From Paenibacillus sp. L3-i20 (lineage in GTDB: Bacteria; Bacillota; Bacilli; Paenibacillales; Paenibacillaceae), in the NCBI RefSeq assembly GCF_022180385.2, contig NZ_BQME02000002.1, positions 1,860,001 through 1,924,000 of the forward strand: DNA of 64,000 bases, written 5' to 3'. A program made the translations under genes and the position numbers. Below, in pieces: positions 1 through 64,000 of this stretch. Every line of letters begins with the position of its first letter. The first letter of the stretch is position 1. The notes beneath the pieces were generated by a model. The model did no database searches. It saw only the letters and a program-made list of their open reading frames with translations, and was not told where the DNA came from.

Positions 1-27
1 CATTATCCAATCTATTCGCACGCAAAA

Positions 28-47
28 AAACGGCATTTCCGCCGCTT
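28..47 (-). terminator. Rho-independent terminator of the decayed dehydrogenase gene
   Basis: Read on the minus strand, a 7-bp stem (AAGCGGC with GCCGTTT, one G-U pair) with a GGAAAT loop runs into seven T residues. It lies about 40 nt after the stop of the minus-strand dehydrogenase remnant, so it is probably that gene's original terminator. Confidence 0.6.
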
Positions 48-85
48 TCGTGCAACAGATTAGTTGGTTCAACAAATCAACCAGA

Positions 86-842
86 TTAGTCTACATGATC
101 TATCGTAATTACTACATTCCCTTTTTTATGACCCTTATCAACATATCTATGGGCCTCAGCAATTTGATCCAGCGGATAGTGTCTATCTATTACTGGTTTA
201 ATTTGACCTGCTTCTAGAAGATCTCTGAGAAATAATAAATCTTCCGTACTTGTTTTTACGATTCCTTGTCTAACCGACACGAACATCCCACTTGGAGCTA
301 ATGCTTTTTTACAAACCGATTTGGACTTTTTTCCAACTGCATTAAAGATCAGATCATAACGTTCATCGTTTATTGTAAAATCATCTTTCGTGTAATCAAT
401 TACTTTATCAGCTCCTAGTGATTTCGCCAGTTCCAATCGCACCCGAAGCACCGTAAATAAGAACTTTTTGCTCGCTTTGCAGCTTTCCTTTTTTCAAATA
501 ATATAGGGCTGATGTTCCGGCAAAAGGAATGGCTGTGGCCTCCCTATACGTTAAATTATGCGGCTTTAGTGTCACAACACTATCTCCAGATATGCTTAAA
601 AATTCAGCATGAGCGCCGAAACGCATTCCCGTGAGGGCGTAAACTTGGTCGCCTTTTTTAAATCGTGTTACCTCTCTTCCTATCGATACAACTTCTCCGG
701 CTAGTTCTACTCCGAGTATTGGTTTCCTTGGAATTGTAAAACCTAAAACGATTCGCATCGGAATCCAAAATAATACAGGGCTTTTGAAACCTCGAACTCT
801 ACAATCCCCTGAGGTTACAGTTGTCGCGTGTACCTTAACCAA
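86..842 (-). pseudogene. Decayed zinc-type NAD(P)-dependent alcohol dehydrogenase / quinone oxidoreductase
   Basis: Two reading frames together give one medium-chain dehydrogenase of the zinc-binding alcohol dehydrogenase/quinone reductase family. The upstream part (408-842) has the GroES-like catalytic domain (HATTVTSGDCRVRGF, GVELAGEVVSIG, GDQVYALTG) and stops right after the nucleotide-binding start VLIYGASGAIGT. The second part (86-451) resumes at LELAKSLGADKVIDYTKDDF. Roughly 20 residues of the Rossmann fold, normally between these two strings, are missing and the frame changes, so a small deletion destroyed the gene. The N-terminus is also lost: the frame is blocked by a stop just before NEILVKVHA, about 30 residues into a normal protein. 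Non-functional with high likelihood; a sequencing error alone would not explain the missing cofactor segment. Confidence 0.85.
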
Positions 843-982
843 AATCTCATTGTTTTACTAAATTATTATTTAAAGTTTCTCCTCTGCGTACAGACTCTAA
901 AGGTACATCTGAAGAACTAAACAAGATTTCCTTCATCCATCAAATGTAGTAGGATAAGGTATCAATTAAAAGGAGTTTAGAA

Positions 983-1849
983 ATGGTTTTAAAACAAATA
1001 AGAAAGCCAACTATCTTGTTACTTCTTCTATGGGCTGTACTTATGATCATTTTCAGCTTTGCCGATTTGTCATTTTCAAAAGCCGTTTATGACGAAACGA
1101 ATTCTTCTTACGGCGCATTTTTCGAAAAGTTTGGTGCTTTTCCAGCCTATCTGCTTTTATTCGTATCCGGCAGTATTCTCTTTCATACCGCAAGATATGG
1201 CCAGTCCGCTCAACTTTTACTGATTCGTCTAGTTAGTGGGTTATCGACGATGATGGGTGGATTTGCGATTATTCATAAAGTTTTAGCGGGACTATTCGAT
1301 CTGTCTCCGCGGATGTATATAGTTGTATGTTTTATCGGTACAGTCGTCGTTTTACTCGTTTTCCAATGGCTGCTGCATTTTGTACCTATACAGAAACTAG
1401 AAGCTTACAATCGGGTTGCATGGGCGTGTATGATCATTGTTATCGCTGAGATGGTCATTGTAAATGTCCTGAAAATGGGTTGGGGACGGATGCGGTTTCG
1501 CAATTTGGGTGACGACCATTCACAATTTACGCATTGGTTTCTGCCGCAAGGTTTCCGTGAGCCGACATCACAAATTTATAAATCTTTTCCTTCCGCACAT
1601 TCTGCGAATGGATGGGCAATGGTTGCATGGATGTTGTACATGCCTATCAAAACGAAATGGCGAAATGTCATGTTAGTGATGGCAATTGCGTGGGGATTAC
1701 TTACTTCATACAGCCGAATTGTGATGGGTGATCACTTTGCTACCGATGTGTTATTTGGTGGTTTTGTAACGATCTGCTGTACCATTGTCATATGCAAAAT
1801 TGTGAAAGTTGATCTCTATCCTGACTCTACTTTATTGGAAAAAAAGTAG
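983..1849 (+). CDS. PAP2-family membrane phosphatase
   Basis: A 288-residue integral membrane protein with several hydrophobic spans (about 10-27, 52-68, 112-132, 148-163, 210-220, 228-241, 255-272). The three PAP2 (type 2 phosphatidic acid phosphatase) signature segments are visible: K164-x8-R173, S201-F-P-S-A-H206 and S244-R245-x5-H251-x3-D255. Members dephosphorylate lipid phosphates such as phosphatidate or undecaprenyl pyrophosphate on the outer face of the membrane. Motif 1 lacks the usual RP and motif 2 has PSAH rather than PSGH, so the substrate is uncertain. The start ATG follows AAAAGGAG with good spacing. It is a single-gene unit; no partner gene is evident. Confidence 0.85.
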   Translation: MVLKQIRKPTILLLLLWAVLMIIFSFADLSFSKAVYDETNSSYGAFFEKFGAFPAYLLLFVSGSILFHTARYGQSAQLLLIRLVSGLSTMMGGFAIIHKVLAGLFDLSPRMYIVVCFIGTVVVLLVFQWLLHFVPIQKLEAYNRVAWACMIIVIAEMVIVNVLKMGWGRMRFRNLGDDHSQFTHWFLPQGFREPTSQIYKSFPSAHSANGWAMVAWMLYMPIKTKWRNVMLVMAIAWGLLTSYSRIVMGDHFATDVLFGGFVTICCTIVICKIVKVDLYPDSTLLEKK

Positions 1850-1892
1850 ACTTTTCATGTACTCGGGAAGTTTTCATGACGATTACAATGAT

Positions 1893-1940
1893 AAATGTGT
1901 CTAGCTATGTTCATCCCTTTGCCAACACCCAGACACATTT
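1893..1940 (+). terminator. Possible terminator after the PAP2 gene
   Basis: A perfect 10-bp inverted repeat (AAATGTGTCT / AGACACATTT) with a 28-nt loop, followed by TTGCC. The loop is long and the T tract short, so termination is only moderately supported. Confidence 0.45.
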
Positions 1941-1947
1941 TGCCTAA

Positions 1948-1975
1948 TTAACCTAGGCTAATAAAATGTTACAAT
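1948..1975 (+). promoter_or_regulatory. Candidate promoter of the MFS fusion gene
   Basis: TTAACC and TACAAT are separated by 16 nt, about 40 nt before the GTG start. The -35 box lies in a near-palindrome (TTAACCTAGGCTAA), which could be a repressor site. Weak consensus match; inference only. Confidence 0.35.
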
Positions 1976-2015
1976 AGGGTAAGTCCAATTACACTAATAA
2001 CTAGGAGCATAACAA

Positions 2016-3476
2016 GTGAAGTCACATCCAATCCACATCTTACGAGTAACAGGTCTTTTAGATGGTATTTCATTATTAGTACTACTTATTGTCGCTATGC
2101 CCCTTAAATATATATGGGGACTCGACAAAGCCGTATCGATTACAGGAAGTATTCACGGTGGAATCTTCATTTTATACATGCTTGCCATACTCTATGCTGC
2201 TATGCGTATGAAATGGAGTTTACTATGGCCAGTAGCAGCACTTTGTGCAGCTTTTATACCATTCGCTAACTTTTTTCTGGATAGGAAGCTCAAAAAAGCT
2301 CAAACTAACTATCAAATAAAACCATTCAATTATGCACTACTCGTATACAGTATAGTGTTCTTTTCATTTTTGGATTTATTTGCACAGTTGCCCGTTATGA
2401 GTACCTTCGCAACCTCGGTTGGTGCTAGCTCATTTATTGCAGGATTTGTTATAGGATTATATTCATTATCCAATACGCTTGGCAACATTTTATCTGGTAT
2501 TATGACTGACAAGGTCGGACCCTTCAAAATGTTAATGATCGGTTTGTTATTCTCAAGCAGTGCTCTATTGTTATATCATTTCGTCGAAACACCTCTCGTT
2601 TTAATTGTTGTTCGAATCATACATGGATTTGTTGCTGGATTAATTGTTCCAGCTGCATTTACATTCTCTGCGAATACAACGATCAACGAGCAGCAAGGAC
2701 AGAAAGTAGCATTCATCGGTACATTTGTAGGACTTGCCGCCATTATTGGTCCAGCTTTTAGCGGCATTATGGCAAGCAAAACTTCCGTACCATCTGTCTT
2801 TACTTATGTAGCTATATTAGGTTTTTTACTTGCTATTTTGTCTGCTATTTTCCTTAGCAAATATAAACCAACAAAAAAAGAGAAGGACAATAGATCCACC
2901 CTATCTTCTAGATCGCTCTTTAATTCGGGTGTCATAAAAGCTTTTATGGGTGCCTTTATCTTAATGTTCTCTCAAGGAGTAATTGCTTATTTGCTACCTC
3001 TTCATGTGATGACGCTTGGATATGATTCTAGAATTAGCGGAACATTAATGAGCACTTTTGGAATCATTTCTATATTAATTTTTGTACTTCCAACTAATCG
3101 GCTATTTGATCGGATTGCCCCATCAAAAACGATGGTAATCGGAATTGCTTTAATGGGTATAAGTCAGTTGCTTCTGAGCCAATCCTCAACTGCATCAGCA
3201 CTTTACGTTATTTTAGGATTATACGGAGTCGGCTTTGCATTCTTATTCCCATCTATTAATACGTTGCTGATCAAAGCAACACCAGTTGAGATGCGCGGGA
3301 AAGCTTACGGTTACTTTTACGCTTTCTTTTCTCTAGGTGTTGTTGCCGGCTCTTCCGTATTAGGCTGGCTTCCCTTCTCCATCACCCATGAATTTATTAT
3401 TACAGGAATCTTTTTGTTGCTATGTGCTGCATTTGTAGCTTTTAGCAAGCAAAAAAATTATGCGTTCAATAACTAA
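2016..3476 (+). CDS. MFS transporter with N-terminal DUF3817 membrane domain
   Basis: A 486-residue protein starting at GTG, preceded by AGGAG. Residues 1-95 match the DUF3817 type of small integral membrane protein (ILRVTGLLDGISLLVLL, MPLKYIWG, GSIHGGIFILYM), usually a stand-alone gene of about 100 residues. Residues 100-480 form a 12-span major facilitator carrier with the loop 2-3 motif G-x-MTDKVGPFKML and the motif C-like stretch IIHGFVAGLIVPAAF. The expected role is proton-driven drug or metabolite efflux. The linkage of the two domains is continuous without a stop or frameshift. It is transcribed alone and ends at a strong bidirectional terminator shared with the convergent TraB-like gene. 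Confidence 0.85.
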   Translation: MKSHPIHILRVTGLLDGISLLVLLIVAMPLKYIWGLDKAVSITGSIHGGIFILYMLAILYAAMRMKWSLLWPVAALCAAFIPFANFFLDRKLKKAQTNYQIKPFNYALLVYSIVFFSFLDLFAQLPVMSTFATSVGASSFIAGFVIGLYSLSNTLGNILSGIMTDKVGPFKMLMIGLLFSSSALLLYHFVETPLVLIVVRIIHGFVAGLIVPAAFTFSANTTINEQQGQKVAFIGTFVGLAAIIGPAFSGIMASKTSVPSVFTYVAILGFLLAILSAIFLSKYKPTKKEKDNRSTLSSRSLFNSGVIKAFMGAFILMFSQGVIAYLLPLHVMTLGYDSRISGTLMSTFGIISILIFVLPTNRLFDRIAPSKTMVIGIALMGISQLLLSQSSTASALYVILGLYGVGFAFLFPSINTLLIKATPVEMRGKAYGYFYAFFSLGVVAGSSVLGWLPFSITHEFIITGIFLLLCAAFVAFSKQKNYAFNN

Positions 3477-3489
3477 AATATGCGCAAAA

Positions 3490-3537
3490 AAAACGGCCAG
3501 TGCTGGAGGGGTGAACCCTCTTAGCACTGGCCGTTTT
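3490..3537. terminator. Strong bidirectional terminator
   Basis: A perfect 15-bp stem (AAAACGGCCAGTGCT and its complement) around an 18-nt loop that itself contains GAGGG/CCCTC. A-tract on one side and T-tract on the other make it work for both the MFS gene (plus) and the TraB-like gene (minus). Confidence 0.9.
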
Positions 3538-3553
3538 AAAATATATGATACAA

Positions 3554-4945
3554 TTATTGCATAGCCTCTACGGTATAACCTTTTTCTTTCAGAAGGTCGA
3601 TAACTAGACCTTTTTGTACATAATGACCCGCTCCTACAACAACAAAGGAAGTATTCTCTCCTTCGCGCTCCAATAATTCAGCAAGTTTGATTGCCATCTT
3701 TTTGTCTCGATCACCGAATAGAAGCTTGTTTGTATCGCTTTCAGCGCTTCCTTCTGGTGTTGTTAACACTTTCAACAGACCAGCCTGATCACCTTTAACC
3801 CAAGCAAGCTGCATTTGTTTCAACTGCTCTCCAGCTTCATCTCTATCAGTATCGGACAAGAATGCATCCAGCAATGCGTTTAGTTCCTTCTCCTGCTTTT
3901 CTGCAGGTACACTAGCGAACAAATCAGCTTGGAACTTAATTCCCTCAAGCTCATGAACTGGCTTAGCCGATAGGAGAGCACTCGTTAGGAAGTAACGATC
4001 GACACCATGAAATTGCGCCATTTGACTTTCTTCAAAGGTACCGTAAGTATATAGCGATGATAACGTGCTAGAAATAGCAAACGGCTTGTAGACGTCAAAT
4101 GTTTCTGCTGGTATTTCTAGCTTAGTAAGTACTTTTTGCAACTTAGCGTAAGTATCTGCCGATACAGAATCCTTCAATGAAGTTCCTTCTTTATACAACA
4201 TCGTCTGAGCGTAATAATCCATGTCTCCAGCTACAATATCTGCTTCAACCCATAGCTCGTCCGATGTATTGTAGGCATCACGTACACTTTTATGCATTGG
4301 ATACATATCAGTAATACCAGCATGAATGGAGCCAAACAAATACAACGTATTTTTTTCATTCGTTACTTTCCACATCAAACCTTCAGCACCGCTGTCAGCT
4401 TTGTCATAAGCAAATTCGATCAATCTAGTTGCAATTACAGCTGCTTGTTCTACTGTAGAAGGATTTGATAAACCAAGGCCTGAACCATTACCCTGAACTA
4501 TTCCTTGTTTCTGCATGTAGTCAAGCGATGTATCTGTAGTAACCGCAAACGTCTCTGGCAATTCATAGTTCGTTAACAGCTTGTAGAAAGATGTAATGAC
4601 ACTTTCTCTAGTAATAGCTTCCTTACCTGAGTGAACGACAGATAAAGTTGAATCTTTTTTCTTGAAGCCAAGCTGATCTAGTTTTGTTGCAGTTGCGCTC
4701 ATCAAGGAATTGAATTTATCTGCTGTGATAGCCTTTTGGAAAGTGCCGTCCATATACCATTGTGGAGGAAAAATCCCATATTTCTCACCTTCGTTTAAGG
4801 TGCTGACCGACCATGGACTAATTTGTGGAACCGTTACTGGTCCTTCTGCTTTAACTGGTATTACATGGCCTAGTAGGAGTGACAAACTCAGCGTACCTAC
4901 AGCTGCCCAACGGCTAAACTTACCCCATTGCTTTGTTTCTTTCAT
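3554..4945 (-). CDS. Secreted TraB/GumN-family protein with SLH-like N-terminal region
   Basis: A 463-residue protein with a signal peptide (basic N-terminus, hydrophobic 14-29, cleavage plausible after VKA at 33). Residues about 40-180 contain two weak S-layer-homology-like repeats (KYGIFPP..ITADKFNSLM; MQKQGIVQGNGSG). From about residue 190 it is a TraB/GumN domain: LMWKVTNEKNTLYLFGSIHAG, ELWVEADIV, and near the end VVGAGHYVQKGLVIDLLKEKGY. TraB/GumN proteins are thought to be metal-dependent hydrolases (Tiki-like GX2H motifs; here GSIHAG and GAGH). The cell-envelope location is inferred from the signal peptide. RBS GAGGGG precedes the ATG. Single-gene unit. Confidence 0.85.
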   Translation of the reverse strand: MKETKQWGKFSRWAAVGTLSLSLLLGHVIPVKAEGPVTVPQISPWSVSTLNEGEKYGIFPPQWYMDGTFQKAITADKFNSLMSATATKLDQLGFKKKDSTLSVVHSGKEAITRESVITSFYKLLTNYELPETFAVTTDTSLDYMQKQGIVQGNGSGLGLSNPSTVEQAAVIATRLIEFAYDKADSGAEGLMWKVTNEKNTLYLFGSIHAGITDMYPMHKSVRDAYNTSDELWVEADIVAGDMDYYAQTMLYKEGTSLKDSVSADTYAKLQKVLTKLEIPAETFDVYKPFAISSTLSSLYTYGTFEESQMAQFHGVDRYFLTSALLSAKPVHELEGIKFQADLFASVPAEKQEKELNALLDAFLSDTDRDEAGEQLKQMQLAWVKGDQAGLLKVLTTPEGSAESDTNKLLFGDRDKKMAIKLAELLEREGENTSFVVVGAGHYVQKGLVIDLLKEKGYTVEAMQ

Positions 4946-5147
4946 GTTCTTTCCCCTCTCAATGCTAGTTTATCTAATATATTGGAAATACAATAGTAAA
5001 TTATACCATAACACTTTTCCTATTCCCATCTAGTTTCTCTATTAAAATAGGTAGGTTTTCGTAATAATTAAATTTCTTTTTATATAAATATTTGGTTAAT
5101 TGAGTTATTCATACATGTTTGAGAGTAACCAAGACTACTTCATATAA

Positions 5148-5450
5148 TTAGCTGATTACTCCGCCTGTTATTACGATATCCGTATCACTTATTAAAGTCG
5201 TCTCAATCGTAGTTATGAGTCCCTTGACGATCATCTCTACAGCTCCTACACACAAAATAAGATGAGGTTCTATCTCTTCTATAGCGCTATACAATCGATC
5301 CAATGACTTTTGAAAAACAGTTGGCAGTTTACATACTTGTACTTGATAATGAGCCGACTTCAAATGACTTAGAGCGTACACAGATTCCCAGGCTGGGTTG
5401 ATCAGCTCTCCTCCGAATGGATCGAATCCAGTTACTAATACCTTTTTCAT
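5148..5450 (-). pseudogene. pcp: Truncated pyroglutamyl-peptidase I with an unrelated C-terminal tail
   Basis: The first ~75 residues are clearly pyroglutamyl-peptidase I (C15 peptidase): KKVLVTGFDPFGGELINPAWE, then the LPTVF region and HLILCVG. Family members are about 200-215 residues and carry their catalytic Glu, Cys and His downstream; here the frame leaves the family after CVG and continues with about 30 residues (MIVKGLITTIETTLISDT..ITGGV) ending in a stop. All catalytic residues would be missing. The tail resembles the end of an ATP-binding kinase/ASKHA-type fold only loosely. RBS GGAGGGAAT precedes the ATG. I read it as a deletion or fusion product without peptidase activity. Confidence 0.7.
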
Positions 5451-5569
5451 GTTATTCCCTCCATCCCTCTACTACTTAGTAAAATATGGGTCTCCATTAA
5501 TATAGCAATTATATGATTGATGGACCATTTATTAGTTGTTTCATGCTACCGAACTAATGACCATAAAAA

Positions 5570-5592
5570 AACCACGTTTAAGAAACGTGGTT
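5570..5592 (-). terminator. Terminator of the luciferase-like oxidoreductase gene
   Basis: A perfect 10-bp stem (AACCACGTTT / AAACGTGGTT) with a 3-nt loop. On the minus strand it is followed by seven T residues, 73 nt after the stop codon of the oxidoreductase. Confidence 0.85.
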
Positions 5593-5664
5593 GGATAATC
5601 ACTATGTGCTCATTTGTATTCTTTCAATCTAGACAACTAATTCAAGCTTTTGTACTCTTCATGA

Positions 5665-6720
5665 TTACCATTTGTTAAACAACGGGCTCGGACCATCATG
5701 TGTAGGAAAAAGTGGCAACACTTCCTCTGCTAACTCCTGAATGATTTCCGCAGGAGGCCGACTAGCAAACTGCATTCCAAGTGCAGCATGATTGACCCCC
5801 GCTGCCTGCCATTCTTCCAAAAGCTGAATCAAACCCTTTCGTCCAGTTCGCAATATGTAACCACCACGAAGCGGCGTACGAGGATAATTGACATCCTCCA
5901 CTAGATCTATCCATTCGTTGGTCATATGAGGCTTGAACATCCCTGCTGGTATCCTTTCACGCCAATCACTTATCTTTTTTGCAAGCCTGCGTGGACCCGT
6001 TGCATCTGCTGTTGCATCAGGATAAGTAAGCCAACCATCGCTATGCTCGGCAATCCAGTCTAAAGATTGTCGGCTCGAACCAGTCACAATGAGCGGTATG
6101 CTGCCGGTTGTAGGCTTAGGGAGTAACTGAAGACCTCCCATTTGTCCTAAGGAAGATTTAATCGTGGGGCTTCGATGATGAATAAGCTCGCGGAAAAATT
6201 CGACCGTCTCACGGAATCGGATATCACGCCTATCAGCGTCCATTCCATAGGCAGGAAACTCCCCTGCTCGATCGCCAGAAGCAATACCAAGTACTAGTCT
6301 CCCACCTGATAGTACATCAATTGATGCTGCTGCCTTGGCCAAATCTATCGGATGACGAAGAGTAAAGATCGCACTGCCTGTGACCAATGATACGTTCTTC
6401 GTCCTTGCAGCAAGATAGGATAAATAAACAAAAGGATCGAACACTTGTCCAGCATCTCCAAAAGCAGGATCAAATAATGGAACATCACGTACCCAAACGG
6501 CAGAAAATTTTTGTTGGTCGATCTTTTCTACTAGATCAGCTTGTCCCGTTAATACATCCATGTGACCTGAATAAAATTTAAGTGGCAAAAATATACCGAT
6601 TGTTAGTTTATGAGGAGCAAACATGCGACGGTAGCCAGCGTGTTCACTGAAAGCATCCCCCAGCGTTGCCGACTGCTGCTTTGTCTCCATTTGATCAACA
6701 GAGCTAATTATTTTGTCCAA
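5665..6720 (-). CDS. LLM-class flavin-dependent oxidoreductase (luciferase-like)
   Basis: Bacterial luciferase-like monooxygenase fold, 351 residues from the preferred start. Recognisable family segments are LTIGIFLPLKF, SAVWVRDVPLF, the beta-strand VSLVTGSAIFTLRHP, the strongly conserved IDVLSGGRLVLGIASGD and PLIVTGSSRQSLDWIAEHSDGW. It uses reduced flavin (F420-independent type) to oxidise an unknown substrate. An in-frame ATG lies 36 nt upstream, but GGGAGG sits 7 nt before the TTG at 6720, so I take that TTG as the start. The gene is divergent from a MocR-type regulator, which may control it, and ends at a good terminator. Confidence 0.85.
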   Translation of the reverse strand: MDKIISSVDQMETKQQSATLGDAFSEHAGYRRMFAPHKLTIGIFLPLKFYSGHMDVLTGQADLVEKIDQQKFSAVWVRDVPLFDPAFGDAGQVFDPFVYLSYLAARTKNVSLVTGSAIFTLRHPIDLAKAAASIDVLSGGRLVLGIASGDRAGEFPAYGMDADRRDIRFRETVEFFRELIHHRSPTIKSSLGQMGGLQLLPKPTTGSIPLIVTGSSRQSLDWIAEHSDGWLTYPDATADATGPRRLAKKISDWRERIPAGMFKPHMTNEWIDLVEDVNYPRTPLRGGYILRTGRKGLIQLLEEWQAAGVNHAALGMQFASRPPAEIIQELAEEVLPLFPTHDGPSPLFNKW

Positions 6721-6876
6721 TACACACGCCTCCCATAATAAATGTAATCCAGTCATTGTGTTGATACTTTCAAATACGACTGGAAGTGTTACAATTGTAA
6801 GGGTTAACTGACACCATAAGTAGTGACAATTCTAAATTAATGTATAGGGTCAATTTTGAGAGCGAGGAATATATGA

Positions 6877-8292
6877 ATGATAGACATGACGGTGCTTTTT
6901 AATGAAAATGATGGGGAATCGCTCTACTCTCAGCTATATCAACATATCAAAAAAGAAATTTTAAATGGAAAGTTAGCAGCCAAAACAAGACTGCCTTCCA
7001 TCCGATCACTATCCTCTCATCTTCATATTAGCCGCAATACTGTCGATTTAGCCTATCAACAGTTGCTAGCGGAAGGTTATGTTCAAAGTAGACCGAGAAG
7101 TGGATTATATGTAAATGATCTAGAACTGGAAACATTGCCTTTGTTACATTTAAACAACATGACCTCGTTGAACATTGATGTTCCTAACAGTACTTCCATT
7201 CACTATGATTTTCGATATGGGGATATAGATGCAGATCATTTCCCTTTTGCTACTTGGCGTAAGTTATCTAATCAAAGTTTGCATCAGAACCAACTTGAGC
7301 TGTGTTCTTACGGTGATCCTTTAGGTGAACCTGGACTTCGGTTAGAAATTGCTAACTACCTGCACAGTTCTAGGGGAGTAAATTGTTCACCTGATCAAAT
7401 CATGGTTGGCGCTGGCATTCAATATTTGCTCGGAGTGTTGTCTGGATTATTAGGGGCTAATAACAATGACAGTATAGCGATGGAAGACCCTGGATATGAT
7501 GGTGCTCGAACAATATTTCAACATAACGGTCTAAAGATCCACCCTATTCCACTGGACGATGACGGGCTAAATTTACATAAGCTGTATGATAGCACTTCGC
7601 GCATTGTGTACATTACCCCATCCCACCAGTTCCCTTATGGGATGGTCATGCCGCTTGCCAAAAGAATGCAATTGCTGAAATGGGCCAAGGATGAAAATGG
7701 CATCATTATTGAAGACGATTACGATAGTGAGTTCAGATATGTCGGTAAACCGATACCTTCACTTCAAGGTTTGGATACATCGCGACGTACTGTATACCTT
7801 GGAACCTTCTCAAAGTGTCTTCTTCCTTCATTGCGCATCGCCTATATGGTACTACCGCCGGCCTTGCTAGACATTCACAGTAAAATAGGCTACCAATTAT
7901 ATGACCAAACTGTTTCGCGTTTTCATCAGAAGACACTTGAGATGTTTATGAGAAATGGACATTGGGAAGCTCACATTCGCAAGATGCGCAATGTTTACCG
8001 ACAGAAGCAAACTACGTTGGTTTCCAACATACAGACAATGTTTGGCTCAAAAGCGACCATAATCGGTCAGGATGCTGGCCTTCACATATTATTACGTGTG
8101 CATAATGGCATGGATGAAAATACATTGATTCAAACTGCAGAATCGGAAGGGACTAGAGTCTACCCTGTATCGCAATTTTGGGCACAGCGGACTGCGGCAG
8201 AAAGTTCGATGGTTCAGATCGGTTTTGGTGGTTTGAATAACGAGGATATAGTAAAAGGTGTTCTTTGCCTACAACGAGCTTGGTTTAGTTAA
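6877..8292 (+). CDS. MocR/PdxR-type regulator: GntR winged helix fused to an aminotransferase-like domain
   Basis: 471 residues. Residues about 10-80 form a GntR winged helix (LYSQLYQHIKKEILNGKLAAKTRLPSIR, HISRNTVDLAYQQL, GYVQSRPRSGLYV). From ~110 on it is a fold-type I aminotransferase-like domain with the PLP-lysine segment YLGTFSKCLLPSLRIAYMVLP and EDDYDSEFRY. Such proteins sense PLP or an amino-acid derivative and act as activators or repressors, often of a divergent gene. It is divergent from the flavin oxidoreductase gene with a 156-nt shared promoter region. RBS GCGAGGA precedes the ATG. The regulated metabolite is unknown. Confidence 0.9.
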   Translation: MIDMTVLFNENDGESLYSQLYQHIKKEILNGKLAAKTRLPSIRSLSSHLHISRNTVDLAYQQLLAEGYVQSRPRSGLYVNDLELETLPLLHLNNMTSLNIDVPNSTSIHYDFRYGDIDADHFPFATWRKLSNQSLHQNQLELCSYGDPLGEPGLRLEIANYLHSSRGVNCSPDQIMVGAGIQYLLGVLSGLLGANNNDSIAMEDPGYDGARTIFQHNGLKIHPIPLDDDGLNLHKLYDSTSRIVYITPSHQFPYGMVMPLAKRMQLLKWAKDENGIIIEDDYDSEFRYVGKPIPSLQGLDTSRRTVYLGTFSKCLLPSLRIAYMVLPPALLDIHSKIGYQLYDQTVSRFHQKTLEMFMRNGHWEAHIRKMRNVYRQKQTTLVSNIQTMFGSKATIIGQDAGLHILLRVHNGMDENTLIQTAESEGTRVYPVSQFWAQRTAAESSMVQIGFGGLNNEDIVKGVLCLQRAWFS

Positions 8293-8315
8293 TTCGAGTT
8301 GTATGTAGAGTTGAC

Positions 8316-8385
8316 GATGGGTGGATATCATCAAAGCGTATTACCTAAGAAGTTGCGAATCGTTAGTGTGATATCCGTTCCCATC
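8316..8385. terminator. Imperfect hairpin between convergent genes
   Basis: GATGGGTGGATATCA pairs imperfectly with TGATATCCGTTCCCATC across a 35-nt loop, between the convergent mocR-like and hydrolase genes. T-richness after the stem is modest. A likely bidirectional terminator, not certain. Confidence 0.4.
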
Positions 8386-8430
8386 CTTATTTTTGTACAA
8401 TGCTTATACGGGTAATTTCATTATGAAGCC

Positions 8431-9231
8431 CTATTTGTTGAGAAACTCTGTAATTGCCTCTGCAAGCTCAGCAGGTGCCATCATAATAGCAGCGTGATCT
8501 TGACCACTCAATGTACTATGTTCAACGTTTGACAACAGTTCACTCAAAGCTTTGGCAGCATCATGGAAAAAGGGACTACTATTCTCGCCCGTCATAACCA
8601 TTGCCTTAGCTTCCACATTCCATTTATTAGCTGGCAGAGAATTTCCCTGTTGAGTAGTTCCCATAACTAGTCCATCATATGCCAATGTATGAGCTAGACC
8701 TTCCATGGCTTGCCAAGATGGATCCATTTTCATATATTCAACAAATTCAGCTGGCACTCCGGCTGCTGCTATCATAAAATATTCAACTGCCTCGCTGCGT
8801 TTGCCAGCTTCGATCAGGTTATTGAGATGTTGAACATAATCTGCAGGTACTGGAGGGCGACTATCGTTGATAATAAAAGGTGGTTCATACATAAAAAGCT
8901 TCGTTACTTTATTGCCTAACTTACTGGCTGCTTCTAGGGCCAATACTGCACCAGAAGAGCTCCCGAACAAGCTTACTTCGCCGCCTGCTTCATTAATTAT
9001 CGCTTCAATATCCTCAACTTCACGCCCAACATCATACGGTAAAGTGTTAGAACTATTGCCACGGCCTCGACGATCATAATTATAAACTGTGAAGTTTTTA
9101 GCTAGATGTTCAGCAAGCTGTGAAGCGCCCATATGATCTGCTAAAGCGGATGCAACAAGCACAACTGCAGGACCATTCCCTTGTTTTTCATAGGCAATTT
9201 CAGTTCCATCTTTTGAAATAATCGTATACAC
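8431..9231 (-). CDS. Alpha/beta-fold hydrolase
   Basis: 266 residues with the alpha/beta hydrolase plan: GNGPAVVLVASALADH near the oxyanion region, YDRRGRGNS, the nucleophile elbow EVSLFGSSSGAVLALEAA (serine of GSSSG), and a C-terminal SGQDHAAI with the catalytic histidine. The substrate is unknown; members include esterases, haloperoxidase-like enzymes and lactonases. The start is GTG at 9231, preceded by AAGGGGG. It follows the SRPBCC gene by 13 nt and the ArsR gene beyond, so the three form one operon under ArsR control. Confidence 0.88.
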   Translation of the reverse strand: MYTIISKDGTEIAYEKQGNGPAVVLVASALADHMGASQLAEHLAKNFTVYNYDRRGRGNSSNTLPYDVGREVEDIEAIINEAGGEVSLFGSSSGAVLALEAASKLGNKVTKLFMYEPPFIINDSRPPVPADYVQHLNNLIEAGKRSEAVEYFMIAAAGVPAEFVEYMKMDPSWQAMEGLAHTLAYDGLVMGTTQQGNSLPANKWNVEAKAMVMTGENSSPFFHDAAKALSELLSNVEHSTLSGQDHAAIMMAPAELAEAITEFLNK

Positions 9232-9244
9232 TATTTGTTCCCCC

Positions 9245-9739
9245 TTATATTTGATTCAAATATTGTTCAAATCGTTCGATAGCATCAGTATAACCTTCAA
9301 TCATACCTATTGCTTCGGCAGTCTCAAGTTGTTCAACATTAGCGAATTGGGTAGTAATAGAAAGTCTAGTACCTTCATTTAGTTCCTCGAATGCAACAGT
9401 CGTCAGCATCTCACTACCTTCAACGACGTTCCAATTTTCATCAGCAAACGAGTCCACATAAACGAGTTTTGATGGTTTTAATACTTCGCGATAAGTGGCT
9501 TCGCAGAAGGCTATTTCACCTTCTCCATCGTCTGGTGATAAACGATAACGCCACACCCCTCCGGGGCAGACATTCATTTCGTAAATGGTAGCTGTCCAGT
9601 TTCTCGGTCCCCACCAACGAGCAACATGCTTCGGATTAGTCCAGCCTTGCCATGCGAGATCACGAGGCAAAGCTACAATCCGCTCTACGATGAGTTGTCT
9701 CTCCTCGTGATTTCTGACGATTTGGGTTTTCCTATTCAT
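9245..9739 (-). CDS. SRPBCC (AHSA1/START-like) domain protein
   Basis: 164 residues from the chosen ATG. The Activator of Hsp90 ATPase 1-like SRPBCC fold is shown by IVALPRDLAWQGWTNPKHVARWWGPRNWT, the CPGGVWRYRL strand, LVYVDSFADENWNVV and the terminal helix GMIEGYTDAIERFEQYLNQI. The open frame extends 180 nt further upstream inside arsR, but GGGGAG sits 9-15 nt before this ATG, which overlaps the arsR stop by 8 nt (ATGAATAG). ArsR-SRPBCC pairs are common in Firmicutes; the domain probably binds a hydrophobic ligand. Confidence 0.9.
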   Translation of the reverse strand: MNRKTQIVRNHEERQLIVERIVALPRDLAWQGWTNPKHVARWWGPRNWTATIYEMNVCPGGVWRYRLSPDDGEGEIAFCEATYREVLKPSKLVYVDSFADENWNVVEGSEMLTTVAFEELNEGTRLSITTQFANVEQLETAEAIGMIEGYTDAIERFEQYLNQI

Positions 9740-10079
9740 TATTATCAAGCTTCTCCCCTCTTTGAATGTCGAGCATATAGTCCTCGAACCTGTCGAGTCG
9801 CTCTTCCCACAGTCCGCTGAATGAATCAAACCAAGCATCCAGCTCTTGAAACGGCTGAGCTTCCAGACTATATATTCGCTGCTGCGCTTTGTGACGAACA
9901 GATACCAATCCGGCCTCACTCAATATCCGCAAATGCCGAGATACTTGTGGCTGACCGAGATCTAGTAACTGCACAATTTCGCCAACCGAGCGCGATCCTC
10001 TCTTTAAAAGCTCAACAATGTTAAATCGATTTGGTTCGGCAATAGTAAGTAGTGCTAATTGCATCGCTGATGTATTCAT
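9732..10079 (-). CDS. ArsR/SmtB-family transcriptional regulator
   Basis: 115 residues with a winged helix: LLTIAEPNRFNIVELLKRG, SVGEIVQLLDLGQPQVSRHLRILSEAGLVSVRHKAQQRIYSL. It lacks the Cys clusters of metal sensors, fitting the ArsR subgroup that partners SRPBCC and hydrolase genes. First gene of a three-gene operon (arsR, SRPBCC, hydrolase) with translational coupling to the next gene. A perfect palindrome 6 nt upstream of the ATG is its likely autoregulatory operator. Confidence 0.92.
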   Translation of the reverse strand: MNTSAMQLALLTIAEPNRFNIVELLKRGSRSVGEIVQLLDLGQPQVSRHLRILSEAGLVSVRHKAQQRIYSLEAQPFQELDAWFDSFSGLWEERLDRFEDYMLDIQRGEKLDNNE

Positions 10080-10085
10080 GAATTA

Positions 10086-10107
10086 AATATACACTTAAGT
10101 GTATATT
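10086..10107. promoter_or_regulatory. Perfect 22-bp palindrome, likely ArsR operator
   Basis: The two 11-nt arms (AATATACACTT and its complement) meet without spacer at CTTAAG. The site lies just in front of the arsR start, where binding would block the operon promoter or elongation. The shape (A/T-rich palindrome close to ATG) fits known ArsR-family operators. Confidence 0.75.
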
Positions 10108-10246
10108 CACGTCAACGTATATAAAAATCAATAATTGTAGAAATAGGAATTGGGGTAAATAGGTGGATAACTCAATTATTGTGGTATTCAGATCTTTCTT
10201 AGCCTATTATAGATTAGTTGATCCTTTTGCTAAGGAGGTATGTGGT

Positions 10247-10924
10247 GTGGCAGATGCTATAAGTCCCGATATTAATTATCCAATGGTCAAAAATCCAGCT
10301 GGAGAAGTACAACTAAGAGACGATCGTACAAAAAGGTTCTGGACGACCGAATTAAAACCATTTTCTCTCGCCCAATATCCTTTAACTATGGATGTGTACT
10401 GTGCGATTACGGGAAAAACGTCCTCTAGAGATAGAAATCGAATGCCGGTCGTAAATATTTCATGGAACGAAGCCATTTATATATGCAATCTCCTTTCTCA
10501 GAGGGAGGGGTTGGATGAGTGTTATACGATAGATGCTGACAGTGACGAGGTCGTTTGTAACTGGACATCAAACGGTTATCGACTTCCTTCAGAAGCAGAG
10601 TGGCAATACGCATGCAAAGCAGGGACAGTTGGTTACAGATATGGAGAAATAGATAGTATCGCTTGGTATAGAGGGAATTCAAAAGGTGACGTCCACGACG
10701 CCGGGACGAAGAAGCCAAATGCGTGGGGTCTGTATGATATGCTCGGAAATGTGTGGGAATGGTGCTGGGACTTATATGATGAGAATGTATATGGCACCTA
10801 TAGAATCTTTCGGGGTGGCAGCTGGGCTGAAGAAGAACGAGGGTGTGGAGCTACATGTCGTCGCCGCAGCCACCCTTCATTTTGCATCGATGACCTTGGG
10901 TTCCGTCTTGCTCGGTCACTTTAA
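10247..10924 (+). CDS. SUMF1/formylglycine-generating-enzyme-like domain protein
   Basis: 225 residues from a GTG preceded by a near-perfect AAGGAGGT 8 nt upstream; an earlier in-frame GTG at 10163 lacks such a site. The SUMF1 (FGE-sulfatase) fold is evident: ISWNEAIYICNLLSQREGL, GYRLPSEAEWQYACKAG, GLYDMLGNVWEWCWD, FRGGSWAEEE and the terminal GFRLARSL. Cysteines occur in the C-terminal segment (GCGATCRRR..FCIDD), but not in the arrangement of genuine formylglycine-generating enzymes, and no sulfatase gene is nearby. It may be a C-type-lectin-like or oxygenase relative of unknown role. Confidence 0.82.
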   Translation: MADAISPDINYPMVKNPAGEVQLRDDRTKRFWTTELKPFSLAQYPLTMDVYCAITGKTSSRDRNRMPVVNISWNEAIYICNLLSQREGLDECYTIDADSDEVVCNWTSNGYRLPSEAEWQYACKAGTVGYRYGEIDSIAWYRGNSKGDVHDAGTKKPNAWGLYDMLGNVWEWCWDLYDENVYGTYRIFRGGSWAEEERGCGATCRRRSHPSFCIDDLGFRLARSL

Positions 10925-11150
10925 TGAGGATGAACAAATTAGTATTGATGGAAGGTCTCCCTTCTACGGGAAAGTCGACGAATGCGGGCATCTTGTTATC
11001 TCAGCTAGTGAGAAATGGGAGCATTTCGTAAATAATCAGCTTCACTTTAATCCCGTGTTGTTTCGATATGAAGGTAATACAATCATTATAGATGGTGAAC
11101 AACTATGTGATAAATGGACAACTAAAGGAACGATCTTTGTACAAATGTAA
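10890..11150 (+). CDS. Hypothetical short protein overlapping the SUMF1 gene end
   Basis: An open frame in a different phase from the preceding gene continues past its stop and encodes EDEQISIDGRSPFYGKVDEC..HLVISASEKWEHFVNNQLHF..IIIDGEQLCDKWTTKGTIFVQM. The residue composition after 10,925 looks coding, but no good RBS-start pair was found; ATG at 10890 is the first plausible one. It could also be the remains of a separate gene joined by a deletion. Family not recognised. Confidence 0.35.
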   Translation: MTLGSVLLGHFNEDEQISIDGRSPFYGKVDECGHLVISASEKWEHFVNNQLHFNPVLFRYEGNTIIIDGEQLCDKWTTKGTIFVQM

Positions 11151-11269
11151 AAAACACATGATCGCTTATATACTAAATGGTTGTCATGTGCCTGTTCATT
11201 AAAAAGAGTAGCCCTCATAATTAAGGAACTGCTCTTTACCCCTGCCACCCCTTGAATTAGTTAAATAAA

Positions 11270-12004
11270 TCACGATACAATTTTCCCTAATCGAGCTACT
11301 TTTAATTTTCGCACGTAAGAATAAACTAGCCATCCAATAAATGAACCACTTACAACATATATGATATCATTTACATTTAATGACCCTGTTTTGGTTATAA
11401 ATTGTACCACTTCAATAATCAAACCTACTATAGTTGAATAGATAACTAATTTGTTCAGGGTTGAAGCTTTAAATAATATCGGAAGAAAACATCCTAATGG
11501 AATAAATAATAAGATCACACCTAATGCTGTTGTAAAGAAAGTAATGTCAAAAGCATTTCTATTTGAAACCCAAAATATAGAATTGTAGATCTCTCGATCG
11601 ATATTTTTAAAGGGGATCAAGTTAGAAGCATAATCTCCCCAATCAAATCTTAATGTGATCCCTCTTCCGTAACCTTCTGTATACACTAATCGATCATACT
11701 TACCAATGAACAGAACCATAACCAAAAACCATATGTAAACACACAAAGATAACCATAATGATACTCGATAAATTTTTTTGAAGGGGTTTAATTCAGACTC
11801 TATCTTTTGTTGAAATAGCTTAAAGTCTCCAAAGTCAAACACTGCACACTTTTCTGCAATATCGTCTGTAAGCCCTTTCTCTACATAATCCTTCTTCAAT
11901 AACAACAGATGGTCTTGGAACTCTTCAATTAACTCTTGTTTTGTATTCAAATCGCAATCAATTTTTGATGAAAGCTGTTGCAGGTATTGATCGATATGAC
12001 TCAT
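11270..12004 (-). CDS. VanZ-like membrane protein with permease-prefix N-terminus
   Basis: 244 residues. The first ~75 form a soluble helical region (IDQYLQQLSSKIDCDLNTKQELIEEFQDHLL) of the type found as a prefix in PadR-associated membrane proteins. Then five hydrophobic spans follow (about 82-101, 150-170, 175-190, 190-208, 212-230), with the VanZ-like signature NLIPFKNI and VGLIIEVVQFITKTGSLNVNDIIYVVSGSFIGW. VanZ-like proteins are linked to teicoplanin tolerance, but most are of unknown function. It overlaps padR by 4 nt (ATGA), so the two are co-transcribed and translationally coupled. Confidence 0.85.
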   Translation of the reverse strand: MSHIDQYLQQLSSKIDCDLNTKQELIEEFQDHLLLLKKDYVEKGLTDDIAEKCAVFDFGDFKLFQQKIESELNPFKKIYRVSLWLSLCVYIWFLVMVLFIGKYDRLVYTEGYGRGITLRFDWGDYASNLIPFKNIDREIYNSIFWVSNRNAFDITFFTTALGVILLFIPLGCFLPILFKASTLNKLVIYSTIVGLIIEVVQFITKTGSLNVNDIIYVVSGSFIGWLVYSYVRKLKVARLGKIVS

Positions 12005-12327
12005 ATTGTCCCCTCCGTAACATTAACAATCATGAGATTAAGATCCTTCCAGTGACTAATCTTCCGGGTCAATTCAATCTTACCGCTTTCCATAATTCGA
12101 TAATATTTTCTTCTGCCACCATCGATTGTTTCTCCCCAATAAGATTCGACGAAACCCTTATTTTCTAAACGTTTTAAGGCAGGGTATAACGTCCCTTCGC
12201 TCATATCATAAAGGTTATTACTTCTTAATTTTAAGTTTTTTACAATTTCATATCCATACGAATCATGTCTGTTTAGTTCAGATAACAACATAATATCAAT
12301 ACTGCCTTTCATCATTTCCTTATCCAT
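12001..12327 (-). CDS. PadR-family transcriptional regulator
   Basis: 108 residues with the PadR winged helix: IMLLSELNRHDSYGYEIVKNLK, SEGTLYPALKRLENKGFVESYWGETIDGGRRKYYRI. The regulator precedes a membrane protein with a permease-prefix domain and overlaps it by 4 nt, a standard PadR-s1 arrangement in which it represses its own operon under envelope or drug stress. RBS GGAGGTG precedes the ATG. Confidence 0.92.
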   Translation of the reverse strand: MDKEMMKGSIDIMLLSELNRHDSYGYEIVKNLKLRSNNLYDMSEGTLYPALKRLENKGFVESYWGETIDGGRRKYYRIMESGKIELTRKISHWKDLNLMIVNVTEGTI

Positions 12328-12356
12328 GTCAACACCTCCAATTCAGAATATATAAA

Positions 12357-12384
12357 TTGTAATACAATGTACATCGCATTACAA
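12357..12384. promoter_or_regulatory. Palindrome upstream of padR, likely PadR operator
   Basis: A 28-nt palindrome with two mismatched pairs: TTGTAAT and ATTACAA arms flank a centre of ATGTACAT. The ATGT/ACAT elements resemble PadR boxes and the site is about 30 nt upstream of the padR start. Confidence 0.55.
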
Positions 12385-12399
12385 GTTATAAAATCAAAA

Positions 12400-12424
12400 A
12401 AAGAGGGATTCTTCGCCCCTCTTT
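12400..12424 (-). terminator. Terminator of the SLH-GH18 gene
   Basis: On the minus strand an 8-bp stem (AAAGAGGG / CCCTCTTT) is followed by TTTTT, 53 nt past the stop codon of the SLH-GH18 gene and before padR. Confidence 0.8.
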
Positions 12425-12476
12425 ACTATTCCTTTTATCTAAGTTAACACGTTGCCCACCCGTAACCTCGATATAA

Positions 12477-14093
12477 TTACGAAGTAAGGCGGGTCTGCTC
12501 CCCAATCATCTCCCAATCCGAAGATGTATAGCTCCCCATAAACCATAAAGAAACGCCTTTAAGTTCATAAAACTTGGCGAGCCATATCTTCTTGGCAATA
12601 CTTTGTGTATCCTCATAAAATAGTTCATGGCTACCGCGTTCATCAGTGAATGTAGCTTTCTTTAAATAATATGGGATTGCCCAAGTGCTTTTCACATCAG
12701 GCATCGCCAGACGTTTTTCTACTTCTGCGATAGCTGGATTAAGTGCAGAAGCCGTTACGCCATCTTTTGTAATCCATTGATTAGCCTGTTTCGAAATGCC
12801 CAGCACCAGTTTCTCTTTTGGTATAAATTGAAGTGCCGTTACAACAGCATCGTTCACTAATGGTAATGGCGCTGAAGGCAGCTTGTCTTTGTCATATGTG
12901 TAGTCATGAGCCATTAGAATAACCGTATCAGCAAGTTTGCCAATTGCCTTCAAATCATAACCTTTGTAATAATCAATTGGTGGAACAGCGACAGACAATG
13001 TATGAGTGCTTAACTGACCTTTCAAATCTTGAAGAAACTGGACATAATCAGCAGCACTACCCGCTTCCTTTAAGCCTTCGAAATCAATACTTACTCCTGT
13101 AAATGAATAAGTGGGATCATTTAAAACTACTAGTAAGGACTCAATAAAAGCCTTCTGAGCTACCTTATCCTTAAGGAAATCTTTCAAATTACTATTGTTA
13201 TAGAAGACCATAAGTTCCTTAGTAACTTCAGCAGAATCAGCTGCTGAGAGAGCCTCCTCATAACCTTTAGGAATACGATTAACCGTCTTGCCAGTGTTCA
13301 ATGTTGCACTTCCAGCACTACTATACTCCAAATGTGACCATCCAAATATAACATTGGATAATAGATTCATCTGATTAATCGCTGAGAAGGATTGAATGGC
13401 ATAATAACCGGTGAAATCTATCTTTTGCCCCGAAACTCGCTTATCAATTAATCGATAGATTACGGCTGCCGCTTGTTTACGAATCAGCGGTTCATCAGGT
13501 TTAAAGCCAGATGAATCCCCTTCCATAATTCCTCGATTAGCTGCGTAATATATGTAAGGTTGCATAGCGGTATCTATTGCTGAATGATCCTTAAATGAGC
13601 GAACATCCCGCTCCTTCTTCCATTTTGTAGACAACCATTGCTTACGTATATCTTCCTTTTCCAAATCTAGCAACGATTTGCCTACCAGCATTGCAACCTC
13701 TTGTCTTGTAATTGTCTGCGTAGGGTGCAATAAACCGTTTTTATCTAGCAAACTATCAAGCCACTTTCGTTCAGAAGCTACTGAAATAAACGCCGCAGAC
13801 CAACGATCCTTTGCTACATCCTGTGGAACACTGCCTACTAGCGAATCCGATTCCAACTGACCTGCCATTACAAGCAGCTTTATAAAAGCTTCCCTGGAAA
13901 GGTCGTTATTTGGTCGATAGGTTCGATCCTCGTAGCCATTTATAATACCTAATGTAGATAATGAATAAATAGGGTCTCGTGAATAATCATGCTCCTCATC
14001 CTTAAAGGGGAGCAGCTGAACATTATAAGCGAAAGCACTATTCGTAAATACCATAACAAATAAGACAACTAATAAACTTACCCTCTTTAACAT
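12477..14093 (-). CDS. Secreted SLH-domain protein with glycoside hydrolase 18-type domain
   Basis: 538 residues. Signal peptide 1-22 (hydrophobic run then SAFA). Three S-layer-homology repeats span about 30-215 (LGIINGYEDRTYRPNNDLSREAF; ERKWLDSLL..TITRQEVAMLVG; ANRGIMEGDSSGFKPDEPLIRKQAAAVIY), which would anchor it to secondary cell-wall polymer. Residues ~220-538 form a GH18-type TIM barrel: FGWSHLEYSS, FTGVSIDFEGL (the DxE acid position), LSVAVPP, ILMAHDYTYD and a final GVSLWFMGS. Such proteins act on peptidoglycan or chitin-like glycans. RBS AAAGGGG lies before the ATG. Monocistronic. Confidence 0.88.
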   Translation of the reverse strand: MLKRVSLLVVLFVMVFTNSAFAYNVQLLPFKDEEHDYSRDPIYSLSTLGIINGYEDRTYRPNNDLSREAFIKLLVMAGQLESDSLVGSVPQDVAKDRWSAAFISVASERKWLDSLLDKNGLLHPTQTITRQEVAMLVGKSLLDLEKEDIRKQWLSTKWKKERDVRSFKDHSAIDTAMQPYIYYAANRGIMEGDSSGFKPDEPLIRKQAAAVIYRLIDKRVSGQKIDFTGYYAIQSFSAINQMNLLSNVIFGWSHLEYSSAGSATLNTGKTVNRIPKGYEEALSAADSAEVTKELMVFYNNSNLKDFLKDKVAQKAFIESLLVVLNDPTYSFTGVSIDFEGLKEAGSAADYVQFLQDLKGQLSTHTLSVAVPPIDYYKGYDLKAIGKLADTVILMAHDYTYDKDKLPSAPLPLVNDAVVTALQFIPKEKLVLGISKQANQWITKDGVTASALNPAIAEVEKRLAMPDVKSTWAIPYYLKKATFTDERGSHELFYEDTQSIAKKIWLAKFYELKGVSLWFMGSYTSSDWEMIGEQTRLTS

Positions 14094-14353
14094 ATTAATC
14101 CCCTTTCATTCCCTTATCCATGTTGATCAATGGAGTTTAGGTGCAGCCCATGTACTAGACGCAAAATGAAGAGGCAATGTTACACAATTATCCAATTGAA
14201 AATATGTAACCTCTATCATATATTTAGGGAACTAATTTTACGGACATTAAATGATTAATATTTGACAGGTTATATAACGATACATAGGAGCCGTAATCGT
14301 GGTTGGAGGCGTTAGATCTATTGTTCTTAATAAAGTTGAATTATGATGAAAAA

Positions 14354-14687
14354 TGTTGCCCTTTGATGGCATCTAGTATTTTAGGTGAAATGGCTTATGA
14401 AGCTTCTGCCTGTGTCGAGAAGCCAACTACTGTTCTATTCATACCCGTTCACATCTTTCAAAAGTGGATGAATACCTAAACAAGCTTCAGACAACTTATT
14501 ATTAAATCGTTTGCACAGCGGATACTCATTATGTCTAATCTAATTGACAACATGTTCTTCAAGTCAATAAGAAGCTGAATCAATGGAGCTTGAAACTGCC
14601 CGTGAAGTAATTAGTCGAACAGTTAAAGCTATGGAAAAAGAAGGTCTGCTACAATTGTCACGTGGGCATATCACTCATATTGAATGA
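14354..14687 (+). pseudogene. Remnant of a Crp/Fnr-family regulator
   Basis: Conceptual translation gives SSILGEMAYEASACVEKPTT, VLFIPVHIFQKWMN, a stop, then RQLIIKSFAQRILIMSNLIDNMFFKSIR, i.e. the end of a cyclic-nucleotide-binding domain and the dimerisation helix of Crp/Fnr proteins. After a frame change it continues with ELETAREVISRTVKAMEKEGLLQLSRGHITHIE, the DNA-recognition helix and wing. The N-terminal half is absent, there is an in-frame stop and about 20 residues between the helix and the HTH are missing. Clearly dead; it was a full regulator in an ancestor. Confidence 0.8.
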
Positions 14688-14769
14688 ACAAAGCTAATGG
14701 ACATAATCGATTAAGCCATCTATTCCAGCAGCTGAGTATAGCTTATTCGTATAAGACTGAATTGGAATT

Positions 14770-14797
14770 AGAGTGCTGCCGAGTAGGCAAGCACTCT
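14770..14797 (+). terminator. Terminator-like hairpin between the Crp remnant and the TOMM operon
   Basis: AGAGTGCT/AGCACTCT with inner GCC/GGC pairs, followed on the plus strand by TTCTTTC. The tail direction suits the Crp remnant; it could also stop the TOMM operon, which ends 16 nt away on the other strand. Confidence 0.55.
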
Positions 14798-14812
14798 TTC
14801 TTTCATTTCCTA

Positions 14813-16393
14813 TTAGCTATGCACCCCCCCTGCCAATCGTGGGCAATCACGATAAGGTCCAACCGGAATCTGTATCAGACTAGTTATTCCTTGTGAAGTC
14901 ATCTCGTAAATCTCATCACACACTCTAGCATCAAATCCGAGGAGCGGATGCCCCCCGATCCCGATAGCGGATGCCGCCAATAGTAATCGCTGCACGAGCA
15001 TCCCCGCTTCCATCTGTTGAATGCGATATCCCCTAAATCCCAATGCCGTTGTGAGATGATCCCGATCCCCTGCTACATGAAAGCATAGCGGAACTTGATA
15101 GAGATTCACATTGTCGGAAGGCATCCCCTCTTGCAACCTGAGCCGATGATCTCCTTGACGTACCCGACGCAACATATGGGCAGTATTGTCATAATGGTAC
15201 GCGCCATCAGGTATACCATCAACGTTATGCAAACAGACGTACAGAGAAACGCGAGAAACATGTTTTTCTTGTGCGCCATCCAAATCATTCCGATACCGAA
15301 AAGAAGCCGTTGCCTCCTGCAACAGGACGGCCAGCTGCTCTTGGCCTATCTTGCCCATAACAAAATCACCATCCGGTGAAAAACGCTTTCGGCTTACTGT
15401 CGCTAGATCATACGACAATCTCTTTACACAGGGCAGAACTACGGCTTGAACCTCTCGGTGAACGATTCTCCCCTCCTCCATTTGCAGGGAAGGCCGAAAC
15501 GATTCCAATAGAGATGATTCGTTCATCTTGATGAGCATCGGAAACGCCTTGACCGTACGAGACCTGATGTAATGATCATGGTGAACAGTTGCCAACTCCC
15601 GGCACAATTCGGCGGCAGAACTTCCCTCCTCAACCTCATTTCTATTGACTAACCAAGGGTTTGCAAGCTCCACTGACAGCGGAATCACCGCATATACACT
15701 CTCCTCTTGTTCCGATAATCCGAGGAGATGATTCATGGCCCGATCAAGGAACTGGAAATGCACGCCCGACGTAAAGCCGAACCGCTTTGCCACTTCCAAA
15801 AGCTGACCAATCAACACACCTGCATCCAGTCCTTGCAGACGGTAAGAAAAGTTATTGTATTTAAAAAAGTTTTTCCAAAACATTGTCGATACGAACACAG
15901 CGCCAAAACAAGCCGACACGTCACAGCGATTGCCTAGAGACTGCACTAAATAGGAATCGAAGTTGCCTTCGCGCAGCAACACCAAACGGTGGTGTGCCAC
16001 ATCATAATGATAGACTCCCTCAGGTAAATCTTCTAGCTTCAGATACACGTATATTTCGCTCGGGTACAATGCTCCCCCCGACGGAACAAACCGCCGGTAC
16101 AACTGCAACAGGCCATCATTTTGCATCATTAAATTGGAGACAGGAACGGACTGGGACAATCCAGTGAGCCCGTATATGTACCAGAGAAAATGACCCATTC
16201 GATGAAGGTCTGGCTTTTCTGATGCTTCGCCATCTACGAGCGTTAACGGCACTGCCGGAGATAACGGAACGACTGGCAAACCGCGGTAGAGCTTATACGC
16301 AAGCGGCCCATCCTCCCAATCCACTACCGCCTCCGGTGGTTTGGTCTTCTCAATGTCATAATGCAAGTTGTGCAGAAATGCTTCAAGACTCAT
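14813..16393 (-). CDS. SagB-type thiazoline/oxazoline dehydrogenase (TOMM biosynthesis), duplicated domain
   Basis: 526 residues from the ATG at 16393 (GGAGGGAG 7 nt upstream; the open frame reaches further but has no RBS). Two nitroreductase-fold halves are seen. The first has the SagB signature VPSGGALYPSEIYVYL (104-119), EGVYHYDVAHHRLVLL and GLDAGVLIGQLLEVAKRFG. The second repeats the plan (SRVSLYVCLHNVDGIPDGAYHYDNTAHML, RIQQMEAGMLVQRLLLAASAIGIGGHPLLGFD). SagB proteins use FMN to oxidise azoline rings, made by the YcaO cyclodehydratase, to aromatic thiazoles or oxazoles. The second half keeps the shape but lacks the PSGGALYP motif. Last gene of the TOMM operon. Confidence 0.88.
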   Translation of the reverse strand: MSLEAFLHNLHYDIEKTKPPEAVVDWEDGPLAYKLYRGLPVVPLSPAVPLTLVDGEASEKPDLHRMGHFLWYIYGLTGLSQSVPVSNLMMQNDGLLQLYRRFVPSGGALYPSEIYVYLKLEDLPEGVYHYDVAHHRLVLLREGNFDSYLVQSLGNRCDVSACFGAVFVSTMFWKNFFKYNNFSYRLQGLDAGVLIGQLLEVAKRFGFTSGVHFQFLDRAMNHLLGLSEQEESVYAVIPLSVELANPWLVNRNEVEEGSSAAELCRELATVHHDHYIRSRTVKAFPMLIKMNESSLLESFRPSLQMEEGRIVHREVQAVVLPCVKRLSYDLATVSRKRFSPDGDFVMGKIGQEQLAVLLQEATASFRYRNDLDGAQEKHVSRVSLYVCLHNVDGIPDGAYHYDNTAHMLRRVRQGDHRLRLQEGMPSDNVNLYQVPLCFHVAGDRDHLTTALGFRGYRIQQMEAGMLVQRLLLAASAIGIGGHPLLGFDARVCDEIYEMTSQGITSLIQIPVGPYRDCPRLAGGVHS

Positions 16394-16459
16394 GCTTCTC
16401 CCTCCTGACAGGAACAAGGGTGAACTAATACACTTCACGTTTCATTTCCCCTGTAAAAC

Positions 16460-18403
16460 CTATGGAAACGGATGCGGGTATGGATTGAGAAGTTCTGGGC
16501 TTAGCGGCTGCTTAACGTACCCAAGTTCCACTGGCACCCTAAATACCCGCTCCAATCCTGCTACGCGGGTAAAGTGATGTCCAAATGTCATCGGCAACAT
16601 CCCTGGGATCAGCACTTTCACGCAATGAAGTCCATTTCTAGCGATTTCCGGCGCTGTCAGATCCACCACAACCACATCGAGATTCAATTGTCGGAACGTC
16701 TTTAGAATATCCTTCAGATCATCCGTTAAATCAGTTCGCCTTGCCGCCTGTTTAAATTCCTCTTCAAACTTTCGCAATACGCGATTGTCATCCAGTAAAA
16801 ATTGCAGGCGCTCCTGTGCTTGCGGTAAACCGTACAGCAAAGAATGATCCTCCATCTGCTGCACTTGGGAGGAATCGCGGAGCATCCGAACATAATCCTC
16901 CCGGTTTGACTCGAATTTCTTATCAAGATTCAGAACCATTCCGGCCAATTCGTGTACCGCACCTTTCATCGCCCGCAGAGGATCAGGATGAGCTCCGGCC
17001 GCACAGATGAGATTGACTCCTGTTTGTTTCCTGTTTTTCGCTACCGCCCAAACACTCGGAATCCCATGCTCCATAGTCGAGTTAAAGAAATGTACATCAA
17101 ACCCCGCCACCGCTCGCATTCGATCGAGCATCAATCGCAATTCTTGGTCGTTAGCAGAGTAAGGATCAAGGCGTGGGAGAGGCAGCTGCGCATACCAAGT
17201 CATCAGAAATGAATCCCGCTCTACCACCTCCAAAATCCCGTAAAAAATAGCTTCTTCCAAACTTCCACCTAACGCGCATCCATTAGAAGACTCGAACACG
17301 AATCCATGTCCGTGGCCCATGCTGTAGTAGGCGGTCTGTTCAGGAACCAAAAGTGGACGCTCTTGCAAAAATGAATAACCCCATACCCATGGGATAGGTT
17401 GCTCGGGATCAAACGTTCTGAACGGAAATCCCGGCAGAGCGTAATGTTCCTTCGTGTGCATCCCTAGCTTGACAGGGTCGAGTGCTTGATCTTTCAATTT
17501 GCGAAAACTGTCATAAACTACCGTCTGTTTGCCTCGAGGTGCTAGGCCGCAGTACCTCTCCAATCCCTCCATAATGGCGGTCAACTCACTGGTCGCATAG
17601 GAATGAGTTCGACCTGCCGTTCCCACGTCCTCAGATAATAACGGTAGATTCACACTGGCATCGGCAAATGGCGAATCTAGGTCAACCATTCTTCCATTCA
17701 AAAAGCCTGTCCGGTAATCCAGATAGTCTTTGGTCAGTACTTTATTCAGATCATCTATCGTACGGCAGCGATAACTATCTGAACTAGTCTTCGGACTTGG
17801 TTGCAGCGAAATATTAGCTGCTGTCGATGAATCTTCCGGCAATTGACTGCAAACCGAACATAACGGGTCAGGAAGATAGAAGTGACGTGTACTCTCCAGT
17901 GATTTCAGATTGATCAAACATACATTACCATCCGAATGAACCTGTTTTCCTTGTAACATTCTCTGTGCCTCAGCCACCAGAAGGTGAGCTACCTGTAAAA
18001 GTCCAGTACGCGACGCCCAAGCATCACTCTGAATTCTTTCGCGATCCAACAGTCTTTGCTGCAGCGCTCGCATCTCCCTACGCTCGCGTCCCGCCATGAG
18101 GAGCCGCATATCTGCACACTGTGAGCAACCCCGTATACCCGGAGTAACTAAAGGTCCAATTACTCCCTCGCCAAATGAAACGAAGCCGCGCAACCAAGGG
18201 ATGCCGACTGATTGCAGCAGCTCTTCTGCCTTTTGATGAACGTCAGGATACCAAGCATCGTGCAGTACCAGCACCAAACTAACCTCTTTCAGAGCCCCTG
18301 CCTCGAAATCGGTTTGATGTACAATCTCGAATTGATCTGAAAGTTGCCCGTATACGTGGTCCGCGAGCACCCCCTCTCCCACAATCATAACGATAGCGCT
18401 CAC
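16460..18403 (-). CDS. Fused TOMM leader-binding (ThiF-like) and YcaO cyclodehydratase protein
   Basis: 647 residues. Residues 1-190 are the precursor-leader-binding/E1-like part with two zinc CxxC pairs (C93-x2-C96 and C182-x2-C185). Residues ~215-640 form the YcaO domain: the ATP-binding SELTAIMEGLERY (E273, E279, E282), SNGCALGGSLEEAIFYGILEVVERD and FVFESSN. The C-terminus NPYPHPFP matches the PxPxP-type tail important for catalysis in TOMM YcaO enzymes. It converts Cys/Ser/Thr of the precursor to azolines using ATP; the substrate here should be the cysteines of the peptide at 20.6 kb. It overlaps the preceding gene by 4 nt (ATGA). Confidence 0.92.
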   Translation of the reverse strand: MSAIVMIVGEGVLADHVYGQLSDQFEIVHQTDFEAGALKEVSLVLVLHDAWYPDVHQKAEELLQSVGIPWLRGFVSFGEGVIGPLVTPGIRGCSQCADMRLLMAGRERREMRALQQRLLDRERIQSDAWASRTGLLQVAHLLVAEAQRMLQGKQVHSDGNVCLINLKSLESTRHFYLPDPLCSVCSQLPEDSSTAANISLQPSPKTSSDSYRCRTIDDLNKVLTKDYLDYRTGFLNGRMVDLDSPFADASVNLPLLSEDVGTAGRTHSYATSELTAIMEGLERYCGLAPRGKQTVVYDSFRKLKDQALDPVKLGMHTKEHYALPGFPFRTFDPEQPIPWVWGYSFLQERPLLVPEQTAYYSMGHGHGFVFESSNGCALGGSLEEAIFYGILEVVERDSFLMTWYAQLPLPRLDPYSANDQELRLMLDRMRAVAGFDVHFFNSTMEHGIPSVWAVAKNRKQTGVNLICAAGAHPDPLRAMKGAVHELAGMVLNLDKKFESNREDYVRMLRDSSQVQQMEDHSLLYGLPQAQERLQFLLDDNRVLRKFEEEFKQAARRTDLTDDLKDILKTFRQLNLDVVVVDLTAPEIARNGLHCVKVLIPGMLPMTFGHHFTRVAGLERVFRVPVELGYVKQPLSPELLNPYPHPFP

Positions 18404-20361
18404 CGGAACCCCTCCTCTCGCAACATCACACCAAATACCCCTTCAATCTCCTCTTTCAGAAACGGTTCTACAGCAAGATCGAAGACCAAAAGCTTCTTAC
18501 CGTTCTGCTCTAAAACCTGTAAGGCGGATTTTAGAAGATCCCCTCTTGCTGTCTCTTCACTTAATGGAATATCAAGGCTTTGCGGTAATTGTCTGGACAA
18601 ACGAACGGATGAAACCTCTACTACTTGCGGTGTGAGACTTTCCTTTCGGTTTTGTGCCTCTAATAAAGCCTGTTGCAAAGCATCCCGCAGCGCTAGGGTC
18701 ACATTCAAACCTACACCACCATACCAGCGATCATTCGTACCGACCCACATCACAGGGAATCCAGATACTTTCTCTCCCATTCCAATAATGGGTGCTTCAC
18801 TCATCGTCGTCAGACTTTGCAAATAAAACTGGCAGTGTCTATCTTCTATTGCAGACAACTGTACTCGAAAGACAGCAGGAAATGGATATGCCTTTTGCTT
18901 TCCCAGCATCTCGGCCAAACACCTCTGCAACCCTCGGCCGATGCCTTCCTCAACCGTTTCTCCCGCTCCGACACCGATAAATTCCTCAGGTTCTATTCTA
19001 TTGCCTTTTGTTACCCGATCGGATGAAAGTGGCGAAACGAGTAAGCTAGCCATTCGCGATACATATGCTTCTATCCCTACTAGCCCTGCTTCCCGCCTAG
19101 CTTCTTTATGTGTCAAAGCATTACAAATAATTTCTGGCAGCAACTTTGCCGGCCCATCAGTTAACGGATCGACTGCCTGAACGCGACACTGAGAAAGAGG
19201 TAGCTGATTCAAGTTCCCTTCTTCCCAACTATGGAAAATGCCCGATACTGTTGATGTCAATCGACTGAAATACGGAAGCAATCCGTCCTCACTTTGTTTT
19301 GAGCCCCGTTCAAGCTGAGTAGCGAACTCGTGACCCAGAGCAGTTGCAGTACGTCCAGTCACAAGCGGATGGGGCATGAACGAATGCCATTTCCCTTCCA
19401 ATGTCTCCAGATTAAGCAGGAATAATTGATCGCTCCGCTCCGAATCGTTCACTCCTGTAATCTTTTTAAATAATTCAAACACGACGATATTCGCTAACAT
19501 CGCTCCCGCAGTCGAAGAAAAGGTATGCTGCTCGGAATCTTTACTAATCGCAGATTCGTGTATGCGACGCCTAGCTGACTCCCAGCATCCCTCGAAGTCC
19601 GAGTGTACGAACTGACCCACCAAACCAACCTGCCGCAGACAGACAGCGGGAAGAAACATCTTCTTCTGTTCCTGACAAGTCGCATGAAGCAGCTCCAGTT
19701 CCTCACTATCTCCGTCCTGCGACACATACAATATTGAATCAAATGGCTTCACAGCTTCCCACCAACGACTAGCCCCCTCCTGCTGCAGCGTAAATTCCTC
19801 TACCGCTATCTCAGGATCTGTTTGACGAGCATGTGTTGCAAGTTCCAGCATCCGCTTGCGATCCGTCGTTTCAGAGTCCGTGACTAGTACACAAAACGTA
19901 GGTAATCCAGAATCAAGTAGTGCAGAAAAGGCCGAGATCAGGAATGGGCCTGAGCCAACTACTAATACTTTGGCATTACGATAGGACTGAAACCGGTACG
20001 CACCAGAATTGCCGAAATGGTTCAGAAACTCAATTTGTGAAGCATACTTTTGGGCTATTTGTTCCGACAGTTGATGTGGAGTGTCTTGGCTCACATCTTG
20101 TACAAATCCATTACGATGCAGCATTTCTGCAATTTTATATACCTGGTTCCGATGTTCGTCCGATAATCCGTCTGTCACAACTTCCAGACTATGCTCCCCG
20201 TTGAATATCGGTATCAGTTTTTCAATCCATTTATCGATCATTACTCCTTCCATGCGGAATGAGCTTACATTATTACGAAAATACACACTGCCGTTTGTGT
20301 TAGGGAGAAAAAATGTATCTCTTTTCACCTTCAGTCGCATCGAAGCGTTTACACTTGTCAT
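18400..20361 (-). CDS. Putative thiazole-containing bacteriocin maturation protein
   Basis: 653 residues, matching the maturation protein that accompanies heterocycloanthracin-type clusters. N-terminal ~100 residues form a winged-helix-like peptide-binding region (LKVKRDTFFLPNTNGSVYFRNN..IDKWIEKLIPIFNGEHSLEVV), followed by a ThiF/E1-like Rossmann segment NAKVLVVGSGPFLISAFSAL (130-149). The C-terminal half has a degenerate YcaO-like repeat (GVGAGETVEEGIGRGLQRCLAEM). It is thought to work with the cyclodehydratase; the exact reaction is not established. RBS GGGAGGAGG precedes the ATG. First biosynthetic gene after the precursor and its hairpin. Confidence 0.87.
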   Translation of the reverse strand: MTSVNASMRLKVKRDTFFLPNTNGSVYFRNNVSSFRMEGVMIDKWIEKLIPIFNGEHSLEVVTDGLSDEHRNQVYKIAEMLHRNGFVQDVSQDTPHQLSEQIAQKYASQIEFLNHFGNSGAYRFQSYRNAKVLVVGSGPFLISAFSALLDSGLPTFCVLVTDSETTDRKRMLELATHARQTDPEIAVEEFTLQQEGASRWWEAVKPFDSILYVSQDGDSEELELLHATCQEQKKMFLPAVCLRQVGLVGQFVHSDFEGCWESARRRIHESAISKDSEQHTFSSTAGAMLANIVVFELFKKITGVNDSERSDQLFLLNLETLEGKWHSFMPHPLVTGRTATALGHEFATQLERGSKQSEDGLLPYFSRLTSTVSGIFHSWEEGNLNQLPLSQCRVQAVDPLTDGPAKLLPEIICNALTHKEARREAGLVGIEAYVSRMASLLVSPLSSDRVTKGNRIEPEEFIGVGAGETVEEGIGRGLQRCLAEMLGKQKAYPFPAVFRVQLSAIEDRHCQFYLQSLTTMSEAPIIGMGEKVSGFPVMWVGTNDRWYGGVGLNVTLALRDALQQALLEAQNRKESLTPQVVEVSSVRLSRQLPQSLDIPLSEETARGDLLKSALQVLEQNGKKLLVFDLAVEPFLKEEIEGVFGVMLREEGFR

Positions 20362-20457
20362 TCGATTCCTCCTCCCGATCTACCTACTCTTCACAAGTAA
20401 TCCTATGTACCGCTATTTGTCCCTCATGTCTTATTCTTTAAGGAAAATAAGCATGAA

Positions 20458-20483
20458 AAAGCCCCTGCGCCTGCAGGAGCTTT
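20458..20483 (-). terminator. Hairpin between precursor gene and TOMM biosynthetic genes
   Basis: On the minus strand AAAGC-CCTGC pairs with GCAGG-GCTTT around AGGC with one bulge-like mismatch, followed by TT. It lies 79 nt past the precursor stop and 97 nt before the maturation gene start. Partial termination here would give much more precursor than enzyme mRNA, as in other bacteriocin operons (inference). Confidence 0.75.
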
Positions 20484-20561
20484 CCTCTTCCTATTAAGTA
20501 GCCTCTATTTACGTTTATAACTTACAACGGACATGATTGCTGTCTTATAGCGACTGCTAAC

Positions 20562-20864
20562 TCACCGTCCTCCATGTCCTCCACCACCATGCCCACCTCC
20601 ACCATGTCCTCCACCATGACCTCCTCCGTGGCAGTTATGGCAGTTATGACAATTGTGGCAATTATGACAGTTTTGACAGTTTTGACAGTTGTGATGGCAA
20701 CGATGGCAGTTTTGACAGTTGAAACAGTTGAAGCAATTGATGCAATTGAAACAAACGAAGCATAATCGACCATCGTACTGACTTTGAGCGTTAAAAGGTG
20801 TAACCTCGCTTGCGTGAAATTCAGAAACATTCAAATTGTTTAAATCTTTTTTAAAATCGTTCAT
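20562..20864 (-). CDS. Heterocycloanthracin/sonorensin-type TOMM precursor peptide
   Basis: 100 residues from ATG at 20864 (RBS ACGGAGG 9 nt upstream). Leader: MNDFKKDLNNLNVSEF, then HASEVTPFNAQSQYDG, matching the leader of the Bacillus heterocycloanthracin/sonorensin family. Core starts at RLCFVCFNC and carries 15 Cys, all three residues apart except one four-residue step (HRC HHNC); 12 of the 15 are in an NC dipeptide. The core has no Ser or Thr. The last 22 residues are Gly/His only (blocks of HGGG and HGGGG) ending in Arg. Cysteine thiazolation by the neighbouring YcaO/SagB enzymes is expected. An open frame of 41 codons runs upstream in phase, but lacks an RBS. Confidence 0.9.
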   Translation of the reverse strand: MNDFKKDLNNLNVSEFHASEVTPFNAQSQYDGRLCFVCFNCINCFNCFNCQNCHRCHHNCQNCQNCHNCHNCHNCHNCHGGGHGGGHGGGGHGGGGHGGR

Positions 20865-21240
20865 TGTCCAACCTCCGTTTAATAGATAGTTGTGACGACT
20901 GCACACGCTGCCGCCGACAAGATGAACAGGTCTAAGGCGATCAAGAAACCCCTCTGTGAATTTCGCCCATTCACACGAATACCTCATGACAACATATGGA
21001 ATCAGCTCCGCTCTTGTTACTGTTCCAAATGACTATATTTTATTGCTCTTCCTAAAATCATTCATCGTATCAGCTTAAATAAAGAATCGATATGGTGTGA
21101 GAGAGAAATGAATCAAGTTCGGATGGCACTCATCTCCTATTGCTTGCTGATCCTCATAAAGCAAGCAACTCGACTCGTATAAACGGCAATTAATTAGAGA
21201 AGCTAGCGAACAGTATTATTTTGAGAAAAGTTCGGCTTAT
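20865..21240. other. Promoter region of the TOMM operon and spacer
   Basis: No gene is supported here. Minus-strand transcription of the precursor must start in it, but I could not identify a convincing sigma-A promoter by eye. A perfect 8-bp hairpin (TTGCTTGC / GCAAGCAA) at 21140-21168 has a 13-nt loop and no T tract. Confidence 0.4.
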
Positions 21241-21289
21241 GTGATGAAGTTACAGAGTATCGATTGTGGTTTTGTTACGATAGTCTCAA

Positions 21290-21543
21290 GAAATGCAACA
21301 GTTGGTCACAGCTTCGGCGGAACTGTTATCGCAAAAGTCGCTGAGGATGTTGCTGATCGCATTAAACGTTTGGTCTTCTTCGATGCTTTTATCCCGAGGG
21401 ATGGACAAAGCTTAGTCGATCAAATGTCTGAGCCCGATCTACATGCGCCAGCAGGATCATTGTTCCAGAGACTTGATCTCAAGAAGTTTTACAGCTTAGA
21501 CCGGAAGAGATTAAGGTGTAATTTTCTTATCTCAAGACAATAA
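21290..21543 (+). pseudogene. Fragment of an alpha/beta hydrolase
   Basis: TVGHSFGGTVIAKVAEDVADRIKRLVFFDAFIPRDGQSLVD is the nucleophile elbow (GHSFGG) and following strand of an esterase/pimeloyl-type hydrolase. The preceding residues do not match the family, the N-terminal ~75 residues are missing, and the C-terminal part with the catalytic Asp and His is replaced by LKKFYSLDRKRLRCNFLISRQ and a stop. Total remaining family sequence is about 55-80 residues of ~230. Confidence 0.75.
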
Positions 21544-21589
21544 TCAGGGGTGTCCCAAAGCCGCGCTACTGGCTTAGGACACCCCTGAT
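21543..21589. terminator. Long GC-rich hairpin after the hydrolase fragment
   Basis: A perfect 13-bp stem (ATCAGGGGTGTCC and complement) continues inward with AGCC/GGCT. No T tract follows on either strand, so it is a strong hairpin but an atypical terminator. Confidence 0.5.
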
Positions 21590-21814
21590 CCTGGAATATT
21601 GAAATAGCTAGTGTTGGTTTAAAACAAAGTTTGATTACAATTTTTTATAAACACTACATCTTTTTTTGTAATCTATGCTAACAAGAAAGATGCTTTCTTT
21701 ATAAGAATAATATAGCTACCGGAATGTCGACTAGATACCTAGCAAAAACTATCATTATCAATGCATAATCAAAAAGTAAATTTAGCGAAGAGGGAATAAA
21801 GATGTAAAGAATCT

Positions 21815-22966
21815 TTAAACCTCTTTATCCGTCTTTTTCTTATATAAATATGGTAATATTGAAATTACCCCAAGGACAGCTAAACATGATCCAATCCACA
21901 ACGGAGTTACAAAACCATATCCTTTACTGATTCCAAGACCACCTAGTGACGAACCAATAACAATACCCAGTGTAATAAAAGAACTATGAACGGTATTGAT
22001 CATTGTTCCATTACTAGCTGTTTTCATTACTCTCGCAACCATAGCCGGATTCAATGCAACACCAGTTAAACCAATAAAAATCGTAGAAATAACCGCAATG
22101 TGTTTATTCTCTGCACCTAAAGCAAATAAAGACAATGCCACTATTAATATGATCAATCCGCTCACCAATATTTTCATTGTATATTTATCAGCAAACTTGC
22201 CAATTACTATATTCCCAACTACCGTCGCACTACCATAGAGAGCAAGTAAATATGGAATACTTGCACTTGAAAAGCCTGTGACATTAGTGAAAATAGGAGT
22301 GAAATAACTAAATGCTGCAAACGTACCACCAATAATAAACAAACTTGTTGTGTACGCTGCCCAGAGATGTCTGTTCTTAAAATGCATAAGTTCGTCTTTC
22401 CAGTTAAGTTGCTCTTTATTTGATAATGATGGTAGCAACCATTGGATCATAATCCCTGATACTAGCACAAGAACAGAAACAGCCCCAAAACTAATACGCC
22501 AGCCAAAATATTGCGAAATAACGGTTGTTATAGGTAAACCTAATACAGTTGCGAACATTAAACCTGCAAGTACAATTGATGCAGCTTTTCCCCTTGAATC
22601 AGAGTGAACCAATGTTGCAGAAAAGGAAATCGCGACTCCAAAAGCTGAAGCTGAAGCAATACCAGTTATGATACGTGAAATCATCATAATATCATAGTTC
22701 CAAGCAATAGCTCCGAGAGATTGACCAATTAAAAATACAAACATTAAAAACAATAATGCTTGTTTGCTGCGCATTCGTAAGAGAATTGCAGTTAAAATGG
22801 GGCCTCCTACCACCATTGCTCCTGCATAGGCTGTAATTAAATACCCAATAGATGATACAGAAACCTGGAATGCAAGAGCAAGTTCGTTCATCATACCTGC
22901 AACCATAAATTCTGATGTAGTCATACAAAAGATTGCTAATGCTAATAAATAAATAATCGATGGCAT
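21815..22966 (-). CDS. MFS drug-efflux transporter (DHA1, AraJ/CmlA-like)
   Basis: 383 residues, 12 predicted membrane spans. The N-terminus LALAIFCMTTSEFMVAGMMNELALAFQVSVSSIGYLITAYAGAMVVGGP is typical of DHA1 sugar/drug efflux carriers (T-S-E-F motif in helix 1). Helix 4-5 region SRIITGIASASAFGVAISF and VLAGLMFATVLGLPITTVISQYFGWR is motif C-like. It exports a drug or metabolite with proton antiport. RBS GGGGTG precedes the ATG. The TetR regulator gene is 62 nt upstream on the same strand; a repeated operator-like sequence lies before both genes. Confidence 0.9.
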   Translation of the reverse strand: MPSIIYLLALAIFCMTTSEFMVAGMMNELALAFQVSVSSIGYLITAYAGAMVVGGPILTAILLRMRSKQALLFLMFVFLIGQSLGAIAWNYDIMMISRIITGIASASAFGVAISFSATLVHSDSRGKAASIVLAGLMFATVLGLPITTVISQYFGWRISFGAVSVLVLVSGIMIQWLLPSLSNKEQLNWKDELMHFKNRHLWAAYTTSLFIIGGTFAAFSYFTPIFTNVTGFSSASIPYLLALYGSATVVGNIVIGKFADKYTMKILVSGLIILIVALSLFALGAENKHIAVISTIFIGLTGVALNPAMVARVMKTASNGTMINTVHSSFITLGIVIGSSLGGLGISKGYGFVTPLWIGSCLAVLGVISILPYLYKKKTDKEV

Positions 22967-22990
22967 AAAAACACCCCTAATCCATTATTG

Positions 22991-23008
22991 TAACGGTTGG
23001 TACAAAAA
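22991..23008. repeat. TetR-site copy 1, before the MFS gene
   Basis: The complement reads TTTTTGTACCAACCGTTA. The 12-nt core TTTTGTACCAAC recurs upstream of the tetR gene at 23671-23690 in opposite orientation. The sites flank the regulator gene, consistent with autoregulation and control of the pump. Confidence 0.5.
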
Positions 23009-23028
23009 TAGCGTTAAAAAAGAGCGCA

Positions 23029-23625
23029 CTAAGCGCCAAAAATAGACTCCATTGTTCCTTTGATAACCTGTTCAGCTAACTTCTGATTTTGCATCGATAC
23101 ATTAAGGACACGGAATCCGTAATAACTGCTTAAAAGCAGACTAGCCAATTCTTCAGCTGATTGATTCTTTGAAATTTCACCTGTTTGTAATCCTTCCTCT
23201 ATTACTGTTTCAATAGCTTGTTTAAGAAGCTCAACATGCTTTGAGAAAATTTCTTGTACCATTAAATCGTTTTTAGCACGTTCTACACTGGCATTAATCA
23301 ATAAACATCCTTTTTGATCAATATTCTCAAAGTCTTCTTTCAATGCCCATTCAAAAAAATTACTTAATCGTTCTTTAACTGGAATTGGAGTATCTAACAA
23401 TTTCTTTTGTTCCCTAATCCCCATTTCATGGTAGCGTTCTAATACTTGTTTATACAGTTCATGTTTACTTCCGAAAGTATTGTATAAACTTCCTTTTCCA
23501 AGTCCTGTATCACTGCATAAATCTTGTGTAGAACACCCCTCATATCCTCTTATCCAAAATGTTTTCATTGCAACATCTACAATTGAGGAATAATTAAACT
23601 CTCTCGGTCTGCCACGATTATTCAA
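23029..23625 (-). CDS. TetR/AcrR-family regulator of the adjacent MFS pump
   Basis: 198 residues. The N-terminal HTH is RGRPREFNYSSIVDVAMKTFWIRGYEGCSTQDLCSDTGLGKGSLYNTFGSKHELYKQVLE. The C-terminal ligand domain (CLLINASVERAKNDLMVQEIFSKHVELLKQAIETVIEEGLQTGEI) matches the YxaF/LmrA-like group that controls multidrug pumps. It likely represses itself and the MFS gene through the TTTTGTACCAAC repeats at both gene fronts. Start codon ATG with RBS AGGAGAAT. Confidence 0.9.
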   Translation of the reverse strand: MNNRGRPREFNYSSIVDVAMKTFWIRGYEGCSTQDLCSDTGLGKGSLYNTFGSKHELYKQVLERYHEMGIREQKKLLDTPIPVKERLSNFFEWALKEDFENIDQKGCLLINASVERAKNDLMVQEIFSKHVELLKQAIETVIEEGLQTGEISKNQSAEELASLLLSSYYGFRVLNVSMQNQKLAEQVIKGTMESIFGA

Positions 23626-23670
23626 TCTTATTCTCCTCTCATTTTAAAGATAACATTAGTAGAATACACC

Positions 23671-23690
23671 TTTTGTACCAACTGGTCAAT
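23671..23690. repeat. TetR-site copy 2, upstream of tetR
   Basis: TTTTGTACCAACTGGTCAAT, with imperfect dyad ACCA-AC-TGGT. Shares its first 12 nt with copy 1. Located 46 nt upstream of the tetR start. Confidence 0.5.
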
Positions 23691-23765
23691 AAAAGTGTTT
23701 TATTGTCACTTTAAAATAAAATTTGATTATTTAAGATTACGAATAATTTAAAATAGCCCCTTATT

Positions 23766-25295
23766 TTATTTATTCACTTCCCCAAAAATCATTGAATCTG
23801 TCATCATTTCTGTAGGAGCCTTGTTATCCGTTAGTATCGTTCCTTTTGCCATTTGCATATTTGATACAACATTTAAAGTCTCAGGCCATTTCTTACGCAC
23901 TACTTCCAAAGCATCGTTAGCGTTGATTCCATTTAATTGATCCAACGTCAACGGATTCATTGCACCTAGCAGCATATAATTGTATTGCCCTTGTGCTCTA
24001 ACTAAATATGTGTAAGGGAACACTTGATGAACGGTTTTGGCAAATGAAGCCAATAAACGTGACTCCGAAGTGGTGGCATTAACATTCATTGCTATTACGC
24101 CATTTGGTGTTAAACGTTTACGTACAGATTGAAAAAACTCCGTTGTGGAAAGATGAAATGGAACATAAATTTGCTGAGAATAACAGTCGACTATAATAAC
24201 ATCGTAACGTTCATTCGTATGATTAATGAATACGCGGGCATCCTGCGTAATGATAGTGGCATCTTCAGGTTCTAAACCAAAAAAACGAGGTCCAAGCTTC
24301 GCCACCTCAGGATCTAATTCCACGCCGGTAATTTGTAAATCAGGGAAATGGGGTTTGACGTATGTTGCTAATAAATGCGCTACTGATCCGCCTGCAGAGC
24401 CAAGAACGAGTATTTGCTTGGGTGAGCCCGTTAAGAACGGAACTAATGTGTAGTCACTGTAGTAATCATCATACGTTAATGGATGACTCACCCGATGTAT
24501 AGACTGAATGCCGCCACCTTCATTATAAACAAGACTTGTATCACCCTTTTTATTTTGAATGACACGGATGTACTGGTATAAGGAGTCTTTAGCCCATAGA
24601 AGCTTTCCTTCCCTGTTCGATGTGTCACTGTTATTTGTTATGAGGTAGATTATTAATGGGAGAAATACTAGCGCATAAATCCATTTGATTCGATGATTTC
24701 GAAGACCCCACACACTTATAATAATAAGAAAGCTGGACCATATAAATATTGTTTCTTTTGATCCCAAAAAAGGAATCGTAACAAATGCCGTCCCGAATGT
24801 CCCAACCAAGCTCCCCAGTGTAGAACATGCATACAGATTTCCTGCAATCTTTCCAACATGTTCTGTTTCACGAGCAATTAATCGTATAGCAAACGGGCTA
24901 ACCATTGCCAGTAGAAATATGGGGGGAGCAAACACGATAAGTACAGCAAAAAAAGAACAGATAATAATCCATATCGGCGTGTTCATAATTCCTGCTGAAA
25001 GTAATGGGAATAGAAATCCTCCCCATAGAGGCAATAATGATGTAAGAACCCCAGCTGCAAGCGAAAGAATCATTAGCAAACTCCCACTTGGTCGTTTGTC
25101 TGCCCATTTGCCTCCAATCCAATAACCCAATGATAGCGATAGCAAAATAAGACCAATAATATTGGCCCATACTACCATAGAGGTACCGTAATATGGAGCT
25201 AGAAAGCGAGATGCTGCAATTTCTAGCGCCATAACGGATGCTCCAGTTATAAATACATACACATAAAGAAAGGTAACCGAATGTTTAATTTGCAA
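23766..25295 (-). CDS. Membrane-bound spermidine synthase-like protein (fused MFS-like and methyltransferase fold)
   Basis: 509 residues from a TTG preceded by AAAGGGGG (7-nt spacing); a GTG 33 nt upstream is less well placed. The N-terminal ~200 residues have seven or so membrane spans (YVYVFITGASVMALEIAASRFLAPYYGTSMVVW, GYWIGGKWADKRPS). The C-terminal ~280 residues are a spermidine-synthase/SAM-methyltransferase fold: VLGSAGGSVAHLLATY, ITGVELDPEVAKLGPRFF, TQDARVFINHTNERYDVIIVDCYS. The GGG nucleotide motif is GSAGG here. Function is not settled for this fused family (polyamine-related or alkylating enzyme). It is downstream of the NRPS gene on the same strand. Confidence 0.85.
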   Translation of the reverse strand: MQIKHSVTFLYVYVFITGASVMALEIAASRFLAPYYGTSMVVWANIIGLILLSLSLGYWIGGKWADKRPSGSLLMILSLAAGVLTSLLPLWGGFLFPLLSAGIMNTPIWIIICSFFAVLIVFAPPIFLLAMVSPFAIRLIARETEHVGKIAGNLYACSTLGSLVGTFGTAFVTIPFLGSKETIFIWSSFLIIISVWGLRNHRIKWIYALVFLPLIIYLITNNSDTSNREGKLLWAKDSLYQYIRVIQNKKGDTSLVYNEGGGIQSIHRVSHPLTYDDYYSDYTLVPFLTGSPKQILVLGSAGGSVAHLLATYVKPHFPDLQITGVELDPEVAKLGPRFFGLEPEDATIITQDARVFINHTNERYDVIIVDCYSQQIYVPFHLSTTEFFQSVRKRLTPNGVIAMNVNATTSESRLLASFAKTVHQVFPYTYLVRAQGQYNYMLLGAMNPLTLDQLNGINANDALEVVRKKWPETLNVVSNMQMAKGTILTDNKAPTEMMTDSMIFGEVNK

Positions 25296-25443
25296 TCGAC
25301 TGCCCCCTTTTTCCCGAAATAAGCCCACAATGAGCCAGTTGTATTCATACCCTTTTATTCACAAATTAAATTACTTTCATACATCAATAAGTCCACTCCC
25401 AGATAGTAGTAAGTTCTTATTTAACAGTCCTATACAACAAATA

Positions 25444-25482
25444 AAGCTGCCCCATCAGCCTTTAGTGACTGTGGAACAGCTT
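25444..25482 (-). terminator. Weak hairpin after the NRPS gene
   Basis: AAGCTG/CAGCTT with inner CCA/TGG pairs and a long loop, 44 nt beyond the NRPS stop on the minus strand, followed by TTTATTTG. Modest support. Confidence 0.35.
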
Positions 25483-25525
25483 ATATGCAACTTTTACTTA
25501 TTTATTTCAATTAACCTTATGTTTC

Positions 25526-28500
25526 TTACTTACTCTGCAGCACCATCGGCTTCGGGAAGTATCCTATATTGACTGCATAGTTAATCATGTTGTTCATAAA
25601 CTGCCCATTAGGCTCCGCACAACGAATATTGGACTGCTGCAAAAGCTCACTTGTAGACTCACATCCGTAGCGGAACGGAGAATCCTTTGCACCGTCACCT
25701 TCCAACTGAGCTATTGCCAACTTCACACCTTCCGGATCTTTGGAATATTGATCGTTAAACAACCACTTCGTATATTCCTCTGGAGCAAGAGTCTCGATCT
25801 CATAACCATATGCTTGGATCATTTCGATCCATTCGGAGTAGGCTACTGATACTGGATTGCAAATATGGAAGATGCGTCCTGACGTGTCCGAACGAAGCGC
25901 AAGGTGTACGATCGATTGACCTGCATAATTGATTGGCGTAAAGTCGACCTCCCAATTCGCTTCTGGCGCTTTCCCTAACAGCAGCATCGATTTGATCATT
26001 CGATAGAAGGAGTTGCTGTCGATATTTTTTTGGAAAAGACCTGTTTCAGGATGGCATGACAAGTTACCCGCTCTATATATATTGATAGCAAGACCTTGCT
26101 CTGATGCACGGACAAGAACCTTCTCAGCCTCCAATTTGCTGTTCGTATACATGTTGTCTAAACGAAGATCTGAAGTAAGCTTCTGCCCCTCAACTACAGT
26201 ATCCCACTGTCCGCTAAAAGCAAGATCTTCTGGTATGCCAAGCGTCGAAATATGATGGAATCTTATCTGCTTCTTACTTTGCTGAGCAATCTCGATCAAC
26301 GAGAGCGTCCCCGCGATGTTCGTTCTGGCAAACTGCTCTTCATCTCCGAAATGTCTAACGTCCGCTGCACTATGAATAATCGCATCCAACTCATTGATAA
26401 GCATATGTCGTTCTTGATCACTTAGCCCAAGACCTGGTTGCTCCAAGTCTCCTTCAAGTGCAATAACACGCCCATCCATCCCATCTACGAAGCTTGCGCC
26501 GAAGAAAAATTCCATGCTGCTTCGTATACGCGCAATACCTGGCTCCAATCCTGAACGAACGAGACAATAGACGACAGCCTCGCTCTGAACTAGCAACTCA
26601 CGCAGCAAATAGCTGCCTAAATAGCCGGTCGATCCCGTCAATAGCACCGCACTTGGTGTTGCAAAGCTCTGCTCTTTCGTACCTGCAACTTGAAGATTAG
26701 GATGCTCATGCAGAGAAATAACCGGACCTGTGTAACGTGGTAAACCGGTCTTATGATGCTCTTCTAATGCCAGTTCCTCAATACGGATCGCGATTGCTTC
26801 AACTGTGCGATATTGGAAGAAATCATTAATTTTCAAACTCGGGTAATACGGCTTCAATATAACGAGAACTTGAATGATTGCAAGTGAGTCTCCGCCAATC
26901 GTGAAGAAATCATCACATCTCGACACTTGATCAAGCTTGAGCGCTTCTTGCCACGAGCGGGCTACATTCCATTCAACATCTGTTACCGGCTCTTCATAGC
27001 TCTCTTCCGTAGACTGCCCTGCACGATGCTCATAATTGATTAATCCCTTCCTATCAATTTTGCCCGTAGGTGATGTAGGCATAACATCCAACTGCACGAT
27101 CCACTTCGGAACGAAATAGGATGGAAGCTTGTCCCCCAGCATTCGTTTGATCACCGCTCCTGATATGCCCTCTCCTTCCTTAGAAGTAAAATAGCCTACA
27201 AGCATATTTTGACCGTCGACATCCTTTTTGCAAATGACGGCTACGTTCTGTACGTTAGCAATTTTGGCAAAGCTATCTTCGATTTCTCCAATTTCAATCC
27301 GATGTCCACGTATTTTAATCTGTGAATCCCGTCGTCCGACATAATCAATTGTTCCATCAGGAAGCAGCTTGCATATATCTCCGGACTTATATATTTGTCC
27401 TTCTCCGAATGGATTAGGAATGAATGCCTCTGCCGTTTTTTCTGGCTGCTTCAGATAACCCTTAGCAAGTCCAACTGTTTCAATATATAACTCACCATGC
27501 ACGTTAACTGGGCACAATTGATTTTCTTCATTAACAATATACACTTTATAATTATGAATAGGCTTGCCGATCGGAACATTCGTCATATTGTCCGAGATAT
27601 AGCCCGTTATTTTATACGTTGTTGTGCACACTGTACATTCGGTTGGACCATACACATTGACAATATCAATGCCGTCCTGGAATTTACGCTGGAATGCCCT
27701 TACCTGCTCGCCGTACAACAATTCACCTGCAACTGTAATAAGCTTGACCTTTGCTAATTTGAGGTAACCCTCGCTAGATAGATAAGTAGATAGCTGATTA
27801 AAGAAAACGGTAGGCAAAATCGTAATAATTGTTGTTCCCGTTCTTTCGATAGCGGATGCAAATTCCTCCACCGATACTCTCTCATCGTTCGAAAGTAAAT
27901 AAAGATGCGCTCCATAGAATAAAGCTCCAATTGTGTCCCAAACGGAAGCATCAAAGCTATAAGTAGCAAACTGCGTTAGAACATCACCAGGTTTGATCTG
28001 GCAGTCCGTCCTAACGGTTTCTCCAAGATTAACAACCCCTTCATGTGCAATCAGCGCACCCTTTGGCCTGCCCGTTGATCCGGAAGTATAAATCACATAG
28101 GCCAAATCTTCCGACCTTACGCTAACCCCTACATTTTCATCACCCTGATAGGTGTCTGTTACTCCGGAATCAATTGCTATAATTTCCTTTACTGAATGTA
28201 CTTGATCGCAAAGCTGCTCTGCCGCACTTATATATTGTGACTTAGTCAATATAAATGCCGATTCCGTATCAGAAATAATATAACGGTTACGATCTTCAGG
28301 ATGATCCGGGTCAACAGGAACGTACACACCACCAGCCTTCAATATACCAAGCAAACTAACGATCAGGTCAAGGCTGCGTTCCATAAAGATAGTAACAAAT
28401 TCGCCTTTTTCAAGACCCTTACTAGTGAGCATTTTTGCCGTTTGGTTAGCCTTCTCATTAAGTTCGCGGTATGTAAGCTGACCATAAATAGAAGATAAAG

Positions 28501-29209
28501 CGATTTGCTCTGGGAACTTGGCTGCCGCCTCCTCGAACATCCCATGAATCGTCTGATCTTTAGCATAGTCCCATTCGGTATTGTTTAATTGCTCGTAAAT
28601 TTTAATATCTTCATCCGTCAAAATATTTACTGCAGCAATGAGGTTACTCGGATCAACAAGAGCTGAATCAAGCAACTTCATATAGTAGGACATAAAACGA
28701 TGCACAGAACTTTCCTCAAGAACTGACGTGTCGTAATCCACCTTTATCCGCCACTTACCGTTTTCCTCTAGCATCTGCCAATTAAGCAGCTCCCTCTCGG
28801 GCTTAATTGTATGCCCGATTGAAAAGCGAGTGTCGAAATCAAGATCGGCATTAACTCCGACTGCCAAGCAGACCATCATATTGTTCACAATACTTTGAAA
28901 CGTTCGATTGTCTTCCTCAAAATGAAGGGACACAGGTATTTCACTATGTTCATTCAAGGCCAACCCTACCATAATGTCGTGCTCTCCTGATAAGCGATAA
29001 AGCAATGAAAAATAGACAGCTCCAAGCAGAGCTGCCTCTTTCTCTCTATTAAATAGAGCTTTATGCATGAGCTCATTTACCCGTTCGCTTAACGACAGCT
29101 CAGCTGATGTGAAAGAAAAAGTACGATTGTGACGCATACGATCAAGTGGTATGAACAACAGGGAATTCTCTTGCGCAAATTGATTAGTTCCAAGCATGTT
29201 TTCAGTCAT
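25526..29209 (-). CDS. One-module NRPS: partial condensation, adenylation, carrier, terminal thioester reductase
   Basis: 1227 residues. 1-200: C-terminal half of a condensation domain (LLYRLSGEHDIMVGLALN) with no HHxxxDG motif. 220-725: adenylation domain with A3 YTSGSTGRPKG (374), A5 VYGPTE (519), A8 GRRDSQIKIRGHRIEIGEIE, A10 PTGKIDRKGL. Hand-aligned specificity residues are D420 A421 W424 T463 T492 A494 V519 V527 C528 K, sharing 7 of 10 with the phenylalanine code DAWTIAAICK. 745-815: carrier with GGDS (Ser775). 853-1227: R domain with LLTGSTGYLGSYLLREL and the YxxxK-like MYTNSKLEAEK, for NAD(P)H release as aldehyde or alcohol. The upstream chemoreceptor is transcribed in the same direction; no partner NRPS or phosphopantetheinyl transferase is seen. 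Confidence 0.9.
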   Translation of the reverse strand: MTENMLGTNQFAQENSLLFIPLDRMRHNRTFSFTSAELSLSERVNELMHKALFNREKEAALLGAVYFSLLYRLSGEHDIMVGLALNEHSEIPVSLHFEEDNRTFQSIVNNMMVCLAVGVNADLDFDTRFSIGHTIKPERELLNWQMLEENGKWRIKVDYDTSVLEESSVHRFMSYYMKLLDSALVDPSNLIAAVNILTDEDIKIYEQLNNTEWDYAKDQTIHGMFEEAAAKFPEQIALSSIYGQLTYRELNEKANQTAKMLTSKGLEKGEFVTIFMERSLDLIVSLLGILKAGGVYVPVDPDHPEDRNRYIISDTESAFILTKSQYISAAEQLCDQVHSVKEIIAIDSGVTDTYQGDENVGVSVRSEDLAYVIYTSGSTGRPKGALIAHEGVVNLGETVRTDCQIKPGDVLTQFATYSFDASVWDTIGALFYGAHLYLLSNDERVSVEEFASAIERTGTTIITILPTVFFNQLSTYLSSEGYLKLAKVKLITVAGELLYGEQVRAFQRKFQDGIDIVNVYGPTECTVCTTTYKITGYISDNMTNVPIGKPIHNYKVYIVNEENQLCPVNVHGELYIETVGLAKGYLKQPEKTAEAFIPNPFGEGQIYKSGDICKLLPDGTIDYVGRRDSQIKIRGHRIEIGEIEDSFAKIANVQNVAVICKKDVDGQNMLVGYFTSKEGEGISGAVIKRMLGDKLPSYFVPKWIVQLDVMPTSPTGKIDRKGLINYEHRAGQSTEESYEEPVTDVEWNVARSWQEALKLDQVSRCDDFFTIGGDSLAIIQVLVILKPYYPSLKINDFFQYRTVEAIAIRIEELALEEHHKTGLPRYTGPVISLHEHPNLQVAGTKEQSFATPSAVLLTGSTGYLGSYLLRELLVQSEAVVYCLVRSGLEPGIARIRSSMEFFFGASFVDGMDGRVIALEGDLEQPGLGLSDQERHMLINELDAIIHSAADVRHFGDEEQFARTNIAGTLSLIEIAQQSKKQIRFHHISTLGIPEDLAFSGQWDTVVEGQKLTSDLRLDNMYTNSKLEAEKVLVRASEQGLAINIYRAGNLSCHPETGLFQKNIDSNSFYRMIKSMLLLGKAPEANWEVDFTPINYAGQSIVHLALRSDTSGRIFHICNPVSVAYSEWIEMIQAYGYEIETLAPEEYTKWLFNDQYSKDPEGVKLAIAQLEGDGAKDSPFRYGCESTSELLQQSNIRCAEPNGQFMNNMINYAVNIGYFPKPMVLQSK

Positions 29210-29241
29210 AATAGTAATTTCTCCTTACAGAAAATTATCCC

Positions 29242-29259
29242 CGCATCAGCTCTGATGCG
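29242..29259 (-). terminator. Hairpin between the chemoreceptor and NRPS genes
   Basis: A perfect CGCATCAG/CTGATGCG stem lies 53 nt after the chemoreceptor stop and 32 nt before the NRPS start; the following minus-strand bases are GGGGATAATTTTCTG. It may terminate the chemoreceptor transcript or attenuate entry into the NRPS gene. Confidence 0.6.
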
Positions 29260-29312
29260 AGGAATCATATTTATGTTTATCTAAGATGTGTGTGGGTACC
29301 TATTAATCTTTA

Positions 29313-31067
29313 TTATTTAGAACGCACTTGGAATTGATTTAGTAGCGCTTGAAGCTCCTCTGATAATGTCGAAAGATTCGTAGATGAATCTACAATGACA
29401 TTCATCGCTACTTTTTGCTCTTCTACTGAATCCGATATTCTTGAGCTGTTAAGCGCCGTAATTCCAACTGACTCGGATAAGTTCTCTGATGTTGCGATTA
29501 GCTCTTGCGTACTCGCAGACAGCTGCTCTGTCGAGCTGGATACCTCTTGAATTTGGTGAGAAACGTTCTGAGTTGCTTGCAAGATTTCATTAAGCAACTG
29601 TCCAGTTGTATCTGAAATAATTAAACCTTCATTTACTACATTCGTTCCTTCATTCAATGCTCTAACCGCAATTTTGATTTCCTCTTGAATCTCTTTGACC
29701 AAATCAGAGATTTGACTTGCAGAGTTGTCCGATTGCTCAGCCAACTTGCGAACCTCGCTTGCTACAACTGCGAACCCCTTACCATGCTCACCAACTCTTG
29801 CTGCTTCAATAGCTGCATTAAGTGCAAGCAAGTTCGTCTGACTAGAAATGCCCGTAATAATAGATACGATATTCTCAATTTCTAGAGAACGACTTTCGAG
29901 CGATTTCATTGCATTTGCAGATTCGCTAACGAAACTCTGAATTTGTTCCATTTGGTGCATTACTTTTTTGACGACCGTATTTCCTTCGATCGACTTCTGC
30001 TCCATTTCATTTGCTTCATCTGCTACCTTAGAGGAATTATTTGCAATCGTAACAATAACAGTCGAAAGCTCAGACATCGCTCTTGTAGATTCTACAGATG
30101 CCTGTTCTTGATCAGCGATTCCATTAGCAATTTCCTTAACGCTTGATGTAATCATACTCGTATTTTTGCTATTTTGATCAGATATTTCATGCAGATTTTT
30201 AGCTGAATTTGTAACTGCGTGCGAAGTACGCTGTACTTGTACCATCATATCGTTAATACGATGAACCATCTCGTTGAACTTCTGATTAACAATTCCTAAA
30301 TCGTCGCTGCCTGTTTTTAACTCGACATTCAAATTACCGTTGCTAACTTGACTAATACCACGTACCAGTTCCTTAATCGGATTAAGCGTCCAACGCGTCA
30401 TAAAGTATTGAATAATGAAAACAACAATTAAGAAAGCCGCCATTATACTAATACCGTTGACTAGTAGCTTATGCAATCCCTCTGGTACAGCAGTAGCATC
30501 TACATCCGCAGCAAAAAAGGCGAAGACCTTTCCTTCCTCGTTCGATATTGGATATAGAATTGTCGTCCAAGTGCCAAAAGTATCGTCGTAGAAGCTCGTA
30601 AAGGCCGGTTTCCCAGTCTTCAACATTTCGGTAACGGCATTTGCCATAGCTTCTGGCTGCTCATACATATCACCAATCATTATTTTCTCCGCGGAGAAAG
30701 CTTCAACAAGATTTGTCGGCATCGCAATAAGGGAAGTTTGATTGCCTCCCACTAGTTCAGTACCGAATATGTAAGCTTGGGCAATATTAGGGTTATATTT
30801 ATGGACCTGGTCGAACTTCTCTTGAAGCACCCCTTGCGCTGCTCCTTCGTAGCTCTTTTGACTGACAGCCTCGTTAACCAGCTTAGGATCAATTTCATCA
30901 GCCCACGTTTGAGTAATAGCAGTAATCTGTCCTTGCAACTGATCAATTAGAATACTTTTTTGTGTCATATAACTAGAAGTAATTAAGACGGTACCAATCA
31001 GCAAAATATTAAAGCAAGCTAACAACAACGTTTTAGTGAAAAAAGACATTCGTTTTACCCATTGCAT
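29313..31067 (-). CDS. Methyl-accepting chemotaxis protein
   Basis: 584 residues. N-terminal membrane span ([21 protein letters not shown], about 9-30), an extracellular sensor region of dCache-like or single-Cache length (35-190, containing [21 protein letters not shown]), a second span near 200-225 ([23 protein letters not shown]), HAMP ([22 protein letters not shown]), then a long signalling coiled coil with the conserved hairpin tip [51 protein letters not shown]. It senses an external ligand and signals to CheA. Directly upstream of the NRPS gene in the same orientation, separated by a hairpin. Confidence 0.93.
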
Positions 31068-31500
31068 CGTTAATGCTCCTCATTTCTAATTCTATTTCTA
31101 CTTCATAAAAAGATTAAATCTAACTGCTTTCCACAACACGCTCCTATCAACATGCAAGAATACATAATAATCATATTTGACTATATAGTAATCCGCATAA
31201 TTCCATTCACTTACACAAACTACTTATTATTATCGTACTTTATAACTAAAAATTGAATAGATTAAGGAAAAATTAAGGCGAAAACAACTGGTTTTTTATT
31301 ATAACATGAGTTAATCTCACTTTTACAGGTAATAATAACTAATCGAAAAGTCTTATACAGATACAGACTTCCAGGTCTATAGAACCAATTACTTTACAAA
31401 ATGATTAGTTCATCTATCTTTCAAAAAAAGAACTCCTGCGTTTTTGTTACAACGATACTCCGCACGTTATTTCGTTAAATTTATCGCCAGACAATGAAAA
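31068..31500. other. Gene-free region upstream of the chemoreceptor
   Basis: A/T-rich DNA without open frame of note. The chemoreceptor promoter should lie here, but I saw no convincing riboswitch or sigma-D-type (TAAA-GCCGATAA) promoter. Confidence 0.4.
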
Positions 31501-31536
31501 AGTATAAACCCTCCCCTATAGGGCAGGGTTTATACT
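31501..31536. terminator. 12-bp perfect hairpin terminator
   Basis: AGTATAAACCCT and AGGGTTTATACT with a 12-nt loop; on the minus strand it is followed by TTTTTC. It could end minus-strand transcription coming from the TetR gene at 32 kb. Confidence 0.75.
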
Positions 31537-31567
31537 GCATTTATTACGAGTTTGGGAGGCGTATTTC

Positions 31568-31903
31568 ATGCATCTAAATTACTTGCAACTAGGAAATCAA
31601 AATAATTATTCGCAATGGTGGGTATCTGTTTTGATAGGCTGGGGATTGTTCGTAGTTGCTTTGTTTCTAGCTACTTTAGCAGGTACAGCCGCACTTCGCG
31701 CAGGAGTTTCCGAGCTCATGAAGCAATGTATACAATCAAGCATAGTCACTTATCACTTTACCATTTGCTCAAACAAACAGCTAGTAAACCACTCCACACT
31801 ATTGGACTATCTCGATGGAGGCAAGCGATTCGTTGGCGTGAGCAATGAAGTGATGGATTATATCGAACGTATTTTGGAGTATTTTAATGTTCCTAACAAG
31901 TAG
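31568..31903 (+). CDS. Hypothetical single-span membrane protein
   Basis: 111 residues with a good RBS (GGGAGG, 8 nt before ATG). One membrane segment (WWVSVLIGWGLFVVALFLATLAGTAAL, about 17-43), then a soluble tail of about 65 residues with no motif I recognise. Family unknown. It is convergent with the TetR gene and starts just after a terminator. Confidence 0.5.
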   Translation: MHLNYLQLGNQNNYSQWWVSVLIGWGLFVVALFLATLAGTAALRAGVSELMKQCIQSSIVTYHFTICSNKQLVNHSTLLDYLDGGKRFVGVSNEVMDYIERILEYFNVPNK

Positions 31904-31931
31904 TCCGGTTCATATTAGCATTCAAAATACT

Positions 31932-32522
31932 TTAAGTCATCGCTTTTAACATACGTTCCAAAATACTTTTCGCCTGAATACGTGCTTCTGACGGGTCATT
32001 TGAATGTGCGATACCAATTGCTGCTTCTGTTATTGCTCCAAAAAGAATATCATTCAGCAATTCCACAGACTGCTCTTTGATATAGCTTGACGCCATCAAC
32101 TCCATTAGAAGCATAGTCGACAACTTCATGACGCTGCGCTTTTCTTTTTCTCTCCATTCCTTCCAGCCCAAAATAGCAGGCGCTTCCTGAATGACAATTC
32201 GTCGATATGCAAGTTGAAGACAACCCTCCAAGTATGTATCTATAGCTATCATCGTTTTTTCCCAAGGATCATCTTGTCCGTCTATTGCATTTAGAATTCG
32301 ATCCACTATCTCTTGAAGCAGTCGATCTACAACTTGCTCGAAGAGATCTCTTTTATCTTTAAAATGATAATACATAGCTCCTTTCGTTAATTGTTCTTGC
32401 TTTACAATTTCATCAATCGACGTTTTTGCATATCCAATCTCTGCAAATCGCTGCTCCGCTCGACGAAGCAGTAATTGCTTAGTCGTTTCGACATCTTCGG
32501 GTCTTTTCAATTTTCTTTTCAT
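31932..32522 (-). CDS. TetR-family regulator of the divergent hydrolase
   Basis: 196 residues. HTH: KQLLLRRAEQRFAEIGYAKTSIDEIVKQEQLTKGAMYYHFKDKRDLFEQVVDRLLQEI. The C-terminal ligand domain (DTYLEGCLQLAYRRIVIQEAPAILGWKEWREKEKR) has a TetR_C form common near hydrolase/oxidoreductase genes. The intergenic region to the divergent alpha/beta hydrolase has a duplicated operator, so it probably represses both genes and releases them on binding the hydrolase's substrate or product. Confidence 0.92.
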   Translation of the reverse strand: MKRKLKRPEDVETTKQLLLRRAEQRFAEIGYAKTSIDEIVKQEQLTKGAMYYHFKDKRDLFEQVVDRLLQEIVDRILNAIDGQDDPWEKTMIAIDTYLEGCLQLAYRRIVIQEAPAILGWKEWREKEKRSVMKLSTMLLMELMASSYIKEQSVELLNDILFGAITEAAIGIAHSNDPSEARIQAKSILERMLKAMT

Positions 32523-32569
32523 ACCATTATTATAACGCTTGCTTGAAGTGTTAGAAACTCATTTTGAGG

Positions 32570-32614
32570 CATAACATACTTTGGGTATGTAAAACATACC
32601 CAAAGTATGTTATG
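32570..32614. promoter_or_regulatory. Double TetR operator in the shared promoter region
   Basis: Two 21-nt arms form a perfect inverted repeat with an AAA spacer. Each arm itself contains CATAC-N5-GTATG, so the site is two 15-bp dyads (CATACTTTGGGTATG, CATACCCAAAGTATG) in mirror image. It lies 48 nt upstream of the tetR start and 34 nt upstream of the hydrolase ATG. Confidence 0.85.
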
Positions 32615-32647
32615 TTGTTTTCAAGACGATTTGAAGGGGGAGATTAC

Positions 32648-33487
32648 ATGAAAGAAGCACAAATTGAAGGCGGAAGGATCAAATATCACGACTATGGCAG
32701 CGGTCAGGCTATCGTCTTTCTGCATGGTGCACTGAGTAATGGAAACACATGGAGAAAGGTATTACCGCTTTTAGCTCATCAATTTCGTTGCATAGCACCT
32801 GACTTACCATTCGGTGGACACTCTGTACCACTAAATGCTGATACAAACTTAAACCCGACTGGCATTTCAACCTTGCTAAAGCAATTCATTGATACACTTG
32901 AACTTGATAACATTATTCTCGTAGGTAACGACACCGGAGGAGCTTACGCACAAATTTTTGCTACGACATACCCAGACACAATATCCCAATTAATTCTTTG
33001 TAATACGGATGCATTCGAAGTGTTCCCTCCGAAAACATTCTCCCTCCTCAAACAAGGTGTTAAGATCCCTGGATTCACATGGTTAATGGCTCAAGCATTT
33101 CGTTTCAAACCATTATTAAAAACATCACTTGTGCTGGGTTTACTCTCACATACCTTATCGAAGAAGGAGTTATCGGAGCTTTATGTACATCATTTTATTC
33201 ATCAAAAGGGCGTTCGGGAGGATTTTATTAAAGTCGTAAACGGCTGGTCAACGGACTACACTTTGCTAGCGGCTGAAAAACTTGTCAACTTCCAGAAGCC
33301 TGTACTCGTTATATGGGGAGCCGATGATACCAAATTGTTCCCGCTAGAATTAGGTCAGAGAGTATATTGTATATTTCCAAAGGCACACTTCAAGGTCATT
33401 AATCACTCACTTACCTACGTTCAAGAAGATCAACCAGAAGCATTTGTAAATGGCCTACTAGATTTTCTGCATCCTCAAGCTATTTAA
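32648..33487 (+). CDS. Alpha/beta-fold hydrolase
   Basis: 279 residues from an ATG preceded by AAGGGGGAG; upstream in-frame ATGs (from 32564) lie inside the operator. Motifs: IVFLHGALSNGNTWRKVLPLL (oxyanion HG), CIAPDLPFGGHS, ILVGNDTGGAYAQIFA (GNDTGG elbow: Asp at the nucleophile position, as in haloalkane dehalogenases rather than esterases), VIWGADDTKLFPL (acid) and VINHSLTYVQED (His region). The Asp nucleophile makes a dehalogenase/epoxide-hydrolase-like chemistry more likely. It converges with rarD, overlapping by 4 nt. Confidence 0.88.
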   Translation: MKEAQIEGGRIKYHDYGSGQAIVFLHGALSNGNTWRKVLPLLAHQFRCIAPDLPFGGHSVPLNADTNLNPTGISTLLKQFIDTLELDNIILVGNDTGGAYAQIFATTYPDTISQLILCNTDAFEVFPPKTFSLLKQGVKIPGFTWLMAQAFRFKPLLKTSLVLGLLSHTLSKKELSELYVHHFIHQKGVREDFIKVVNGWSTDYTLLAAEKLVNFQKPVLVIWGADDTKLFPLELGQRVYCIFPKAHFKVINHSLTYVQEDQPEAFVNGLLDFLHPQAI

Positions 33488-34380
33488 CTCGCCTCAGCTA
33501 GTCTTTGCGCTTTTGCTATCCTTATTGAAGAAATAGCATAGACAACTAATGCAGTCCAAATAAGGATAAGACTAATATACATTACTGGACTAATGGTCTC
33601 TTTAAATACAAACACACTGAGGAGAAGGGTTAATGTCGGACCAATATATTGTACAAATCCGATCATAGACAATGGCAGTTTCCTTACAGCCTTAGCGAAC
33701 AGCAACAACGGTGTAGCAGTCATCACTCCTGATAACAACAGAAGTAACAAGGAGGATAACGGCAGCGACCACGCGGTATCAAGATTTGACATGCCGAGAT
33801 AACTCCAATAAATAATCGCAAGGGGCAATACGATCATCGTCTCTGTCACAAGTCCGATTGCCGCATCTATTTTTAATTTCTTCTTAGCAAGCCCATATAA
33901 TCCGAAGCTTAAAGCTAAAGAAACCGATATCCATGGAAAACTTCCATAATCGAATGCAATTAGTAATACAGCAGTACCAGCTAACAGAATTGCGATCCAC
34001 TGACCCCCGACTGGCTTTTCACGGAGAAATATAATTGCTAGTACTACATTTATGAGCGGAGTTAAATAATAACCAATGCTCGTTTCCACCGCTCTTTCAT
34101 TGTTAACTGCCCAAATAAAAATTAACCAGTTCGCAGTTATGAGCAAGCTACTATAAATTAATGGCAGCACTGTAGCCCTTGCTGTAATGGTCTGCTTTAG
34201 CTCGTTCCATCGCTTCTTAAATACAATAATCCCAGCAACAAAGACGAATGACCATACAATCCGGTGAGACAATATTTCACTAGCAGGCATCTCATCAAAC
34301 CACTTCCAATAAAGAGGGAGCAATCCCCAGATCGTATAGGCAATAACTGCATAAATTAATCCCGTTCTCATCATAAACAC
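33484..34380 (-). CDS. rarD: RarD/EamA-family permease
   Basis: 298 residues with about ten membrane spans. The start region MRTGLIYAVIAYTIWGLLPLYWKWFDEMPASEILSHRIVWSF is the RarD hallmark, followed by ANWLIFIWAVNNERAVETSIGYYLTPLINVVLAI. Known in E. coli as a chloramphenicol-sensitivity protein; substrates are not certain. Starts MFMMRTG; ATGATGAGA makes the second or third Met the likely start, with a weak AGG RBS. Confidence 0.9.
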   Translation of the reverse strand: MFMMRTGLIYAVIAYTIWGLLPLYWKWFDEMPASEILSHRIVWSFVFVAGIIVFKKRWNELKQTITARATVLPLIYSSLLITANWLIFIWAVNNERAVETSIGYYLTPLINVVLAIIFLREKPVGGQWIAILLAGTAVLLIAFDYGSFPWISVSLALSFGLYGLAKKKLKIDAAIGLVTETMIVLPLAIIYWSYLGMSNLDTAWSLPLSSLLLLLLSGVMTATPLLLFAKAVRKLPLSMIGFVQYIGPTLTLLLSVFVFKETISPVMYISLILIWTALVVYAISSIRIAKAQRLAEAS

Positions 34381-34502
34381 AACCTATTCTATGTCACATT
34401 CGCATAGATAGAATCATACCACTTTGAGCCTGAATAACAACTTAATATCAATATATTTCCATTTATTTTTTAAAAGAAATTGTAAACATCATTTATTTAC
34501 GA

Positions 34503-35249
34503 TCAAAGCACTGTTAGTATTTGGGGACCATTATCAGTAATTGCGACGGTATGTTCATACTGAACGCATATAGACTTATCGATTGTTCGAGCAGTCCAAC
34601 CGTCACTTTCTACAAAAGAGCGCCAACTGCCTAGCGTAAACATGGGCTCAATAGCAAGAACCATACCTTTCTTCAATTGCACGCCGTGCCCCTTTTTTCC
34701 ATAATGAGGAACGCTCGGTTCCTCCTGCAATTGTTGTCCAACTGCGTGGCCAGTAAATTCTCTAACGTTGCCATATCCGAATTGATTGGCATAAGTGTCT
34801 ATTGTATATCCAATATCACCTATCCGGTTACCTGCCACCGCTTGCTCAATGCCCAGCATTAGTCCTTGATGACATACCTGCATTAGCTTTTCAATATCTG
34901 GAGCAACACTTCCTACCGCATATGTCCAGCCCGAGTCTCCATGATAACCTTTATAAAAAGCACCAACATCAATGGTTACTACATCACCATCAACTAGAGG
35001 ATTCGCATCAGGAAAACCATGACAAATTACATCGTTTTTGGCGACACAGATAGAAGCCGTAAAACCGTTATACCCTTTGAAGCTTGGAGTTGCGCCGCGT
35101 GAACGTATCCTCTCCTCAATGTATTTATCAAGTGTTAATGTCGTTATCCCTGGTTTTATAGTTTCCGCCAAAAAAGCATGACATTCTGCAACGATACGTC
35201 CCGCTTCTCGCATTATCTTTATTTCTTCATCGGATTTCAGAATAATCAT
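34503..35249 (-). CDS. map: Type I methionine aminopeptidase (divergent copy)
   Basis: 248 residues. Metal ligands are visible: D (VTIDVGAFYKGYHGDSGWTYAVG), the two DxGA-like and HGDSGW region, H in FTGHAVGQQLQEEPSVPHYG, E in MVLAIEPMFT and a final E in QYEHTVAIT. It removes N-terminal Met from nascent proteins. It departs from the canonical enzyme: GHAVG instead of GHGIG and NGFTASICVAKNDVICHGFP. Its neighbourhood is not the ribosomal-protein operon, so it is probably a second, paralogous copy. Overlaps the upstream gene by 23 nt. Confidence 0.9.
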   Translation of the reverse strand: MIILKSDEEIKIMREAGRIVAECHAFLAETIKPGITTLTLDKYIEERIRSRGATPSFKGYNGFTASICVAKNDVICHGFPDANPLVDGDVVTIDVGAFYKGYHGDSGWTYAVGSVAPDIEKLMQVCHQGLMLGIEQAVAGNRIGDIGYTIDTYANQFGYGNVREFTGHAVGQQLQEEPSVPHYGKKGHGVQLKKGMVLAIEPMFTLGSWRSFVESDGWTARTIDKSICVQYEHTVAITDNGPQILTVL

Positions 35250-35775
35250 ATACCTTCTCCTCTTTAGTTATATTTCTAAGAACATAATTGTAGCGATTAC
35301 GGCACTTGGAACTGCAAAACTTAGTTATTTGGGCTCGCTGATACGGAATAAACCAACTGTCACATTGTATGCACTTTTGTAAATCCAGCCCCTTTTTCTC
35401 CATTGTCTCAAGTAAGCTTATAATCGACTCCATGTACATTCGTTTTAATTGATCAGCTGCGTCAATAAATTCCGTGTGAAACAGGATTTGTTGCTGTACT
35501 TCATCGTTTCGCTCATCGTTTGACCCATAAATAGGCGATTTCACTAATGTAGGAATAATACTTACTTTCAGGCGAACAGCTTGATATCTTTCAAATAGCA
35601 TATTAATTGCTAGCAACAACGATTGATTAATAGGATTTTTATTCTTAACGGTTTCAGCGAGATCGAGCAGCAGTTCCTGCATATCATGCTCCATACTTCC
35701 TTTTTCCACATGGTGATTTTTAAGATCATTTATTACAGTTAGAAAATAGTTCTCACGAGATAAGGTAGGACTCAT
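35227..35775 (-). CDS. CGNR-type zinc-finger protein
   Basis: 182 residues from ATG at 35775 (AAGGAG 9 nt upstream; the frame is open to 35871 without RBS). The C-terminus has CIQCDSWFIPYQRAQITKFCSSKCRNRYNYVL, a C-x2-C ... C-x3-C treble-clef-like zinc finger as in the stress-induced CGNR family. The N-terminal ~135 residues are helical and unassigned. Overlap of 23 nt with map suggests coupled expression. Role is probably regulatory but unknown. Confidence 0.65.
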   Translation of the reverse strand: MSPTLSRENYFLTVINDLKNHHVEKGSMEHDMQELLLDLAETVKNKNPINQSLLLAINMLFERYQAVRLKVSIIPTLVKSPIYGSNDERNDEVQQQILFHTEFIDAADQLKRMYMESIISLLETMEKKGLDLQKCIQCDSWFIPYQRAQITKFCSSKCRNRYNYVLRNITKEEKVYDYSEIR

Positions 35776-35939
35776 TGTACGACACTCCTTATTTATACTC
35801 AAAATTAAATGGATTGATATCGTTAATCCATTTATACCAAAAAAATGTTCAAAGATCAACCATCTTACCAAAAACTCGATTATTAGTATCGTACTTCTGG
35901 CATAGTAAAGAATTACATTGAGGAAGAAGATAACAAAAA

Positions 35940-35983
35940 CAGGCTGTTTTAGTCATTACCAAAGTAATGACTGAAACAGCCTG
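35940..35983 (-). terminator. 20-bp hairpin terminator
   Basis: A 20-bp stem with one G-U pair (CAGGCTGTTTTAGTCATTAC) and a 4-nt loop. Read on the minus strand it is followed by TTTTTG, ending the GNAT gene that stops at 36036. Confidence 0.85.
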
Positions 35984-36035
35984 AATATATGGATACTCCA
36001 CTTAGTTTAAGAAAGGTTTGGTATGGTCATTTCAA

Positions 36036-36581
36036 TCAATCGGTTACTAATTTTGAATATATATTGAGATCATTAAACTTTTCATTTACTCTCTCATACT
36101 GTCTAAGTGTACCCTCAAACGTAAAGTTTAGATTTTGTAAAAGCTTTATTGAATTCACGTTTTCGGGTTCAACTTTTGCTTCGATCCGATTCATATTTAA
36201 TGATGAGAATCCATATTCCAGCAAAGTACGGATAGCTTCGGAAGCGTATCCTCTTCCCCAAAATGATTTAGCAATATCATAGCCAATTTCTGCTTTTTGA
36301 TTTTCAAAATCCAAAAAATTATAACCACAAGTTCCTATAATTTCATTGGATTCTAATTCGATAATTGAGAAACGAATAGCTTTGTTTTCTTGAGAAAGTT
36401 CATCAAGTATTCTAATCATTTCTTGTGCCTGAGTTTCATCTGTAAAGTTACTCACATTCATAAACTTAGTAACATCTGGATCAGACCAAATTTTAAACAA
36501 ACTAGATGAGTCCGACATCTGCATTTTTCTCAAATGCAATCGTTCTGTGTACAACTGAGTAGTCAATACTTTTACCTCCAT
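36036..36581 (-). CDS. GNAT-family N-acetyltransferase (RimJ/RimL type)
   Basis: 181 residues: LYTERLHLRKMQMSDSSSLFKIWSDPDVTKFMNV at the N-terminus, the acetyl-CoA loop IGYDIAKSFWGRGYASEAIRTLLEYGFSSLNMNRIEAKVEPENVNSIKLLQNLNFTFEG (Q/R-x-x-G-x-G/A form: GRGYA) and a C-terminal RQYERVNEKFNDLNIYSKL. Acetylates an unknown amine, protein or small molecule. The gene overlaps an uncertain upstream frame and ends at a strong terminator. Confidence 0.9.
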   Translation of the reverse strand: MEVKVLTTQLYTERLHLRKMQMSDSSSLFKIWSDPDVTKFMNVSNFTDETQAQEMIRILDELSQENKAIRFSIIELESNEIIGTCGYNFLDFENQKAEIGYDIAKSFWGRGYASEAIRTLLEYGFSSLNMNRIEAKVEPENVNSIKLLQNLNFTFEGTLRQYERVNEKFNDLNIYSKLVTD

Positions 36582-36885
36582 TATTGTTTAATAGGTGGGA
36601 TAAAATATTAACATCTGCGCATAATTCAGTCCCTTCATTAATAAAGATGCATTCATTATACTTGTTCATTGAAATTTTATCCAGTTTACTGTAGCTCTCT
36701 TTTATTTTGGCCTGCAAAGCTATATTTTTTTGTGCAGTAACCACAAAAAAACCATGAAACCAAAATATGGCTGCATGATCTTTTTTTGTGGTAGAGATAG
36801 GAAGGTACTTGTTAACCCTGTCGAAGCTGCTCAATTTAATTCCTTTTAATAGATTACTCAATCCATTGAACGAACGATTCCACAT
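36502..36885 (-). CDS. Uncertain hypothetical frame between FMN-reductase remnant and GNAT gene
   Basis: An open frame of 127 codons, overlapping the GNAT start by 80 nt. The middle (STTKKDHAAIFWFHGFFVVTAQKNIALQAKIKES..SMNKYNECIFINEGTELCADVNILSHLLNN) looks protein-like; the N-terminus runs into the end of the FMN-reductase remnant and there is no clear RBS. A TTG at about 36860 with GGA is possible. Not recognised; may be a decayed gene. Confidence 0.3.
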   Translation of the reverse strand: MWNRSFNGLSNLLKGIKLSSFDRVNKYLPISTTKKDHAAIFWFHGFFVVTAQKNIALQAKIKESYSKLDKISMNKYNECIFINEGTELCADVNILSHLLNNNGGKSIDYSVVHRTIAFEKNADVGLI

Positions 36886-37259
36886 AGCGCTTAACGTATT
36901 TACGAGTTGCTTCGTCCGTCACTCTGCGACTTTCGCTGTCTATCTTATTCATAATATCGGAAATAAACATTTTTTGAAAAGGCATCACATGCGTTTGAGT
37001 CGCTTCCAGTATTTGTCTAATTTGTTGCTGGGCGAGTATCGTACCTTTAGATCCTGGAGTAGCACCAATAATTACGATAAAGTTGAACCGATTCCAGTTC
37101 GTTCCCACGATCGAGATCCGCATTATATAGTGGGAGCTCACCTAACGATATGTGCTCATAATCGGCATTATCCACAAGTTCAGGAATCGTATTTGCGATC
37201 ATGCGATTAAACGAATTTTCCCTTAAACTTCCTACGATCAAACCTATTTTCTTGGTCAT
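36854..37259 (-). pseudogene. Decayed NADPH-dependent FMN reductase
   Basis: The start ATG at 37259 has GGGG upstream and opens TKKIGLIVGSLRENSFNRMIANTIPELV..ADYEHISLGELPLYNADLD, the SsuE/YieF flavodoxin-like beginning with phosphate loop GSLRENSFN. The second part in another frame resumes with VIIGATPGSKGTILAQQQIRQILEATQTHVMPFQKMFISDI and ends WIE. The segment with TPEYNRSIPGVLKNAIDW that binds FMN is deleted, roughly 45 residues, and the frame is shifted. Confidence 0.85.
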
Positions 37260-37301
37260 TATTCTACCCCTATTCAAAAGTATTGCTTGTCTTCTGCTTC
37301 G

Positions 37302-37520
37302 TTAAACAGATTGATTTTTTTGAGCTAATTTCAAGGGAGTAACATCGTTTCCTTCCTCGTCTACGATTGTTACAGTTTTTATTGTTGATTCCACTTGACC
37401 ACGAATAGCTTTCAAATAATCCTGTCTCAGAGAAGCTTGCTCGAGTTTTTCTTCCACTGACAAACCGATCACACGTTGTTTTCTGCTCAATTCATTTATT
37501 CGACCAAGAGTCGGAATCAT
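37302..37520 (-). CDS. DUF896 (YnzC/YneJ-like) small protein
   Basis: 72 residues from the second ATG (GAGGTG 7 nt upstream). PTLGRINELSRKQRVIGLSVEEKLEQASLRQDYLKAIRGQV is the helical-hairpin DUF896 signature (INELxxKxKxxGLTxEEKxEQxxLRxxYL). In Bacillus the paralogue is part of the SOS operon as a cell-division-related small protein, but here it is alone. Confidence 0.88.
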   Translation of the reverse strand: MIPTLGRINELSRKQRVIGLSVEEKLEQASLRQDYLKAIRGQVESTIKTVTIVDEEGNDVTPLKLAQKNQSV

Positions 37521-37715
37521 AACATTCACCTCATATCATTTAGTTAAGAATAATCATTTATCTTTAATTTATATTTCTTAAATTAAAGATAAATGATCGC
37601 AACATGTTTGTCAATCCTCGCTCCACAATATGACTAATGAACAGTTAACCGCTCCGCATAGATTCATTGTACATCCATTTGGAGCAGCAACTGATCTTAC
37701 ACCTTTATCACGAAA

Positions 37716-38669
37716 TTAAGATTTAAGCCATGCATTCGCTAGTGCTATGGCGCCTCTTGTTGCAGCCGTATCAGCTAGCGCATTCAACATCACAAAATCA
37801 TGGATAATACCCTGGAAACGAACTGCCGTTACCGTGACGCCCGCTTTCCGCAATTTGTTTGCATAGGCTTCACCTTCATCGCGCAGAACATCAGCCTCTG
37901 CTGTAATAATTAGTGCTTCTGGCAGCCCTTCGAGTTGTTCAATCGTCGCACGTAGCGGCGAAGCGTAAATCTCTTCCCTCTCGCTGTTATTTGTCGTATA
38001 TTGATCCCAGAACCATGCCATCGCATCACGACGCAGGAAGTAACCTGTTTTGAATTCATGGTAGGATTCCGTATCATTACCTGCATCAGTCACAGGATAA
38101 AATAACAATTGCTTCTGAATCGCCGGTCCCTTGCGTTCCTTCGCGAGAATCGTCATAACGGCGGCCATATTCCCACCGACACTATCCCCGGCTACAATAA
38201 GACGCTCAGTATCCATACCTTCATCTTCACCGTTTTTTGCGATCCATTGCAGAACTGCATAGATCTCTTCAATAGCCGTCGGATATTTAGCCTCGGGAGA
38301 TAGACTATAATTCGGGAACACTACACAAGCCTCAGCTCCAACGGCAAGCTCCCGAATTAGACGATCATGCGTATGTGCATTGCCGAATACCCAGCCAGCT
38401 CCATGGATATATAGAATGACGGGCAATTTGCTCGGTCCGTTTTGCGGACGAACAATACGAATAGAAACCTTCCCACTTGGGCCGCCTTCAATTAGCTTGT
38501 CCTGCATGTCCACGCTTGGCTTTACAACCTCACCACTTTGAACATCATCAACAGCTTTTCGACCTTTTACAGGGCCAAGATCAAATAGATATGGCGGATT
38601 TTTCGTTTCCTCCACAAACTTCATAGCAGCTTCTTCCAGTACAATTTTGTGTGATTCTTTTTTTGTCAT
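37716..38669 (-). CDS. Alpha/beta hydrolase of the hormone-sensitive-lipase (GDSxG) family
   Basis: 317 residues from ATG at 38669 (GGAGAG, 8 nt). HSL-type motifs: YIHGAGWVFGNAHTHD (normally HGGGW), VFPNYSLSPEAKYPTAIEE, IVAGDSVGGNMAAVMTILAKE (nucleophile Ser), ITAEADVLRDEGEAYANKLRKAGV with acid Asp and GIIHDFVMLNALADT with His. Probably an acetyl- or carboxyl-esterase. HGAGW is a less usual oxyanion variant. Isolated. Confidence 0.9.
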   Translation of the reverse strand: MTKKESHKIVLEEAAMKFVEETKNPPYLFDLGPVKGRKAVDDVQSGEVVKPSVDMQDKLIEGGPSGKVSIRIVRPQNGPSKLPVILYIHGAGWVFGNAHTHDRLIRELAVGAEACVVFPNYSLSPEAKYPTAIEEIYAVLQWIAKNGEDEGMDTERLIVAGDSVGGNMAAVMTILAKERKGPAIQKQLLFYPVTDAGNDTESYHEFKTGYFLRRDAMAWFWDQYTTNNSEREEIYASPLRATIEQLEGLPEALIITAEADVLRDEGEAYANKLRKAGVTVTAVRFQGIIHDFVMLNALADTAATRGAIALANAWLKS

Positions 38670-39004
38670 GTCTAATCTCTCCTTATCCATTGAGTTAGGG
38701 TTGTTACTCTGACTTGATCTGCACCATTAGCACATAGCGAGCTACGAAACCTTGCCAAGCCATCTCCTTCGTTTATAATTATTACCCAAACTTTGTCTCA
38801 GTGACGCAATAAGTAGGAAACATTGAACAAGCGATTCACACACGATACTGTTTCGCAGCCAGTTAAGCGCGGATTATGTAACAGTGACTTTATTAAGCTA
38901 ATACTGAATTATTCGAACAATTTGAGAAACTAGCTAGATAGGAGAGGTAAACGACTTATAAAATATCTAAGTCGCACTGTAATTAGCCGTCATTTGAGGT
39001 TTGC
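38670..39004. other. Gene-free spacer
   Basis: No open frame with codon pattern is evident; the next element is the inverted-repeat unit at 39005. Confidence 0.4.
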
Positions 39005-39108
39005 TAAAGAACCTCCAAGCAATGATCTAATCGTCTATATAAAGCATTGGATCTTTCGAAGAACGGAGGTTCTTTATGATTAAACCTGAGGGCTATAAGT
39101 CACATTAG
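39005..39108 (+). promoter_or_regulatory. Sequestered Shine-Dalgarno hairpin and 10-codon leader-like ORF
   Basis: TAAAGAACCTCC (39005-39016) is perfectly complementary to GGAGGTTCTTTA (39065-39076), so a stem would bury an ideal GGAGG ribosome site. Directly after it, ATG at 39076 opens a 10-codon frame MIKPEGYKSH and stops. AGGTTT/AAACCT extends the repeat further out. There is no plus-strand gene after it, so it may be a relic of a translation-attenuated gene. Confidence 0.45.
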
Positions 39109-39242
39109 ACGGTTTGTTTGCACGGTGAAGATCCCGAGTAATATTCTCACTTTATCATCTTAGAATGTAAGTAAAATAGCCCTTCTTCCGAACAACCATA
39201 TATTTGCCTCTTTTTCATAGCACCCTGTGTGATATCAGGAGA

Positions 39243-40052
39243 TTATACTTTTTTCCCTATCAGAGTAAAGCACATAGGTATTTTCGCTTCTTTTTCCAAA
39301 TGGGTAAAGATACAGGAAATATCATAGTTGTGTTCCTCAAATTCACTAATTTGGATACCACTTTGGATGATTGCATTGAAGATGGAGGCTAACGTATGAC
39401 TGAAGCTGTAATTGGTTTTAGATTCATAGGTCGTATTCCCGACATAATCAATACCAGTATTGTTGATCCATGGATCATTTTTGAAATATGAAAAAGCTAT
39501 TTTCATAGGATCTTCAAATTCAGGATCACCTTCCATAGCCAGCATATTTAACATTGGATGCATTTCATAAATAACGAGTTTTCCGTCATTTTTAAGTAAA
39601 GTAGAAGCGATATTAAAAAATTTATTTAAATCTGGAAGCCATGTTAATGCTCCAATAGAGATGTACAAAAAGTCATATTGATTGCTATAAACACCTTCAA
39701 TGTCATAAACATCCGAACAGACGAAAGTACAGGGCAATTTTGAAATTGTTGCAAGCTTCTTCGCTTCCTCAATTGCGTGATCTGAAATATCAAACCCCGT
39801 GCCACTTTGTGCGCCTAGGTTAACCAGAGACAACACTTCCCTGCCATTGTTACAGCATAGCTGTGCCACGTTACTTCCTTGCAAACCTAGTCGTATAAAT
39901 GTACGAGTGATGTGTTCATCAAGCGTGGAGAAGCCTTTTTCTTGAAAAACTTCACTTAATCGGATGGGATTGTGCTTCTGATGAATACCATTGACTTCGT
40001 TCCAAGCTTCGCGATTGGCTTGGGTATATTTTTTAATACTCAATTCGCTCAC
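39243..40052 (-). CDS. Class I SAM-dependent methyltransferase
   Basis: 269 residues. Methyltransferase motif I is VAQLCCNNGREVLSLVNLG (CNNG in place of GxGxG), then TGFDISDHAIEEAKKLA (motif II), CTFVCSDVYDI (III), YDFLYISIGALTWLPDLNKFFNIASTLLKNDGKLVIYEMHPM (IV-V). Substrate unknown; the family often acts on small molecules and resembles the YqeM/UbiE-like group. ATG with RBS AAAGGAGTG. Isolated, after the leader-like element but on the opposite strand. Confidence 0.9.
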   Translation of the reverse strand: MSELSIKKYTQANREAWNEVNGIHQKHNPIRLSEVFQEKGFSTLDEHITRTFIRLGLQGSNVAQLCCNNGREVLSLVNLGAQSGTGFDISDHAIEEAKKLATISKLPCTFVCSDVYDIEGVYSNQYDFLYISIGALTWLPDLNKFFNIASTLLKNDGKLVIYEMHPMLNMLAMEGDPEFEDPMKIAFSYFKNDPWINNTGIDYVGNTTYESKTNYSFSHTLASIFNAIIQSGIQISEFEEHNYDISCIFTHLEKEAKIPMCFTLIGKKV

Positions 40053-40390
40053 TCCTTTATTAAATAATAAATTTGTAATTTTTGATCAGAGCAGTCAATA
40101 AAAATTATACTTTATAAACAAAATTCCAATAATCTATATATACCAAAAAATATCAATTCATACAAATGAAAATAGTTTTTCCAACGAAGTAAGCGACGCA
40201 TCGATAGGACCGACCAACAACAAGCATAAGAGGTTTCAAGTTCAGATAAGTAGGCCATGGAACGATTCGTTATCGTCGAAGGGGACTTCTCGTAGACCCC
40301 TATATTGTATTTAGTTCTTAATACAATTTCGAATAAATTATAGCTAGTGAATTCAAGTAAATACTTGGAAGTTGAATAAATGACAAAAAA
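40053..40390. other. Gene-free spacer
   Basis: Nothing convincing is visible; a weak GGGG...CCCC hairpin near 40290 is not accompanied by a gene. Confidence 0.4.
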
Positions 40391-40415
40391 CTGCCTCTGG
40401 CGGTTCCAGTGGCAG
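40391..40415 (-). terminator. Terminator of the TetR-GNAT operon
   Basis: CTGCC-CTGG pairs with CCAG-GGCAG; minus-strand tail TTTTTTG. It lies 84 nt past the GNAT stop. Confidence 0.8.
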
Positions 40416-40498
40416 CTTGTAGTCGATTAAATTTCAAATGAATTATTGCCTAATAAGATCGATGTATCAGGTGGAGAAAAACTTTTATATCCTTTAAT

Positions 40499-41092
40499 TT
40501 ATTTCACATATTTTAGCGATACGATATGATTTATCCCGTTTTTTTCGGCCTTCTTTATAGGAATGGACTTCCGTTTATATTCCATAAACCCTAGCTTTTT
40601 ATACAGTTTCATTGCGGCAACATTCGTATCGGCTACATCTTCAATTAAATATTCTTTATACGGAGTATTATCGACAATATGCTGGATGACGAGTGACGCC
40701 GCCCCTTGGCCCCTGTATTGGAGAGCTGTTCCAACAAACTCAATCGAGCATTTATCTGGCGAACGATTTTCCAGAAGAACTTCAAATTCCTTTTTCAGAA
40801 AATATCCGGCAAGACTCCCTTTAAAAAAACCAAGATGCCTTCGTAATTCTTTTTTGTCGAGTATCACCGCGAGTGCGGTACCATCCGTGCATGCCGCCAT
40901 GGCAGCAACTGTATGGCCAGCTAGAGTAATATAAAATTGATCTAACACAAACATATGGGCAAATGCTTTTGCAATTTTGTTTCTATCTTTGGAGAAAAAT
41001 CCAAGCCACTGCGTAAACCCATCGGCAAAAATTTCTGACATTTGCGTCCTACAATCCATATCCGCTTTGTCTGCTCTGATCACCATGAACAT
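40499..41092 (-). CDS. GNAT-family N-acetyltransferase
   Basis: 197 residues, with the acetyl-CoA fingerprint FVGTALQYRGQGAASLVIQHIVDNTPYKEYLIEDVADTNVAAMKLYKKLGFMEYKRKS (R-G-Q-G-A loop). N-terminal half is typical of this group (FADGFTQWLGFFSKDRNKIAKAFAHMFVLDQF). Substrate unknown. The ATG lies 3 nt after the TetR stop, forming a two-gene operon with the regulator. Confidence 0.9.
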   Translation of the reverse strand: MFMVIRADKADMDCRTQMSEIFADGFTQWLGFFSKDRNKIAKAFAHMFVLDQFYITLAGHTVAAMAACTDGTALAVILDKKELRRHLGFFKGSLAGYFLKKEFEVLLENRSPDKCSIEFVGTALQYRGQGAASLVIQHIVDNTPYKEYLIEDVADTNVAAMKLYKKLGFMEYKRKSIPIKKAEKNGINHIVSLKYVK

Positions 41093-41095
41093 TAG

Positions 41096-41704
41096 CTATT
41101 CTCCTTTCGTATACAGGAATGCCGTAAGGATAGTTGGTGAAGGCATACTAAAGTTACTTCTCAGTAGAACCTTCATCTCAGCCAATCCTTGAATGGCCGA
41201 AAAGAAATATAAGGCCATCTCATACGATTCCCCAGTACCAAATTCACCCATTTCTTGTCCTCGCTTAATTAGATTGGACGTTGCTTGCAACAACATGGCA
41301 TTAACCTGGGCAACCTCGTTCTCATCTTGATTTGCTTCTCCCTTTACAAAAAACGATTGTGTCATCAGAATCGTCAAATTTGCTAGCTCATTTCCTGATA
41401 TCATATCGTTGTATACGTCATGGACAAACTGATTTATTAACTTATTTGGTGATTCGTCCGACTCGAAAAGATCAATCGTTTTTCTTAATCCACCAAGTGC
41501 AAACTCTACCAATTCATCAAACAGTTCATCTTTTGTTTTGTAGTGCCTATACATAAGACCGACGCTAATTTCTGCCTTATCGGCAATTTCCTGTACATTC
41601 GTTGAGCCGAATCCTTTTAAAACGAACAACTGCATGGCTGACGATTGGATCTTCTCTTTTGTAGCCTTGCGCATTTCTTCAAATTGAGCTTTCGTCCGAG
41701 GCAT
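41096..41704 (-). CDS. TetR-family regulator
   Basis: 202 residues. HTH segment: KEKIQSSAMQLFVLKGFGSTNVQEIADKAEISVGLMYRHYKTKDELFDELVEFALGGL. First gene of a TetR-GNAT operon. An inverted repeat (AATGAAT/ATTCATT) 17 nt upstream of the ATG is its probable operator. Confidence 0.92.
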   Translation of the reverse strand: MPRTKAQFEEMRKATKEKIQSSAMQLFVLKGFGSTNVQEIADKAEISVGLMYRHYKTKDELFDELVEFALGGLRKTIDLFESDESPNKLINQFVHDVYNDMISGNELANLTILMTQSFFVKGEANQDENEVAQVNAMLLQATSNLIKRGQEMGEFGTGESYEMALYFFSAIQGLAEMKVLLRSNFSMPSPTILTAFLYTKGE

Positions 41705-41721
41705 AAGTAGTCCTTTTTTTG

Positions 41722-41739
41722 AATGAATTTTTATTCATT
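41722..41739. promoter_or_regulatory. Likely TetR operator
   Basis: AATGAAT-TTTT-ATTCATT, perfect 7-bp arms, immediately upstream of the tetR start. Confidence 0.65.
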
Positions 41740-41820
41740 ATAACATGAAGTGAATCGGAGATTCAATACTTCTTATGAACAGTTGATCAAGACAAACTGT
41801 AAGGTTCATCCCGAATAAAA

Positions 41821-41845
41821 AACGCAACCCTCATCAGGTTGCGTT
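41821..41845 (-). terminator. Terminator preceded by a tRNA-like 3' end
   Basis: AACGCAACC/GGTTGCGTT, 9-bp stem with 7-nt loop; on the minus strand TTTTTTATTC follows. It ends transcription from the direction of the Vat gene (or from a lost tRNA). Confidence 0.85.
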
Positions 41846-41858
41846 GGTGAATAATATT

Positions 41859-41875
41859 TGGTGGAGCCTAGTGGG
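41859..41875 (-). pseudogene. Possible tRNA 3'-end remnant
   Basis: Minus strand reads CCCACTAGGCTCCACCA, i.e. a T-stem 3' strand (CCACT), 7-nt acceptor AGGCTCC, discriminator A and encoded CCA, 13 nt upstream of a typical tRNA-type terminator. No matching 5' half is present next to it. Short and inferred. Confidence 0.35.
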
Positions 41876-41942
41876 CAACAACTCGTATTTAGGGAATCAG
41901 TCCATCATACATGTTTAGAAGTTTGAACTTCCATTAATTATA

Positions 41943-42593
41943 TTATCCCTTACTCAATAACATCCTGAGTGTGGCAATATCGTTAACCGATACTAATTGC
42001 TCAAGGTTTTCAAATATCTTTTTCTCGTCCCAATTCCACCATTGAAGCTCCAACAACAACTGAATTGTATCATCACTAAAACGTTTCTTAATAGGAATTG
42101 CAGGATTGCCCCCAACAATTGAATAGGGTTCAACGTTTTTTACAACCGTTGAGTTTGAAGCAACAATTGCTCCGTCACCTATCATTACTCCAGGCATAAT
42201 CGTGACATGTTGTCCCAACCATACATCATTGCCAATTAAAGTATCACCTTTGAAAGGCAGTTGCTCTAGCGTTGGAGTGACCTTTTCCCAGCCACCTTCA
42301 AAAATATTGAAAGGATATGTTGTAAAACCATCCATCCGATGATTAGCACCATTCATAATAAAAGTAACCCCTTCAGCTATAGCACAGAACTTACCTATAA
42401 TCAGCTTATCACCCAAAAAATCATAATGATGCTGAATATTGTTATAGAAATTTTCTGGTGAGTTTGTATTGTCGCTGTAATATGTATAATCGCCAATTTC
42501 AACATTTGATCTACTTGGTAAATTTTTTATGTAACAAACTGTTCTAACATTTCCATTTGGATAAAGCTTATTTTTATCTGGAGCTACAGTCAT
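41943..42593 (-). CDS. Vat-family streptogramin A/xenobiotic acetyltransferase
   Basis: 216 residues, a left-handed beta-helix of the XAT class. Residues that support Vat: IMNGANHRMDGFTTYPFNIFEGGWEKVTP (catalytic His in NGANHRMDG), DTLIGNDVWLGQHVTIMPGVMIGDGAIVASNSTVVKNVEPYSIVGGNPA (hexapeptide repeats) and ELQWWNWDEKKIFENL. Vat enzymes acetylate streptogramin A and give resistance; close family members can act on other substrates. Monocistronic, terminated at 41.8 kb. RBS region is unremarkable; start at ATG 42593. Confidence 0.9.
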   Translation of the reverse strand: MTVAPDKNKLYPNGNVRTVCYIKNLPSRSNVEIGDYTYYSDNTNSPENFYNNIQHHYDFLGDKLIIGKFCAIAEGVTFIMNGANHRMDGFTTYPFNIFEGGWEKVTPTLEQLPFKGDTLIGNDVWLGQHVTIMPGVMIGDGAIVASNSTVVKNVEPYSIVGGNPAIPIKKRFSDDTIQLLLELQWWNWDEKKIFENLEQLVSVNDIATLRMLLSKG

Positions 42594-42761
42594 ACGTACA
42601 CTTCCTGTCTAATAAGTTATTGACCTTGCCCAAGTATTTATCACTACCTAATATAGCTGTAAAAAGCTCAGTTACAATTATTACCTCAATATAGGCTTAT
42701 GCCTGGCTTCATTACGACACAATTGCAGCTCTTTATATATTATCTTCAACAGTAAGTACAT

Positions 42762-42803
42762 AAAGGGGTGTTAATTCCTATCACTAGAAATTAGCACCCC
42801 TTT
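42762..42803. terminator. Bidirectional terminator
   Basis: AAAGGGGTG/CACCCCTTT with a further TAATT...AATTA stem inside and A/T tracts on both sides, 15 nt after the solute-binding protein stop. Confidence 0.75.
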
Positions 42804-42818
42804 TTCTTTTATGTTTTC

Positions 42819-44297
42819 TTATTCAGTAGTTGTTGTTGCCTCTGGAGAAGGTGCAACCTCTTCCGTAGTTGCCGCTCCTGCCGTACCTTCTGCTGCTTTC
42901 TTTTCATCCTTATCCGGTACAGATAACAACTCTTCACCTTTTATTTGAATGATTTCAAGAGCTTCTTTTATTTCCTTTTTGCCATCTTCGACTTCTTTTA
43001 GCTCTTGTCTCATCATGTCATAGAAACCCTCGTTGAATGCTTTAGGCAGCCTATCATATTCTAGAGAAGAACTGTTTTTCGAAGGCTTCAGCTTATAAAA
43101 CGCTGCAAAGTTGCGACCTTCTTCGTCTTTAATATATTTTGTATGGATTGGAAAACCATTATAATTCGGCGTTTTTGCTTTTACACGAGCGTATTCTTCA
43201 CTGGAAACATAAGAAATAAATTGCCATGCTGCATCAGCATTAGGTGAGTCTTTGGCAATACCAAAAATGGGGTCGTACCATGTATTGCTGCTTTCGTCAG
43301 GGAATTGCTCACTTACAGGTACTGTAACAACGTCCCAATTTTTAACGACACGGCCTTCTTCTTTAATATAGTTTGTTGCTTCATTGATCTGGGAAAGGAT
43401 ATAGTTGCCGTCAATGGACATAGCCAATCGACCACTGATGAATGGGTCTCTTAACAAGTGATCTTCATAGGAGAAGTTACTACCCATCATATTATTTTCT
43501 TGGTTATCTACATACATTGACTTTGATTTAATGGCATCTACAGCAGTTTGAACAGCTTTTTCCCAGCCTGTAGTATTGATGCTCATCTTTTTCGTTGCGG
43601 CATCAACAAACTTTAATCCCTCAGAACTCGCCAAAGCTGAACTTAACTGATGTAAATCACCGCTATAGCCAACTTTCAATCCATATATGCGTTCCTCTGG
43701 CTTCCCGTCAGTCGGGAATTGTTTAGCCAGATGTAAAACCTCTGACCAGGTCATTTGATCAGTTGGATATTCTATATTGTGTTTGTCGAACAAGTCTTTG
43801 TTGTAAAACAATACTTGGCTGCTAACTGAAGATGGCAAACCATATAATTGACCGCCGCCGAGCTCCTTCATATGGTCAAGCATACCAGGAATTAATCCTT
43901 CAGTTTGGAATTTATCTTTAGTCATATAAGAGCTTAAATCTAGTAGAGTTCCTTCTTCTGCTGCTTTTCCATAATCTTTAATATCCATCATAATAAGATC
44001 AGGTTTTTCTCTTTCAATTAATTCTTTTTTCTTTTTCTCGGGATCGAACTCTTCTCCTTCGGCCCCACCTTGATTATTATAAAGCTCCTGTGTAGAAACA
44101 ACTTGAATATCTACATTAGGATAAATTGCAGAAAACAACATGCCGTAATGTTGGAAAAACTGACCTTCATCATAATACATAACTTTTAAAGTAGAGACCT
44201 CATTTTTTTTCGCATCTTTGTCCCCGCCGAAGCTGCAACCAGCAAGCATGGACGCTAGCAATATGACTGGCATAGCTTTTTTCAACAACTTTTTCAT
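42819..44297 (-). CDS. ABC transporter solute-binding lipoprotein (family 1)
   Basis: 492 residues from ATG at 44297 (AGAGGGAGC upstream). Signal peptide with lipobox LLASMLAGC: Cys is lipid-modified. The two-lobe SBP fold of the extracellular family 1 type is seen in LKVMYYDEGQFFQ, YGLPSSVSSQVLFYNKDLFDKHNI, DAAWQFISYVSSEEYARVK and TYDPIFGIA. It binds a sugar or oligosaccharide. The C-terminus (GAATTEEVAPSPEATTTTE) is a low-complexity tail. No permease genes neighbour it, so it is an orphan subunit. Confidence 0.88.
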   Translation of the reverse strand: MKKLLKKAMPVILLASMLAGCSFGGDKDAKKNEVSTLKVMYYDEGQFFQHYGMLFSAIYPNVDIQVVSTQELYNNQGGAEGEEFDPEKKKKELIEREKPDLIMMDIKDYGKAAEEGTLLDLSSYMTKDKFQTEGLIPGMLDHMKELGGGQLYGLPSSVSSQVLFYNKDLFDKHNIEYPTDQMTWSEVLHLAKQFPTDGKPEERIYGLKVGYSGDLHQLSSALASSEGLKFVDAATKKMSINTTGWEKAVQTAVDAIKSKSMYVDNQENNMMGSNFSYEDHLLRDPFISGRLAMSIDGNYILSQINEATNYIKEEGRVVKNWDVVTVPVSEQFPDESSNTWYDPIFGIAKDSPNADAAWQFISYVSSEEYARVKAKTPNYNGFPIHTKYIKDEEGRNFAAFYKLKPSKNSSSLEYDRLPKAFNEGFYDMMRQELKEVEDGKKEIKEALEIIQIKGEELLSVPDKDEKKAAEGTAGAATTEEVAPSPEATTTTE

Positions 44298-44629
44298 TAG
44301 AGCTCCCTCTTTCGTTGTATAATTAACTAATCCAATATGTAACATATTGTAAACGAATACTATTGCAATAATGTTGCGTTTTAATGAATAAAATTACAAT
44401 TGAAACCAAAAAACTAACGTATAGACCTGTCAACAAGGTGTTTTTGATTAAAATGAATAAATGGGCACTTCGACTAGTTTTATTATAACTAATCGAAACA
44501 CCCGTTATATGCTACTTCTATTTTGTTTCTTCAAAAATGATTAACTTTGATTTTGTTGGATTTGTTTCTAAAACATTTCATAACGTTGCCTAAAACAATT
44601 TCCCCCGAATCGCCTGACAAATAAAAAAA
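44298..44629. other. Gene-free region before the solute-binding gene
   Basis: A/T-rich promoter region of the solute-binding protein gene; no element recognised except the tRNA terminator at its end. Confidence 0.4.
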
Positions 44630-44653
44630 GGGATCTTCAATATTGAAGATCCC
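44630..44653 (-). terminator. Terminator of tRNA-Ala
   Basis: A perfectly palindromic 24-nt hairpin (GGGATCTTCAA arms around TA) followed on the minus strand by seven T residues, 13 nt after the tRNA 3' end. Confidence 0.92.
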
Positions 44654-44666
44654 ATTGTAATTAATA

Positions 44667-44740
44667 TGGTGGAGCTACGCGGAATCGAACCGCGGACTGA
44701 TCGCTGCCAGCGACCTGTTTTCCCCCTAAACTATAGCCCC
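44667..44740 (-). tRNA. tRNA-Ala (anticodon GGC)
   Basis: 74 nt with encoded CCA. Minus strand begins GGGGCTATAGTTTAGG; acceptor GGGGCTA pairs TAGCTCC, including the G3-U70 pair that identifies alanine tRNA. The D-loop carries GGGGG, the anticodon arm is GGTCG-CTGGCAG-CGATC (loop anticodon GGC) and the T arm CGCGG-TTCGATT-CCGCG. It decodes GCC/GCU alanine codons. Followed by a strong terminator. Confidence 0.93.
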
Positions 44741-44770
44741 ATATTTAATGTTGGTGTTTGTGTAATCAAC

Positions 44771-44812
44771 TAGGTGTCTGCTACCAGCTCAGCTGAGTCT
44801 CCAATTACAACA
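44771..44812 (-). pseudogene. Possible degenerate tRNA 5' half
   Basis: Minus strand gives GGAGACTCAGCTGAGCTGG-TAGCAGACACC, which resembles acceptor 5' strand plus a D-arm (AGCTNAGCTGGTAG). No anticodon or T arm follows. Low confidence; may be coincidence next to the real tRNA. Confidence 0.25.
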
Positions 44813-45013
44813 AGATTGATCATATCACGTGAGGTAAATAGTGTCAATTAGTCACTTTCACTATGACATTATTCTGAGATCATGTCACTATGGCACATGA
44901 TCAACTCCACTTAAACACAGCAGTCATGGAAAGAAGTCTAATCATATTTTATGAAATACAGTGAAGAATGTCTGGAATTCCACGTTCTGAAACAACGTAC
45001 AGTTTCATCGCCA

Positions 45014-45039
45014 CCAAGCCACCTGAAACGGTGGCTTGG
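45014..45039. terminator. Perfect 10-bp hairpin after nrdR
   Basis: CCAAGCCACC/GGTGGCTTGG with a TGAAAC loop, 38 nt past the nrdR stop (minus strand). No T tract, so terminator function is not assured. Confidence 0.5.
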
Positions 45040-45077
45040 CATAAACGCAAACATAACATTTTCTCAGACGATTGACA

Positions 45078-45554
45078 CTATTCTCCCCCACCATTGAGCG
45101 GATGCTTGGACAATAAGTTGTTTAGTTCTTTCATAAACATGTCGATATCCTTGAACTGGCGATATACCGACGCGAAGCGTACGTAAGCTACTTCGTCAAC
45201 TGGATAGAGCTGACTCATAACGATGCCGCCAATTTCACTGCTATCGACTTCAGCTACTGCTGTTGTACGAAGCTCCTTTTCAACCTCGGAGACGATCACT
45301 TCAAGCCTTTCAACGGGAACAGGACGTTTCTCACAGGCCCGAATCAGACCACGCAATATTTTGTCACGGCTGAACTCTTCTCTGCTACCGTCCTTCTTAA
45401 TGACAATTAGAGGTGTCTCCTCAATCATTTCAAAGGTTGTAAATCTCCTGCTGCACTTCTCACACTCACGGCGACGGCGAATGGATTTATTTTCGTTAGC
45501 TGGTCTGGAATCCAGCACTTTAGTTCCTGCATAATCGCAATATGGGCACTTCAT
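45078..45554 (-). CDS. nrdR: Transcriptional regulator NrdR
   Basis: 158 residues. Zinc ribbon [20 protein letters not shown]...[17 protein letters not shown] (C3, C6, C31, C34 pattern), then ATP-cone [34 protein letters not shown]. NrdR represses ribonucleotide reductase genes, reading dATP/ATP status through the cone. Typical length and its Bacillales location near coaE, mutM and polA support the call. Confidence 0.97.
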
Positions 45555-45679
45555 AAGGACATCCTCCCTTCCTCTACATTAGTTATTTAAACAATTCTAA
45601 AAAATACCATACGTTTCCTGTAATGAACTTTGGAATTTCGCACATAATACATTTACCAACCACGAGGAGGTGAACATCA

Positions 45680-45892
45680 ATGAGCAACCGCAGCAGCAAC
45701 CAATTGGTAGTGCCACAGGCTTCCGCAGCTCTAGACCAACTGAAATATGAAGTTGCACAAGAGCTTGGTATCAATCTTTCTCAAGACGGATACTACGGTA
45801 ACCTTACAACGAGAGAAGCAGGCTCCATCGGAGGTAGCATCACTCGTCGTCTAGTACAAATCGCAGAGCAATCTCTAGCAGGTCGTCAATAA
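45680..45892 (+). CDS. Alpha/beta-type small acid-soluble spore protein
   Basis: 70 residues, SASP family: NQLVVPQASAALDQLKYEVAQELGINL, with the GPR-protease recognition segment (YEVAQELG), and GNLTTREAGSIGGSITRRLVQIAEQ. These coat spore DNA and protect it from UV and heat, then are degraded at germination. RBS GAGGAGGTGA before ATG. Expression is expected from the forespore sigma factor; not seen in the sequence. Single gene with its own hairpin after it. Confidence 0.95.
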   Translation: MSNRSSNQLVVPQASAALDQLKYEVAQELGINLSQDGYYGNLTTREAGSIGGSITRRLVQIAEQSLAGRQ

Positions 45893-45921
45893 TGATTCAT
45901 TTGTATGAATAACAGAACGCT

Positions 45922-45956
45922 TTGGAGTGGCTCGTCCAGAAGTGACGACCCTCCAA
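45922..45956 (+). terminator. Terminator after the spore-protein gene
   Basis: Broken stem TTGGAG-GG-CGTC / GACG-CC-CTCCAA, 30 nt downstream of the SASP stop, followed by GGCTTCGTTG. Moderate. Confidence 0.55.
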
Positions 45957-45984
45957 GGCTTCGTTGTATGTTCTAAGTTAAGTT

Positions 45985-46554
45985 TCAAAAGCTTGGATAT
46001 AAGTTTCTATACTTATTATAATAATAAATAACCCTTTGTACATAGTGACGAGTTTCTCCAAATGGAATATCCTTGACAGTGTCCATCTCCCCATTCCAAC
46101 TACCTGAATCGAGCCACTTTCGGACATTGCCAGGACCTGCGTTATATGCCGCAACTGCAACAACTACATTTTGGTCAAATTGCTTATGCAATGAGCTTAA
46201 ATACCAAGTTCCCACTTCGATACTAACATCGGCACGATGTCGCAACTTATAATCATCAACTGCCTCAAATCCTGCTTTCTGTACAACCCACTCTGCTGTG
46301 CTCGGCATTAGCTGCATTAAACCAAGCGCACCTTTTTTTGACTCCCTGCCTGTTTTAAAATTGGATTCCGCCCGAATAATCGCAGCTACCAAATGCGGCT
46401 CGAGCCCATAAGTTAAAGCGCTTGCTCGTATATCATCTTTATAATGGATTGGATACATGAACGAAGCAAGCCAATCCGATTTAAAAAATAAGATTGCAAT
46501 AAGTCCCAGCAGCACAATTAACAAAAATCTTTTTTTTAATAAAATGTTCTTCAT
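45985..46554 (-). CDS. Lytic transglycosylase (SLT domain)
   Basis: 189 residues. Membrane anchor near 8-24 (RFLLIVLLGLIAILFF), then the SLT lysozyme-like domain: LVAAIIRAESNFKTGRESKKGALGLMQLMPSTAEWV (catalytic Glu in RAESNF, GLMQLMP motif) and NVVVAVAAYNAGPGNVRKWL. Cleaves peptidoglycan glycan strands with 1,6-anhydro product. ATG overlaps the coaE stop by 4 nt (ATGA), so it is translationally coupled to coaE. Confidence 0.93.
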   Translation of the reverse strand: MKNILLKKRFLLIVLLGLIAILFFKSDWLASFMYPIHYKDDIRASALTYGLEPHLVAAIIRAESNFKTGRESKKGALGLMQLMPSTAEWVVQKAGFEAVDDYKLRHRADVSIEVGTWYLSSLHKQFDQNVVVAVAAYNAGPGNVRKWLDSGSWNGEMDTVKDIPFGETRHYVQRVIYYYNKYRNLYPSF

Positions 46555-47153
46555 ACTATTTCCTTGACCTGACTTTCCCAAAATTGAAGCACTTGCTGCT
46601 TTGTTTCTTCGAGTGAACCGCTATTATCAATAACCCAGTCCCCACGTTTGCGTTTTTCTTCGATATCAAGCTGAAGAGATACCCGCAGCTCGGCATTCTC
46701 ACGCGTCATCCCATTGCGCTTCATTAATCGTTCTATCTGTAGCTTCGCTGGTACGTACACAACCATTATACCTTCGTATAAATGTTCTTGCTTAGTCTCA
46801 TACAGTAAAGGCACATCACCTATGACTAGCTGCAGTGGATTCTGCTCGACATAACTATGTATTCGCTCTTGCATACGCATTCTAATTGCAGGATGCGTTA
46901 TTGCTTCAAGCTTGCTTAGCGCTTTAGCATCATTGAATACGATAGCACCAAGCGCTGGTCGATTCAGTTTTCCGTCTGGCAGCAATACTGCTTGTCCGAA
47001 CAAGGAGGCGATCGCCTCTAATGCCGGTTCACCGGGAAGGACGATCTCTCTTGCAATGACATCAGCATCTACCAGCTTAGCGCCTAGATCGACAAGCATT
47101 TCACCAATGGTGCTCTTGCCGCTGGCGATACCACCAGTCAAGCCAATGATCAT
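46551..47153 (-). CDS. coaE: Dephospho-CoA kinase
   Basis: 200 residues from ATG at 47153 (GGGGGTG 7 nt upstream; earlier frame starts ignored). P-loop IGLTGGIASGKST, DADVIAREI, HPAIR region and the lid VSLQLDIEEKRKRGDWVIDNSG. Last step of coenzyme A synthesis (ATP-dependent 3'-phosphorylation). Co-oriented with ytaF (15-nt gap) and the lytic transglycosylase (overlap). Confidence 0.96.
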   Translation of the reverse strand: MIIGLTGGIASGKSTIGEMLVDLGAKLVDADVIAREIVLPGEPALEAIASLFGQAVLLPDGKLNRPALGAIVFNDAKALSKLEAITHPAIRMRMQERIHSYVEQNPLQLVIGDVPLLYETKQEHLYEGIMVVYVPAKLQIERLMKRNGMTRENAELRVSLQLDIEEKRKRGDWVIDNSGSLEETKQQVLQFWESQVKEIV

Positions 47154-47168
47154 AGGTTTCACCCCCAA

Positions 47169-47888
47169 TTATAACAACTTCATAATGCCCATCATAATTA
47201 ATAATATACCTGGCAGGAACGACAATGCCTGCATTCCTCGCTTCGCTGCAAAACGAAAGCCTATCGATGTACCGCTCACTAGAAATAAAGCGCTTGATAT
47301 TGCGATCACTACAGCTGTAATGAGAGCTGGAAGACCAAGCAAAGCTGCTCCTAAGCCAGCACCTAATGCGTCAAGTGATAAGGCGACCCCAAGCATTATC
47401 GCCTCTGAGGCGGAAATGACGCCCGAACGGTCAACGTCTGCCGCTTGTGGTGTACGCAATATTTGAATAACTAATCCAAGACGTTTCAGTTCGAGCAAAA
47501 TAACGGGTGTTGCTTCTACTCGCGCTTCAGAGGGACTACTTTCCAAACCACTTGCTTCATTAGCGCTAATGCCTGCTTTTTCTTCATCCAGCGTTACATC
47601 CGAATCGTTCGTATGCTTACTTCTCAATAGCTGAAACAGCGCCCAACAACCTATGACGATCAGTATAATAGCTCCGATCAATTTGGCAGCAGATTCTGAA
47701 ATATATCCACTTAGCCATCCGCCTGCTTGCATAGACAACCATATAATGAAGCCCGAGCAACAAGCAATAATAAACACCGATAGGAAAGGTATACGAATTT
47801 TCCTTAAACCGTAAGTCACGCCAACTCCGAATCCATCCAGGCTAACGGCAAAAGCAAGCACGACCAGCGATACCATATGTGCAATCAA
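47169..47888 (-). CDS. ytaF: Sporulation membrane protein YtaF (MntP-like)
   Basis: 239 residues from the TTG at 47888 (GGAGGAG, 7 nt). Six membrane segments in two halves: LVVLAFAVSLDGFGVGVTYGLRKIRIPFLS, ...MLGVALSLDALGAGLGAALLG, with the paired VSLDG/LSLDA motifs of the TerC/MntP manganese-efflux type. A soluble loop at ~95-150 contains DEEKAGISANEASG. It is found in spore formers and its position between coaE and mutM matches the Bacillales order. Confidence 0.92.
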   Translation of the reverse strand: MIAHMVSLVVLAFAVSLDGFGVGVTYGLRKIRIPFLSVFIIACCSGFIIWLSMQAGGWLSGYISESAAKLIGAIILIVIGCWALFQLLRSKHTNDSDVTLDEEKAGISANEASGLESSPSEARVEATPVILLELKRLGLVIQILRTPQAADVDRSGVISASEAIMLGVALSLDALGAGLGAALLGLPALITAVVIAISSALFLVSGTSIGFRFAAKRGMQALSFLPGILLIMMGIMKLL

Positions 47889-48029
47889 CCCCAAGCTCCT
47901 CCCCGCATAACGGATGCCAACTCATGCAAGGTGCCAATGTGAGGACATCCGCCTATCGTTCGTAACATCATCATATGCGGGGGAGGAACTGAGGTGCAGA
48001 ATTTTACTGATGCTGCACACTGAATAGAA

Positions 48030-48869
48030 CTACTTTGCTGACTTAGTTGGTTGACATTTCTTGCAAATATGAGTTCCTCTGCCACCGACAACAAACTTCT
48101 CAATCGGCATACCACAGCTTGGACAAGGCTCATTTTTCCTACCATAGACATTAAACTGATGCTGGAACATCCCCATCTCTCCTTGTCCATTTACATAGGA
48201 CTTGATGGATGAACCTCCCGCTTCTACTGCTCGTCCCAGCGTAGAGCGAATAGCATCGTACAGCTTATTCCACTCTGCAGAATTCAAGCTGTTAGGTGTA
48301 CGTTCAGGATGTATGTGCGCCATGAACAAAGCCTCATCAACATAAATATTGCCGAGCCCAACGATAAGCTCCTGATTTAACAACAGCGGCTTAATACTTG
48401 TTGTCCGCTTCTCCAACTTCTCACGAAGAATCTTTGCCGTGAAATCTTCTTCAAGCGGTTCAATTCCAAGTTTATTAAGTGGTGGAAGCAGCAAATCGTC
48501 CCCTGTTTTGAATAAATGCATCGTACCGAATTGACGTACATCCTTATAGCGGAGATCCGTACCATCGTGGAAATGAAACAATACATGGTTATGTTTCTCG
48601 ACTGGATCATCGGATGCAAATACGCCATAACGACCTTCCATCCTTAAGTGCGACACAAGCACAAGCCCGTCCAATATAATACGCAGAAACTTTCCGCGTC
48701 TCTCTATAGTTTGAATCGTGTGACCTACAAGAGCATCAGCAAACTGCTCCGGCTCAGCAGGTCTCTGTATAATTCTAGGAAGCTTCACCGTAACGGAAGT
48801 GATCCGCTTGCCGGCAACAAGCTCGATTAATGTTCTTTTTACTGTTTCTACCTCTGGTAATTCAGGCAT
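48030..48869 (-). CDS. mutM: Formamidopyrimidine-DNA glycosylase
   Basis: 279 residues. N-terminal PELPEVETVKRTL (Pro1/Glu2 catalytic), LGNIYVDEALF, and the C-terminal zinc finger YGRKNEPCPSCGMPIEKFVVGGRGTHICKKCQ. Removes 8-oxoguanine and formamidopyrimidines from DNA. Preceded by polA on the same strand with a hairpin between them. Confidence 0.97.
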   Translation of the reverse strand: MPELPEVETVKRTLIELVAGKRITSVTVKLPRIIQRPAEPEQFADALVGHTIQTIERRGKFLRIILDGLVLVSHLRMEGRYGVFASDDPVEKHNHVLFHFHDGTDLRYKDVRQFGTMHLFKTGDDLLLPPLNKLGIEPLEEDFTAKILREKLEKRTTSIKPLLLNQELIVGLGNIYVDEALFMAHIHPERTPNSLNSAEWNKLYDAIRSTLGRAVEAGGSSIKSYVNGQGEMGMFQHQFNVYGRKNEPCPSCGMPIEKFVVGGRGTHICKKCQPTKSAK

Positions 48870-48903
48870 CTCTTCTCACCTCAACTCCCATTATACTTCA
48901 AAA

Positions 48904-48919
48904 GGGGCGAATCCGCCCC
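48904..48919 (-). terminator. Hairpin between polA and mutM
   Basis: GGGGCG/CGCCCC stem with a 4-nt loop, then CTTTTG on the minus strand, 9 nt after the polA stop. May be a terminator or attenuator within the operon. Confidence 0.65.
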
Positions 48920-48927
48920 CCTTAAGC

Positions 48928-51618
48928 TTACTTTGCTTCATACCAATTATCACCGAAGCTAACATCTGCCTTAAGCGGAACATCCAGCTTAAGCGCACCT
49001 GACATCACTTCTGGTACAAGCGTCTTCATTAATTCCAGCTCATCCGCTGGAACTTCAAAGACTAGCTCATCATGTACTTGCAATAGCATACGACTTTTTA
49101 GTCCACGCGAGCGCAGCGCTTCATCCATTTGAACCATAGCAAGCTTAATGATGTCTGCTGCAGTTCCTTGGATTGGTGTATTCATCGCAGTACGTTCCGC
49201 GAAGGAACGCAGATTAAAGTTCGACGCTTTAATCTCTGGCAAATAACGGCGGCGATCGAGCAGCGTTGTCACGTAGCCATCACTCTTCGCCTGAGCGACT
49301 ATATCATCCATATAGCGGCGAACACCTTTGAATACGTTGAAATATTGTTCAATAAAGTGAGCTGCATCTTTACGCGTAATCCCAAGATTTTGCGATAATC
49401 CGAAATCACTTATCCCATAAACGATACCGAAGTTGACCGCTTTCGCAGATCGTCTCATATTGCTATCCACTTCATCAGCCGTTACACCGAATACATCCAT
49501 CGCAGTTTTTGTATGAATGTCCATATCATTAATAAACGCTTCTTTTAAGTTCTCGTCACCTGAAATGTGAGCAAGCACTCGAAGCTCGATTTGGGAATAG
49601 TCGGCTGCCAATATGGACCAACCCGGCTCAGATGGAACAAATGCTTTACGGATTTGTCTTCCCTCTTCCAGTCGGATTGGAATGTTTTGCAAATTCGGAA
49701 ATTGGCTGCTTAATCGACCTGTTGCCGCTATCGTCTGACGATAATACGTATGCACTTTACCTGTTTCCTTACGTATCTCTTTAAGCAATCCCTCTACATA
49801 AGTGGATTGCAACTTCGATAGCTGGCGGTAATGTAAAATTAACGGGATGATATCATGATAAGGAGCAAGCTCCTCCAGTACCTCAGCATCCGTCGAATAT
49901 CCTGTTTTCGTCTTTTTCTTAGCTGGAAGTCCCAACTTATCAAATAATATTTCGCCAAGCTGCTTCGGAGAACCAATATTGAATTCTTGCCCTGCATGTG
50001 TATGGATTTCACTAATTAAAACTTTCAGCTGTGTTTCGAGCCCTTTTCCTAATGTCTCAAGCTCCTCATTCTTTACACGAATGCCCTGATGCTCCATTCC
50101 TGCAAGTACACGAGAAAGCGGCTGCTCCAGCTCAAAATAAAGCTTAGCCATGTCCGTACGCGACAGTTCTTCCGTAATAATCGGCAGCAATTGTCTGACG
50201 GCATCGCCCTTCAAAGCGAGGTGACGGAACAAGATGTCGTTGTCCGGCACTTTAAACTTAGCACCTTTGCCATAAACAGACTCATCCGAGGGTAAACCAT
50301 ACAATCCTTTACGATCATAAATCGCTCCAAGTGACAACGCACTTTCTGTAGGATCAAGTAGATAAGCACCCAACTGAACATCGAAAGCTGTTCCGCCAAG
50401 TGAATATCCCGCCCATTTGAGCGCCAACTCCGATTTGTGCATATCAAAGCCATACTTTGGAATACTTTCATCCGCCAGCCATTTTCTCAGCCCTTCAGCC
50501 TGTGGCAGCTGCAATGCCGCAAAAGGCAATACATATACATGATCCTCCAATGAGAATGATAAGCCAATTATCTCTGCATGATGAGGGTTTTCTCCAATTG
50601 CTTCTATGTATAGTCCATGCTTGTCCGACGTCGAAAGTTTTGTTAACAGCTCGTCAAACTTTACTAATTCATCGTCAACATCAATAATCGTAACTTCTAA
50701 TTCTGCCGCAGCTGCTTTAGCTTCTGTCTCCGTTGCTCCGCCATCCTTCACGCTTAGTCCGAGTCTCTCCATGAGCGACTTGAACTCCAGCTTGCGGAAC
50801 GCTTCACCAAGCTGCTCATTGTCATAACCAGCATAACGAATTTCTTCTGTTCCTGTCTCTAACGGTACTTCTCGGAAAATAGTTGCCAACTTCTTGCTCA
50901 TTACAGCGTCATCGCGATGATTTTCAAGATTTTCCTTCAACTTGCCCTTCAGCTTGTCCAGATTGTCCAAAACATTCTCGACAGAATTGTATTCATGAAG
51001 CAGCTTAAGTGCAGTCTTCTCACCCACCCCAGGGACACCTGGGATGTTATCTGATGTATCTCCCATTAGACCTTTAAGATCAATGATTTGCAGTGGGGCT
51101 AACCCATACTTTTCTTGAATAGCATCTGGCGTATACAGATCAACTTCACTAACACCTTTACGCGTAACAGCAACTGTAACCCCAGTTGATGAAAGCTGCA
51201 GCATATCTTTGTCGCCTGTTACAACAATGGTTTGCACACCTTGCTCATCTGCTTGCTTCGTTAATGTTCCAATAATATCATCCGCCTCATAACCCGAAAG
51301 TTCGAACTGGGCAATGCCGAATGACGTAATAAGCTCCTTTAAAACTGGGAATTGTTCGGATAACTCAGGTGGTGTCTTCTGTCTTCCGCCTTTATATTCA
51401 CTGTAGCCTTCATGTCGGAACGTAATTTTGCCCGCGTCGAAAGCGACGAGTACATGAGTTGGCTTATGCTCTTCAAGCAGCTTAAGCAACATCGTAGTAA
51501 AACCGTATATTGCATTCGTATGTTGTCCCGCAGAGTTCGTCAGCGGCGGCATTGCAAAAAATGCCCTGTACGCGATACTGTTTCCATCAATTAACATCCA
51601 TTTATCCATATGTTTCAT
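48928..51618 (-). CDS. polA: DNA polymerase I
   Basis: 896 residues. The 5'-3' exonuclease region starts WMLIDGNSIAYRAFFAMPPL and includes GLMGDTSDNIPGVPGVGEKTA. The 3'-5' exonuclease-like domain (300-500) lacks the DxE catalytic motif (LYIEAIGENPHH), as in the Bacillus enzyme, so proofreading is absent. Polymerase motifs A (ADYSQIELRVLAHISGDENL), B (RRSAKAVNFGIVYGISDFGLSQNL) and C (LLQVHDELVFEVP) are intact. Used in Okazaki-fragment processing and repair. Start at the second in-frame ATG (GAGGTG before it). Confidence 0.97.
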   Translation of the reverse strand: MKHMDKWMLIDGNSIAYRAFFAMPPLTNSAGQHTNAIYGFTTMLLKLLEEHKPTHVLVAFDAGKITFRHEGYSEYKGGRQKTPPELSEQFPVLKELITSFGIAQFELSGYEADDIIGTLTKQADEQGVQTIVVTGDKDMLQLSSTGVTVAVTRKGVSEVDLYTPDAIQEKYGLAPLQIIDLKGLMGDTSDNIPGVPGVGEKTALKLLHEYNSVENVLDNLDKLKGKLKENLENHRDDAVMSKKLATIFREVPLETGTEEIRYAGYDNEQLGEAFRKLEFKSLMERLGLSVKDGGATETEAKAAAAELEVTIIDVDDELVKFDELLTKLSTSDKHGLYIEAIGENPHHAEIIGLSFSLEDHVYVLPFAALQLPQAEGLRKWLADESIPKYGFDMHKSELALKWAGYSLGGTAFDVQLGAYLLDPTESALSLGAIYDRKGLYGLPSDESVYGKGAKFKVPDNDILFRHLALKGDAVRQLLPIITEELSRTDMAKLYFELEQPLSRVLAGMEHQGIRVKNEELETLGKGLETQLKVLISEIHTHAGQEFNIGSPKQLGEILFDKLGLPAKKKTKTGYSTDAEVLEELAPYHDIIPLILHYRQLSKLQSTYVEGLLKEIRKETGKVHTYYRQTIAATGRLSSQFPNLQNIPIRLEEGRQIRKAFVPSEPGWSILAADYSQIELRVLAHISGDENLKEAFINDMDIHTKTAMDVFGVTADEVDSNMRRSAKAVNFGIVYGISDFGLSQNLGITRKDAAHFIEQYFNVFKGVRRYMDDIVAQAKSDGYVTTLLDRRRYLPEIKASNFNLRSFAERTAMNTPIQGTAADIIKLAMVQMDEALRSRGLKSRMLLQVHDELVFEVPADELELMKTLVPEVMSGALKLDVPLKADVSFGDNWYEAK

Positions 51619-51660
51619 TAGCACCTCACTTCAATACTATCCTAACTACTATCATACCAC

Positions 51661-51717
51661 AAAATGGGCTTTTCCCAAGCATCGCAACTGACGTCCGATA
51701 CGGGAAAAGCCCATTTT
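51661..51717. terminator. 16-bp perfect hairpin between phoU and polA
   Basis: AAAATGGGCTTTTCCC pairs perfectly with its complement across a 25-nt loop; it follows the phoU stop by 3 nt on the minus strand and ends in TTTTG. Confidence 0.85.
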
Positions 51718-51720
51718 TGT

Positions 51721-52383
51721 TTATGCATTTAGATCTGGTCTGCTGCCTGTTACGAGGTATACGACACTTTCACCAATATTAGTTGCATGATCGCCGAACC
51801 TTTCCATCGAACGCCCCACAAATGCAAGTAATGAAGCCTGTGCGATGTTACGAGGATTTTCCATCATAAGCATCGTAAGCTCTCGTGTAATCTGACCAAA
51901 CAGCGCATCTACTTGGTCATCATCTTTAGCCATCTTGTAAGCTAAATCCACATTTTCATGGATAAAGGATTGAATTGATTCATACGTCATCGTCTGAACG
52001 ACTTCGGCCATGCGCGGTAGATCAATTAGCGGCTTAATCAGTGTCTGACCTTCAAGTCTCAGCACAACCTTCGCTATATCAACAGAAATGTCGCCCATTC
52101 TCTCAAGGTCGCTAGCAATGCGGAAAGCTGACAATATTCTACGCAAATCTTTGGCAACTGGCTGCTGGGTTGCAATCAGCTTTGAGCCTAGCTCCATAAT
52201 TTTTTCTTCCATATTGTTTAGCTTCGGATCTTCGTTAATGACGACCTGAGCCCGCTTCATATCCACATCCTTTAATGCTTCCATTGACTCCACAAGCGCA
52301 TGTTCAACGAAATTACCCATATCTACAAGCAAATTATGAAGCTGCTCCAAACCTTGATCGAACTCTTTCCGTATCGTCATCAT
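51721..52383 (-). CDS. phoU: Phosphate-signalling protein PhoU
   Basis: 220 residues, two homologous three-helix bundles: FDQGLEQLHNLLVDMGNFVEHALVESMEAL, LIATQQPVAKDLRRILSAFRIASDLERMGDISVDIAKV and RSMERFGDHATNIGESVVYLVTG (ExxxD metal-cluster motifs). Negative modulator of Pst transport and PhoR signalling. Last gene of the pst cluster, 47 nt after pstB. Confidence 0.96.
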   Translation of the reverse strand: MMTIRKEFDQGLEQLHNLLVDMGNFVEHALVESMEALKDVDMKRAQVVINEDPKLNNMEEKIMELGSKLIATQQPVAKDLRRILSAFRIASDLERMGDISVDIAKVVLRLEGQTLIKPLIDLPRMAEVVQTMTYESIQSFIHENVDLAYKMAKDDDQVDALFGQITRELTMLMMENPRNIAQASLLAFVGRSMERFGDHATNIGESVVYLVTGSRPDLNA

Positions 52384-52430
52384 TCGAATACCCCCTATGA
52401 GTTAATCTTTGCCACTATTTATTAGGAAAA

Positions 52431-53186
52431 TTAACCGAAACGACCGCTGATATAGTCCTCTGTCCGCTGATCTGACGGGTTGGAGAACAACTTCTCTGTT
52501 TCCGAATATTCAACGACTTCTCCGTTTAAGAAAAATACAGTTTGATTGGAAACACGTGCCGCTTGATGCATGTTGTGGGTAACCATTACGATTGTGTAGC
52601 GATCTTTAAGCTCCTGAGCCAGCTCTTCGATCTTCAAAGTAGAGATTGGGTCAAGTGCTGAAGTCGCTTCATCCATAAGCAATATGTCTGGATTAACAGC
52701 AAGTGCGCGAGCAATGCAAAGTCGCTGTTGCTGACCGCCTGATATGCTTAGTGCTGAACGTTTCAAATGATCTTTAACTTCGTTCCATAGAGCAGCCGAT
52801 TTTAAGCTAGTTTCAACAATTTCATCTAGTTGCTTTTTATTTGTAATTCCATGCAGTCGAGGACCGTAAGCAACATTGTCGTAGATCGATTTCGGGAAAG
52901 GGTTCGGCTGTTGGAACACCATGCCCACTTTTTTGCGTAGTGTCTCCACATCAACTTCGTTGGAATAAATGTCAGTTCCACTTATTGATAAGCCGCCTTC
53001 AATGCGAGTGCCCGGAATCATATCATTCATTCGATTTAATGTACGAAGCAGAGTGGACTTGCCGCATCCTGATGGCCCGATAAAAGCTGTAATAGCCTTT
53101 TCCGGTATCGTTAACGTGACATCCTTCAATGCATGGAACGTTCCGTAAAATAAGTTCAACTTGTTAATGTTAATAAATGCTTCCAT
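52431..53186 (-). CDS. pstB: Phosphate ABC transporter ATP-binding protein
   Basis: 251 residues from ATG at 53186 (GGAGGGAAC 5 nt before). Walker [11 protein letters not shown]-loop [26 protein letters not shown] (PstB-specific), signature [17 protein letters not shown], Walker [14 protein letters not shown]-loop [11 protein letters not shown]. Drives high-affinity phosphate import with PstA/PstC. 22 nt after pstA. Confidence 0.97.
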
Positions 53187-53208
53187 GTCGTTCCCTCCAT
53201 TATCTGGA

Positions 53209-54084
53209 CTACACATTTTTTTGATATTTGTTACGAAGCAGAATGGCTGAGAAATTCATCAACAGCAACAATACAAGAAGAACGATTATGCCACTTGCAG
53301 CAAGCTCTTTAAATTCTAACTGAGGTTTAGACAACCAGTTGTAAATTTGAATTGGCATGACCGTAAATGAATCTGTAAGTCCATCTGGCAAAAATGCTAC
53401 ATACGTCAGTGCACCTATCATAACTAATGGCGCAGTTTCTCCAATAGCACGAGACATTGCGAGAATGACACCGGTCAAAATACCGGAAATAGCTGAAGGT
53501 AGAACTGATCTTGACACAGTCTGCCACTTCGTTGCACCAAGTGCAAACGATGCATCTCTTCTCGACTTCGGAACTGCTCGAATCGCTTCCTGAGCAGACA
53601 CGATAATGATCGGCAATACAAGTAGCGTCATTGTTAACGCACCAGCGATCAAGCTTTTTTCAAGAGACAACAATCTGACAAACAAGGTTAATCCCAAAAT
53701 GCCATATACGATAGATGGCACACCTGCAAGTGTACTAATATTTAGCTGAATAAGACGAGTAAAGCGGCCTTTTGTTGCATACTCCTCTAAGTAGATCGCT
53801 GCCCCAACTCCGAATATAAAAGAGATAGGAGCCATAATAAGAAGCATATAGATCGTACCTACGATTGCCGATTTCATCCCTGCTCCCTCTGCTTTTCGTG
53901 AAGGGAACTCCGTAAACAAGCTTGGCTGAAGTCTAGCAATACCGTCTATTACAATATCTATCAAAAGTGCACTCAATGCGATTACACCAACTGATGTCGC
54001 TAGTACAAATAAGAGATGTAGTATAAAGTCTGTTCTTCTGCGTCCTGCAATCTGACTTCTATTCGCATCATGGAATATATTCAT
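53209..54084 (-). CDS. pstA: Phosphate ABC transporter permease PstA
   Basis: 291 residues from ATG at 54084 (AGGGAGGAA upstream; first 14 codons of the open frame lie in pstC and have no RBS). Six membrane spans; EAA loop: [40 protein letters not shown], and [12 protein letters not shown]. Forms the channel with PstC. One nt after the pstC stop. Confidence 0.95.
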
Positions 54085-54085
54085 T

Positions 54086-55036
54086 CTAGTATTCCTCCCT
54101 GAATCGTCTTGCAATATATTGGGCAAGAATATTAAGCAAGAAGGTGATGACGAACAAGGTCATTCCTACTGCAAAGATGGAGCCATACTCGATCGAGCCG
54201 TGCGGTGTGTCTCCAAGACTAACTTGAACGATATAAGCAGTCATCGTTTGTATACTTTCCAGCGGATTAGCCGTCAAATTTGGCGTTGAACCCGCGGCCA
54301 GCGTTACGATCATAGTCTCACCAATCGCTCTTGAGAATGCAAGCACTGCGGATGCTACGATTCCAGAGAAAGCAGCTGGAACTACAATCTTCAATGCAAC
54401 TTCGAAGCGAGTTGCGCCTAGTGCATACGCACCGTCCCGCAGTGATCTTGGTACAGCAGACATCGCATCTTCGCTAAGTGAGCAAACCATCGGAATAATC
54501 ATAATACCTACCACGATGCCTGCACTTAGTGCGTTAAATATGCCTGCGCTGTTAAAGATCGATTGAATAATCGGTGTTACGATACTAAGTGCAAAGTACC
54601 CGTAAACAATTGTTGGTACACCTGCAAGAACTTCTAAAATGGGCTTTACGATTTTACGTACCTTCTTTGGCGCATATTCAGACAAGTAGATCGCACTCGC
54701 AAGTCCAATCGGAACAGCAACCAAACAGGCAATGACTGTAATTAGCAACGTTCCAGATAGAAGTGGCAATATGCCATAACTTGTCGGTGGAATAAGTGGT
54801 GACCACTTCGTTCCGAATAAGAAATCTGAGATCGGTATTGTTTTGAAAAATTGGTACGTTTCAGTCGCAAGTGTGATGACGATTCCTAACGTCGTTAGAA
54901 CAGACACAATCGCGCAGAAGAATAATAATACGGGCATAATTTTATTCATTACGCTGACTCTACTATTTTTGAACGGGTTGACCGCTCTAGTCATAGATTG
55001 CGCTTCTTCTTTTGTCGACAGAACATTGCGCGGCAT
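54086..55036 (-). CDS. pstC: Phosphate ABC transporter permease PstC
   Basis: 316 residues. [26 protein letters not shown] span, [22 protein letters not shown] (PstC feature), [38 protein letters not shown] (EAA loop) and [25 protein letters not shown] before ATG. Second gene after pstS; separated from it by an attenuator hairpin. Confidence 0.96.
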
Positions 55037-55088
55037 ATGGCGATCCTCCTAAACGTTTACAATTCATTTACATATATGGCGAGAAAAA

Positions 55089-55112
55089 TGTGATGTCCCT
55101 CAAGACACCACA
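55089..55112 (-). terminator. Attenuator hairpin between pstS and pstC
   Basis: Minus strand TGTGGTGTC / GACATCACA (one G-U) with a 6-nt loop, followed by TTTTTC, 33 nt past the pstS stop. Such a partial terminator would raise PstS relative to the permeases, as known for pst operons. Confidence 0.8.
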
Positions 55113-55144
55113 GAATCCTCATCACCGATTAGCTGCTATTCTAA

Positions 55145-56146
55145 TTATTGAATTTTAGCTGCTTCTTCCTTATACTTCTCGTCTGGCAGTGATACATATC
55201 CAACTTCGCCAGCCATCTTACCAATGTTATTGATATAGAAGTTTACGAATTCTTTCACTTCTTTGCGCTCTAGCTCTTTATCACTCACATAGATGTATAG
55301 CGGACGAGACAATGGAGCATACGTACCGTCTTTAATCGTGTCATACGTAGGTGAAACTGGGCCTTTGCCGCCATCGATTGGAACTAGTTTTAGCTTGTCT
55401 TGGTTCTCTTCGTAATAAGCGAAGCCAAAGTAGCCAATTCCGTATTTACTGCCTGATATTCCGACTACTAGTGAATTATCATCCTCACTGAATGTGATTG
55501 TATCTGTATCGTTGCGAATGCCCTCTTTGTGCAAGATTGCTTCATTGAAATAGTCATAAGTTCCAGAATCCGCTCCTGGTGAGAACATAACGATTGGTTC
55601 TGCTGGCCAAGTATCACGCACTTCATTCCAAGTCTTCACTGTGCTTCCTGTTTTGAAAATCTTGTTTAGCTCATCAACTGTAAGGTGATCGATAAAGTCA
55701 TTTTCTTTGCTGACTACAACAGATAGTCCGTCATAAGCTACTGAAAGTTCTTTAAATGAAACGCCGTTAGTTGTGCATGCTGCAGCTTCTTCTTCTTTAA
55801 TCGGACGTGATGCATCCGCAATTGCAATTTCACCAGCACAGAACTGTTTAAATCCGCCACCTGTTCCAGAAACACCTACTGGTACACGTACATCAGGCTG
55901 CTCTGCTCTGAACTCCTCCGCTGCTGCTTCCGTCAAAGGGAAAACGGTACTTGAACCGTCTACTTTAATTTCTCCTGTTAATTTGACCGAATTTTCTGTT
56001 GGGGTAGTTGTCGCCGAGTTGCCCGAAGTTGCTCCGTTTTTTGAATTAGTTCCACTATTTCCGCACGCTCCTGTGAACACTAACATTGCTGCCATCACTA
56101 ATGTAATAATTCCTTTAACTTTTCCCGTTTTAACCAACTCTATCAC
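55145..56146 (-). CDS. pstS: Phosphate-binding lipoprotein PstS
   Basis: 333 residues. Lipobox: MVFTGACGNSG (Cys after G-A). Phosphate-binding residues include VDGSSTVFPLTEAAAEEF (SSTVFPL) and GADSGTYDYFNE (SGTYD). GVSGTGGGFKQFCAGEIAIADASRPI. High-affinity phosphate capture. First gene of the operon; expression probably from the PhoP box region just upstream. Confidence 0.96.
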   Translation of the reverse strand: MIELVKTGKVKGIITLVMAAMLVFTGACGNSGTNSKNGATSGNSATTTPTENSVKLTGEIKVDGSSTVFPLTEAAAEEFRAEQPDVRVPVGVSGTGGGFKQFCAGEIAIADASRPIKEEEAAACTTNGVSFKELSVAYDGLSVVVSKENDFIDHLTVDELNKIFKTGSTVKTWNEVRDTWPAEPIVMFSPGADSGTYDYFNEAILHKEGIRNDTDTITFSEDDNSLVVGISGSKYGIGYFGFAYYEENQDKLKLVPIDGGKGPVSPTYDTIKDGTYAPLSRPLYIYVSDKELERKEVKEFVNFYINNIGKMAGEVGYVSLPDEKYKEEAAKIQ

Positions 56147-56201
56147 TCCCCAATGTTTGGTGTTCTCTTTGTCGTTTACAAGTTCTATATTACTGGTGGT
56201 T

Positions 56202-56240
56202 TGTTAATCGAGTATTCCCGTTTTGTTATCGCAATGTTAA
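56202..56240 (-). promoter_or_regulatory. PhoP box upstream of pstS
   Basis: Minus strand has TTAACA, ATAACA and TTAACA elements (plus-strand TGTTAA 56235, TGTTAT 56224, TGTTAA 56202), at 11 and 22 nt spacing. PhoP~P binds TT(A/T/C)ACA repeats of 11-bp period. The site is 56-94 nt upstream of the pstS start. Confidence 0.75.
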
Positions 56241-56358
56241 ATGTTTAATAGGCCGAATATGCTATAATAGAACTCTCGACAGGCAACATAATATGAGCCG
56301 CGATAACCTATGCAAATACATTTACAGAACAAGGAAAGATACATTGGAGGATGTCATA

Positions 56359-57549
56359 ATGGTAAACAAACAAACCATATCGGAATCGATAGATCAACAT
56401 GCAGAAACATTTCGCAACATTTCATTAGCAATTGGGAACAGACCTGAGCTAGGTCATGAAGAGGTATTCGCCTCTGGATTGTTAAGTGAGGAGCTTGAGA
56501 GACAAGGATTTGTCGTTGAGCGCGGAGTATTGGGACTTGCAACCGCTTTTATAGCGGTTCACGATACAGGCAAGCCGGGACCTACAGTCGGCTTCTTATG
56601 CGAGTACGATGCATTACCCGATCTAGGTCATGCATGTGGACATCATCTTATTTGTTCCATGAGTGCAATGGCTGCTGTTGGACTAAAAGCAGTTGCTCAC
56701 GAACTAGGCGGTATCATTCGTGTATATGGAACACCTGCAGAAGAGACAAAAGGGGCAAAAGTTCCGATGTCCGAGGCTGGTCTATTTGACGATTGTGACT
56801 TTGTCCTTATGGCGCATCCTTATCATTCCTATGAAAGATCTGGTAAATCACTTGCACTTGATGCCATTCAATTCGAGTTTACTGGTGTCGCTGCTCATGC
56901 TGCTGCTAGTCCGCATGAAGGTGTCAACGCTCTTGATGCCGTTATTTCATTATTCAACAGCGTAAATTCACTTCGCCAACAAACAAAAAGTGATACGCGT
57001 ATTCACGGCATTATCGACGATGGCGGAAGTGCGCCGAACATTATTCCTGATTACGCTTCGGCTAAATTTTATGTACGTTCTGCTTCTCGTTCCTATACAA
57101 ATGAACTTACTGCCAAAGTAATGAAATGTGCGGAAGCTGCCGCACTTTCAACCGGCTGTACGTTACAAACAAACAACTATGAGTTTTCATATGATGAGTT
57201 AATAACTAATGAAGCACTTTCCAACCAATTTAATCTCAATCTAATCCAGGCAGGAATTGCACCTGAAGAAATTGAGTCAGGCAAAGATAACGGTTCTCTA
57301 GATCTAGGTAATGTATCTGTTCGTTGTCCTGCGATCCATCCTTACGTAAAGATTGTAGAAGAACGATTCATGCTTCATACTGATGCTTTCCGCGATGCGG
57401 CCATGACTGAAAAGGCTCTTGATCGAATGATTTTTGGCGCCAAGATGCTGGCAGGAACTGCCTATGATGTCTTCACGGATTCCGAACTTCTTGCCCGAAT
57501 TCGCAAAGAATTCAATGAGCAAGTAAACGCAACAAGTATTCATTCTTAA
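56359..57549 (+). CDS. M20-family amidohydrolase
   Basis: 396 residues from ATG at 56359 (TTGGAGGATG, 9 nt). M20D/AbgB-type: GPTVGFLCEYDALPDLGHACGHHLI (metal-binding His and Asp), TPAEETKGAKVPM, HPYHSYER and GVAAHAAASPHEGVNALDAVISLFNSVN (dimerisation domain), and terminal FMLHTDAFRDA. Releases an amino acid from an amide or aminobenzoyl conjugate. Start of a plus-strand operon with ThrE genes. Confidence 0.9.
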   Translation: MVNKQTISESIDQHAETFRNISLAIGNRPELGHEEVFASGLLSEELERQGFVVERGVLGLATAFIAVHDTGKPGPTVGFLCEYDALPDLGHACGHHLICSMSAMAAVGLKAVAHELGGIIRVYGTPAEETKGAKVPMSEAGLFDDCDFVLMAHPYHSYERSGKSLALDAIQFEFTGVAAHAAASPHEGVNALDAVISLFNSVNSLRQQTKSDTRIHGIIDDGGSAPNIIPDYASAKFYVRSASRSYTNELTAKVMKCAEAAALSTGCTLQTNNYEFSYDELITNEALSNQFNLNLIQAGIAPEEIESGKDNGSLDLGNVSVRCPAIHPYVKIVEERFMLHTDAFRDAAMTEKALDRMIFGAKMLAGTAYDVFTDSELLARIRKEFNEQVNATSIHS

Positions 57550-57559
57550 GAGGAACGTG

Positions 57560-58321
57560 ATGAACATTCATAGCCAGGAGCAAACCCATCTTATTACGCA
57601 AGTCTGCCTGCTTGCAGGAAAAATCATTTTGCAAAACGGCGGAGAAACTTACCGTGTCGAAGATACAATGGCACGAATTGCGTCAGCGTACGGCATTAAC
57701 AGTTCCCAGAGTTTCGTAACTCCAACAGGGCTTATATTCGCCATTGACGGCTACACGCAGATTACAAGACTCATTCGTATTTCAGATCGTTCTACCAATC
57801 TGCTCAAAGTATCGCTTGTTAATGATATTTCAAGACGAATATGCAGTGGAGATCTTGAAACGGAGGAGGCTCATCGCCTTCTTCAGCAATTAGATGTCAC
57901 TTCTTACGACTATTCTAATAGGCTTAAGGTGCTCGCATCCACGATAGCCTGTGGATGCTTTGTCATTATGTTTCAAGGAACCTGGGCTGATTTTTTGCCT
58001 GCGGCATTTATAGGTGGATTTGCTTATTTATTTTTCCTTATCGCACATCATTTTGTTCCAATCAAATTTTTTGCAGAGTTTATGACTTCCATTATGGTCG
58101 GTCTTCTTGCTGTACTAGCTGTTCATCTGGGGTTTGGGCAAGATCTTGATAAAATTATTATTGGATCCGTTATGCCGCTTGTTCCTGGCTTGCATATTAC
58201 GAACGCCGTTCGCGATCTAATGGCAGGACATCTCGTCTCGGGGCTGTCTAAAGGTGCTGAAGCCTTCTTAACTGCATTTGCAATTGGGGCCGGCATCGCA
58301 ACAGTTCTGTCCTTTTATTAG
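57560..58321 (+). CDS. Threonine/serine exporter, N-terminal ThrE half (DUF1212)
   Basis: 253 residues. N-terminal cytosolic region QVCLLAGKIILQNGGETYRVEDTMARIASAYGI, then five membrane spans (LASTIACGCFVIMFQGTWADFLPAAFIGGFAYLFFLI...), with GSVMPLVPGLHITNAVRDLMAGHLVSG, a ThrE hallmark. Works with the next gene as a two-part exporter. Start ATG at 57560 (GAGGAACG before). Confidence 0.9.
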   Translation: MNIHSQEQTHLITQVCLLAGKIILQNGGETYRVEDTMARIASAYGINSSQSFVTPTGLIFAIDGYTQITRLIRISDRSTNLLKVSLVNDISRRICSGDLETEEAHRLLQQLDVTSYDYSNRLKVLASTIACGCFVIMFQGTWADFLPAAFIGGFAYLFFLIAHHFVPIKFFAEFMTSIMVGLLAVLAVHLGFGQDLDKIIIGSVMPLVPGLHITNAVRDLMAGHLVSGLSKGAEAFLTAFAIGAGIATVLSFY

Positions 58322-58347
58322 AAACCGCGGAAGGAGCATAACTGCTC

Positions 58348-58779
58348 ATGTACTTATTTGCTCAATTAATTACTAGTTTTATATCGTCTGCCGCATTTTC
58401 ATTCATATTTAATGTGCCCAAGAAATTGCTTCCATATTGCGGTACTGTTGGTATGCTCGGCTGGGGCGTTTATATTGTCGGAACGATGCTTGGTCTTGAT
58501 ACTATTCCAGCTACACTTATTGCATCTTTTCTTGTAACGATTATTAGTCAATTGTTCTCCAAACTTTTTAAAACTCCAATTATAGTGTTTAGTGTGTCTG
58601 GCATTATCCCTTTAGTTCCTGGCGGCATAGCCTTTGACGCGATGAAACATGTTGTGGAGAATCAATATGATACTGCTGTGCAACTAGCGGTGAAAGCTTT
58701 TATGATATCGGGTGCAATCGCGATTGGTCTTGTTTTCTCAGAAGTAATTAATCAGATTATTCGTAGATCTGGACGCTGA
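58348..58779 (+). CDS. Threonine/serine exporter, C-terminal ThrE_2 half (DUF3815)
   Basis: 143 residues, four membrane spans: FAQLITSFISSAAFSFIFNVPKKLLPYCGTVGMLGWGVYIV, LIASFLVTIISQLFSKLFKTPIIVFSVSGIIPLVPGGIAFDAMKHVV. RBS AAGGAGC. 26 nt after the DUF1212 half. Confidence 0.92.
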   Translation: MYLFAQLITSFISSAAFSFIFNVPKKLLPYCGTVGMLGWGVYIVGTMLGLDTIPATLIASFLVTIISQLFSKLFKTPIIVFSVSGIIPLVPGGIAFDAMKHVVENQYDTAVQLAVKAFMISGAIAIGLVFSEVINQIIRRSGR

Positions 58780-58793
58780 AGGAGGATGGTATA

Positions 58794-59660
58794 GTGGAGG
58801 CATTCAATGAGAAAGTAGCATATGAAAATCCGCTGCTGTCGCTTCATATTTTTCGAACTGTTAGGGATGGTCTAGGATTTTCCAATTGGCATTACCATAA
58901 GCAGTTGGAATTGCTTCTTATATTAGAGGGTGAATTGGACGTATATCTCGAAGAAGAAACGTATCAGATGAAAGCAGGCGACCTCATTATTCTAGGTGCA
59001 TCTGAGCTTCATCGAGACCGCAGTACCTCTCGACTAGATTACATCGTCCTACAGTTCGATTTGGAACAGTTTTTTGATCATAGCTCGATCCCATATATCC
59101 GCTATTTCACAGAGTCGCATGTTCCGCTTAGCAAAGCAAATTATATTTTCCAAGAAAACAATTCCATCAAGGCGCAAACAGCTAAGTGCATCCAAGAAAT
59201 ATTAAAGGAAACAAATCGTAAAGATACAGGGTATGAGCTCGCAGTTAGCATACTCATCAAACAAATTTTGCTGCACTTGCTTCGCGGCGACACACGCAAG
59301 GTGCTTGTTGAACAGGACAATTTCGACAAAGCTCGTCTAAAGCCTGTGCTCGATTACATTGAAAACCATCTAGCTGAACGAATAGCAGTCGAAGAGGTTT
59401 GTAAGATCGCTAACATGAGCTACTATTACTTCGTCAAATATTTTAAAAAGACGATTGGTCTTTCCTTCACTGAATATGTCAATTACCGCAAAGTGAAATG
59501 GGCAGAACGATTATTGCTAACTAAAGATTTAAGCATTTCGGAAGTGGGTGAACGTATCGGAATGCCGAATATGGCTCATTTCTACAAAATGTTCAAAAAG
59601 TACAACGATTGCTCGCCCAAACAATTTCAACGAAAAATGCTTATGTGGCAAAAGAATTAG
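58794..59660 (+). CDS. AraC-family regulator with cupin sensor
   Basis: 288 residues, start GTG at 58794 (AAGGAGGATG). N-terminal cupin (WHYHKQLELLLILEGELDVYLEEETYQMKAGDLIILGASELHRD), C-terminal double HTH: VLDYIENHLAERIAVEEVCKIANMSYYYFVKYFKKTIGLSFTEYVNYRKVKWAERLLLTKDLSISEVGERIGMPNMAHFYKMFKKY. Probably controls the M20/ThrE operon, in which it is last. Confidence 0.92.
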   Translation: MEAFNEKVAYENPLLSLHIFRTVRDGLGFSNWHYHKQLELLLILEGELDVYLEEETYQMKAGDLIILGASELHRDRSTSRLDYIVLQFDLEQFFDHSSIPYIRYFTESHVPLSKANYIFQENNSIKAQTAKCIQEILKETNRKDTGYELAVSILIKQILLHLLRGDTRKVLVEQDNFDKARLKPVLDYIENHLAERIAVEEVCKIANMSYYYFVKYFKKTIGLSFTEYVNYRKVKWAERLLLTKDLSISEVGERIGMPNMAHFYKMFKKYNDCSPKQFQRKMLMWQKN

Positions 59661-59680
59661 CGCTCTACAAAACGTTAATC

Positions 59681-59724
59681 AAAAAAACTCGCATCCCTAT
59701 AATTTAGGGCTTGCGAGTTTTTTT
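59681..59724. terminator. Bidirectional terminator embedded in the phoP end
   Basis: AAACTCGCA/TGCGAGTTT with A and T tracts and inner CCTA/TAGG. Serves the plus-strand AraC gene and minus-strand phoP. The phoP stop codon (59697-59699) is inside the loop. Confidence 0.85.
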
Positions 59725-60419
59725 GGCATTACGACCTTGTAACCTACACCTCGAATAGATTCTATCTGGACAGATTGCTGACCGAGTTCCAGCTTCTTGC
59801 GCAATGAGCTGACATGAACGTCAACCGTTCTTTGTCCCCCAATATAGTCAAATCCCCATACGACGTTCATCAGATCATCACGTGTAATAACCATGCCAGG
59901 TCGCTGAACGAGATAAAGAAGCACTTCAAATTCTTTTGGTCTTAGCTGGATAGGATCTCCATTAACGACGACTTCATATTTTTCTGGATAAATGCTGAGT
60001 TCTCCAACAGTAATCACTTTTTCATTAGACAATACAGGTGGAAGATCATCCTGCTGCGTACGTCTAAGTACGGCAGATACACGGGCTAACAATTCTGCAA
60101 CGCCGAATGGCTTCGTAATATAATCGTCGGCTCCGTGTTTAAGACCTTGTACTACTTCTTCCTCTGCATTACGAGCGGTAAGTATAATGACAGGTGTACG
60201 CACTCTATTTTGGCGAAGACGATTTAACACTTCAAAGCCATTTAGGCCCGGCAACATAATATCCAATATAATCAGATCAAATGTTCCTTGAAGCGCCGTC
60301 TGCAATCCTTCACCGCCATGATCGATAACCGTCGTCTCATATCCTTCTTGAGTCAAATTGTAAGACAACAATCTTGCTAACGTCGGTTCGTCTTCTATAA
60401 CTAGCACTTTATGCGACAT
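59697..60419 (-). CDS. phoP: Phosphate-response regulator PhoP (OmpR family)
   Basis: 240 residues from ATG at 60419 (GGAGGTCAAA before). Receiver: KVLVIEDEPTLARLL, phosphoacceptor D in FDLIILDIMLPGLNGFEVL, K in DDYITKPF; winged helix: IQLRPKEFEVLLYLVQRPGMVITRDDLMNVVWGFDYIGGQRTVDVHVSSLRKKL. Its C-terminal residues KKLASPKL are encoded by the terminator stem. Expected to bind the TTAACA repeats at pstS. Separated from phoR by 110 nt, with a candidate promoter TTTACC/TAAACT in the gap. Confidence 0.94.
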   Translation of the reverse strand: MSHKVLVIEDEPTLARLLSYNLTQEGYETTVIDHGGEGLQTALQGTFDLIILDIMLPGLNGFEVLNRLRQNRVRTPVIILTARNAEEEVVQGLKHGADDYITKPFGVAELLARVSAVLRRTQQDDLPPVLSNEKVITVGELSIYPEKYEVVVNGDPIQLRPKEFEVLLYLVQRPGMVITRDDLMNVVWGFDYIGGQRTVDVHVSSLRKKLELGQQSVQIESIRGVGYKVVMPKKLASPKL

Positions 60420-60529
60420 TTTGACCTCCAAAACTATACAGAGTGGCGTTCAATTTCGACTCCATCTCTAATTTCACATCATTCACCCATTCAGTTTAAC
60501 ATGGTTTTATAATTTAATGGTAAACCTTT

Positions 60530-62308
60530 TTATTGGATAATTGGCAGTTCTATAATGAACGTACTGCCAACTTCAGCGTTGCTTTCAACAGATATGGTGC
60601 CTTTATGCAATTCCACCAAATGTTTAACAATAGATAATCCAAGCCCTGTACCACCTGAACTGCGCGAGCGAGCCTTGTCTACACGATAGAATCGTTCGAA
60701 TATACGCGGAAGATCTTTTTTAGGAATGCCAATGCCCGTATCTTTGATTACTATTCTAATGTGATCGTTGTCCGGCTCATCAATTATAACCGAAACACTA
60801 CCTCCCTCAGGGGTATAATTAATACCGTTGGAAAGCAGATTCATCATAATTTGACGCAATCGATCCTCATCAGCTTCAACAAACAAACCAGGTTCCATTT
60901 TGCAATGCAATTGAATTCCTTTTTGATTTGCTTCTGATTCCAATACCCTAAATGTTTTCGAAATAAAACTATCTAGCTCAACAGGCGAGAAAATGAGCGG
61001 AACACGTCTTGATTCAATCTTCGACAGCTCCAATATATCTCCGATCAAACGATTTAACCGTTCGCTTTCATCATAAATAATTTGAAGAAATGTTCTTGTC
61101 GTTTCTTCATCTTTTACCGCCCCACCTAGAAGAGTCTCAGCAAAACCTTTCACTGCTGTAATTGGCGTCTTAAGCTCATGTGAGACGTTAGCGACAAACT
61201 CACTTCTCATTCGTTCCAGCCTGCGTATAGCTGATACATCCTGTAGCACAAGCAGCACACCGCCTAATTCACCTGGTCCGCTCTGACTGATTGGCACCAG
61301 ATTAAGCTCTAGCAATCTCTCCTCGGGGAAATAAAACATAATTTCTTCCCGTATATGTCTTCTTGTATCAAGTGACTCCTGAATAATTTGCGCTAGCTCA
61401 TATTGCTGCTTAGCCTCAACAAAGTGCCTGCCCACTAACTCACGAGCCGAGAATCCGAGTACTTCTTCCGCTCGCCGGTTCATTAGCAATATTTGACCCT
61501 TAGCATCAATCATAACGATACCATTGATCATATTCGCTAAGACGCTTTCTAGCTGACTTTCATTTTGTTTTATACGTTCCATTTGAATCTCAAGGCTATC
61601 AGCCATCGCATTTATTGCAACGCCTAACTCACCGATCTCATTTTGCTTTGTCACTTTAACACGTGCTCTGTAGTCCATATTTTTAATTTTTTTGGCTACT
61701 TTAGTAATTTGATCAAGCGGTCTAGTCAATCCAAGTGCAATACGGTAACTTATAAGCGCCGCAAATAGAAATAGTAGGATCAAACCACCTATTAGTACCA
61801 TCGTCAATCTGCCGATGCTTTGATCAACTTCAACCAAACTCATTGCCATACGGATGACATGTGGTTCCGTAATCGAGGCATTCGCGACCGGAATAGCGAC
61901 ATACACCATCCTCTGATCCATCGTTTCACTTGGTCTAACGGTTCTGCCAATGCCATTGGCGAGAGCAACTTGAACTTCTTCGCGTTCAAGATGATTATCC
62001 ATCTCATGCGCATCATAATCGGAATCCCCAATAACAACGCCATCACTTCGGATAAAGGTTAAACGAGCATCAGTAAGCTTCTTAAGCTCTTTTGCTTCAC
62101 TTGTGTAATAATTAATCAACCCTTCAATATCCCCAGATCGCCACTCCATCTTAGCAGCAATAAGCTGCATTTGGCGGACCATGTTATCCTCTAGCGCATT
62201 AATATGATTATTTTTAAAGGTCGTCATCATCAATATCCCTGCTGCTGATACAGACAAGGCAATTATTGATATCATTATAAATGTAAGTCTCGTTCGAAAA
62301 CTGTTCAA
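60530..62308 (-). CDS. phoR: Phosphate sensor histidine kinase PhoR
   Basis: 592 residues, TTG start (AAGGAGTG upstream). Membrane spans near 9-27 and 168-188 flank an extracellular segment of ~140 residues with PAS-like folding; HAMP (RIALGLTRPLDQITKVAKKIKNMDYRARV); PAS (ESVLANMINGIVMIDAKGQILLMNRRAEEVLG); HisKA (FVANVSHELKTPITAVKGFAETLL) and HATPase (LLSNGINYTPEGG, DTGIGIPKKDLPRIFERFYRVDKARSRSSGGTGLGLSIVKHLVE). Phosphorylates PhoP. It is transcribed before phoP. Confidence 0.94.
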   Translation of the reverse strand: MNSFRTRLTFIMISIIALSVSAAGILMMTTFKNNHINALEDNMVRQMQLIAAKMEWRSGDIEGLINYYTSEAKELKKLTDARLTFIRSDGVVIGDSDYDAHEMDNHLEREEVQVALANGIGRTVRPSETMDQRMVYVAIPVANASITEPHVIRMAMSLVEVDQSIGRLTMVLIGGLILLFLFAALISYRIALGLTRPLDQITKVAKKIKNMDYRARVKVTKQNEIGELGVAINAMADSLEIQMERIKQNESQLESVLANMINGIVMIDAKGQILLMNRRAEEVLGFSARELVGRHFVEAKQQYELAQIIQESLDTRRHIREEIMFYFPEERLLELNLVPISQSGPGELGGVLLVLQDVSAIRRLERMRSEFVANVSHELKTPITAVKGFAETLLGGAVKDEETTRTFLQIIYDESERLNRLIGDILELSKIESRRVPLIFSPVELDSFISKTFRVLESEANQKGIQLHCKMEPGLFVEADEDRLRQIMMNLLSNGINYTPEGGSVSVIIDEPDNDHIRIVIKDTGIGIPKKDLPRIFERFYRVDKARSRSSGGTGLGLSIVKHLVELHKGTISVESNAEVGSTFIIELPIIQ

Positions 62309-62390
62309 TCCGTTTCACTCCTTAACAAGGGGCATTCTCGTTTGGACAATAGCGTCCATTACTCAACTGCTTTTTGTAGATTCACAACGA

Positions 62391-63368
62391 TTATGTTACA
62401 TGCCTTTTGCTTGCTTTGCTACTCTTCTGTTTATTAATTTTTTGTAAAATGTAATGGTGAACAGTTGCCAGTGGTTGTTGAATCAATATAGATAACACTA
62501 CTGGAACGGCTGCTAATGGGCTAAAATATGCTAAAGCAAGTACTATTCCGAGTGAAATATTTCTCATTCCCGTTGCATAAGAAACTGTAATTTGCATCTT
62601 GCTGTCTCTGAAACCCGCTGTACCGACAAACCCAAGTGCATAACACAAACTAACAAGGACTACGACAATTGGCACTAACATTAACATGTCCTGTTTAAGC
62701 TGTCCTACGAATGGTGCAATGGCAGAAGCGTTAAGTGCCACCACACCGACAAAACACAGTTTTGATATTGGAGCTGTAAATGGTTTTGCCCGCTCCTGAA
62801 TCCTCCCCTTCGACCATTCGTGCAAACCAACGCCAATTATCGTGGGCAATACGATAAGTATTGTCAAATCGAGCATGAGCGGCAGAACCTTTACTTCGAT
62901 AGCTGAGTCAAAAAATAGGTGAATCGTTGCTGGCACCACAAGTGGACTAAGAAGGGAATCTAATACGACCATGGCAAGTACTAAGGGTATATTCCCACCG
63001 GACATACTTACCCATAGCACCGTCGATATACCTAGAGGAATTACCGTAAATAACACTAATCCAATTACATATGGCGAATCTATGCCAAATACGGCTACTC
63101 CAATGCCATATGCAACTATCGGTGAAATAACATGTGCCAAAAAGAATGTAAGTCCCATAACAGCCGGCTTCCGCATCACTTCCTTCAGCTGACTAAGTCC
63201 GCAACCCATTGCCATCGTTAATGTGACGAAAGCAAATAAATAAGGAACAGCATGAACCATGGGCTGCAATGTTGAAGCAAATAGGAATCCTAATACGAGT
63301 GAGCTTGGAATAATTAAAAACATCCACTTTTCGAAATAATGGTTAAATGCTAGACCAAACCTCTCCAC
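62391..63368 (-). CDS. Bile acid:sodium symporter (BASS) family transporter
   Basis: 325 residues, about nine membrane spans: FLIIPSSLVLGFLF, LTMAMGCGLSQLKEV (BASS/SBF motif region), VIPLGISTVLWVSMSGGNIPLVLAMVVLDSLLSPLVVP, VALNASAIAPF, VSYATGMRNISLGIVLALAYFSP. Sodium-coupled uptake of an organic anion, substrate unknown. Upstream of phoR on the same strand; gap 82 nt. It might be in the phoR operon. Confidence 0.9.
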   Translation of the reverse strand: MERFGLAFNHYFEKWMFLIIPSSLVLGFLFASTLQPMVHAVPYLFAFVTLTMAMGCGLSQLKEVMRKPAVMGLTFFLAHVISPIVAYGIGVAVFGIDSPYVIGLVLFTVIPLGISTVLWVSMSGGNIPLVLAMVVLDSLLSPLVVPATIHLFFDSAIEVKVLPLMLDLTILIVLPTIIGVGLHEWSKGRIQERAKPFTAPISKLCFVGVVALNASAIAPFVGQLKQDMLMLVPIVVVLVSLCYALGFVGTAGFRDSKMQITVSYATGMRNISLGIVLALAYFSPLAAVPVVLSILIQQPLATVHHYILQKINKQKSSKASKRHVT

Positions 63369-63476
63369 AACAATCCCTCATCCATATTATCTAGTCTCGT
63401 TCTTTAATAAGCCTTATAATAGCATAGACATAGTCTTGGTAGAACACTTCCTACAAAAGAGAATAGGTGGTGCAAT

Positions 63477-64000
63477 TTGAAAAACAGTCGTTTCACTAAC
63501 GCGATCATCGGTATGCAATATGTTTCACGGTGGAAGGAATATTCACCGCGGTATAAGGACAATGCTGCTAGTCATAGTTTTCGCTGTGCATCCATTGCGA
63601 TTCTCATTGGCATTATCGAGGAGAAGATATACGGTCAATCCCTTGATAAGTTAACGATCGTCGCTAGAGCGCTGCTTCACGATTTGAACGAAACAGTTAC
63701 AGGCTCTATTAAATATGTTACAAAAAAAGATGCCCATGTTGCAGAACATATACAAAAGCTAGAAAACGAGGTTAGCAAAGAAATCGTTTCGTATTTATCC
63801 AAATCGCTGCAGCCGCATTTCTACGACTACATTGTAGATGCAGAAGACGATTCCTATATCGGAAGGCTTGTCCGTGGGATCGACTCATTTGACGCAATGT
63901 TATTTTGCAAACGGGAGTACGAGCTGGACTCAAATCCTTACTTCAAGCTCAAATTTGAGCAATTGCAGGGCGAACTTACCCAATCCACATGCCAATCCAT
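63477..64000 (+). CDS. HD-domain phosphohydrolase (YfbR-like), truncated by the window edge
   Basis: Open frame from TTG at 63477 (AGGTGG 8 nt upstream) to the right edge, at least 174 residues. ASHSFRCASIAILIGII and ARALLHDLNETVTGSI carry the first His, then the HD and E residues as in YfbR-like 5'-deoxynucleotidases. RLVRGIDSFDAMLFC follows with a later Asp. No stop in the window. It would hydrolyse dNMPs in salvage. Divergent from the BASS gene. Confidence 0.85.
   Translation, partial: MKNSRFTNAIIGMQYVSRWKEYSPRYKDNAASHSFRCASIAILIGIIEEKIYGQSLDKLTIVARALLHDLNETVTGSIKYVTKKDAHVAEHIQKLENEVSKEIVSYLSKSLQPHFYDYIVDAEDDSYIGRLVRGIDSFDAMLFCKREYELDSNPYFKLKFEQLQGELTQSTCQS

Follow-up and report, generated by a model that had tools for sequence, protein, structure and literature searches.

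A heterocycloanthracin-type azole peptide cluster with an Asn-Cys repeat precursor and a probably antibacterial product in Paenibacillus sp. L3-i20

What kind of peptide is made by a four-gene cluster whose Cys-rich precursor carries an Asn ahead of most of its Cys residues? The window, a 64,000-nucleotide stretch of Paenibacillus sp. L3-i20 DNA, contains on its minus strand (14813-20864) contiguous genes for a precursor, an F protein, a fused C-D YcaO cyclodehydratase and a two-domain SagB. The initial annotation had described four genes on one strand with tight or overlapping spacing, and open reading frames and profile matches confirmed this for each of them. The features are as follows.

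20562..20864 (including stop), minus strand: precursor, 100 aa, leader plus Cys-rich core (open reading frame, sub-cut-off TIGR03601 match, shared leader, synonymous-biased change)
20631..20762, minus strand: core, residues 35-78, 15 Cys, mostly in [F/I/Q/H]-Asn-Cys units (sequence)
20565..20630, minus strand: Gly/His tail without Cys, residues 79-100 (sequence)
20456..20485, minus strand: terminator-like hairpin in the precursor-F gap, a possible attenuator (13 pairs, then a T-run)
18400..20361, minus strand: ocin-ThiF-like F protein, 653 aa, predicted to act in leader binding and as a scaffold (TIGR03693, 736.8 bits)
20095..20340, minus strand: RRE (leader-recognition) region of F, residues 8-89 (match to PbtF chain 8t19_A)
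16460..18403, minus strand: fused C-D cyclodehydratase of 647 aa, a YcaO domain preceded by a short C part (TIGR03604, TIGR03882, PF02624; LynD, MusD, TruD)
16463..16486, minus strand: C-terminal NPYPHPFP (PxPxP) of the YcaO enzyme (tail sequence)
14813..16393, minus strand: SagB-family dehydrogenase of 526 aa with two nitroreductase-like domains (TIGR03605, 3eo7)

The gap from the precursor stop to the F start is 200 bp, the F and C-D genes overlap by 4 bp, and C-D and SagB are 66 bp apart, given a SagB start at ATG 16393 behind GGAGGGAG. All four open reading frames are intact in the window. A second precursor or cyclodehydratase in the same genome, which is 97.7% complete, was considered and rejected, as the precursor model and TIGR03604 gave one match each.

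The F protein scored above the TIGR03693 cut-off (736.8 bits against 561.9), and its N-terminus matched the RRE of PbtF (chain 8t19_A, E 7.7e-5), the sole PDB sequence match at E 0.01. TIGR03604 (423.6 bits; cut-off 219.25) and TIGR03882 (152.1; cut-off 36.9) both matched the single C-D protein, which also matched LynD, MusD and TruD and, by Pfam, PF02624. Residue 271 of this enzyme aligns to LynD residue 415, leaving 270 residues ahead of that point versus 414 in LynD. This agrees with the C part of the HCA (heterocycloanthracin) C-D enzyme being described as shortened in the available sections of Cox 2015 (PMC4603692); which residues are missing is judged from length and from that paper, as the C part itself aligns weakly to LynD (i-Evalue 5.9). 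SagB passed TIGR03605 with 211.7 bits over two stretches (cut-off 78.4) and was likewise matched by 3eo7 over two stretches. It had been singled out as duplicated; two domains are indeed present, but this is the usual state, found in 87 of 101 loci (the lack of SagB at L119, L144 and L145 may reflect the end of the DNA, which is under 10 kb in each). The proposed PxPxP-like tail of the YcaO enzyme is present as NPYPHPFP, and PxPxP was found in all 98 YcaO tails examined from the 101 loci. Such a motif marks azoline-forming YcaO enzymes. Together, the profile matches, PDB sequence matches, PxPxP and two-domain SagB support the earlier proposal of an HCA/sonorensin-type TOMM cluster. Judged from these genes and domains, which were observed directly along with their conservation, the gene set is of the HCA type of TOMM, a known kind that is frequent among related bacteria. 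The locus as a whole is very likely an HCA-type linear azole peptide (TOMM/LAP) cluster with a probably antibacterial product.

The precursor ATG at 20864 is preceded by GGAGG. Compared with G366, the closest relative found, the amino acid is kept in 24 of 30 changed codons, and codon position 3 holds 28 of the 33 changed bases. This synonymous bias and the GGAGG before the ATG indicate, at the level of sequence, that the precursor is a real gene. A Pfam scan assigned it to no family. The suggested TIGR03601 search did yield a match (26.1 bits, E 9.9e-6), but one below the curated cut-off of 35, and because of this score the precursor is not filed under the curated family while the cluster is filed as HCA-type. 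The precursors of 10 relatives all matched TIGR03601 at E<=1, six of them above the cut-off; four Paenibacillus relatives with Asn-Cys repeats scored 48.2 and 46.1 (pass) and 32.9 and 29.1 (fail, the latter G366). An alignment of 19 peptides revealed that the leader is common to the relatives. Behind it, Cys-Xaa-Xaa repeats give a Cys spacing of 3 in 13 of the 14 core intervals, Asn precedes 12 of the 15 Cys, and a hydrophobic part comes first and a His-rich part last. The core (residue 35 onward) has no Ser or Thr; the four such residues of the precursor (14, 19, 22 and 28) lie ahead of the first Cys at 35.

The initial annotation had regarded this precursor as unusual and its core as matching no described member. 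The first point holds weakly, as the Asn-Cys repeat is shared with relatives and conforms to the Cys-Xaa-Xaa pattern reported in Haft 2009 (PMC2674419). As to the second, public genomes do contain homologues with this core, but none was found described in a paper among the literature matches listed; for the repeat strings, the matches listed in a literature text search belong, by titles and abstracts, to chemistry and other fields.

Among known systems, HCA of the Bacillus cereus group shares F, a shortened C-D and SagB (Haft 2009, PMC2674419; Cox 2015, PMC4603692, available sections) as well as the TIGR03601-type leader and Cys-Xaa-Xaa repeats (Haft 2009, PMC2674419). In contrast to the B. 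cereus group, where the precursor is far away and the core is Cys-Gly-Gly, the precursor here adjoins the enzymes and has an Xaa-Asn-Cys core; the extra modification genes reported for B. cereus clusters (PMC4603692) were not seen here. The B. licheniformis precursor (Haft 2009, PMC2674419) and B. sonorensis sonorensin belong to the same leader family, and the former also adjoins its maturation genes, whereas its core is mostly Cys-Trp-Ser (PMC2674419). The locus of Paenibacillus sp. GSMTC-2017 (L084 = G366/L034) has the same four genes, an 88% identical precursor, the same core and the same Gly/His tail, and differs in repeat indels and slightly in tail length.

In the taxonomic family, 58 of 394 genomes carry an F protein above the TIGR03693 cut-off, and the family-set counts rest on these 58; 96 family genomes have any F match, the 38 under the cut-off lying outside the counts. 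A leader-bearing open reading frame is located just upstream of F at 58 of 58 family loci. Asn-Cys repeats occur in 9 of 57 family-set rows (that of the window and 8 others), which form one side of a branch with 100/100 support in a tree of 58 F proteins; of the nine, only the window and G366 have a tail as long as that of the window precursor. The named set, which is not independent of the family set since genomes are shared (L084 = G366, L102 = G347, and so on), has 25 of 81 rows labelled Asn-Cys (Asn ahead of at least half of the Cys). On its tree, a quick tree with SH-aLRT support only, the label takes three changes, two of them forced by well-supported branches. The repeats characterise a clade of Paenibacillus, and they are also present in Neobacillus, Bacillus, Metabacillus and Aneurinibacillus. 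An Asn-Cys core confined to this genome was rejected by its presence in others, and one limited to a single clade by the 7 of 25 labelled rows outside the Paenibacillus clade.

All 56 family-set rows examined show the hydrophobic-to-basic core order, 54 of them with at most 10 of 1000 shuffles as high. The named set has it in 61 of 70 rows (45 with at most 5 of 500 shuffles as high), a count that leaves out L120 and 9 of 80 loci without a rule-defined precursor. The order is reversed in 9 of the 70, including Anoxybacillus, Parageobacillus and Thermolongibacillus, and was rejected as universal. The L120 core is very His-rich and has no hydrophobic residue. In the family set, L051, whose core loses the Cys frame, was left out of the spacing and later counts, and L032 was trimmed to its leader; in the named-set repeat and order table, L111 is a misread frame (its true precursor was seen in a separate comparison) and several Neobacillus and Bacillus leaders are shortened.

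Neighbouring genes were compared as ATG open reading frames with a minimum length of 70 or 80 aa, mostly within ~6 kb on each side of F, a range in which small genes could be missed. The commonest non-cluster family was present in 5 of 21 loci in one comparison and in 15 of 81 in the other, at scattered positions; the longest member of the latter looked ABC exporter-like by eye. No export, leader-removal or immunity gene recurring beside the cluster was found in the loci compared. This absence, and the predominance of His in the nine Asn-Cys cores (81 His, 16 Arg), would suit a modified peptide that is not a bacteriocin but has a metal-binding or signalling/physiological role, His and thiazole nitrogens binding copper, zinc or nickel. 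The metal sites would then lie in the Gly/His tail and in the half of the core built of His-Asn-Cys units. We consider this quite unlikely, since most other family-set members carry the same gene set with Arg instead of His (228 Arg, 16 His in 47 other rows). L040, which is without RLC and was left out of the family-set order and His/Arg counts, is His-rich too and speaks against Arg elsewhere. Sonorensin, moreover, is reported to be antibacterial (PMC4544038).

L032, L051 and L139 each have a split SagB, the second of these being the locus whose core has lost its Cys frame, and seven relatives retain divergent F and C-D genes alone. That the cluster of the window is similarly degenerate or silent is very unlikely, as its four frames are intact and its precursor changes mostly synonymous. 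The micrococcin pathway proceeds to a thiopeptide through Ser/Thr dehydration and ring closure, unlike the pathway proposed here, and a thiopeptide pyridine requires Ser/Thr in the core. The available sections of PMC4603692 agree on the latter point and report ocin-ThiF-like F proteins and fused cyclodehydratases from thiopeptide clusters as well. A pathway to a thiopeptide or thioamide that shares F and YcaO proteins is nevertheless extremely improbable, given the core without Ser/Thr, the PxPxP of the YcaO enzyme and a Pfam search of 13 neighbouring proteins (3 also searched with NCBIfam) that found neither a lanthipeptide-type dehydratase nor TfuA. Micrococcin TclI/TclJ/TclN resemble the enzymes here in having an ocin-ThiF RRE scaffold, a fused E1-YcaO and a dehydrogenase, and such a trio is reported to turn six Cys into six thiazoles (PMC10634744).

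The hairpin between precursor and F has a fold z of -2.2, and the region has 12 terminator-like sites against 6.2 expected. In a strict scan, 14 of the 57 gaps between precursor and F, that of the window included, held such a site, versus 0.35% of mononucleotide shuffles. A conserved attenuator is a weak candidate, the hairpin not being generally conserved across these gaps.

In the HCA-type pathway that we favour, the precursor leader would bind the RRE at the N-terminus of F, which would present the core for modification by the fused C-D enzyme, itself short of a leader-binding part. The YcaO domain would cyclodehydrate core Cys with ATP (minus 18 Da each), SagB would oxidise the resulting thiazolines to thiazoles (20 Da lost per ring overall), and a protease and exporter encoded elsewhere would free and export the peptide. 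With 15 Cys in a Ser/Thr-free core, up to 15 thiazoles could form, most of them behind an Asn. The calculated monoisotopic mass of the full precursor with Met is 10895.4 Da unmodified, and would be 10625.2 Da with 15 thiazolines and 10595.0 Da with 15 thiazoles. The product is most likely exported, carries as many as 15 thiazoles, and has a hydrophobic end and a His-rich end. We infer its rings, export and activity; it is probably antibacterial, and the mature peptide would most likely act so, perhaps on membranes as sonorensin is reported to do, although its target is not evident from sequence. In vitro azoline formation is reported for HCA in Cox 2015 (PMC4603692, available sections), though no solved natural structure of HCA was found in the literature consulted; sonorensin and one HCA are termed 'characterized' in the literature, as far as available. 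The leader-bearing frames upstream of F at all 58 family loci and the single precursor and cyclodehydratase matches in the genome also speak for this pathway. Points against it are the sub-cut-off TIGR03601 scores of the precursor and of G366, the failure to find a recurring export, leader-removal or immunity gene beside the cluster, and the sonorensin paper (PMC4544038), in whose main text, as available, the word thiazole does not occur.

The Asn-Cys class may also be a block poly-thiazole peptide with a His-for-Arg cationic end, whose charge, and with it membrane action or metal binding, would be switched by pH or metal, making it a pH-gated bacteriocin type. We regard this as unlikely; if true, it would be a known bacteriocin type with Asn ahead of nearly every thiazole. 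The swap of His for Arg gives a testable prediction on pH or metals. HCA clusters are abundant in genomes, and this compact one, whose precursor and three ring-forming genes adjoin and whose core is free of Ser/Thr, lends itself to simple tests: its 15 Cys would give a clear mass ladder, and the Asn before 12 of them would probe the tolerance of the YcaO enzyme.

In a genome of 5.3 Mb assembled in two contigs, the minus strand of the window carries four consecutive genes:

20562-20864, minus, precursor of 100 residues
18400-20361, minus, F protein (ocin-ThiF-like; TIGR03693)
16460-18403, minus, C-D, a fused YcaO cyclodehydratase (TIGR03882 and TIGR03604)
14813-16393, minus, SagB dehydrogenase (TIGR03605)

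As the initial annotation had described, the genes overlap or are closely spaced. The precursor and F genes are separated by 200 bp, the F gene overlaps that of C-D by 4 bp, and 66 bp lie between C-D and SagB when the SagB start is taken as the ATG behind GGAGGGAG. The window also encodes a glycosyl hydrolase family 18 protein with S-layer homology domains (12477-14093, minus) and a single-module NRPS (25526-29209, minus) with adenylation, carrier and terminal reductase domains and only a short condensation-domain match; its top NCBIfam match was the aureusimine synthetase AusA, at 588 of 2500 bits and well below cut-off.

In NCBIfam searches, the F protein matched TIGR03693 at 736.8 bits, TIGR03882 and TIGR03604 were both found in the single C-D protein, and the dehydrogenase matched TIGR03605 in two stretches. 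Residues 8-89 of F matched the solved RRE of PbtF. The YcaO part of C-D aligned with LynD, MusD and TruD; it is preceded by 270 residues compared to 414 in LynD, and the C part aligned weakly (i-Evalue 5.9). C-D ends in NPYPHPFP, and PxPxP was present in all 98 C-D tails examined, out of 101 loci. The dehydrogenase had been singled out as a duplicated SagB. Two nitroreductase-like domains are indeed present, but a two-domain dehydrogenase was found full length in one piece at 87 of 101 loci (split at 3, not found at 11, with 3 of these represented by a short stretch of DNA), and the duplication is therefore the usual state. Passages in published work describe F as binding the leader through its RRE and handing the core over to the YcaO enzyme and dehydrogenase (PMC4603692, Cox 2015; PMC7470986, RRE-Finder; PMC10634744, micrococcin). 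By analogy, the window F would bind the leader via its RRE and pass the core to its own YcaO enzyme and dehydrogenase. Sonorensin, assigned by its authors' prediction to the same family as the window cluster, is reported to increase membrane permeability (PMC4544038). The word 'thiazole' is absent from the main text of that paper, which thus offers no proof of rings.

No gene for export, leader removal or immunity recurred next to the cluster when 21 and 81 loci were compared, so these functions would have to be supplied by genes elsewhere in the genome. Upstream of the precursor are an MFS exporter and a TetR regulator (21815-22966 and 23029-23625, both minus). The exporter resembles Cmx/CmrA (292 bits, below its cut-off of 400), and no relative of it was found next to the cluster in 20 loci compared.

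The window precursor contains 15 Cys, with 13 of the 14 Cys spacings equal to three; Asn precedes 12 of the 15, and Ser and Thr are absent from the first Cys onward. The proposed search against TIGR03601 returned a match, at 26.1 bits, that did not reach the NCBIfam cut-off of 35. Two of four Paenibacillus precursors with such an Asn-Cys core passed this cut-off when scanned, and those of L032 (32.9) and of Paenibacillus sp. GSMTC-2017, the closest relative found (29.1), failed it. Between the window and GSMTC-2017 precursors, 24 of 30 changed codons were synonymous and the third position took 28 of the 33 base changes, so the reading frame is under selection. Indels also separate the two, both within the repeats and in the tail, and resemble the tripeptide indels of Haft 2009 (PMC2674419).

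Of 394 genomes in the taxonomic family, 96 have a TIGR03693 match of any score and 58, counting the window's own, have one above cut-off. At all 58 loci a leader-bearing ORF lay immediately upstream of F on the same strand, with an intact Cys-rich core in 57, where the precursor-F gap was 115-411 bp. On the Paenibacillus larvae plasmid NZ_CP019653.1 (L031), an HCA-type (heterocycloanthracin) precursor frame, in an ORF from about 5557, is missing from the PLSDB gene table, which lists a hypothetical protein over it in another frame; the adjoining F gene matched over residues 1-289 only and is followed by an IS256 gene. In nine of the 57 precursors most Cys follow Asn: 103 of 134 Cys, compared with 73 of 753 among the remaining 48. 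These nine form one side of an F-tree branch with support 100/100, spanning two genera.

Seven Paenibacillus loci (L094, L098, L099, L121, L122, L123 and L135) have divergently oriented F and fused C-D genes, and at these no SagB gene or leader-bearing precursor was found. Their F proteins form one clade (SH-aLRT 100) within the Asn-Cys clade. For four of them the F match lacks the RRE part, beginning only at residue 80-97. P. phytorum has such a divergent locus plus a full cluster (L082). These loci may reflect decay or a derived pathway.

Hydrophobic residues come early and basic residues late in all 56 family-set cores, and in 61 of 70 rows of a wider set (reversed in 9), both counts being inflated by relatedness. 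The basic residue is mainly His in the nine Asn-Cys cores (81 His vs 16 Arg) and mainly Arg in the 47 others (228 Arg vs 16 His), these counts leaving out L040, which is His-rich. HCA-like clusters with other Cys- and His-rich precursor repeats were seen in Cohnella luojiensis (L040/L111, a Cys-His-Ala repeat), in Paenibacillus alkalitolerans (L120, whose core contains 26 Cys and 50 His) and at L129.

The wider set comes from a scan of GTDB contigs that yielded 209 stretches encoding a relative, and it consists of the best 80 of these. Among these best 80 of 209, a precursor lay no more than 2.8 kb upstream by our rule in 71, and His-rich cores were found outside the Paenibacillus Asn-Cys clade too. 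Asn preceded at least half of the Cys in 24 rows in addition to the window, 17 of them within that Paenibacillus clade; the other 7 belong to Neobacillus, Bacillus, Metabacillus and Aneurinibacillus. The Asn-Cys repeat therefore probably arose, or was retained, more than once. As to the suggestion that the product may be new, no paper on an Asn-Cys repeat core was found among the literature matches listed, but a known family, common in Paenibacillaceae, has this gene set, leader and repeat period.
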